DNA of 28,018 bases from the IMG/VR virus record IMGVR_UViG_3300030380_002902, positions 13,468 to 41,485 of that record; one strand, written 5' to 3'. This document shows positions 1 to 28,018 of this stretch, one piece after another. Position numbers and translations under genes: made by a program. Numbering within the stretch: the first letter of the stretch is position 1; each line of letters starts with the position of its first letter. The notes beneath the pieces were generated by a model. That model did no database searches, had not been told where the DNA came from, and saw nothing but the letters and a program-made list of their open reading frames with translations. Source of the stretch: a virus.

Positions 1-559
1 GCGGGTCAGGCCCAGAGGCTCTACCACCAAACACCTTTAGTCTAGCTCCAGCGGCACGAATGCCGGATAAGTCCCACTTAGGAATCTCTCCAGCATATAA
101 ACGAGCAATAAGTTTACGTAGACCCTTTGCCCATCCAATCTTACTGTCCTCGACCTTAACAACCTCATCTGTGTCGTGAATGTCTGCGGGTATTTCGGGT
201 AGTTTCTCAACGAACTCACGCTCTACAGAATAACCGACTCCCGTGCCACACATAAGAACATAGAGTGTCTCATCGAAAGCCTTTGGGTCATCTACAGCAA
301 GATACGAACAGTTGTAACCAGCTATGTTATCTCTGTCTAACGCAGGGCCAGCGGTCATTATTGCCCTCATTGATGGGACTACACCAAGTTCTTTTATGTA
401 TTTAGATGCTTCCTTTAGTTCGCTTTCTGCTATTGGAAACTTTTCTGAAAAGTAGTTGATGTACCTATCTACACTCTCTTCCCAAGTCTCTCGTCTACCC
501 TCTGATTCAATAAACCGTGCGTACTTTGATATAGCTATGTATTGTTGATATGAGTCCAT
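1..559 (-). CDS. nrdJ: Class II (B12-dependent) ribonucleotide reductase, N-terminal part, truncated by window edge
   Basis: The first 186 codons are visible and the frame stays open to base 1, so the gene is cut by the window edge. By family, this enzyme reduces ribonucleotides to deoxyribonucleotides with adenosylcobalamin as radical source, supplying precursors for phage DNA. Seen in the sequence: VPSMRAIMTAGPAL, then NCSYLAVDD with the N-terminal active-site cysteine, LMCGTGVGYSVER, and FGGRASGPDP at the visible end, which matches the GGRASGPxPL-type motif of monomeric class II enzymes. The ATG at 559 lies directly after the stop of the MazG-like gene (TAA at 560-562), with no gap, so translation is probably coupled. 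Marine podoviruses often carry this type, and it would make the phage depend on host or environmental cobalamin. The monomeric assignment rests on the N-terminus only. Confidence 0.9.
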   Translation of the reverse strand, partial: MDSYQQYIAISKYARFIESEGRRETWEESVDRYINYFSEKFPIAESELKEASKYIKELGVVPSMRAIMTAGPALDRDNIAGYNCSYLAVDDPKAFDETLYVLMCGTGVGYSVEREFVEKLPEIPADIHDTDEVVKVEDSKIGWAKGLRKLIARLYAGEIPKWDLSGIRAAGARLKVFGGRASGPDP

Positions 560-877
560 TTATCGTTCATCCCCACTACCCTTGAGGGCATCTCTATTTT
601 TTCGGTCAGCTAGTTTGGTAAGATTTAATTGAGCCACTTCACTCAGGTTAAAACCAAGGTGAGTAGATAGCTCCGCAATGAACCAGAGAACATCCCCTAG
701 TTCTTTCTTCAGTCCCTGTTCATCGAGGCCACCATCGCCCCGATAATACTTAGCAATCTTGTCGGCTACTTCACCTGTCTCAGCGCAAAGGCCAGTGACG
801 CAGTACGCCATCCCCATCTCTGGTGGGTAAACCGCTGTGCTATGTGCTTCCTTCTGGTAACTATCGAACTCAGACAT
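560..877 (-). CDS. MazG-like nucleotide pyrophosphohydrolase
   Basis: A 105-residue all-alpha NTP pyrophosphohydrolase of the MazG/dUTPase-like superfamily. The two metal-binding motifs are visible: GLCAETGEVADKIAK (ExxxE-like, about residues 29-43) and ELGDVLWFIAE (ExxD, about residues 60-70). The family hydrolyses (d)NTPs to monophosphates. Phage copies are proposed to adjust nucleotide pools or alarmone levels, but the substrate cannot be read from sequence. The start has an AGAGG Shine-Dalgarno sequence about 6 nt upstream of ATG. The 3' end abuts the nrdJ start and the 5' end overlaps the upstream small gene by 8 nt, so it belongs to a nucleotide-metabolism cassette. The length is normal for a single-domain member. 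Confidence 0.88.
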   Translation of the reverse strand: MSEFDSYQKEAHSTAVYPPEMGMAYCVTGLCAETGEVADKIAKYYRGDGGLDEQGLKKELGDVLWFIAELSTHLGFNLSEVAQLNLTKLADRKNRDALKGSGDER

Positions 878-1130
878 TCTTCACCTCTATTAATTTGTTT
901 AAGTACCACTGGGCTTTTTTGAGGTCTTGAACCCCGTTTTTGTATTTGTATCGCCACAAGTATTTGAGGATGTTTCCTTGGAGATAGGCTTCAAAGCCAT
1001 CGCCTGTTGCCGCCTTGATTGCCTCAATGCATTCGATACTGCTTTGGTTGTAGTGTTTGGGCCTGTTGACCACATCCTGTGCTTCCCTTTCTGCATCTAT
1101 TTCACGCATAATCCGTCCGTAATCAGTCAT
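870..1130 (-). CDS. DUF3310-type small phage protein
   Basis: An 86-residue protein with the features of the DUF3310 family: VNRPKHYN near residue 21, then SIECIEAIKAATGDGFEAYL and NILKYLWRYKYKNGVQDLKK, with a conserved Trp in the C-terminal helix (AQWYLNKL). The molecular function of this family is not established, although it is common in phage replication regions. It overlaps the MazG-like gene by 8 nt and the exonuclease gene by 8 nt, so it is embedded in the replication operon. GGAG lies about 7 nt before the ATG, inside the end of the exonuclease gene. Confidence 0.8.
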   Translation of the reverse strand: MTDYGRIMREIDAEREAQDVVNRPKHYNQSSIECIEAIKAATGDGFEAYLQGNILKYLWRYKYKNGVQDLKKAQWYLNKLIEVKNV

Positions 1131-1839
1131 TGGGTGGACTCCATAATGTGTTCTTGGTTTTGTTGGTCAGGATGTGTGCAAGCCTTGCTGTTTTGACTGC
1201 ATCTTTTTTGGTCAGACCCGCTTTCTCATATGCGGTGAGAACCTTTTGCCAATAGGTCTTGCCGTCATCAGCATCCAGAATCTTCTCAGCAGTCTTTGGG
1301 CCAACACCTGAGATACCTTTGTAGTTATCGGCAGTATCACCAGTGAGAACTTGCGTCCAAAAGGCACGGTCAGCTTCTTCTTGTGTGATTGTTACAACAC
1401 CGTCATCAGTAAGGTGTCTTCCAGCAATCTGCTTGAGGTCTTTGTCGATAGACCACACGATGTACTTCTCAGGGTTCTTAGTAAGCAAGATTCCTAGCAA
1501 GTCATCTGCTTCTACAGGGTCACCAATCATGGCCTTGTAGTTGTCAAAGAGATGCTCACGCACTGCCGACAATGTAACTGGCTTACGCTTACCTACTCTG
1601 TTGGCTTTGTACTCAGGGTCTAGCTCTTTGCGGAAGTTGTTCCGACTAGAGAGCATCACGATACACCTAGAGCAATCTGCTTTTTCCATGAGCCTTGTAA
1701 TCGTCTGGTCTGCATGGGCGTTGGTTTCTGACGCATAACCATGGACTGTCCACAGGTCATCATCCCAAGCAACAGTTACTTCTGTAGCCGCCGCAGACTG
1801 ATATGCAATGATATCACCGTCTATAAGTAATATTGTCAT
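1123..1839 (-). CDS. 5'-3' exonuclease, T7 gp6-like (FEN/PIN nuclease fold)
   Basis: A 238-residue 5'-nuclease. Visible acidic metal-ligand motifs are LLIDGDIIAY at the N-terminus, EADDLLG around residue 109, SIDKDLKQI around residue 130, and LTGDTADNYKGI, followed by the helix-three-turn-helix GISGVGPKTAEKIL that grips DNA. In T7, gp6 removes RNA primers, degrades host DNA and makes the 3' overhangs used in recombination and concatemer formation. Here it lies downstream of the polymerase as in T7. GAGG sits about 8 nt before the ATG. It is shorter than T7 gp6, but all the key acidic positions appear present. Confidence 0.9.
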   Translation of the reverse strand: MTILLIDGDIIAYQSAAATEVTVAWDDDLWTVHGYASETNAHADQTITRLMEKADCSRCIVMLSSRNNFRKELDPEYKANRVGKRKPVTLSAVREHLFDNYKAMIGDPVEADDLLGILLTKNPEKYIVWSIDKDLKQIAGRHLTDDGVVTITQEEADRAFWTQVLTGDTADNYKGISGVGPKTAEKILDADDGKTYWQKVLTAYEKAGLTKKDAVKTARLAHILTNKTKNTLWSPPND

Positions 1840-1848
1840 GTGTGTACC

Positions 1849-2295
1849 TCATACCAAAGTGGATATGTTCTTATAAAGTTTTAGCGTATCTGTAGAGAAC
1901 AGCTTGGATAGATTTACAAGAAACATACGGGAAGCATGGTTATCACCGCCGCTCACGCTCTTGTGGTAATCCAACCCGTGAACAATCTTCTTTAGGTTTT
2001 CTACAGAGAATACCAACGTACAGTAAACATCATCTTTGATAGCAAGGTTATGAAACCAGAAGTCAGCTTCTGTAGCGTTGACCCCACTAGGTTTACCATA
2101 ACTCTCATATTCGATGGCTATGTTACCAGTACGTGACCACATATCACGCTCTGTCTTAACTTCTATCTTTTTGTTCTGGAGCATATCTATGATGCGGTCT
2201 TCGTGTAGGTGACCGTAAGCTAAGTCAATATCAAACTTCTTACGGTTTTCTTTAGTGGGTTTCAGCCCAGTTTCTTCCAAGTTTGTATTCGCCAT
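1849..2295 (-). CDS. Probable PD-(D/E)XK-fold nuclease-like protein
   Basis: The product is about 148 residues from the ATG at 2295. A GTG/ATG pair at 2370/2367 would add 25 residues inside the polymerase gene. Neither start has a strong ribosome site, so the start is uncertain. The region FDIDLAYGHLHEDRIIDML followed by KIEVKTERDMW and TGNIAIEYESYGKPSGV looks like the E...(E)xK core of restriction-endonuclease-like folds: acidic residue on the first helix, then E-V-K on a beta strand. Proteins of this look occur beside the polymerase in T7-like and marine podoviruses, but I infer the nuclease role from motif shape only. It overlaps the 3' end of the DNA polymerase gene and ends 9 bp before the exonuclease start. 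Confidence 0.65.
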   Translation of the reverse strand: MANTNLEETGLKPTKENRKKFDIDLAYGHLHEDRIIDMLQNKKIEVKTERDMWSRTGNIAIEYESYGKPSGVNATEADFWFHNLAIKDDVYCTLVFSVENLKKIVHGLDYHKSVSGGDNHASRMFLVNLSKLFSTDTLKLYKNISTLV

Positions 2296-4027
2296 CGAGA
2301 GGGATTCTGAAGTCGTAGTAGTTTCCCGCTCGTTTGATTGCTTCAATACAGAGTCTTCCAATGTCATCACCTATTTCTTCTCTGACAATTACTTGAACTT
2401 CGTCATGGACAAAGGCGGCTTGCCAGTAATCTTTTTGTTGTTTGTAGCCATGCTCTTTGAGTAGCTTGTGAAACTCGACAACCCATCGTTTACAGATGAT
2501 TGCCCCACAGCCCTGAAGCAGTGTGTTCAGCGCGGCGTGTTCACTACGAACAGGCATCTTTCTTTTATCAAGTCCAATTAGGTAACCACGGAGTGCGCTC
2601 TGTCTGACCGCTTTGCGTAGTTTATCAAGGGCAGGGGTTTTCTTTAGAAACTCTCGTTTGAGTCTTGCACCCTCCTTTTTGCCCTTTCCGACAATACTGC
2701 CAACCTTTTCATCACCGGCCCCGTAAAGGAAACCATATATGAATGTCTTAGCCATATCGCGGCTGGGTAGTCCCGCCGCATTTTGATTTGCCGTGTGGAT
2801 ATCTCCGTTAAGAAGAATATCACCATACTCACCGTCATCATATATAGCCATGAAATGAGCCAAACAGCGCAACTCAAGGCCGCTAACATCGCAACCCATG
2901 ACCATGTAATTGGTAGGAGCATGAAAAAGACTCCTACATTCACTCCCGAAAGGAGCGGAGACACTAGGAATTTGACCCGTATTTGGATTAGAGTGAGTGC
3001 AACGCGAAGTGACTGCGCCCATGTGGTTAACACGCCCATGTATTACTCCATTTTTTGATAGTTTTAACCAAGCGTTTGCACCTTCCGCTAGTTGACCAAG
3101 ACGCTTCTGAAGCATGAGGGATTCGTTTAGAAGTTTAGCCTCTGGGTAATCCAGACCGCTCAGTACCTTCTCATCCACTCGCGCCAAGCCTGTCTCAGTA
3201 AATAGGGTTGGTTGCCAGTTGTATTTTTCTATAAGCATTCTTGCGATATGCTCACGACTATTAGGATTAAAGGGTATCTCCTTTGTCTTAATAAAAGGCA
3301 CACCCTTCTCGTACCCTCGTGTCTTGTTATTGACCTTTGGTATGAACTCAGTCTCTTCAATCCACGGGGGTTGGCTGTTCATAAGCTCACGCTCAATCTC
3401 CAACCGTCTTTCGTTAAGAACAACAAACAACTTCTCTGCCGCCCGTTCATCAAACGGAAAGCCATCGTGTTCCTGTTGCACCAATATTTTGTGGATGCTG
3501 TGTTCTAAGTCGATAGCATCCTGTGAGTAGTCCATAGCCTCAATCTTGAGGTACAGCTTCAAGTTCACAACAACGTCTTGCTGGCAATATTTCAGCATAT
3601 CATCACTGAACTCTGCCCAATCGGTTGTTTCTCCAAACTCCCCCTTGTACTCACCAATGCGGTAGCCCCATGCCTTTAGACTATGAGAGCCAATTTGCTT
3701 TGGTGGTAGTTTGCCACTACGAAATAGCTTGTAATCTCTGTCTCTTCTATCAGGCCAGATGAGGCGGGTGAGGACTAGAGTGTCCACCCAGTTAACCGTG
3801 GTTAACTCAACGTCTGGGTATAACTTCTGTAGGACAGGGATATCAAAGGCTATAATATTGTGGCCTATGAGAGTGTCTGCACTTGCGAGGAACTTAACGC
3901 CCTCTCGACAGTCGTTACCAACGAAGACATATTCTTTGTCATCATCAATGTTACGAGCGACAATGCAGTGAACTTTAGAGACTGTATCCAATAAACCATC
4001 GGTTTCAATATCGAATACTAATCTCAT
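2252..4027 (-). CDS. DNA polymerase, family A with 3'-5' exonuclease domain (T7 gp5-like)
   Basis: A 591-residue replicative polymerase. The N-terminal proofreading domain shows Exo I FDIETDG (D6, E8), Exo II IGHNIIAFDIP (N57, D62) and Exo III YCQQD (D151). The polymerase domain shows motif A GCDVSGLELR (D380), motif B RDMAKTFIYGFLYG (K427, Y431) and motif C FVHDEV (H541, D542). It is about 110 residues shorter than T7 gp5, so the thioredoxin-binding insertion may be reduced or absent. The ATG overlaps the stop of the upstream gene (TAATG), with AGAGGA about 7 nt before. A full copy of the 16 bp palindrome lies inside the exonuclease domain and encodes L-T-T-V-N at residues 75-79, where it replaces ordinary sequence before the conserved DTLVLTRL segment. 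Confidence 0.97.
   Translation of the reverse strand: MRLVFDIETDGLLDTVSKVHCIVARNIDDDKEYVFVGNDCREGVKFLASADTLIGHNIIAFDIPVLQKLYPDVELTTVNWVDTLVLTRLIWPDRRDRDYKLFRSGKLPPKQIGSHSLKAWGYRIGEYKGEFGETTDWAEFSDDMLKYCQQDVVVNLKLYLKIEAMDYSQDAIDLEHSIHKILVQQEHDGFPFDERAAEKLFVVLNERRLEIERELMNSQPPWIEETEFIPKVNNKTRGYEKGVPFIKTKEIPFNPNSREHIARMLIEKYNWQPTLFTETGLARVDEKVLSGLDYPEAKLLNESLMLQKRLGQLAEGANAWLKLSKNGVIHGRVNHMGAVTSRCTHSNPNTGQIPSVSAPFGSECRSLFHAPTNYMVMGCDVSGLELRCLAHFMAIYDDGEYGDILLNGDIHTANQNAAGLPSRDMAKTFIYGFLYGAGDEKVGSIVGKGKKEGARLKREFLKKTPALDKLRKAVRQSALRGYLIGLDKRKMPVRSEHAALNTLLQGCGAIICKRWVVEFHKLLKEHGYKQQKDYWQAAFVHDEVQVIVREEIGDDIGRLCIEAIKRAGNYYDFRIPLDGEYKLGRNWAETH
3791..3806. promoter_or_regulatory. Palindromic operator-like site inside the DNA polymerase gene
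   Basis: An exact copy of GTTAACCGTGGTTAAC (7 bp inverted repeats around a 2 bp centre). It falls within the exonuclease domain and reads as codons for LTTVN. It is one of ten copies of TTAACC-NN-GGTTAA in the window. Being inside an essential gene and far from any promoter, it is a candidate stoperator-type site. Confidence 0.6.
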
Positions 4028-4299
4028 TAAGCATCCTCTTGTACTTCATCTATATCCGCCGCTGGCAGTAAGCAGAACAGGTCTTTACTCATGTCAGCCA
4101 TACCCTTTGCAATGGCTTGTATTTCTCTCATATCTTCGGGGTGGTCTGTAAGGTAGACATCTTTGATGTCATCGAACAAATCATCATAGGTGACGGTGGT
4201 TGTTATACCTTCGTCATCGCCTGACATCATCAAGGTTACTTCCACACCCTCGCGTGTCAGTTCTGTATGAACATCCAAATCCATTCTCATTTTAGCCAC
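4027..4299 (-). CDS. Hypothetical acidic protein between primase-helicase and DNA polymerase
   Basis: A 90-residue protein of unknown function. The first codon is GTG at 4299, preceded by GGAGAG with 5 nt spacing. The primase-helicase stop TAG overlaps it (TAGTG), and its own stop overlaps the DNA polymerase ATG (TAATG), so it sits in a tightly coupled replication operon. It is rich in Asp and Glu (for example YDDLFDDIKD and the C-terminal DIDEVQEDA) and has no transmembrane segment or recognisable domain. The position suggests a replisome accessory role, as for T7 gp4.x proteins, but no motif supports a specific job. Confidence 0.75.
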   Translation of the reverse strand: MAKMRMDLDVHTELTREGVEVTLMMSGDDEGITTTVTYDDLFDDIKDVYLTDHPEDMREIQAIAKGMADMSKDLFCLLPAADIDEVQEDA

Positions 4300-5924
4300 T
4301 AGAACTCTCCTTTTTCTACAGGGAAGGGGTTAGTTTCATCTTCAGCGTCTGGTATCGCCAACTCAGTCATTCGGCCTGTGTACTTGTCGTACTCAAGGCT
4401 ACAAGCAATACCTGTCTCCCCCGTCCATCTGTTTTTCAACACACGAACTTGAGTTACGTTTGCCATTTCTGGGTCTTGCTGGTCACGCTCACAGCCCAAC
4501 ACGATATCGGATAGTTGCCCGATACCCGCACTGCCTCTGAGTTGTGACAAGTTTGTTTGTGCGCCATTCTCGTGTCCCTTACCTTCGGGACGCTTCAAGT
4601 GACTTACGAGAACCAGACCAATCTTAACTTCCTCAACGAGAGCGCGGAGCTTCGTCATGGTGTTATCAATCATCCGCCGTTCATCACCATTCTCCATGCC
4701 ACTAACAACTATGCTAATGTGGTCAAGAACAATGAAGCCACAGCCACACCCGTTGGCTAGGTAGCGTATCTTGTCCATGAGGTTTTCACTTTCGGTTGAA
4801 CCCCAGTGGTCATAAAGATACACACGGCCTGTACCAAGGGTAGAGTCAAACGCTTCCTTCAGCTCCTCTTCCTTTGCGGTAGAGTTGCCAAGGTGCAAGG
4901 GTTTGTTCATAGCTATAGACATGAGGCCCAAGGAAGTACGTTTTACCGACTCCTCTAATGCTATGTAACCTATAGTCTCACCTTGTTGCAGAAGGAAGTG
5001 AGCAAACTCTCTACAGAGTTGGCTTTTCCCTATGCCGCTACCAGCGGTCACAGTTACGATTTCACCCTTGCGTATTCCAAGGGTTTTTTCGTTGAGTCCG
5101 TGGTAGGGATACTCATAGGACTGAGTGTTATCTTCTTTGGTAACAACATCCCACAGAGAATCCCCATTGATAATACCGTCAGGACGATAATCCTTGGCAT
5201 CGAACATGGCGTTGGTGATGTCCTTGGTCTTACCAGCTACCAACATCTCATTGGCATCCTTCAAGGGCAGATGTGCAATTTTGCACTTGCCTGACGGGAA
5301 CAAAGTGGCACAGTCCTTTGCGGCCTTTCGACCAGCCTCGTCTGAGTCAAACATCAGAACAACGCTGTCAAACTTGTTAAGCCACTCAAGTGATTTCTGT
5401 AGGGCTTTCTTTGCCCCCTGTGAGCCGTTAGGGACGGAACACACAGGCCATGATGTACCTAAGACCTGACTGACCGAAAGGGCATCAATCTCTCCTTCGG
5501 TAACAACTACCCGCTTACCACCATCACGCCATAACCACTGTCCGTAAAGGCCAATGTCATTGGTGTCACCGATAAACAAGAAGTCTTTATTTGGAAACCG
5601 CAACTTCTGGGCAACTAAATCACCATCACGGTTTTTGTAGTTAGCTATCTGAACAGGCTTACCTTTGAACTTGCCTACCTGATAACCCCATTTCTTTACG
5701 GTTTCCGCATTAATGTTTCGCTTGGCTAGTGCTTTGTATGAGCCGCCTTTGACTAAATCATGGTTCACTTTACTCTGTCTCCGCTCTGCCTGATTACTGT
5801 CTCCGTAGTGACCACACACAAAGCACCAACCATGCCCATCATCATAGACTGCAAAGCCATCTGATGACGGACAAGCTGGGCAAGGTATGTGAGCTACGAA
5901 ATTGCTTCCGTTGCGTTCCACCAT
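4299..5924 (-). CDS. Primase-helicase, T7 gp4-like
   Basis: A 541-residue bifunctional enzyme that unwinds DNA and makes primers at the phage fork. Domains in order: zinc-binding CPAC...CFVC (Cys15, 18, 34, 37); TOPRIM primase core with VTEGEIDAL (E143) and MFDSDEAG (D193, D195); RecA-like hexameric helicase with Walker A GSGIGKS (residues 295-301), Walker B-like FIVLDHISIV, then LVSHLKRPEGKGHENG and LSQLRGSAGIGQLSD with the sensor and arginine-finger region. The length is close to T7 gp4A (566). The ATG at 5924 lies 31 nt inside the end of the amidase gene, with GAGGGA immediately upstream. The zinc motif starts at residue 15 as in T7, which supports this start. Confidence 0.96.
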   Translation of the reverse strand: MVERNGSNFVAHIPCPACPSSDGFAVYDDGHGWCFVCGHYGDSNQAERRQSKVNHDLVKGGSYKALAKRNINAETVKKWGYQVGKFKGKPVQIANYKNRDGDLVAQKLRFPNKDFLFIGDTNDIGLYGQWLWRDGGKRVVVTEGEIDALSVSQVLGTSWPVCSVPNGSQGAKKALQKSLEWLNKFDSVVLMFDSDEAGRKAAKDCATLFPSGKCKIAHLPLKDANEMLVAGKTKDITNAMFDAKDYRPDGIINGDSLWDVVTKEDNTQSYEYPYHGLNEKTLGIRKGEIVTVTAGSGIGKSQLCREFAHFLLQQGETIGYIALEESVKRTSLGLMSIAMNKPLHLGNSTAKEEELKEAFDSTLGTGRVYLYDHWGSTESENLMDKIRYLANGCGCGFIVLDHISIVVSGMENGDERRMIDNTMTKLRALVEEVKIGLVLVSHLKRPEGKGHENGAQTNLSQLRGSAGIGQLSDIVLGCERDQQDPEMANVTQVRVLKNRWTGETGIACSLEYDKYTGRMTELAIPDAEDETNPFPVEKGEF

Positions 5925-6322
5925 TCCCTCACATCAAAAGAGGGACATGCCTTAGAGGAAAACTCGTTGTGACCTACGACTTCCGCATCTGAGTACGGAA
6001 GTTTCATTTGCCGAACTAGCTTTTCCAGCGCATCCCATTGTTCACTTGTAAAGTTTGATTCAGGATTACCTTCTTCATCTATGCCGCCGACCATGCAGAT
6101 GCCGATACTCTTGTCGTTGTAACCACGACAGTGTGCGCCAACCTCTGATATTTCACGGCCTTCTTCGACTGTGCCATCACGACAAACAACCCAGTGATAA
6201 CCAATCTTTCGCCAACCTTTTTGACGATGCCACTTATCAATATCCTTTGCAGTAATATCCATAGATGGCTTCGTGGCGGCACAGTGAATCATAATGTAAT
6301 CTGTTTGTTGTCTTTCACTCAT
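5894..6322 (-). CDS. N-acetylmuramoyl-L-alanine amidase (T7 gp3.5-like lysozyme)
   Basis: A 142-residue amidase of the amidase_2/PGRP fold that cuts the amide bond between muramic acid and the peptide stem. In T7 the same protein also inhibits the phage RNA polymerase. Zinc-ligand residues are visible: MIHCAAT near residue 13, VGHNEFSSKACPSFDV near the C-terminus with His and Cys ligands, and the Lys two residues before the Cys as in T7. The frame is open further upstream, but the ATG at 6322 is chosen because AAAGGA lies about 9 nt before it and the product then matches the T7 length (151). It overlaps endonuclease I by 8 nt and primase-helicase by 31 nt. Confidence 0.93.
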   Translation of the reverse strand: MSERQQTDYIMIHCAATKPSMDITAKDIDKWHRQKGWRKIGYHWVVCRDGTVEEGREISEVGAHCRGYNDKSIGICMVGGIDEEGNPESNFTSEQWDALEKLVRQMKLPYSDAEVVGHNEFSSKACPSFDVREWWNATEAIS

Positions 6323-6716
6323 GTAACCATTCCTTTGGGACTGTACCCTCTGCATACAGAAAGCCGAACTTCTCACACCACTCGATGCAAGTAAGTTTGC
6401 TTCCTTGAACACGACCACGGGCATTCTGAAAGACAAAGCGAACCTCAATATCAGGGCTTTGTGCTTTCAGTAGCTTATGCTTGCGTTGGTCAGCAGACTT
6501 GAAATATCCCTTTGCTTCGACATAAACCCCAGAAGGCAGTCGAAAGTCGGGTAGGTAGTTACGCTCGACAATGTAGGGTAATCTGTAGGCTTCGTATTCG
6601 TAGTCTACACCCTGACTGTCTAAGTTCTTTGCAACAGATTCCTCAAACTTACTTCTAAAAGTCTTCTTCTTCGTCTTCGTTGTTACCGAAGAACTCTTCG
6701 TTGTCTTCTTGGGCAT
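6315..6716 (-). CDS. Endonuclease I, Holliday junction resolvase (T7 gp3-like)
   Basis: About 133 residues from the ATG at 6716. In T7 this enzyme resolves branched replication intermediates and breaks down host DNA. Visible catalytic pattern: SKFEESVAKNL (Glu on the first helix), NYLPDFRLPSG (Asp) and VYVEAKGYFKS (E-x-K), matching T7 residues E20, D55, E65 and K67. The N-terminal 20 residues are Lys/Thr/Ser rich. The gene starts 62 nt inside the SSB gene in another frame. There is no strong ribosome site at 6716, so an ATG four codons upstream is also possible. A start much further upstream would run through the AAT repeat and add a hydrophobic run unlike the family. Confidence 0.9.
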   Translation of the reverse strand: MPKKTTKSSSVTTKTKKKTFRSKFEESVAKNLDSQGVDYEYEAYRLPYIVERNYLPDFRLPSGVYVEAKGYFKSADQRKHKLLKAQSPDIEVRFVFQNARGRVQGSKLTCIEWCEKFGFLYAEGTVPKEWLHE

Positions 6717-7284
6717 TATCGCTACCATTATTATTATTATTGTTATTGTGCGTGTAGCCTTCTTCTTCTCCGAAGCCGAAGTCGTTGGACTCATATTCAA
6801 TGAGGTTGATTATCTGAACAGCCTTGAGGCGCAAAGATACACCAGCCCCAGAAGACGGGACGTAATACAGGTTTGGTTCAAAGGCTACTTTGACCTCAGA
6901 ACCGTTAGCCATATTCACAGGCTCAGTAATCGGAGTACCCTTGGCATCCACAACTGCAACCTTCATATCCATAGGCCCATTCTTAGTTTGGATTTTTGCC
7001 TTCTGCTTGAACTTAAACTCAAGCTGACCAGTTGGATTGCCAGTTTCATCTAAAACTTCACTGTAGGGTACGTTGGCTAACTTAATCTTTTTGGAAGGGT
7101 TTTCTGTCTTTGCTTTCTGGACTGACTCTTCGCCCAGCGCATCAACTTTTTTCTGAAGGTTGATTGCGTCTTCACCAGCCACACGGAACTTTACTGAGTA
7201 GTCACCGTCAGAGTTGAACTGTGTGTCAGGTGTAAAGATATGAGGCCAGTAGGCCAATCCTTTGTTAGTACGTAAGGTTGCCAT
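6655..7284 (-). CDS. Single-stranded DNA-binding protein, T7 gp2.5-like
   Basis: A 209-residue SSB. The OB-fold body runs to about residue 165 (for example GLAYWPHIFTPDTQF, YSVKFRV, GQLEFKFKQKAKI, GSEVKVAFEPN). The acidic C-terminal tail ends in EEEDF, the terminal Phe being the hallmark through which gp2.5 proteins contact polymerase and helicase. A seven-Asn run (about residues 180-186) encoded by a trinucleotide repeat links body and tail. AAGGAG lies about 11 nt upstream of the ATG. The gene follows a 46-codon ORF and a phage-type promoter, so it heads the replication module, which runs through endonuclease, amidase, primase-helicase and polymerase. Confidence 0.93.
   Translation of the reverse strand: MATLRTNKGLAYWPHIFTPDTQFNSDGDYSVKFRVAGEDAINLQKKVDALGEESVQKAKTENPSKKIKLANVPYSEVLDETGNPTGQLEFKFKQKAKIQTKNGPMDMKVAVVDAKGTPITEPVNMANGSEVKVAFEPNLYYVPSSGAGVSLRLKAVQIINLIEYESNDFGFGEEEGYTHNNNNNNNGSDNAQEDNEEFFGNNEDEEEDF
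6727..6750. repeat. AAT/ATT trinucleotide repeat in the SSB gene
   Basis: A near-perfect ATT run on the plus strand (one or two ATT to GTT changes) encoding the poly-Asn linker of the SSB. Such a run can change length by replication slippage, which would alter linker length without shifting frame. The endonuclease I start lies about 11 nt downstream of it. Confidence 0.8.
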
Positions 7285-7286
7285 AA

Positions 7287-7427
7287 TTATTCTGTCTCCT
7301 TATGGTTAACCATGGTTAAGTCAATACCCGCTTCGATAAGTCGGGCTGTTAAATCCACTGGGACTGCGAGGTCACGGCGAATTAAAATCTTGTAAAATAC
7401 AAGAAGAGCTTCGGTATGTTTTTCCAT
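7287..7427 (-). CDS. Small 46-residue protein between RNA polymerase and SSB genes
   Basis: A short ORF from ATG 7427 to TAA 7287-7289 that ends 2 bp before the SSB ATG. The product starts MEKHTEALLVFYKI and continues with RRDLAVPVDLTARLIEAG, amphipathic and basic/acidic mixed, with no known domain. Near its C-terminus, DLTMVNH is encoded by a copy of the palindrome. The predicted phage promoter would start transcription 3 nt before the ATG, so from that transcript it would be almost leaderless; readthrough from the RNA polymerase gene would give a normal leader. A small gene at the T7 gp2 position (host RNA polymerase inhibitor) is expected in this group, but there is no sequence support for that role. 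Confidence 0.5.
   Translation of the reverse strand: MEKHTEALLVFYKILIRRDLAVPVDLTARLIEAGIDLTMVNHKETE
7305..7320. promoter_or_regulatory. Palindromic operator-like site upstream of SSB
   Basis: GTTAACCATGGTTAAG: the TTAACC-NN-GGTTAA core is intact, with centre AT and one end base changed. It lies about 20 bp upstream of the SSB start and about 110 bp downstream of the phage-type promoter at 7430. A regulator bound here could block transcription into the replication genes. Confidence 0.5.
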
Positions 7428-7429
7428 AA

Positions 7430-7447
7430 CTATAATGTCCATAAATG
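7430..7447 (-). promoter_or_regulatory. Phage RNA polymerase promoter (SP6/T7-like) before the SSB module
   Basis: The minus strand reads CATTTATGGACATTATAG, ending at the expected +1 G (7430). It shares ATGGACATTATAG exactly with the site upstream of the RNA polymerase gene and differs from the site at 16603 by one base in that stretch. The layout (AT-rich stretch, specificity block, TATAG) is that of single-subunit phage RNA polymerase promoters. It lies in the gap between the RNA polymerase stop and the first replication genes. Confidence 0.7.
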
Positions 7448-7471
7448 TGCAAGCTTTACACTTTGGTAAGA

Positions 7472-9898
7472 CTAAGCAAAAAAGTATTTAGACTCCTTCA
7501 CGAGAGAAAGGTCTAAGCTACCTTTTTGCGGTGGTGTGGGTACTTCATCTACGACTTCAAGAGCGAAGCCTTTGAACTGTTCAAGGACATCATTCTGTTC
7601 GTACATACGAACAAAAGAGGCCCGTGTCTGCTCGTACAATTTAGGTACAAGTGAGGCGTGTACACCATAACTATCGTGTACCATAGCAAAGTCAGTAATG
7701 CCCACACCCACACAGTTGTTAATAGTAAACGTCATAGCCGCACTATCCAGCGAATGGATAAAGTTAGGGCTTGCTCCGTTGACTGCGCGGCGGCGGTCTG
7801 ACTTCATGTAGTTTTGCTCACGAACCTGTGGCTTGATAAGGCTATTATCAATGTGGGTTGTGATGCGTCTGCTTCGTGTCTCTGGATACATCTGATGCAC
7901 CAGAAAGCCTGTTGGTGTTTCCCAGATAACTGGAAGGTTCTCCGCCGATATAATACTGGATATCTCTTGTAGCCAATCCATAACTGTACGAGCGGCGGTA
8001 ATCACCTTTGAGATACAAGCCCACACAATGTCAGCAAGATAGTGACTAGGTTCAAACAGGTCATGTCCCCAAGGCGATAAAGTCCCTTCTTCAATACGGT
8101 CAGTTATGTAATCCTCAATATACTGACGGGTACTGTATATTTTGCCGCCGTATGGGACTACCATCACAGGCCGCTTGGTACACTTTCTAGTGACACCAAA
8201 CTCAAGCCACTCACGAGCCATGGCATCATGCGACTTACGACTCTCCAGAACCTGATTAACCTCATCAGCTACATCCTGATAAATGTCACGAGGTATCTCA
8301 CACGGTACAAGGTTGGTTGACTCACCGCCCTTCATGTCGAGATTAATAGCACTCAGGTGCTGTAGCCCGTTGTTAGACCCATCAAGGCTCACTGGTAAAT
8401 GTGAGATACGACCAACAGCCGCTTTTCTCCACTCAAAGCAAAACGCAAGAAACATCCATGGGTCACTGGCCTTTGTCCACCACGTATTCTCGTAGGGGTC
8501 TTCCGCACAGGCTTCGATAGCATCGGTATTCTTACTCACCCAATAAGCGCGGTCATCAAATGATACCTTGTCTTCACCGAAACAGTTAGCACCATGCACA
8601 CCCAGCCAGTATATACCCTCTGAGGTCAGCGGTACGCCGTTGGCAAAGGTAAGTAACGCTTTGGCATAGTCTGGCCCTTGTGGACTAAGAAAGCTACTGA
8701 CAACGTACTTACGCCCTCTGAAGTCGTTCTGCCAGACAAAGTAGAACTCATCAAAGTCCTTGAACTTGTCTGCCATAGACATGGTACGAACTAGCTGTAG
8801 ACGTTTGCTGGTTAGCCTAGAGTTGGACTGATGCACCCTTGCGGCGGCGTGTTTCCATTCCTTGAACATAACCCGTTCAGCCTCAGTCATCTCTGACTTA
8901 GGTTTATTAGGGAACTGCGTGGGCGGTAGAGGCAGAGGGTCACGCTGTGGTAAACCACCCCAGCTATCGCCAGACTCCCACACTGTCTTCATCACTTCTA
9001 GTATAGGCTTATTGACCGCCCACTTGGTCTTTTGTAGAGCGTTGATAGCCGTATACTCTTCTGGCATCTCGTGATGCTCCATCTCCTCAAGGTAACGGCG
9101 GTTCACCGTCTTGATGAGCGGTAGAGGACGAATGTGTCTCGTGTGATACCCACCGTCAGTAGGAGAAGTCCAATCACGCGGTGGTATAACGCATGGCATA
9201 TAACGAGGCGCGAGTATCTCACCACGAGCGTTAATTCTATCAATCCACTCCATAGTCTTTTCGGTGGGTGTAAGATACAACACTCGCTTGGTACGACCAA
9301 ACGTGTGGGTAGTTAACTCCACAAGACCTGTGGACTGAATGATAAGGTCAACCAGTTTACAGCCGAGGTGCATCTTCTCTTGCTTACTCCACGGCTCGTG
9401 GTCAATCAGGGCTTTCTTGTTCATCGTGTGGATGATGGCGTAGCGGCGGAAGTAACGATTGCTGGTACGCTTGTTGACATCCTTTTGGATACGTCTGAAC
9501 CAGTGTGGTTCTTGCTCTTCAAACATGGAGAACTTGAACTGGTCTTCTAGCATACCAGCTATACCCATAGCACACTTGGTTAGCGTTTGGTTTTTGGACA
9601 CAGAGTCTATAACACTCTTCAGCGACAGGTAGGCGGCAACTTCGGGGTCAAGAAGGGATAGCAGATGCCCAGCAGACGATAGCCTACCAGCCTTGCCTGT
9701 AAAGGCATCGTCAAGAAACTCGTCAATACACTTGGTAACAGAGTCCACTGACTTCTTCATTGCGAGTATACCATACAGAGTCGTTGACTCGTTGGTTTGC
9801 TCAATAGCTTTACTGACCTCAGACCTGTAGTAATCAATACCCTTGGTCTGCATATCAGCTTCTAACTTTCTCTGAATTTCTAAGAGATGTTGGTTCAT
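7472..9898 (-). CDS. Single-subunit phage RNA polymerase (T7 gp1-like)
   Basis: An 808-residue DNA-directed RNA polymerase that would transcribe the replication and structural genes. Visible conserved blocks: NDFRGRKYVVSSFLSPQG (about residue 391); SLDGSNNGLQHLSA with catalytic D506; TKRPVMVVPYGGKIYS with K575 and Y583 of the O helix; PNFIHSLDSAAM (about residue 711); and MVHDSYGVH with H741 and catalytic D742. The C-terminus KYFFA resembles the aromatic foot of T7 RNAP. T7 RNAP has 883 residues, so the difference lies mainly outside the core. AGGAG lies 6 nt before the ATG. A phage-type promoter 40 bp upstream implies autoregulated expression after initial synthesis by host polymerase. Confidence 0.97.
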   Translation of the reverse strand: MNQHLLEIQRKLEADMQTKGIDYYRSEVSKAIEQTNESTTLYGILAMKKSVDSVTKCIDEFLDDAFTGKAGRLSSAGHLLSLLDPEVAAYLSLKSVIDSVSKNQTLTKCAMGIAGMLEDQFKFSMFEEQEPHWFRRIQKDVNKRTSNRYFRRYAIIHTMNKKALIDHEPWSKQEKMHLGCKLVDLIIQSTGLVELTTHTFGRTKRVLYLTPTEKTMEWIDRINARGEILAPRYMPCVIPPRDWTSPTDGGYHTRHIRPLPLIKTVNRRYLEEMEHHEMPEEYTAINALQKTKWAVNKPILEVMKTVWESGDSWGGLPQRDPLPLPPTQFPNKPKSEMTEAERVMFKEWKHAAARVHQSNSRLTSKRLQLVRTMSMADKFKDFDEFYFVWQNDFRGRKYVVSSFLSPQGPDYAKALLTFANGVPLTSEGIYWLGVHGANCFGEDKVSFDDRAYWVSKNTDAIEACAEDPYENTWWTKASDPWMFLAFCFEWRKAAVGRISHLPVSLDGSNNGLQHLSAINLDMKGGESTNLVPCEIPRDIYQDVADEVNQVLESRKSHDAMAREWLEFGVTRKCTKRPVMVVPYGGKIYSTRQYIEDYITDRIEEGTLSPWGHDLFEPSHYLADIVWACISKVITAARTVMDWLQEISSIISAENLPVIWETPTGFLVHQMYPETRSRRITTHIDNSLIKPQVREQNYMKSDRRRAVNGASPNFIHSLDSAAMTFTINNCVGVGITDFAMVHDSYGVHASLVPKLYEQTRASFVRMYEQNDVLEQFKGFALEVVDEVPTPPQKGSLDLSLVKESKYFFA

Positions 9899-9937
9899 CG
9901 TTACTCCTATAGGTAACTAGAGTTGACCCAGCGAGGG

Positions 9938-9955
9938 CTATAATGTCCATTAATT
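9938..9955 (-). promoter_or_regulatory. Phage RNA polymerase promoter upstream of the RNA polymerase gene
   Basis: The minus strand reads AATTAATGGACATTATAG with +1 expected at 9938, 40 nt before the RNA polymerase ATG. It is nearly identical to the sites at 7430 and 16603 and resembles the SP6 promoter (ATTTAGGTGACACTATAG). A self-promoter for the RNA polymerase gene would give positive feedback. Confidence 0.7.
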
Positions 9956-9985
9956 GTCACCACCGTCACAGGAGTTTGTGACAAT

Positions 9986-10014
9986 GGAAAACGAGTCTTA
10001 CGTTAGTGTAAGAC
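9986..10014 (-). terminator. Possible rho-independent terminator between tRNA/integrase and RNA polymerase
   Basis: A perfect 7 bp stem (GTCTTAC/GTAAGAC, loop of 6) at 9995-10014 is followed on the minus strand by TCGTTTTCC. The T tract is short and interrupted, so termination may be partial. It lies after the integrase and tRNA and before the phage promoter of the RNA polymerase gene, where an attenuating terminator would separate lysogenic from lytic transcription. Confidence 0.4.
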
Positions 10015-10121
10015 CCGCTCTCATTTATAAGATATCTAGGAGTATTTGATACAGGCTATACGTTTGAGGCAGATATACCAATGTGTATATTAGTTACACA
10101 CGATTTTAAGTCTGTTCTCAT

Positions 10122-10210
10122 TGGTACGAGCGGGGGGACTCGAACCCCCACGCCATTGAAAAGGCTCAGGATTTTAAGTCCTGTGTGTCTACCAATTCCA
10201 CCACGCTCGC
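10122..10210 (-). tRNA. tRNA-Leu (anticodon UAA), probable integration core
   Basis: A complete class II tRNA fold on the minus strand: acceptor GCGAGCG pairing with CGCTCGT (first pair G-U), D arm GTG/CAC with GAATTGGTAGA loop, anticodon stem CAGGA/TCCTG with loop CTTAAAA (anticodon TAA), a variable arm GCC/GGC, T arm GGGGG-TTCGAGT-CCCCC, discriminator A and an encoded CCA (10124-10122). It lies 38 bp from the integrase stop. Phages of this type usually keep only the 3' part of the host tRNA as att core. Here the whole gene looks functional, so it can both restore a host gene and supply UUA/UUG decoding. Confidence 0.93.
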
Positions 10211-10248
10211 TCCGTTTGTGCCAGTATTGTCACACTGGTTGTCACAAA

Positions 10249-11238
10249 TTACTCCGTAGATAAATTATCTAATACACTTATGGCATTCACCATATTCGTA
10301 TCATTTATTTTAGCATATCTCATTGTTATTTGTATAGTTTTATGACCCATCAGTTTCTGTACCACCTGTATTGGCACGTTCCTCTGAACAAGCCTTGACG
10401 CAAACGTATGACGTAGTGTGTGCCAGACAACATCATTACCCAGACCACAGTGATGCTTTACTCTCTCAAAGGCAGAACGAATGAACTCCTTCTGTGGAAA
10501 CAGAAAGGGGTCACCTGTTCTATTCTCAAGTACGGCTCTGGCTCTCTTTGTAAGTGGTATAATTCTGGGAAGCTGTGCCTTGCTCTCCCACACACCCAGA
10601 CCTTGAGCCGTTATGTCAGCCTTTTTGATACGCATAAGCTCACTTCTTCTGACACCAGTATCAACAGCAACAACCATGGCATCGTGCAAATTAACATACC
10701 CCATATCTGCCGCTAATCCTGTCATCATCACCATCTCTTCTTCCGTCAACCAGCGCAGACGGTGTTCCCCCTCTGGCTGTCTATGGATGAAGACATGGTG
10801 ACTCATTTTGTTATACTCCCTCGCAGTCCGAAGAATGCGAGAGAGATTCATAAGTACACGATTGATTGTTGAACCCGACAACCGTGTACCCTTGAGGTGT
10901 AGGATAAAGTCATCCACTCTCTCTGTTGTTATATCTGTGAGTGGACAGTTGTTACCAAAATATTCAAGGTTCTTTCTCATGTTGATGAGGTGGGTTTTCT
11001 CTGACTTAGATTTTTCCCACCGCATAACAAAAGTACGCTCTGCGGCATCCTTCAGTGTCCACCCGTTAACCTTGGCTGTTGAGTTAACCGTGGTTAACGG
11101 GCGTCCAATCTTTAGGGATTGCTTGGCTTCTTTTTCCCACGCCAATGCGTCCTCGTACAAGTCAAAGTTTCTTCTTGCACGTTTACCGTTGGCAAATACA
11201 TCAACTTGCCAACCTTTTCCTCGTTGCCGTACCGTCAT
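10249..11238 (-). CDS. int: Tyrosine site-specific integrase
   Basis: A 329-residue tyrosine recombinase. The N-terminal arm/core-binding part (residues 1-150) includes an AP2-like beta segment (GKGWQVDVFANGKRARRNF). The catalytic domain shows TGVRRSEL (R197), a Lys near residue 220, HTLRHTFAS (H273, R276), LMGHK (H299) and the nucleophile region MRYAKI (Y308). GGAGG precedes the ATG at 11238, and the start overlaps the stop of the MarR-like gene (ATGA), so the two are translationally coupled. An exact palindromic site at codons 47-52 encodes LTTVN. The gene ends beside the tRNA-Leu attP, consistent with integration into the host tRNA gene. No excisionase was recognised. Confidence 0.95.
   Translation of the reverse strand: MTVRQRGKGWQVDVFANGKRARRNFDLYEDALAWEKEAKQSLKIGRPLTTVNSTAKVNGWTLKDAAERTFVMRWEKSKSEKTHLINMRKNLEYFGNNCPLTDITTERVDDFILHLKGTRLSGSTINRVLMNLSRILRTAREYNKMSHHVFIHRQPEGEHRLRWLTEEEMVMMTGLAADMGYVNLHDAMVVAVDTGVRRSELMRIKKADITAQGLGVWESKAQLPRIIPLTKRARAVLENRTGDPFLFPQKEFIRSAFERVKHHCGLGNDVVWHTLRHTFASRLVQRNVPIQVVQKLMGHKTIQITMRYAKINDTNMVNAISVLDNLSTE
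11083..11098. promoter_or_regulatory. Palindromic operator-like site inside the integrase gene
   Basis: An exact GTTAACCGTGGTTAAC lies about 140-155 bp inside the integrase coding region and encodes L-T-T-V-N in the linker after the N-terminal domain. A separate GTTAACC half-site lies about 18 bp further into the gene (near 11065). It could let the regulator limit its own operon. Confidence 0.55.
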
Positions 11239-11561
11239 TGAGCCTCCAATAGTTTTTTCATACGCACCCCTTGTGCGTTGAGTGAGACAAGTTTTCTTGA
11301 CCTGTCCATTGGGTCTTCCAGCGCAACTACCAAGTCGTGACCGCTTCGCCGATGGCGTGACCAATCAGTAAATGCCGCAACATTGCGGCTGGCAGAGGCA
11401 TGGGAAAAACCAAGGGCATCACTAATGTCCTTGATTGTTAACCCATCTGGGTTGTTCTCATGCTGGCAGATGTACAGAAATGTCTGCGCCTGCTGAATGG
11501 GCATATTAGGATTTAAATTCCTAAACTGCTCCATACACATGAGTAGGTCTTTAATGTTCAT
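11235..11561 (-). CDS. MarR-like winged helix-turn-helix regulator, candidate lysogeny repressor
   Basis: A 108-residue DNA-binding protein. Helix-turn-helix: LTIKDISDALGFSHASASRNVAAF (about residues 41-64). The wing and following segment LVVALEDPMDRSRKLVSLNAQG has the D-x-x-x-R-x-x-x-V-x-L-x-x-x-G pattern typical of MarR wings. MarR proteins act as dimers on palindromes of about 16-20 bp, which suits the TTAACC-NN-GGTTAA sites spread through the window. That link is inference from co-occurrence. AAGGAG lies about 9 nt before the ATG, and the 3' end overlaps the integrase start by 4 nt. A similar regulator lies beside the integrase in related marine podoviruses. It is shorter than most MarR proteins (about 140), with reduced dimerisation helices. 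Confidence 0.8.
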   Translation of the reverse strand: MNIKDLLMCMEQFRNLNPNMPIQQAQTFLYICQHENNPDGLTIKDISDALGFSHASASRNVAAFTDWSRHRRSGHDLVVALEDPMDRSRKLVSLNAQGVRMKKLLEAQ

Positions 11562-11611
11562 TTTTTATTCTCCTTACTGGGAGGCGGGTGGTGAACGAAC
11601 CGCCCCTTTTG

Positions 11612-11839
11612 TCAACTCCCTTCGTGGGAAATGATGATATACAGTTTCGCAAGTGAAACTAGTACATCACTGTTAGACTTATCTACGTGTAAGTCAAATG
11701 TTAAAAATTTGCGGACTGAGTGATAATCAATATATACTGCCATTCCGAGCGCGGTGAAGTACCACCACTTTGGTTTTGGCGGGGCGTTTATGAAATTACG
11801 TAATCCCTGTGCGTGATTCCACTTTGATTTTGTGCTCAT
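11612..11839 (-). CDS. Hypothetical small protein
   Basis: A 75-residue protein with no recognised domain. It has a basic N-terminal third with a Trp pair (KPKWWYFTAL) and a moderately hydrophobic stretch around residues 27-40, probably too weak for a membrane span, and a C-terminal hydrophobic helix (VSLAKLYIIIS). AAGGGA lies about 7 nt before the ATG. It sits in the unit running from the HTH gene at 12512 to the integrase, with 13 bp to the upstream gene and 50 bp to the MarR-like gene. Confidence 0.65.
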   Translation of the reverse strand: MSTKSKWNHAQGLRNFINAPPKPKWWYFTALGMAVYIDYHSVRKFLTFDLHVDKSNSDVLVSLAKLYIIISHEGS

Positions 11840-11852
11840 TTAAAGTCCCTTT

Positions 11853-12110
11853 CTATCCAAAGAGGTTTTCGACCATGGATGCGTGTTGCTTTTGTTTGTC
11901 TGTTAGAATAATGGTATGCCACACATCCTCTTTCGCATCTGGTTTACATGAGATGATATCATGAGCATAAACAGAACCAGCTTCGGTATACAACCCTTGC
12001 ACCTCTGCAAATCTAATATTACCCTTTTTGTTATCGAGCATGGTAGCCATCCAGCCGTTTGCCAGCCTAAACTTCATGCCTTTTTTGATTTCGTTGGTAG
12101 TCATAGCCAT
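11853..12110 (-). CDS. Hypothetical conserved phage protein with NGWxATxxDNKKGNIR motif
   Basis: An 85-residue protein. The central part GMKFRLANGWMATMLDNKKG and the following NIRFAEVQGLYTEAGSVYAHDI resemble a small phage protein family of unknown function (compact beta-rich, often annotated hypothetical). AAGGA lies about 6 nt before the ATG at 12110, and a second ATG two codons later is also possible. It is part of the lysogeny-unit transcript upstream of the MarR-like gene. No catalytic motif is visible. Confidence 0.7.
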   Translation of the reverse strand: MAMTTNEIKKGMKFRLANGWMATMLDNKKGNIRFAEVQGLYTEAGSVYAHDIISCKPDAKEDVWHTIILTDKQKQHASMVENLFG

Positions 12111-12123
12111 GGTTTTCCTTATT

Positions 12124-12222
12124 TTAGCTAGAGAAATAGTTGATTAGATAGAACAAGTAGAAAAGTACTGCGAGGATAAACAACTTACCGAATATCCTCA
12201 CAATAAGTTCGTGTGTACCCAT
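12124..12222 (-). CDS. Tiny single-TM protein (32 residues)
   Basis: This ORF starts 2 nt after the stop of the HTH gene (TGAGTATG) and ends 14 bp before the next gene's ATG. The product begins MGTHELIVRIFGKLF and continues as one long hydrophobic helix (LAVLFYLFYLIN), with the positive charges before it. It is a predicted single-pass inner-membrane peptide, possibly dependent on translational coupling because no clear ribosome site is seen. The function is unknown. Small membrane peptides in early phage operons can affect superinfection or host physiology, which is inference only. Confidence 0.5.
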   Translation of the reverse strand: MGTHELIVRIFGKLFILAVLFYLFYLINYFSS

Positions 12223-12224
12223 AC

Positions 12225-12512
12225 TCAGTATGAGCGTCTAAAGGAAATGGTCTGATTGTAGATGACCTCATCAGCGTACATCCCAACCATGTAATCACTG
12301 CGCCAGTTGTAGACGGTAGGCAGTGAAACATTGAAATGTTTTGCAAGGTCAGCAAAACGAATCTTGTGGACAAGAGCGTGTTCAATAATACGCTTCTGTT
12401 CAGCCTTGCTGTACTTGGACAGATGACCTTTTGAAACCTTCCTACGCACTTCAGGAAGCATTGTGGATTTAAACGGCTCTGGCTGTGCCAGTATTGGATT
12501 AACGTAGTTCAT
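12225..12512 (-). CDS. Small helix-turn-helix DNA-binding protein
   Basis: A 95-residue protein. Its second half contains SKAEQKRIIEHALVHKIRFADLAKHFNVSLPTVYNWRSDYM, a helix-turn-helix of the transposase/Xre-like type with recognition helix near SLPTVYNWR. The N-terminal 30 residues are polar and Pro rich. It is the first gene of the unit that ends with MarR-like regulator and integrase. AGGAAAGGA lies about 9 nt before the ATG, and an operator-like palindrome lies 29 bp upstream of the start. It could be a second lysis-lysogeny regulator or an integrase directionality factor. The sequence only supports DNA binding. Confidence 0.7.
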   Translation of the reverse strand: MNYVNPILAQPEPFKSTMLPEVRRKVSKGHLSKYSKAEQKRIIEHALVHKIRFADLAKHFNVSLPTVYNWRSDYMVGMYADEVIYNQTISFRRSY

Positions 12513-12540
12513 GTTCTTTATATCCTTTCCTAGATATAGA

Positions 12541-12556
12541 GTTAACCGTGGTTAAT
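12541..12556. promoter_or_regulatory. Palindromic operator-like site before the HTH/integrase unit
   Basis: GTTAACCGTGGTTAAT, one end base different from the perfect palindrome. It is about 52-67 bp downstream of the expected start site of the promoter at 12615-12643 and just upstream of the HTH gene's ribosome site. That is the same arrangement as at three other early promoters. Confidence 0.6.
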
Positions 12557-12614
12557 TATTGGAAGTGAGTAGTTTCAAAGACCGTCATACTCAGGACAGT
12601 AATCCAGTATGTAT

Positions 12615-12654
12615 ATTATGCACCTTGGTAAGATATGGGTCAAGTCTGGTTAAC
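12615..12654 (-). promoter_or_regulatory. Sigma70-like promoter with operator half-site (HTH-MarR-int unit)
   Basis: The minus strand shows -35 TTGACC (12643-12638), a 17 bp spacer and -10 CATAAT (12620-12615). GTTAACC of the operator lies immediately upstream of the -35 (GTTAACCAGACTTGAC). The same TTAACCAGACTTG string occurs at the promoter near 16178. The promoter overlaps the last codons of the preceding gene. Confidence 0.6.
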
Positions 12655-12927
12655 TGGCTTGTTATCATTCTCAACTATGTCGAACTCAAAGGTGTATTGG
12701 TTACGAAATAGTTTCTCATCACCCGCAAGAAGTAATGCCATAATGTGTGTCAACTCCTCTGCATCAGAGAAGCGAACAGGCTCACCAACCATAGCATCAT
12801 TGCCATGACCACTCATAAGAGCAACCTCACAGGTATACATTCCCTCGTTTGCATCATAGCCATTGAACGGCTCTTGAAAAAAGGACAGCCAGTATTCGCC
12901 CCTCAACTTTACAGCGAAGTTAGCCAT
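12640..12927 (-). CDS. Hypothetical early protein
   Basis: A 95-residue protein starting at ATG 12927, which overlaps the stop of the preceding gene (TAATG). This start is preferred because the in-frame extension upstream lies wholly inside the other gene. The sequence begins MANFAVKLRGEYWLSFF and is acidic in its second half (EFDIVENDN). No domain is recognised. It shares a two-gene unit with the 184-residue protein and is probably co-translated with it. Its 3' end overlaps the -35 region of the next promoter. Confidence 0.65.
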   Translation of the reverse strand: MANFAVKLRGEYWLSFFQEPFNGYDANEGMYTCEVALMSGHGNDAMVGEPVRFSDAEELTHIMALLLAGDEKLFRNQYTFEFDIVENDNKPVNQT

Positions 12928-13481
12928 TACGCAGTCTCCCCATTCCAAAGGCCAAGTAGACGTTCGATATCGCCCCGAACTGACTCGCGTCTGGTAGACG
13001 GGCGGTACTGCTTGTCGTGTAGCCAGTACGGAGAGGAAGTGCCACGCACCCACTTGGCAAACGATAGTTTCTCGCCAATGTAGTAGCGGCGGTATGCACT
13101 CACGGTATCAATACCCTTGTATTGTTCAGGCATACACTGAGGTGGCGCGGAAGGTTCGCCCTTATGACAGGACGGAAATACACCCAGATGCTCACGCAAC
13201 TGGTCACAAGCATGTATCTTGTCAAAGCGATGCTCATACTCGTACAAGAGGTCAAGAAAAAGATGGTATGTCCACTCGTATGCATACAACGATGAACCAA
13301 CCCACTGAGTAGATGGGTGCTTGATGTAGGCGGGTTTGTATATCCCATCGTGACCACAGCCATTTACGTGTTGAGCGGTACACAACATCTGTGCAGTCTC
13401 AAGAACCATCTTTGGTATGTGCTTGTCACACAGAAACTGAGCCGCAAGGTTCGGCTGTTCATCAAGGTAAAATATATTCAT
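12927..13481 (-). CDS. Conserved phage protein of the MNIFYLDxxPxxAAxxxCDKHxxKMxLE type
   Basis: A 184-residue protein. The N-terminus MNIFYLDEQPNLAAQFLCDK followed by HIPKMVLETAQML is a signature I recognise from many phage hypothetical proteins. Further conserved-looking parts are HPSTQWVGSSLYAYEWTYHL and YRRYYIGEK. It is mostly helical, rich in His, Cys and Trp. No enzymatic assignment is secure. The frame is open 19 codons further upstream, but the ATG at 13481 is chosen because the family signature starts there and AAAGGA lies about 11 nt before it. It is the first gene after the promoter near 13605 and its operator at 13538. Confidence 0.75.
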   Translation of the reverse strand: MNIFYLDEQPNLAAQFLCDKHIPKMVLETAQMLCTAQHVNGCGHDGIYKPAYIKHPSTQWVGSSLYAYEWTYHLFLDLLYEYEHRFDKIHACDQLREHLGVFPSCHKGEPSAPPQCMPEQYKGIDTVSAYRRYYIGEKLSFAKWVRGTSSPYWLHDKQYRPSTRRESVRGDIERLLGLWNGETA

Positions 13482-13524
13482 ATCGAGATGTCCTTTCGGA
13501 TAATTGCGAGAAGGCAGAAAAAGA

Positions 13525-13566
13525 GGGGTGACTTTCAATTAACCGTGGTTAACTAATCGCCACCCC
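13525..13566 (-). promoter_or_regulatory. Operator palindrome nested in a terminator-like hairpin
   Basis: The operator copy ATTAACCGTGGTTAAC (13538-13553) is enclosed by a second inverted repeat, GGGGTG/CACCCC (13561-13566 and 13525-13530). On the minus strand the outer stem is followed by TCTTTTTC. A transcript could fold into an outer stem with the operator as inner hairpin followed by a U tract, like an attenuator. As DNA, the site lies 45-60 bp downstream of the expected start of the promoter at 13603. Confidence 0.5.
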
Positions 13567-13602
13567 AAAGGCTTCTCAGGGAGGAAACTATAATGTCTGT
13601 AT

Positions 13603-13642
13603 ATCTTGCCAGACTGTAAGGGTTATGTCCAACGTGGTTAAC
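13603..13642 (-). promoter_or_regulatory. Sigma70-like promoter with operator half-site
   Basis: On the minus strand, GTTAACCACG runs straight into -35 TTGGAC (13632-13627), then an 18 bp spacer and -10 CAAGAT (13608-13603), with ATATAC alongside. It aligns base for base with the promoter at 15077-15116. About 10 bp downstream, GACATTATAGTT (13598-13587) resembles the phage RNA polymerase promoter core, but the specificity block upstream of it differs. Confidence 0.5.
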
Positions 13643-13730
13643 TTAGAGCCACAGTGATAAACAAGGGTAGGAGAACAAACCAAACAACGCAAAAAAGAAG
13701 TTCGGCTACAATGTCTAAAATTTTAGTCAT
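13638..13730 (-). CDS. Tiny single-TM protein (30 residues)
   Basis: It begins MTKILDIVAELLFCVV and continues as a hydrophobic helix (WFVLLPLFITVAL), ending in Ser. The ATG at 13730 overlaps the end of the upstream gene by 8 nt, and the stop TAA lies inside the GTTAACC operator half-site of the next promoter. It is a predicted single-pass membrane peptide. It is one of three such peptides placed near the ends of early units in this window. The function is unknown. Confidence 0.5.
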   Translation of the reverse strand: MTKILDIVAELLFCVVWFVLLPLFITVALS

Positions 13731-13974
13731 AATCACTCTCCCAGTTGGCCTCAAAAGACGGGTGTCTTTTCTTTTCGGGAACGTCCTTGTCTACTTCTGC
13801 CAACAGTTGAAAGTTCGTAAATTCATCAAGACCCTCGCGCCAATCGGATTCATCATAGTCAGTCCATTCTTCTGAACGGTCACGGTTGATTTCTTCCAAT
13901 ATTTCGGGGAGTGTCCAAAGGCTTGTTTCACCATCAACAATATTCAGCAAAACATATATTTTATTTTGGGTCAT
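13723..13974 (-). CDS. Hypothetical acidic early protein
   Basis: An 83-residue protein from ATG 13974. A GTG three codons upstream is possible, but AGGTGAG sits just before the ATG. It is strongly acidic (ILEEINRDRSEEWTDYDESD, C-terminal WESDYD), with no known domain. Small acidic early phage proteins sometimes mimic DNA or bind host enzymes, but nothing specific supports that here. The start overlaps the 3' end of the 50-residue gene, and the stop overlaps the start of the 30-residue membrane peptide. Confidence 0.65.
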   Translation of the reverse strand: MTQNKIYVLLNIVDGETSLWTLPEILEEINRDRSEEWTDYDESDWREGLDEFTNFQLLAEVDKDVPEKKRHPSFEANWESDYD

Positions 13975-14113
13975 GGAACTCACCTAGCTTGTCAGTCAGT
14001 AACATAATTTCAGCGAAATGCTCCCCTGCGGTCACCCTATCGCCACGGACTGCGGCATCAGCTAACATCGTCAGGTGATGACGGATGCCCTCTTTGATAT
14101 CAAGAATTGTCAT
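13961..14113 (-). CDS. Small early protein (50 residues)
   Basis: The ORF starts at ATG 14113 with AGAGGA about 8 nt upstream. The product begins MTILDIKEGIRHHLTMLADA and ends KLGEFHDPK. It is predicted to be mostly helical, soluble and amphipathic, with no known family. It overlaps both neighbours by about 14 nt, a tight packing typical of real early phage genes. The function is unknown. Confidence 0.55.
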   Translation of the reverse strand: MTILDIKEGIRHHLTMLADAAVRGDRVTAGEHFAEIMLLTDKLGEFHDPK

Positions 14114-14264
14114 TGGTTTTTTCCTCTACAACTTCATGGTGAACGGATATTAATTCTTTTTCATCACACACTTGGTCATCAGCCTTTTCTTGTGCGGATT
14201 CCCAACTGTCTGCCTCAAGATAAAACACATAGGTTTCATCACGTAATATTTTGTACTTAGGCAT
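14100..14264 (-). CDS. Small early protein (54 residues)
   Basis: The ORF starts at ATG 14264 with AAGGGAG about 8 nt upstream. The product begins MPKYKILRDETYVFYLEADS, then WESAQEKADDQVCDEKEL, and is acidic. The YKI-beta start followed by a helix with AxxxA and acidic residues resembles the small alpha/beta proteins often found in phage early regions, but no family can be named. It lies 20 bp after the GP88-like gene and overlaps the next gene by 14 nt. Confidence 0.55.
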   Translation of the reverse strand: MPKYKILRDETYVFYLEADSWESAQEKADDQVCDEKELISVHHEVVEEKTNDNS

Positions 14265-14283
14265 CTTCTTTTCTCCCTTGCTT

Positions 14284-15018
14284 CTAATGGGTTAAGAATA
14301 AAACTTGGCGTGTCTGTGCAGACCAGCAGAACGTGCAAGTAGCGCACGACTCGGCCTTGCCAGTTTGTTCTGGGCATACGGCAGACTTGCCGCTTTCTTC
14401 TTCGGCTACCTCAGTTGAGTTAGCGGAAAAGACTTCATCAGGGGCATTGCTGAACCGCACGGAAAATCGAGTGCCAAACTGTTCACGAACAAGTGCCAAG
14501 GCAACACCAATAGGGTCATCAGGGCTGTAACCAGTGAAGCCCCAAACCGCAAGGTTAGCAAAACGATGCAAAAGAGCCGCCCACTTCTGGACATACGGTA
14601 CGGAATAGAAGTCACCCAGAACATGAAGCCGCACGATAACGCCCTTATAAATAGAACAATGCTCGGCAATCTCGCGCTCTATGGCATCCTCAAGAGCCTT
14701 GCCAGCAGGGAAGCGATGAGCAAAGGCCATATTGTTGCCGTAGCAGTCATCCCAGTGGTAGCAGTAACGTGGACACGTTGCACGTTCTTCAAGGGTAAGC
14801 GTGAAGATGGCATAACCAGCAAACTCACCCTTGCGAACCAGCGGTAACTTGTCTTTGGATATCTTCTTGTTACGCGATACCTTCAGAACCCCAGTAGTGC
14901 AGTCCTCAACAGTACGTCTGGCATTCGGGTACATGGTAAACGCTGGCTTGTTTTTGTCAGCCTTGCGTATCTTTGAGTTAACCGTGGTTAACTGTTGTGG
15001 GCTAGTATCTAGCGGCAT
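14284..15018 (-). CDS. GP88-like cysteine-rich phage protein
   Basis: A 244-residue protein. The region GYAIFTLTLEERATCPRYC, YHWDDCYGNNMAFAHRF, RLHVLGDFYSVPYVQKWAAL, GFTGYSPDDPIG and the C-terminal CPEQTGKAESCATCTFCW match the general plan of the phage GP88 family as I know it, with Cys clusters at both ends that look able to bind metal or an Fe-S cluster. The molecular function is not established. The frame is open 25 codons further upstream, but ATG 15018 has GGAAGGA about 9 nt before it. A full palindromic site lies at codons 10-14 (QLTTVNS). It is the first gene of the unit driven from near 15080. Confidence 0.65.
   Translation of the reverse strand: MPLDTSPQQLTTVNSKIRKADKNKPAFTMYPNARRTVEDCTTGVLKVSRNKKISKDKLPLVRKGEFAGYAIFTLTLEERATCPRYCYHWDDCYGNNMAFAHRFPAGKALEDAIEREIAEHCSIYKGVIVRLHVLGDFYSVPYVQKWAALLHRFANLAVWGFTGYSPDDPIGVALALVREQFGTRFSVRFSNAPDEVFSANSTEVAEEESGKSAVCPEQTGKAESCATCTFCWSAQTRQVLFLTH
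14977..14992. promoter_or_regulatory. Palindromic operator-like site in the first codons of the GP88-like gene
   Basis: An exact GTTAACCGTGGTTAAC, about 80-95 bp downstream of the expected start site of the promoter at 15077. Because the leader is short, the site falls inside the coding sequence, where it encodes LTTVN. Confidence 0.6.
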
Positions 15019-15076
15019 TGTGGTATTCCTTCCATGATTTTTGAGAAACGGTGGGTATACACGACCCACTATGTAT

Positions 15077-15116
15077 ATATTACCAACGTGCAAGGTATAC
15101 GTCCAGCGTGGTTAAC
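15077..15116 (-). promoter_or_regulatory. Sigma70-like promoter with operator half-site (GP88-like unit)
   Basis: On the minus strand, GTTAACCACG leads into -35 CTGGAC (15106-15101), an 18 bp spacer and -10 TAATAT (15082-15077). It is the clear counterpart of the promoter at 13603-13642. It lies just downstream of the terminator at 15166, so it starts a new unit. Confidence 0.6.
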
Positions 15117-15165
15117 TGACGGGATACGGTATGATAGGATGATAGGATGACAAAAAAAATTGATG

Positions 15166-15195
15166 AAAAAAAAGCCCCCACAATTTCTTGTGAGG
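15166..15195 (-). terminator. Rho-independent terminator of the first early unit
   Basis: The minus strand reads CCTCACAA-GAAA-TTGTGGGG, an 8 bp stem with one G-T pair and a GNRA-type loop, followed by GGC and eight Ts; a second run of eight Ts follows shortly after. It lies 16 bp past the 28-residue membrane peptide and before the next promoter. Confidence 0.85.
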
Positions 15196-15210
15196 ACTCT
15201 TGAGATTTTA

Positions 15211-15297
15211 TTATTTCAGACTGAACATCATCCAGACCCAAAAAGCTATGACAGCAAGTCCAAAACCACAATAAAAGGCAATTACATATTCTAGCAT
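15211..15297 (-). CDS. Tiny single-TM protein (28 residues)
   Basis: The ORF starts 1 nt after the stop of the 252-residue gene and ends just before the terminator. The product begins MLEYVIAFYCGFGLAVIAF and ends MMFSLK, one hydrophobic helix with a basic C-terminus. It is predicted as a single-pass inner-membrane peptide whose translation is coupled to the upstream gene. The function is unknown. Its position as the last gene before a strong terminator argues that it is a real gene. Confidence 0.55.
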   Translation of the reverse strand: MLEYVIAFYCGFGLAVIAFWVWMMFSLK

Positions 15298-15298
15298 A

Positions 15299-16057
15299 TT
15301 AGGCCGCCTTTCTTTTCTTTGCATTAGACTTAACACTGGCCTTTGCAGATTGCGCGGCCTGCCGCTTATCAGCTTCAGCCTTAGTGAGCGGCTTCTGCTT
15401 CGTAGCTTCCTCTTCAGCCTTTGTAGCTTCCTCTTCAGCCTTTACCCTTGCCAGTTCCGCCTTAATCTGAGCGGCCTCTTTTTCGCGCCGTATGTCTTCA
15501 CGTTGTTCGATTATCTTTGAAACATAGTCATTGATATAATTGAACGCATCTACGTCTACGTGCTGGGCGTCATCCTTGCTGAGTTCCTTGCGATACTTTT
15601 TGATTAAGTCTAACAATTCATCCGCCTTTTTTTCGCGTGGATTAACTTCAGCGCGTAGTTCTTTGAAGCTATCAAAAGACGATACAGGCTTATCAAGGCC
15701 ACCTTCACATTCAGCACGTTCTGCCTTTTGACACTGGGCGCGATATGTGGACAGCGTGCCTTTAGGCCATGGTGCGCCCCTGTTGTTCTTTTTGCCGTTG
15801 CTGTCAGGGTTACCAGCTTCATCTTGATAATAATCGTGACCTGACAAATAAGCCAACGTGTTGAAGATTTGCGCGGCGGACTGCTCAGTTTCTTTCTGAA
15901 TAGTCACAATCTCAGAAAACAGCGTATCGGCTACCGTGCCAATTTGACCAGAAACACCCTCAGCCTTTTCCTGTAATTCAATGATGTCTTGAACGGCCTC
16001 ATGTGCCGCGCCAAATTGAGCGTCCAGAGCTTCAGTATTTTTCAGTAATGTAGTCAT
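15299..16057 (-). CDS. First early gene: hypothetical coiled-coil protein with Lys/Ala-rich tail
   Basis: A 252-residue protein with no named domain. The N-terminal 70 residues are helical (AVQDIIELQEKAEG). A middle segment with RGAPWPKGTLSTYRAQCQKA may be a small DNA- or RNA-binding unit. From about residue 180 the protein is a charged coiled coil ending in a basic KSNAKKRKAA tail. A perfect 21 bp tandem duplication gives the repeat KAEEEAT twice. AAGGA lies twice in the 15 nt before the ATG. It is the first gene after the proposed genome-end region, where T7-like phages place host-takeover genes. Confidence 0.7.
   Translation of the reverse strand: MTTLLKNTEALDAQFGAAHEAVQDIIELQEKAEGVSGQIGTVADTLFSEIVTIQKETEQSAAQIFNTLAYLSGHDYYQDEAGNPDSNGKKNNRGAPWPKGTLSTYRAQCQKAERAECEGGLDKPVSSFDSFKELRAEVNPREKKADELLDLIKKYRKELSKDDAQHVDVDAFNYINDYVSKIIEQREDIRREKEAAQIKAELARVKAEEEATKAEEEATKQKPLTKAEADKRQAAQSAKASVKSNAKKRKAA
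15402..15443. repeat. Perfect 21 bp tandem duplication
   Basis: The 21-mer GTAGCTTCCTCTTCAGCCTT plus a final T occurs twice without mismatch at 15402-15422 and 15423-15443. It keeps the reading frame and doubles a KAEEEAT heptad in the coiled-coil tail. Lack of divergence suggests a recent slippage duplication. Confidence 0.9.
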
Positions 16058-16080
16058 ATCCTTAGTCCTTTTTTCTATGG

Positions 16081-16096
16081 GTTAACCGTGGTTAAT
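16081..16096. promoter_or_regulatory. Palindromic operator-like site downstream of the first early promoter
   Basis: GTTAACCGTGGTTAAT, 24 bp upstream of the first early gene and about 45-60 bp downstream of the expected start from the promoter at 16145-16178. A GTGTG...CACAC inverted repeat lies directly beside it (16102-16120). Confidence 0.6.
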
Positions 16097-16144
16097 TATG
16101 GTGTGTCATTTTTGTCACACTCGTTATCAAGGGGCGAACCCCTG

Positions 16145-16189
16145 ATTATACATTAAAGGAATACTTGCCAGAATGCAAGTCTGGTTAAT
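16145..16189 (-). promoter_or_regulatory. First early sigma70-like promoter with operator half-site
   Basis: On the minus strand, ATTAACCAGACTTG is followed by two overlapping readings: -35 TTGCAT (16178-16173) with 17 bp to TAATGT, or -35 CTGGCA (16172-16167) with 16 bp to a perfect TATAAT (16150-16145). The second has the better -10. The half-site and following bases are the same as at the 12615-12654 promoter. It would drive the 252-residue gene on entry. Confidence 0.55.
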
Positions 16190-16234
16190 CAATTGGGCTA
16201 AATAAAAAAAACAGATGATAAAACAAACAAACCA

Positions 16235-16250
16235 ATTAACCACGGTTAAC
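16235..16250. promoter_or_regulatory. Palindromic operator-like site, opposite orientation
   Basis: ATTAACCACGGTTAAC on the plus strand. This is the only full copy whose 2 bp centre reads AC instead of GT or AT, so it is inverted relative to the others. It lies about 57 bp upstream of the first early promoter's -35. Confidence 0.6.
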
Positions 16251-16276
16251 CAGTGAGGGCTTGTCGTTTCCGTGGA

Positions 16277-16292
16277 ATTAACCGTGGTTAAC
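16277..16292. promoter_or_regulatory. Palindromic operator-like site, upstream copy
   Basis: ATTAACCGTGGTTAAC, 26 bp from the inverted copy at 16235-16250. The two could be bound cooperatively upstream of the first early promoter. Confidence 0.6.
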
Positions 16293-16602
16293 TCGCATTA
16301 GACTATAAGTCTGAAGTACTGCGCGTTTCTATTGGCCCTGCGGTTATCGCGTGGCAATGCGGTGACACTGCCAGCACCCACGCGCCCTGATTGTTTACGA
16401 CACGCGCCACCAGTATCCCCATGGGGGTTGTTATCCGCGCATACCTACGCGTTACCCCTTCAGATTTTTCTACAAAATATTCGGGGTTACCAAGGTGTAA
16501 CAAACAAAACATACTAAAAGAGGGGGTTATACTAGGTTGGTTAGTTCTACAACCCTACTATAGTTACCTATAGGTATACTATAATATGTATTGACCCCCC
16601 TC

Positions 16603-16620
16603 CTATAGTGTCCATTAAAT
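16603..16620 (-). promoter_or_regulatory. Phage RNA polymerase promoter at the terminase stop codon (phi-OR-like)
   Basis: The minus strand reads ATTTAATGGACACTATAG followed by GAGGGGGG; the TAA inside it is the large terminase stop. It differs from the SP6 promoter ATTTAGGTGACACTATAG at only four positions. T7 has promoter phi-OR at the same place, after gene 19, next to the right end and used as a secondary origin, which supports a role in replication or packaging here. Confidence 0.7.
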
Positions 16621-18306
16621 GCTAAACCATGTGCTTTGTACAGGTTCTCTACCTTTTTTGAGTAACGTATTGGTACTAAAACGCTCCAGAGTTTCCATTA
16701 GAAGCTCCTCACGGCGGTCTACAATAGCTTTGTCGGCATCAGAGGCCATCTGTTCTACCCAATAGGCTACTGCCATACTTAGCGCATCCAGACGGTCATC
16801 GTGAGCAAGCGCACCGCGCTCCTTTGTAACACGGGTCATCTGATACATCAGCGTGTACTTAGGGGCTTTCTCTTGGCTATAGTTCTGTACCGACTGCCAA
16901 TCCCGCTCGATTACCTTCGGGTCAAACACCAATCTGTGTTGGTTCATCACAGGCTCTAGCGTATCAACGATACGTAGCTCCTTCTGTTTACTATGGCGTA
17001 CTTCGTTCACCGTGACCTCATATAACTTATGAAGCACTGGCTTGAACAGTTCGGTAAACATACCGTCACCAAAGTTACTCTCGATGATAATCTCGTTGAC
17101 CTTACCCTTCTTTGCTATGTTTGCTAGTTGCTGTAGTGTCTCTGCACTATAGCCACCCTTTACACCACCAGCATCAGTAACGAACAACTGACCATTGAGC
17201 ATCTTTACCACAGCATACGCTGTTTCATCTGCACCTCTACCAGAGGGGTCAATGGCAAGCACACTGCCCGTGTAGTCTAACCACGAACCAACCCGCTCCT
17301 GTGGCCCATACAGCTTATCGCCAGCTAGTCCAAGGTTGGGTAGGTCTTTAAGTTCGTGTTGTGGGTTACGTCCCCACAGGACTTTCTCTGGTGCTTTGTC
17401 GTTATCCAGAGGCATTACTATAAGGTCATTGAGCTTCAACGGATACCTGTCGGCATCAGAGAGGCTTGTGTCGAGCATAAACTGTAAGCTAAAGCCAGAA
17501 CGCCCATAGGATAACTCTCGTTCCAAGAGGTCTTCATCTGTGAATCTCTTAGGGTCTGTAGGTTGCCCTGTGAGTCCTTCCTCGTCCCTGTCTAGTAGGT
17601 CAGCTACCTTTGGGGCAAGACGGCCACTGTAGCGGCCTCTGACGGACTCTGAGGGGTATCTGGCGGGCCATATGCGGGCCTCATATCCACGGTTGGGCAA
17701 CTCCTCGTAAAGCGACATCTCTGTCTGGGGTGTACCAAGGTAAATGATGCGACCGTCAGGCTTTAGGATAGCGTCAAATTCCTTTACGCTTTCACCTAGC
17801 TTATCACGCATCATCTGTGTTGCTGAGTTGTTTGGAATCTCAATATCGTCAGCTACGATGATATCTGCGCGGCTACCAGCCAGTTGTCCTGTAATACCTA
17901 CTGATTTAACAGAAGGGGAGTGGCTAGGCCCAGCAGGGCCAACGTCAAAGGATATCTTACTTGCTCGTTGTTCTTCCCGTGGTTTCAGGTGGTGAAGCAC
18001 AGGCATATCGTTGATTAATCTCTGTGTAAACGTAGAGAAGTCATCAGAGCGGTTCTTAGAGGCTGACACCACAAGAACCTTTAGCTCTGGGTTTAGGAGT
18101 AGCTGGTGTACTACAAAGGCGCTGGTGATGTAGGATTTACCGACACCACGAAAGGCTTCAATGACAAGACGCCTTGGGCCGCTCTGTAGATATGAAGCTA
18201 TGTCGTATTGAACGCTAGTTGGTTCTGGTAGGTTAAGATGTTTCCAAGTTAAAAATAAAAAGTTACGAAAGTCAGTGAGTTTTGATGAGTTCAAAGTCTT
18301 CGTCAT
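16615..18306 (-). CDS. Terminase large subunit (T7 gp19-like DNA maturase B)
   Basis: About 563 residues. It packages DNA into the prohead by ATP hydrolysis and cuts concatemers. Visible motifs: EAFRGVGKSYI (Walker A, about residue 52), VVSASKNRSDDF, SFDVGPAGPSHSPSVKSVGI and TGQLAGSRADIIVADDIE (Walker B), RIIYLGTPQTEMSLYEEL, then the nuclease domain with LAIDPSGRGADET, IIIESNFGDGMF and AHDDRLDALSMA. These follow T7 gp19 block by block. The ATG at 18306 is chosen; a TTG three codons upstream is possible. The start lies 35 nt inside the small terminase gene. The stop codon is part of a phage promoter. Confidence 0.97.
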   Translation of the reverse strand: MTKTLNSSKLTDFRNFLFLTWKHLNLPEPTSVQYDIASYLQSGPRRLVIEAFRGVGKSYITSAFVVHQLLLNPELKVLVVSASKNRSDDFSTFTQRLINDMPVLHHLKPREEQRASKISFDVGPAGPSHSPSVKSVGITGQLAGSRADIIVADDIEIPNNSATQMMRDKLGESVKEFDAILKPDGRIIYLGTPQTEMSLYEELPNRGYEARIWPARYPSESVRGRYSGRLAPKVADLLDRDEEGLTGQPTDPKRFTDEDLLERELSYGRSGFSLQFMLDTSLSDADRYPLKLNDLIVMPLDNDKAPEKVLWGRNPQHELKDLPNLGLAGDKLYGPQERVGSWLDYTGSVLAIDPSGRGADETAYAVVKMLNGQLFVTDAGGVKGGYSAETLQQLANIAKKGKVNEIIIESNFGDGMFTELFKPVLHKLYEVTVNEVRHSKQKELRIVDTLEPVMNQHRLVFDPKVIERDWQSVQNYSQEKAPKYTLMYQMTRVTKERGALAHDDRLDALSMAVAYWVEQMASDADKAIVDRREELLMETLERFSTNTLLKKGREPVQSTWFSI

Positions 18307-18505
18307 CCTCGTCAAACGGTAGTTCTGACATCAGGGTCTGTAGGATAGAGCCATCTGTTGGGATTGCTTCGATACCATTGTCTTTGAGAAACTTGACTGC
18401 AACAGAGAGGTCAGCGGGTTTTGCTTCGCCAGACCTGATGCGTTCCAAGAGTTCAACAGCGGTAGCCTCGTGTAGCTCGTTGAGTATGTCTGATACTTTT
18501 GTCAC
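18272..18505 (-). CDS. Terminase small subunit (T7 gp18-like DNA maturase A)
   Basis: A 77-residue protein with a GTG start at 18505 preceded by AGGAG at 9 nt. The core LSVAVKFLKDNGIEAIPTDG and the acidic end LPFDEDDEDFELIKTH match small terminase subunits of T7-like marine phages, which recognise the packaging site and regulate the large subunit. It overlaps the large subunit gene by 35 nt and the HNH gene by 4 nt (GTGA), so the three form one coupled unit. It is slightly shorter than T7 gp18 (89). Confidence 0.85.
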   Translation of the reverse strand: MTKVSDILNELHEATAVELLERIRSGEAKPADLSVAVKFLKDNGIEAIPTDGSILQTLMSELPFDEDDEDFELIKTH

Positions 18506-18732
18506 GATTGTCTGCTCCTGTTGATATTACGATGTTGGATACGTAGGTTGCTTGGCCTGTTGTCCAACGTATTAAAGTTACGGTGGTCTACCTCAAGGTT
18601 GTCACCTTTTCTAACCATCCCCTTTTTCATAGCGTACCGCCTCGCGGCGTTCCGTCCCGCCCTGCGCTTCTTCTGTACTTCTGTTCCCCCGTACTGTGCG
18701 TATTCCCGCTTGTAGTTTCTTATTCTGGTCAT
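18502..18732 (-). CDS. Small HNH endonuclease
   Basis: A 76-residue HNH protein. The catalytic region is LEVDHRNFNTLDNRPSNLR with D-H, the central N and the final N-x-x-x-N-L-R pattern, preceded by a very basic N-terminus (RAGRNAARRYAMKKG) for DNA contact. It lacks the zinc Cys pairs and extra DNA-binding repeats of larger homing enzymes. It overlaps the small terminase start by 4 nt. HNH proteins next to terminases can take part in genome-end cleavage in some phages, while in T7-like phages they are more often homing endonucleases; the sequence does not decide which. Confidence 0.85.
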   Translation of the reverse strand: MTRIRNYKREYAQYGGTEVQKKRRAGRNAARRYAMKKGMVRKGDNLEVDHRNFNTLDNRPSNLRIQHRNINRSRQS

Positions 18733-18795
18733 CGCGTTCTCTATTTCTTTTTGCTTGTTCTGGGGTTGTTAGACTGTGCATATCAAAAACCATCA

Positions 18796-18999
18796 TTAGA
18801 TATGACCTTCTTCTATTTGTTCACACAGTTTTGCCCTGACGCGGGACATAGGTATGTTTTTGTGGATGATAAATTCCATTTCTTTTAATCTTGTCTCACA
18901 GTCTTCTTCTTTTAGGTATGGGCCTTCAGTATCGTGTGCCACCAAACATTGATGTCCCCCGAAAGCTACCCAACAAAAGAAAACAGAAGCGATAAACAT
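18796..18999 (-). CDS. Small exported or membrane-anchored protein
   Basis: A 67-residue protein. The N-terminal 20 residues (MFIASVFFCWVAFGGHQCLV) are hydrophobic and could be a signal peptide or anchor, though without the usual positive charge. The mature part has HDTEGPYLKEEDCETRLKEM, a short Cys-containing motif of a kind I have seen in small marine phage proteins. AAGGAG lies about 6 nt before the ATG. It sits in the lysis/packaging cluster, so a lysis-accessory (spanin-like) role is possible but unproven. Confidence 0.65.
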   Translation of the reverse strand: MFIASVFFCWVAFGGHQCLVAHDTEGPYLKEEDCETRLKEMEFIIHKNIPMSRVRAKLCEQIEEGHI

Positions 19000-19026
19000 T
19001 GCTTTCTCCTTGAGCCTTTTGGCTTC

Positions 19027-19410
19027 TTATTTTTTATTAAACATTTTGGATGCACCCTTGATACCAAAGGAGGCCGATACAATTACACCAAGGGTATATT
19101 TGTACCAGTCAGGTGTGAGTGCCAACGCTTCAAAGCCTCGCTCCACGTAATCGACAGTGAACGGCAAGAAGCAGAGTAACAGTGGGATACTGAACAGGAT
19201 TGTAAGATACTCGTCTTTCCAAGATTCCTTTGAACCTTTGACAGCTTCCACATCCCAATCAATCTCCCCTTTTATCTGCTTTTCCATCAGGCTTGTTTCA
19301 GCCTCTATCTTGACCAGCTTCTGCTTGGCCTTGGCTTTCTTAGTGTCCATGTAGCCTGTAACAGCTTCACCAGCGACACCAAGAAGCCCCTGAAGTAAAA
19401 TGTTAATCAT
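19027..19410 (-). CDS. 3-TM holin-like protein (GTA holin type)
   Basis: A 127-residue protein. It has an N-terminal amphipathic helix (INILLQGLLGVAGEAVTGYM), a charged helix (residues 23-60), WKDEYLTILFSIPLLLCFLPF as a first clear TM segment, and WYKYTLGVIVSASFGIKGAS as a second. The W-x-D-E before the TM hairpin is typical of the 3-TM holin family found in gene transfer agents and alphaproteobacterial phages. It would help release endolysin or collapse the membrane. AAAGGA lies about 11 nt before the ATG. A separate T7-type holin gene lies upstream. Confidence 0.7.
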   Translation of the reverse strand: MINILLQGLLGVAGEAVTGYMDTKKAKAKQKLVKIEAETSLMEKQIKGEIDWDVEAVKGSKESWKDEYLTILFSIPLLLCFLPFTVDYVERGFEALALTPDWYKYTLGVIVSASFGIKGASKMFNKK

Positions 19411-19411
19411 G

Positions 19412-19864
19412 TTAAGTTAGTCCTTTGAGCCACGCGACATACCAACCAAGACCGCCAACTCCTAAGAAGAGGACAATGATAACGGTACACCACATTTGGA
19501 ATTGTTCTTTTTTGTGCGCTCGTAAGTTTAGTTCTTTTTGTATTCTTGCTCGTTCCGAAGCTATTTCAGCTTGTAGTCTTTCCCATTGCCCCGCCTTGCC
19601 ATAAAGTTGAAAAACAGAACGTAATTCGTTTCTCATGTCGGCAAGTTTTTCTTTTTTAAAATGCTTTTCGATTGCACTTTCTTCCGCAAACGAGAATCTC
19701 GCTTTTTTCTTTTTAGAAGCACCAAACTGTAGTTCAGCTTCTCCTTGGGCGTATCGTGAAATTTGACTACTTAGGGAAGACAAGTCCTTCCCCATTTGAA
19801 CAGCTTTCATAATTGCGGAATGTCCAGCAGAAACGGCGGCAAACGCCGACACTGGGTCAATCAT
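19412..19864 (-). CDS. Hypothetical C-terminally membrane-anchored coiled-coil protein
   Basis: A 150-residue protein. A helical N-terminus with small residues (IDPVSAFAAVSAGHSAIMKA) is followed by a long charged coiled coil to about residue 120 and one TM helix (WCTVIIVLFLGVGGLGWYV) near the C-terminus. ATG 19864 is preferred to the one five codons upstream because GGAGGT lies 8 nt before it. It lies between two holin-like genes. Its topology (cytoplasmic or periplasmic coiled coil plus tail anchor) could fit a lysis-accessory or virion role, and neither can be shown. Confidence 0.65.
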   Translation of the reverse strand: MIDPVSAFAAVSAGHSAIMKAVQMGKDLSSLSSQISRYAQGEAELQFGASKKKKARFSFAEESAIEKHFKKEKLADMRNELRSVFQLYGKAGQWERLQAEIASERARIQKELNLRAHKKEQFQMWCTVIIVLFLGVGGLGWYVAWLKGLT

Positions 19865-19914
19865 AGCAATGACCTCCATTCATTAAGATTTAAGGGAAAG
19901 TTAGTTAAAGTAAG

Positions 19915-20067
19915 TTACTTCTGTTTCCAGAAGAACTCATAGATTTTAAAGCCGAGGTAGATTATTGAAAGTACCCCAACAGTTAGAGCCACCCACTCGT
20001 TGAGAGCGGGAAGCCATAAGGGGGCAGAAACACCCCCTGTAGCTATCGCTATGTCACTCTGGTTCAT
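19915..20067 (-). CDS. Class II holin, T7 gp17.5-like
   Basis: A 50-residue protein whose start overlaps the stop of the fibre gene by 4 nt (ATGA). After a first weakly hydrophobic segment (IAIATGGVSAPLWLPA) it has LNEWVALTVGVLSIIYLGFK, then IYEFFWKQK. T7 gp17.5 has the same plan, with LNEWFYVAAIAY in the matching place, the same gene position directly after the tail fibre genes, and a basic C-terminus. Holins permeabilise the inner membrane and time lysis together with the amidase. It is slightly shorter than T7 gp17.5 (67). Confidence 0.75.
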   Translation of the reverse strand: MNQSDIAIATGGVSAPLWLPALNEWVALTVGVLSIIYLGFKIYEFFWKQK

Positions 20068-21356
20068 CCTACATAAACCTTACTGTGATTCATAAGTTGA
20101 TAATTTGTGCCACCGTTAGTCGTTTCAAACTCAAGAAAATGTCTGTAACTTCTTGAGAAATGACCGATGTCACCAGTAACACTACTAGGCAAAGTAGGTC
20201 TGTAACCTGTGCCACATTCTATTGTAAACCCTTTTGAAAATGCTTCATAAGTAGTAAGCATAATTACGTCATTAGGAATCCAAGTAACCGCCCTTGGGAA
20301 ATTTGCATCACTCCCAAAGGTAGATGTTTGTTTATAGTCAGAAGTAACATATGAAGCATTTTGTAAACTGTAAGGATATTGTGAAGTATTTATAGATACA
20401 ATTACAGAGGGGGTGTTCCGTTGCCAACCAAAAAGTCTTTTACCGTCTTTACCCCATAAAATAACGGCTAATCCGCTAGTGCTAAACTGAGTGTAATGAC
20501 CAAAAGTTCTTTGGAAATTAAATATGTTTGCTCTGTATGGAGCATTTGTAGTAATTTCGTTCAAATCATCGCCGGAAGAACCACAGAAAACTAGTCTATC
20601 ACCTGTAGGGTTTGATGCAATGTATGCAGGGCTTGACTCATAGCTATTAATACCTGACCATTCAGCACTAGTATAAGTACTAAGGTCATATCCAGTGCTA
20701 AAACTTAAACTCCAATATCTGTCAGTACCACTATCTATGAGATTAATTCTAGTTCCATCAGAGTTTACAATTAACGAACTTGGTGATGAAATATTTAGAC
20801 TAGTTGCATCTACACCATTGCTAAGACCATTTATAGCGTCAAGTCTTAGCACTTGTGTATTAGCATCAAACGGTTGTGCGCTTGATAAGTCGTATGGATG
20901 ATTTAGGTCAAGTTGTATAAGAGTATCACTAGTATACCAACAGCCTATAACACCAAAACCGTTGTTATAAAAATGAACACCACTTAACATGGCATTAGAA
21001 ATATTTAATGTTTGGTCAGCAACCCATGTATCTGTGTCGTTTACAGATGATTCACTGCTGTCATAGCTAGGAATAAAGGTGTAGATAAATCTTTTAGTTG
21101 TAGGTGTGTTAGTAAATGAAAGGGTAGTGTTACCTGTTAAAGTTCCAGCATCATAGTAATTAGTATTACCACTTAAATCTAAAGAAACACTACCAGTGCT
21201 TCCTACGGTTGCTTTAGTGTGACCTCCAGAAGATGCGTTAGTAAGCCGACTTGCATCAAACGCACCACTAGTAATTTTAGACGCTGATAAATCTGGTATA
21301 TCTGATTCAGTAAAACCACCAGAAATAATATTAGCTAAATCTCTTGCTCTAGTCAT
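20064..21356 (-). CDS. Second tail fibre or receptor-binding protein with beta-propeller-like repeats
   Basis: A 430-residue protein. The N-terminus MTRARDLANIISGGFTESDI, then LSASKITSGAFDASRL, is a typical adaptor segment of marine phage fibre proteins. From about residue 120 the sequence holds repeated beta-rich units such as LIQLDLNHPYDLSSAQPF, LIVNSDGTRINLIDSGTDRY, LSFSTGYDLSTYTSAEW and LVFCGSSGDDL, resembling blades of a propeller of the NSDGTxLxLxDSxxxxV-x-DLST type. Such domains usually bind receptors. AAGGAG lies 6 nt before the ATG. It follows the fibre and chaperone genes, so it probably attaches at the fibre tip. Confidence 0.75.
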   Translation of the reverse strand: MTRARDLANIISGGFTESDIPDLSASKITSGAFDASRLTNASSGGHTKATVGSTGSVSLDLSGNTNYYDAGTLTGNTTLSFTNTPTTKRFIYTFIPSYDSSESSVNDTDTWVADQTLNISNAMLSGVHFYNNGFGVIGCWYTSDTLIQLDLNHPYDLSSAQPFDANTQVLRLDAINGLSNGVDATSLNISSPSSLIVNSDGTRINLIDSGTDRYWSLSFSTGYDLSTYTSAEWSGINSYESSPAYIASNPTGDRLVFCGSSGDDLNEITTNAPYRANIFNFQRTFGHYTQFSTSGLAVILWGKDGKRLFGWQRNTPSVIVSINTSQYPYSLQNASYVTSDYKQTSTFGSDANFPRAVTWIPNDVIMLTTYEAFSKGFTIECGTGYRPTLPSSVTGDIGHFSRSYRHFLEFETTNGGTNYQLMNHSKVYVG

Positions 21357-21366
21357 TTATTACTCC

Positions 21367-21684
21367 TTATGGTTTTGTAGGCCACACAACAGTACGAGGA
21401 TTGTTGTATGTATTGGTTATGTCACGTAGTGCTTGGCGATAAGTTACATAAGAATTTTTGATGGAAGAGGGGACATCTGCCCCCTGCGTCCAATCTGTTT
21501 CCGCTAGTTTTTTATCACGTTCTACACGCAAGGCTCTCATTGCTCTTTCTGCATCAGTGCCGTCTTCTGCTTCTTCAGCTTGCCTTGTGGTAATTTCTTC
21601 AGCAGTCATTTCAACTTCTGCACCAAGCACCTTTGGATTTATGTCATCAGACATATTATTAAAATCTACTACAAACTTCTTCAT
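21367..21684 (-). CDS. Tail fibre assembly chaperone-like protein
   Basis: A 105-residue protein. The C-terminal half RVERDKKLAETDWTQGADVP followed by SYVTYRQALRDITNTYNNPR has the RDxxLxxTDWTxxxDxP...YRQALRDI signature of phage tail fibre assembly and tail-assembly chaperone families. The N-terminal part is acidic. It overlaps the tail fibre gene stop by 4 nt (ATGA) and lies between the two fibre genes. It probably helps fold or trimerise one of the fibres, or forms part of the tip. Confidence 0.75.
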   Translation of the reverse strand: MKKFVVDFNNMSDDINPKVLGAEVEMTAEEITTRQAEEAEDGTDAERAMRALRVERDKKLAETDWTQGADVPSSIKNSYVTYRQALRDITNTYNNPRTVVWPTKP

Positions 21685-24626
21685 GTGTTTTGTATCCCAA
21701 ATAGTTGCACATTTGCTTTGGCTATATTACCACTACTAAAGTAAAACTTTATGCCGTTTATAGCTTGAACATTGTTATCATTCAGCATTCCATAAGTGTT
21801 ACCACCAGAAGCTACGGACATATTATAATGGCCTACAATTTGCCCTTGAATGGTTGGCGGCACTACCTCAACACTAGCGGTTGTGAAGTTTCTGCCCTGT
21901 AATGTAAAATTACCAATCACCCCCTCATAATTGGCACTGCCAATAGAGTTCCCTGTATGTTGGATATAGGTAGCATTATCAACATTTGAATCTCCTTGGT
22001 CTGTGGCATAATAGTAACCATAGCTATTGCTGGCTGTTATAGCATTTCCAGAAGTGTCTAAAAATTGTGACCTGAAACCGACAGCATCATTTACAGGATG
22101 TGCATTTATAACAAAATAAAAAGTGTCAAAATTTGTTGGTAAGTTAGTAAATTCAACTGAAGGTGCATTTACCACATTTGTTGTAGATAAAGCGCAGTAA
22201 CCTAGTGTTCCTGATTGGATATTAGGAAGAGTTACATGGGTGTTTTGTGAAGGTGTTTCCCAAAATAATCTACAGAAACTATTTGTTCCTTTGTGGTCTT
22301 CCCAATGCAATATTTGTTCATCAAGGAAGTACAGAAATTTATTGACACTATTAGGCCGATAGAGTTGCATCCTACAATCAGGTTGCGCCTCAAAGTGCAT
22401 TGTACTTGACTCGACTCCATTAGTGACATCTTCAGCTTCAACGCTTATTTTTCCATATATCTCATCCTGTCCAGCACTATCTTTACCATAAAAACGAATA
22501 GCACCAAGAAGGTCATTGTCGGCTGGACTTGCACTTATTCTACGCAAATCGAGGTTTGGTGCTTGAGAAGCAGTATCTGCACTTTCTATAACTTGAAGAT
22601 TATCTGTATTTATGACGACATTGCCAGTGCCGTCTGGGCTGAGTGTAATGTCTTGATTGCTTGTGCTTACAATCGAATGTGTCTGGACATCCAAATTGCC
22701 GCCAAGTTGCGGTGTAGTGTCTGCCGCCAAATCTGTATTTATGCCTGTTAGATTAGCACCACTGATGGCTGGTAGAGAGCCTGTAAGATTAGCGGCTGGT
22801 ATTGACGTTAAATTTGCCGCAGAAATAGCTGGTAAAATTGCTGGAAAACGTGCATCAGGTATTGTACCAGATGTTAAGTTTGAAGCATTAATGTTACCTA
22901 CGTTAAATATTCCATAGGCTACCATATCAACAGTATCACCAGAGCCAGCCGCAGAACCCAATGTTACAGTTGTACCGTTTGTTGCTGTAAAGTCGGCAGG
23001 GGCTAACTTAACACCATTAAGGTAAACATCTACAAAACCAGCATCGTATGTAATTGGGAACACAGTTGTTGAGCCATCATAGCTACCAGAGGCAGTACCT
23101 ACTGTGTAAGTCTGACGTTCAAATGTACCATTAGTTATTGAAGCTGTGGTTGCATTTACAAAACTTGTACCATTAAAATATTTTAGTTGGTTATCAGTTG
23201 AATTGTAAATTAAATCACCTTCGTCATTATCTTCTGTAGGGTCACCTGTAACTACTCTATATCTTTCTCCAAACAAGTTTATTGACCCAAGCGCACCAGC
23301 TACTGAATTAACATTGCCAATACTTGCACTAACATTATTTACATTGCCAATATTTCCACCAACATTATTTACATTGGTAATGTTAGATGCAACAGTAGCA
23401 AGATTAGAATTAACAACAGTAATATTGTTGCCCATGCCGTTTCCGTGAACGGTGCAATAATATTTAAGAGAAGCTGGCGCATTTGACGCAATATCAATAG
23501 TCACTTTTGCACCAGCATTACCAGCACTTCCGGTTACAGTAACGCCTGTTGTATAGCTGTTATCAGAACTATCTCTGAAAGCTAATGGATGACCAGAATT
23601 ACTGTTGTCGCTTTGGTCAAAGATATAAGTGTTACCTCTTGTCAAAGTTAATGTGGGTTGTGCTGACCCATCCAGATAGAATACACCATTAGCAACTGTA
23701 ACAGCATAAGTTGTTGCCGCACCTATAGCATTAGCTAGGCTAGTTACATCAGTAGAAATTGCGGCTAGAGTATTTAAATCTGCAACGATGCCTGTTGTTC
23801 CCAAAGTATTTAAATCTGCAACGATGTCAGATGTAGCGAGTGTGTTAATGTCATTAATTACATCAGTTACCGCAACAGTGTTAAGGTCTGATACAAAGTC
23901 AGAAGTAATTAAAGATGCTTTGCCAGCTACTGTAGTAATATCACCAGATATGTCAGCTAGTGTATCCATGTCTGCACGAACAGAAGCTGGCGCAAGTGTG
24001 TTTATATCAGAAACAGTTTGGGCTGTACCTAAGTTACCTATTTCTGTAGCAAGTCCAGCAACAGTAGATATATTGTTTGTTGGGCTAATCTGACCAGCAA
24101 CTAATCCAATATCTGTTGCATCTCCAGCAACATTTGTAACTTCCTGTGCAATACCTGCTACAGTTGTAATGTTAGGTATGTTCGTAGAGATAAACTGCTT
24201 GTTTACAGCGTCCGTGTTGTTTACAGGGTCTGCTACGTTTTTGATTACCTTGTTCTGTGCGTCAAACTTATCGTCATTAGCTAATGTTATAGATTCATCA
24301 GCAGTGTCTATAGCTTCCTGTGCGATAAAGAAGTTTTGTTTTGCAGAGTTATCTAAGTCTGCTTCTGATAAAACCGCACCGTCTTGAAAGTCAACGGTAC
24401 GGGCTGTGTTAGGTGTTTGTCGCTCAATACGAATAATTGCTCCAGAGGCAGGGTGAGATGCAAAGTCTATCTCATTAGCGTTAGCAAACGTATAGTCTAC
24501 CCCTTGTGTCTTCAGTACTTCATCTACAAACACTTTAATATCTGCTTGGGACAAGTAGTCAAAGTTAAAGGTTAACGCCTGACTAGCTTGCCCATTTGAT
24601 GTAATTATCTTTCTTGAAAGTGGCAT
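21681..24626 (-). CDS. Tail fibre protein with T7 gp17-type N-terminus and cupredoxin-like insert
   Basis: A 981-residue fibre. Residues 1-150 match the T7 gp17 N-terminal attachment domain (FDYLSQADIKVFVDEVLK, RTVDFQDGAVLSEADLDNSA, AVNKQFI). Residues 150-300 are short repeats (DINTLA, DLNTLG, TTVAG), probably a coiled trimeric shaft. Residues 308-405 form a cupredoxin-like domain with SGHPLAF and YYCTVHGNGMG, giving possible ligands H346, C391, H394 and M398. Later parts have NVNNV repeats, a GDLIYNSTDNQLKYFNGTSF segment, ANLTG/ANLTS shaft repeats and a C-terminal head. AGGT lies about 10 nt before the ATG, overlapping the upstream stop. It mediates adsorption. Confidence 0.9.
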   Translation of the reverse strand: MPLSRKIITSNGQASQALTFNFDYLSQADIKVFVDEVLKTQGVDYTFANANEIDFASHPASGAIIRIERQTPNTARTVDFQDGAVLSEADLDNSAKQNFFIAQEAIDTADESITLANDDKFDAQNKVIKNVADPVNNTDAVNKQFISTNIPNITTVAGIAQEVTNVAGDATDIGLVAGQISPTNNISTVAGLATEIGNLGTAQTVSDINTLAPASVRADMDTLADISGDITTVAGKASLITSDFVSDLNTVAVTDVINDINTLATSDIVADLNTLGTTGIVADLNTLAAISTDVTSLANAIGAATTYAVTVANGVFYLDGSAQPTLTLTRGNTYIFDQSDNSNSGHPLAFRDSSDNSYTTGVTVTGSAGNAGAKVTIDIASNAPASLKYYCTVHGNGMGNNITVVNSNLATVASNITNVNNVGGNIGNVNNVSASIGNVNSVAGALGSINLFGERYRVVTGDPTEDNDEGDLIYNSTDNQLKYFNGTSFVNATTASITNGTFERQTYTVGTASGSYDGSTTVFPITYDAGFVDVYLNGVKLAPADFTATNGTTVTLGSAAGSGDTVDMVAYGIFNVGNINASNLTSGTIPDARFPAILPAISAANLTSIPAANLTGSLPAISGANLTGINTDLAADTTPQLGGNLDVQTHSIVSTSNQDITLSPDGTGNVVINTDNLQVIESADTASQAPNLDLRRISASPADNDLLGAIRFYGKDSAGQDEIYGKISVEAEDVTNGVESSTMHFEAQPDCRMQLYRPNSVNKFLYFLDEQILHWEDHKGTNSFCRLFWETPSQNTHVTLPNIQSGTLGYCALSTTNVVNAPSVEFTNLPTNFDTFYFVINAHPVNDAVGFRSQFLDTSGNAITASNSYGYYYATDQGDSNVDNATYIQHTGNSIGSANYEGVIGNFTLQGRNFTTASVEVVPPTIQGQIVGHYNMSVASGGNTYGMLNDNNVQAINGIKFYFSSGNIAKANVQLFGIQNT
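23769..23826. repeat. 22 bp direct repeat with 36 bp period in the fibre shaft
   Basis: AGTATTTAAATCTGCAACGA plus TG occurs at 23769-23790 and 23805-23826 without mismatch. The unit corresponds to 12 residues (IVADLNTL), part of the repetitive shaft. Recent duplication or gene conversion within the fibre is likely. Confidence 0.85.
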
Positions 24627-24634
24627 AATATTTC

Positions 24635-27600
24635 TTACCTATTGGTTTCTAGTAGGCGTGTCCCAGCCTTCTGGTTTATTTTCCTGTTGCGATACTCCAT
24701 GTAGAAATCTGGATATTTAGCAAACAACTGTTGTCTTGCCGCTCTCTTGTAGGAAGACAGTACTTTGCTGATTGCTTTGATTTCTGTTGTCTGGAACTCA
24801 CCATCATATATTCTATTCTCATCACCCATGCGATACTGAGGGTTTTTCATTACCTTCTGTAACGCTTGCATAAGTGTAAGACCACCGATACGAACAGTCC
24901 CTGTAAATTGGTTATAGTCAGACAACTGTTCGCTAGTTAGCTCAATCTTATTGATACGCCGAGATGGGCCTTTGAACGGGTAGTTCAACGCCATCAACTC
25001 AGCCCCAACAAACTCTGTGGTTTTGTCAGGAACAATAGGAAAGCCAGTAGAGAACGCATCAGGGTTTCTAATTGCTTCACCAGTTAACCAGTTAAACTTC
25101 TTGGGAAGATTATCGACCATCATTGGGATGCGGCGTTGAAACTTATCTCCAAGTCCTACGGCTTCCCGTAACTCTGGATAATTATCTCCAGCAACAGCCT
25201 GAACACCTTCTACAACTTGCAGAGGAGCGGCTGGTACAAAGCTGGTGGCAAGACCGTAACCAATGTTAGTAACCTTGAATATCTGGTTAGGGTCATCTGT
25301 TTGTAACGCGGAGAATAAATTAGAGATACCCTGTAGGTATGCTTTATCTTGAAGCGTTGTGGACATCGCAAACACAGCAGTAGCAAAATAATCTTCTACC
25401 TCTGGTTGGGTGAGGTGCTTACTCATGTCAAACCCGTTAGCCATCAAACCAACAGGCATGAATATAGGGTCAAAGCGATTATATGAAACCCACTTGTCTC
25501 CTATACGAATACTGTATGGTTGATTACCAGCGTTTCTCCAGAGTCTGTTTTGGTCTGGCAACGCTGGCCCTGCACCTGTAATTTTCCCTTCCATCGCGTA
25601 CATAAGTGCGCCACCAAGGAATAAAGTACCGAGAGAGGTACGCCCAATCATCTGTGCCTTTTCAGCGGGAGTGCCATACTTCAGAGTATCGTTATACCGT
25701 TTTGACGCAAAGTTTACCAAAGGGGTTCTCTGTGCCGCACGGACAATCAAGTTGGTTGGTGTACGAATAAACGGTAGGAAAATCTGAAACGAAGGATGCC
25801 GTTGGACAAACTGTTGAAGCCACAAAGCCTTTGAGCCATCCAGTAGGTCTTCAGTAAAAGTAATTTCACGAGAATACTGTATAGCACCCATGTCAGTTCC
25901 ACGGCCTGTGCCATCAAGTGAATCTGATATTCTCTTCAGCGCATATTCTTCTTGAGCCTTTGGGTCATTAGGATACTTCAGTTTAGCTTCATGCATACCA
26001 TCTGCAAACACTCTTGCACGATAGTTAATCTGTTTGAAGAACTCGTCTTCTGCTCCAAGTGCGCGGAGTGAACCACGAGTAATCTTACCGATAGTGTCCA
26101 GATTTCGACCAAGCAACGTATCCGACCTAATGCCTATGAAAGAGGAGTGAATTTTGTTTTGTACCTCATTCCCGTCCAGCTTAGTATTTGCTGGGTCAAG
26201 AAAGTTTCTCTCTGCTTTCAAAGATGCGTGTGCCATTTGAATAGAGTCCTTAAAGGTAGAACTCAAACCCATCAAATGATAATGAAAGTCATCTCTTATT
26301 TCACGAGCCGCCTTACCACCAATAAATGGTTGCATAATGTAAGACCCAGCAAATCTTTCCGCTGGTACTAAAATGGTTTCATTGATGCCCGATAGGGTAT
26401 TTGTAATATGTGTCTTGATGTTAAACAGAATCATGGAACGGAATAGTTCACCCAGAGAGGCAAAGGCTTTGAATCCAGCACCTCTGTTCATGTTTGCCGC
26501 CGCTCTGCTAACCTTTGATAAGTCACCACCAGATGCACGTAGGACTGTTCTAAATCGGTCTAAAGCCTCCCTACCACCTACGTCCTTCACAGACTCATCA
26601 AGAGCTTTGTAATCAAAGATTTTTTCTTGGCGCATACGTAAAGCACGGCCCATCCCTGTTTCAATCCCCTGAACACCAGCAAGTAACCGTGTAAAGTTCT
26701 CCAGTTCTGCCTGTGCTTTAACTTGGACGTTAGGGTCTACATCATACTTTGGGTTTTCAAATAAGCGATACATACGCTCACCTGACTCCTTCAGCATTGC
26801 CTCAACCGCGTGTACAACATAAGTAGCTTCTTGAACAGACTCAGCGTGTCTATATGCTATATTCATAATTTCTCTGGAAGTAAGACCCGTCATTTCGGAA
26901 GCACGTATAGCGGCCTCTTCGAAAACGTCTTCTATACCCTGTTTACCACGGACTTTATCCAGCATCGGCTTTGCGGCATTAACAGTATCTTGAAGAACTG
27001 AAGCTACGTCATCAACGTAGTCAACAATAAGAACATCACCTTTTTTAGTGCGGTTGAAAAACTTTACGTTCTCTGTTTCGCTGAATACTTCAGTAATATC
27101 TCTTGGTTCTTTAATACCAGCTAACAGAGTTTTTACCTGTGCCGCATTAGACAGCTTTGGCTGTTTTGGTTTTTGTACGCCAGACTTAGATGGTGTTATT
27201 GGAATTTCTTTAGGTAAAGATTTACCAGCCAGCTTGTCATCAATAGCTTCTGCTAGTTGCTTCTTGGTTGTCTTAGTAGACATAGGAATGCCAAGAGCTT
27301 TTGCTTTTTGCACAAGCGTTGCCTTGTCATCCCGAAGAAGAACATCTTGCCGCGACCTAGCAGATTTAAAGGCCGCTCTGTCCAAATCGTCAGCCATGAC
27401 ATCTATGGTGTTGGAAAGGTCTACCTTTGAGACATCATCACCAGCTTCCTCAAGAGCCTTTTGCTCCTTTTCTGCCGCCTTGACTTTCTTTTTGTGTTCG
27501 TTGCTTTTGGCTACACGTTTCTTTGTTTCCTTTGACTTAACCGTGGTTAACTCTGCGGTCACTTCTTTTTCTGTAGCTACAGGGTCTGCGCCCTGACGCA

Positions 27601-28018
27601 TTTTCTTGACACCACGGACAATAGCAAAAAGACCCTCAAGAGGGCCAGTTAACATCAGGTCTTCTGCCGCCATCTTTAGTCGGCGTTCTAATGCGGTGTC
27701 ATCTTCGTCTGACTGTAGGGCATCTGTAATGACGTTTTGGAGTGCAGGGACTTTTTGAACGATATCTGACAACCTCTCTTCATAAGGGTTGTGAGCAATC
27801 ATTGATGAGGCCGCTGAGTTTCCAGCAGATGCTAAGATTTTATCTAGCTTTCCACCTTCTTTGATTTCTTTTGGTTTACCTATTTTTTTAGAAACAGCTT
27901 TTGTAGTACCCTTAATTGGCCCTGCAAAAAGTTTTTGACCAATCTTTAATTTACCAGCCCCAACTAAACCAAAACCAAACTGAGAGATATCCTCAGTGAT
28001 TTGACCAGCCATAGTAAC
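24635..28018 (-). CDS. Large internal virion protein (T7 gp16-like position), 5' end probably outside window
   Basis: At least 1125 residues are visible. The first ATG in view is at 28012, but the frame is open to the window edge and no ribosome site is visible, so the true start is probably outside. The early part (AGQITEDISQFGFGLVGAGK, HNPYEERLSDIVQKVPALQN) and later FNIKTHITNTLSGINET, FLPFIRTPTNLIVRAAQRTP and SLGTLFLGGALMYAMEGKIT are typical of large ejected or polyvalent virion proteins of marine podoviruses. A Lys/Glu-rich coiled region lies around residues 150-210. It would be ejected to help DNA cross the envelope. It directly precedes the tail fibre gene, as gp16 precedes gp17 in T7. 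No lytic transglycosylase motif is visible in this part. Confidence 0.8.
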   Translation of the reverse strand, partial: VTMAGQITEDISQFGFGLVGAGKLKIGQKLFAGPIKGTTKAVSKKIGKPKEIKEGGKLDKILASAGNSAASSMIAHNPYEERLSDIVQKVPALQNVITDALQSDEDDTALERRLKMAAEDLMLTGPLEGLFAIVRGVKKMRQGADPVATEKEVTAELTTVKSKETKKRVAKSNEHKKKVKAAEKEQKALEEAGDDVSKVDLSNTIDVMADDLDRAAFKSARSRQDVLLRDDKATLVQKAKALGIPMSTKTTKKQLAEAIDDKLAGKSLPKEIPITPSKSGVQKPKQPKLSNAAQVKTLLAGIKEPRDITEVFSETENVKFFNRTKKGDVLIVDYVDDVASVLQDTVNAAKPMLDKVRGKQGIEDVFEEAAIRASEMTGLTSREIMNIAYRHAESVQEATYVVHAVEAMLKESGERMYRLFENPKYDVDPNVQVKAQAELENFTRLLAGVQGIETGMGRALRMRQEKIFDYKALDESVKDVGGREALDRFRTVLRASGGDLSKVSRAAANMNRGAGFKAFASLGELFRSMILFNIKTHITNTLSGINETILVPAERFAGSYIMQPFIGGKAAREIRDDFHYHLMGLSSTFKDSIQMAHASLKAERNFLDPANTKLDGNEVQNKIHSSFIGIRSDTLLGRNLDTIGKITRGSLRALGAEDEFFKQINYRARVFADGMHEAKLKYPNDPKAQEEYALKRISDSLDGTGRGTDMGAIQYSREITFTEDLLDGSKALWLQQFVQRHPSFQIFLPFIRTPTNLIVRAAQRTPLVNFASKRYNDTLKYGTPAEKAQMIGRTSLGTLFLGGALMYAMEGKITGAGPALPDQNRLWRNAGNQPYSIRIGDKWVSYNRFDPIFMPVGLMANGFDMSKHLTQPEVEDYFATAVFAMSTTLQDKAYLQGISNLFSALQTDDPNQIFKVTNIGYGLATSFVPAAPLQVVEGVQAVAGDNYPELREAVGLGDKFQRRIPMMVDNLPKKFNWLTGEAIRNPDAFSTGFPIVPDKTTEFVGAELMALNYPFKGPSRRINKIELTSEQLSDYNQFTGTVRIGGLTLMQALQKVMKNPQYRMGDENRIYDGEFQTTEIKAISKVLSSYKRAARQQLFAKYPDFYMEYRNRKINQKAGTRLLETNR
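27536..27551. promoter_or_regulatory. Palindromic operator-like site inside the internal virion protein gene
   Basis: CTTAACCGTGGTTAAC, with the 14 bp core intact and one end base changed. It encodes L-T-T-V-K in the charged region. It lies deep in a late gene, far from any promoter, so a local promoter-repression role is unlikely. Confidence 0.5.

Follow-up and report, generated by a model that had tools for sequence, protein, structure and literature searches.

Repressor sites scattered over a whole phage genome are known from the Cluster A mycobacteriophages, such as L5 and Bxb1, whose stoperators are dispersed, some in early promoters and most not. There are 20 to 30 of these sites per genome; the motif is 13 bp, asymmetric and in a single orientation, it varies by subcluster and tracks the repressor, and D29, a natural repressor-deleted derivative, is obligately lytic (PMC6550527). 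The repressor is described as monomeric (PMC6550527; PMC9283540). Temperate T7-like phages are common in the ocean and have now been found in Pseudomonas, and the question addressed here is how they silence a genome whose late genes need their own RNA polymerase (RNAP). MarR-based lysogeny control in T7-like phages has already been proposed: in LUZ100, MarR was suggested, citing earlier work, to repress the RNAP gene via sites flanking its promoter (PMC10134795). The main text of that paper does not contain "palindrom," "operator," or "superinfection" and does not describe genome-wide operators, and we found no genome-wide operator map for such phages in the literature searched. Among bacterial MarR-family proteins, ZitR and AdcR bind TTAACYRGTTAA, and ZitR sites overlap -35 and -10 boxes (PMC6372160).

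The DNA analyzed here (the window, 28,018 nucleotides) comes from a 41.5-kb phage genome known from sequence only. It carries a T7-type RNAP, an integrase, and a phrog_9665 MarR-like gene in one cluster; the order, with the MarR-like gene first, then integrase, then RNAP, and the regulator family are the same as in the temperate T7-like phages LUZ100, Pasto, and HTVC019P; a tRNA-Leu lies nearby in LUZ100 and Pasto, as it does here. The initial annotation held that T7-type genomes normally have no lysogeny switch, a view made outdated by published temperate T7-like phages with MarR and integrase genes (PMC10134795). The relevant genes are as follows.

7472..9898, minus strand: T7-type RNA polymerase
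10122..10210, minus strand: tRNA-Leu(TAA), adjoining the integrase gene
10249..11364, minus strand: tyrosine integrase, longest open reading frame, 5' end overlapping the MarR gene
11235..11561, minus strand: MarR-like repressor candidate, 108 aa, phrog_9665, winged helix-turn-helix
12225..12512, minus strand: HTH_23-type protein, second regulator candidate, disfavored
15299..16057, minus strand: first early gene, orphan family, helical with a lysine/alanine-rich tail, rival candidate reader of the sites described below

Because of the overlap with the MarR gene, the true integrase start is probably further in, and the adjoining tRNA-Leu(TAA) is possibly an attachment-site relic. The only genome match was the Rhodobiaceae MAG MED766 (L092/G015), through a 33-kb contig. 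This contig aligns with the phage nearly end to end, the MAG's best tRNA-Leu matches share only 73 to 80% identity with that of the phage, and no attB turned up; binning of the contig into this MAG is therefore not proof of a host. Within the MAG's family, RNAP was present in 1 of 14 genomes, on a phage contig, and no prophage was seen.

The palindrome TTAACC-NN-GGTTAA occurs exactly 10 times in the window and 12 times in the whole genome, where practically none would be expected by chance; a reversed control pattern gave 0 matches across the genome. With up to two mismatches allowed, 11 matches were found in the window against 1.3 expected, a number attained in 0 of 100 shuffles. A database query with the palindrome alone returned mostly unrelated single matches. 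The exact copies and the half-sites associated with early promoters are listed below.

3792..3805: candidate operator palindrome within the DNA polymerase gene
7306..7319: candidate operator palindrome at the RNAP/SSB junction; junction sites occur in lineages A to F
11084..11097: candidate operator palindrome within the integrase gene; lineages B and C have equivalent intragenic sites of their own sequence
12542..12555: candidate operator palindrome downstream of early promoter 4, preceding the HTH, MarR, and integrase genes in that order
12648..12654, minus strand: half-site GTTAACC, early promoter 4 (TTGACC-17-CATAAT, 12643-12615)
13539..13552: candidate operator palindrome downstream of early promoter 3
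13636..13642, minus strand: half-site GTTAACC, early promoter 3 (TTGGAC; TTGACA in the relative G001)
14978..14991: candidate operator palindrome near the start of a GP88-like gene (14284-15033), downstream of early promoter 2
15110..15116, minus strand: half-site GTTAACC, early promoter 2 (CTGGAC, then TAATAT; kept in G001)
16082..16095: candidate operator palindrome downstream of early promoter 1, ahead of the gene at 15299-16057
16183..16189, minus strand: half-site ATTAACC, early promoter 1 (candidate -35 TTGCAT at 16173-16178)
16236..16249: candidate operator palindrome TTAACCACGGTTAA, upstream of the first early promoter
16278..16291: candidate operator palindrome TTAACCGTGGTTAA, upstream of the first early promoter
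27537..27550: candidate operator palindrome within the gene for a large internal virion protein

The palindrome and half-site architecture described in the initial annotation was thus recovered, and the search it proposed over the complete genome and relatives revealed palindromes in the relatives too. Its four palindromes are real, with cores that begin one base later than it gave; they are only 4 of the 10 in the window, and several of the others are intragenic. As with stoperators, the sites lie both at promoters and inside genes, and we infer that the dispersed palindromes are repressor sites. They differ from stoperators in being 15- to 16-bp perfect palindromes rather than asymmetric sites in one orientation, and in having a candidate reader of the MarR type. 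The palindrome bound by ZitR and AdcR has the same TTAAC half-site as the sites of this phage, but those proteins are bacterial zinc regulators whose sites have a 2-bp centre, are few, and show no genome-wide dispersal.

At each of the four early promoters, an RTTAACC half-site adjoins the -35 and a full palindrome follows about 43 to 80 bp downstream of the start (45 to 95 bp in the initial annotation). Besides these four, the coding strand of the 3.8-kb early region has no isolated half-sites; ~0.55 would be expected there (P ~0.002). The half-site start lies exactly 39 nt from a TATA-like hexamer at 4 of 4 promoters; a better sigma70 fit places the -10 at offset 34, with 17- to 18-nt spacing to TTGACC, TTGGAC, CTGGAC, or TTGCAT. 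Of the four promoters previously called sigma70-like, only the one near 12630 is near-canonical. The half-site is kept in close relatives (3/3 in G001, 2/2 in G015) and is not conserved in lineages B and C; what relatives share at their early promoters is the downstream palindrome, whereas a half-site at the -35 is confined to the window's lineage, apart from a similar placement at promoters P1 and P2 of LUZ100.

Palindromes also occur in relatives with RNAP identity as low as 50%, as many as 16 to a contig and frequently at corresponding positions. The half-sites are lineage specific (GTTAACC-NN-, GTTAACT-N-, CGTTACA-N-, GTTTACA-N-, TGTCTCA-N-, and TGTCGCA-N/NN-), and despite the changed sequence the same places recur: the RNAP/SSB junction, the polymerase interior, the integrase interior, and the early promoters. 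The polymerase-internal site occupies the same codon region in lineages A, B, C, and D and in one H phage, and there the palindrome dictates different amino acids in different lineages. When eight pairs of homologous sites in G000 and G001 are compared, none of the 96 arm bases differs while the flanks are 83.6% identical (P ~3e-8), and between lineages all sites within a genome change type together. Because the arms are invariant while flanks diverge and the sites of a genome switch in unison, the sequences support well a single trans-acting factor that would read all of them. The earlier proposal of one repressor controlling all early units at once holds up in this respect and is too narrow in scope, as there are further sites within the integrase, polymerase, and structural genes.

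Many sites lie directly upstream of ribosome binding sites, and their arms co-change, as would be expected if they formed RNA hairpins for message processing or translation control. We consider this very improbable: a 1- to 2-nt centre should give short, mostly AT-rich stems, half-sites stand beside promoters and outside the transcript, two sites are located ahead of early promoter 1, and the LUZ100 P1 and P2 sites fall within the promoter spacer. Regular spacing of sites in the middle and late region of lineage C (3.3 to 5.9 kb, P ~7e-5) and the presence of sites in F phages without lysogeny genes would suit a host factor or another DNA transaction, such as partition, packaging, or restriction. 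That, too, is improbable, if a little less so, as the sites cluster at early promoters and the RNAP gene boundary and change between phages with nearly identical core genes. The number and spread of the palindromes and their differences between lineages also recall T7 promoters; we give the idea that they are promoters for the phage RNAP almost no credence, because RNAPs 99% identical (G016 and G020) pair with different palindromes and because there is a distinct directional promoter-like motif, TTTAATGGACA[TC]TATAG, with a T7-like CACTATAG core. This motif flanks the RNAP gene on both sides, recurs elsewhere, and is unchanged across lineages A, B, C, and E while the palindromes change; palindromic promoters would, moreover, fire in both directions. 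Its candidate copies in the window are as follows.

7430..7440, minus strand: candidate phage RNAP promoter GGACATTATAG, directly past the RNAP gene
9938..9948, minus strand: candidate phage RNAP promoter GGACATTATAG, upstream of the RNAP gene
16603..16613, minus strand: candidate phage RNAP promoter GGACACTATAG, with T7-like CACTATAG
26089..26099, minus strand: weaker candidate phage RNAP promoter GGACACTATCG, within the virion protein gene

The best candidate for the reader of the sites is the MarR-like protein. It matches PF12802 at 27.2 bits (cut-off 27) and phrog_9665 at 1.3e-26; a sequence search of the PDB gave no match. It is short (108 aa) and has a predicted MarR fold, a winged helix-turn-helix flanked by further helices: the model (pLDDT 87) resembles MarR-family structures, DNA complexes among them, with MepR, MarR, SlyA, and AdcR as the best Foldseek matches. 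MarR is the regulator common to lineages A, B, C, E, and H, LUZ100, and CRP-361, which the other tested regulators are not. The initial annotation had named an HTH protein alongside MarR; searches did not recover this HTH_23-type gene from lineages C, E, and H, LUZ100, or CRP-361, and its DNA-binding domain is near-identical in F phages of different operator type. Cluster A repressors with identical HTH may still differ in motif (PMC6550527). Within the clade of the window, palindromes are present in 17/18 contigs with MarR and 6/13 without (Fisher 0.004), an association that is not independent evidence, given that the contigs are incomplete and related to one another. For many T7-like phages that have MarR (pelagiphages, P-SSP7, Pasto, Lo5R7ANS, and G025), no clear or convincing family of repeated palindromes emerged.

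The main problem for reading the palindromes as MarR operators is lineage F (G016, G017, G020, and L095), which has neither MarR nor integrase, their module being replaced by other small genes, and which carries up to 16 sites per contig that switch in concert between TGTCTCA and TGTCGCA. G007 likewise retains sites without MarR, and G020 mixes 15- and 16-bp sites, which is unusual for a single rigid dimer. An extension of the MarR explanation, to which we assign a real though minority chance, is that F has another, unrecognized repressor and MarR reads only the sites of MarR lineages. In the window's clade, lineages with MarR have in common a GTTnAC-type half-site to which the TGTC half-site of F is unrelated, and F has other small genes where the MarR-integrase module would lie; against it, the F early ORFs tested in Pfam gave no DNA-binding family besides the HTH_23-type gene, near-identical across differing operators. 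Somewhat more doubtfully, the palindromes may be a general address system of this T7-like branch that persists once the lysogeny module is gone: lineages lacking both MarR and integrase retain ~15 sites and re-type them jointly, and a second, undescribed DNA-binding protein, perhaps the first early gene product, would therefore read them genome-wide, in lytic phages included.

It is unlikely, in our judgment, that a different phage protein, such as the product of the first early gene, reads the sites in all lineages with MarR as a bystander or co-regulator. Such a reader would account for the sites in F and G007; lineages A, B, C, E, F, and H each have a first early gene comparable in size and position, possibly as a single very diverged family, and it is only 29% identical between F and F', whose operators differ, against >80% identity for RNAP, polymerase, and most of the remaining shared genes. 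First early genes vary quickly in general, however, and homology across A to H is weak (14 to 39%). The lineage C protein found no match in the phage collection, the A and B proteins found none in the palindrome-bearing LUZ100 and CRP-361, and the product has no recognized DNA-binding domain, its model being mostly helices with no PDB fold match.

The isolated phages LUZ100 and CRP-361 both encode MarR and have a site just after RNAP; in CRP-361, palindromes flank the RNAP gene. In LUZ100, TATCCAC-NN-GTGGATA lies in the spacer of the host promoters P1 and P2 but is absent from P3, the promoter that drives MarR-integrase (promoters mapped in PMC10134795). We consider it probable that a single dimeric repressor of the phage, for which the MarR-like protein next to the integrase is the likeliest candidate, uses the palindromes as operators, both at promoters and within genes. 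In the lysogen, the repressor would occupy the strong half-site and a degenerate second half overlapping the -35 at the four early host-RNAP promoters, the perfect palindrome ~43 to 80 bp into each early transcript, and the palindromes across middle and late genes, so that initiation would be stopped and elongation blocked. The elongation block, demonstrated for Cluster A stoperators and presumed here, would act on both host RNAP and the phage T7-type RNAP. Since the operator sequence differs by lineage, it would also set the immunity type.

The dispersed, lineage-typed operator set appears to be new in the literature searched. It yields concrete candidate operator sequences for several lineages, LUZ100 and CRP-361 included, and the prediction that in LUZ100 P1 and P2 are repressed and P3 is not. 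If the proposed mechanism is true, stoperator-like control has arisen twice, here on the basis of palindromic sites and a protein of the MarR type, and immunity types would be readable from sequence. The lineage-specific sites suggest a master off-switch acting in the dormant virus, together with a series of immunity types.

Exact copies of TTAACC-NN-GGTTAA occur 10 times in the window and 12 times in the 41,485-bp IMG/VR record, and window matches with up to two mismatches number 11, versus about 1 expected from shuffling. The early palindromes listed in the initial annotation are present, but the list was incomplete; six more lie in the window:

Two palindromes before the first early promoter
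One palindrome inside the integrase gene
One palindrome at the RNAP/SSB junction
One palindrome inside the DNA polymerase gene
One palindrome inside a large virion protein gene

The early region also carries four isolated half-sites, all on the minus (coding) strand, and each of the four initially proposed promoters has one. From half-site start to the start of a TATA-like hexamer is exactly 39 nt at 4/4 promoters; on the best sigma70 reading, the -35 begins 3 to 4 bases past the half-site and the -10 lies at offset 34, for example TTGACC-17-CATAAT (12643-12615) in the window and TTGACA-17-CAATAT in the close relative G001. At the two GTTAACCACG promoters the -35 occupies the place expected for the palindrome's second half, so that GTTAACCACGTTTGAC in G001 amounts to one intact and one compromised half. 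Full palindromes start ~43-80 bp downstream of the expected transcription start, which upholds their downstream placement and revises the ~45-95 bp first given.

Related contigs were gathered by searches with RNAP and MarR proteins, and their palindromes were detected without prior assumption on sequence. Close relatives have a palindrome identical to the window's (lineage A); more distant relatives lack it, yet have a repeated palindrome of their own:

Lineages B and C: GTTAACT-N-AGTTAAC
Lineage E: CGTTACA-N-TGTAACG
Lineage H: GTTTACA-N-TGTAAAC
Lineage F: TGTCTCA-N-TGAGACA
Lineage F' (contig G020): TGTCGCA-N/NN-TGCGACA

Equivalent sites recur at the RNAP/SSB junction, inside polymerase, inside integrase and at early promoters, with a sequence differing by lineage. 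Polymerase palindromes occupy the same codons across lineages, and the amino acids vary to suit the DNA (ELTTVNWVDTL, KLTGLTIRDTL, RLTQLTLRDTL). Between homologous site pairs of contigs G000 and G001, 0/96 arm positions changed versus 16% flank divergence, and in F phages with 99% identical RNAP both arms were altered together at 4/4 aligned sites. These invariant arms and concerted arm changes give good support to one trans-acting factor that would read every site of a genome and change specificity between lineages.

Several other features were observed. G020 (L098) combines 15-bp and 16-bp palindromes (one versus two centre bases), and in F phages G016 and G017 (L121, L119) the single centre base is switched A<->T at 4/7 homologous sites with flanks ~97% identical, as if by palindrome inversion or fast centre mutation. 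Outer operator flanks in lineage E (G007, G036, L099) are asymmetric: at most sites one flank is ACC and the opposite one an ATC-type sequence, a hint of preferred orientation. F phages encode an early-region homologue of mycobacteriophage L5 gp82 (L094:5329-5724; PF25735, 2e-38). Seven copies of the 12-mer CAGGAGCCACAG in a late region of G037 (35560-36600; L126) probably belong to a repetitive gene.

Distinct from the palindromes is a directional motif, TTTAATGGACA[TC]TATAG, which resembles the T7 CACTATAG core and is unchanged in A, B, C and E. As TTTAATGGACA[TC]TAT[AC]G, likely a phage RNAP promoter, it lies either side of the RNAP gene and elsewhere:

9938-9948, minus, T7 promoter core-like motif
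7430-7440, minus, T7 promoter core-like motif
16603-16613, minus, T7 promoter core-like motif
26089-26099, minus, T7 promoter core-like motif

Isolated phages were scanned for palindromes against a composition-based expectation. Pseudomonas phage LUZ100 has TATCCAC-NN-GTGGATA (7 sites at ≤2 mismatches versus 0.07 expected; p ~1e-10), and Roseobacter phage CRP-361 has TTAGGT-NNN-ACCTAA (5 sites at ≤1 mismatch; p ~3e-6) on both sides of its RNAP gene. In LUZ100 the palindrome occupies the spacers of the P1 and P2 host promoters; host promoter P3, which drives MarR and integrase, has none. At ≤3 mismatches, sites also follow directly after the genes for RNAP, primase and capsid, fall within polymerase and precede the large terminase gene. 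In the LUZ100 paper, control of the RNAP gene was proposed to be MarR-based, and neither palindromes nor operators are mentioned (PMC10134795). Many other MarR phages showed no evident palindrome family in the scan, a difficulty for MarR as the reader of the sites.

The window's MarR-type protein (108 aa), the candidate reader of the sites, whose gene adjoins integrase, yields a model matching MepR, MarR, SlyA and AdcR structures; the MarR-family ZitR/AdcR bind TTAACYRGTTAA (PMC6372160). The gene is present in A, B, C, E, H, LUZ100 and CRP-361. Two further observations sit awkwardly with this candidate. Profile searches found neither MarR nor integrase in F phages, which nevertheless keep up to 16 palindromes per contig. 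G007 of lineage E also retains its palindromes and lacks MarR: at the place where related E phages carry this gene, with the upstream early gene on one side and integrase on the other, G007 has ~0.5 kb less than L099 (L099 4746-5111 versus G007 near 2635, oriented), and it is possibly a natural repressor-minus derivative. Recent repressor loss, as in D29, an obligately lytic, repressor-deleted relative of a stoperator phage (PMC6550527), could account for G007; it does not account for the concerted site change in F. The alternatives are a different repressor in F or a non-MarR reader of the palindromes; the first early gene product is the leading rival candidate for such a reader because its gene is strongly diverged between F and F' (29% identical); however, neither this gene nor the HTH_23-type gene, the second regulator candidate, was found in LUZ100 or CRP-361.

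MarR-integrase T7-like phages are already known. The literature searched yielded no dispersed set of lineage-typed palindromic operators in such phages, though the key earlier paper cited by PMC10134795 (Boeckman and colleagues) may cover some sites close to the RNAP promoter. The set would act much as a stoperator system does, but it is not of the Cluster A type, in which the sites are asymmetric (PMC6550527, PMC9283540). The sites, their conservation and positions, and the predicted MarR fold are shown by the analysis; binding, repression, roadblocking and immunity are inferred. Most likely a MarR-like dimer would close the early promoters at the half-site/-35 and, at the palindromes, halt elongating host and phage RNAPs; the prophage would thereby be kept silent, with a lineage-specific immunity type.
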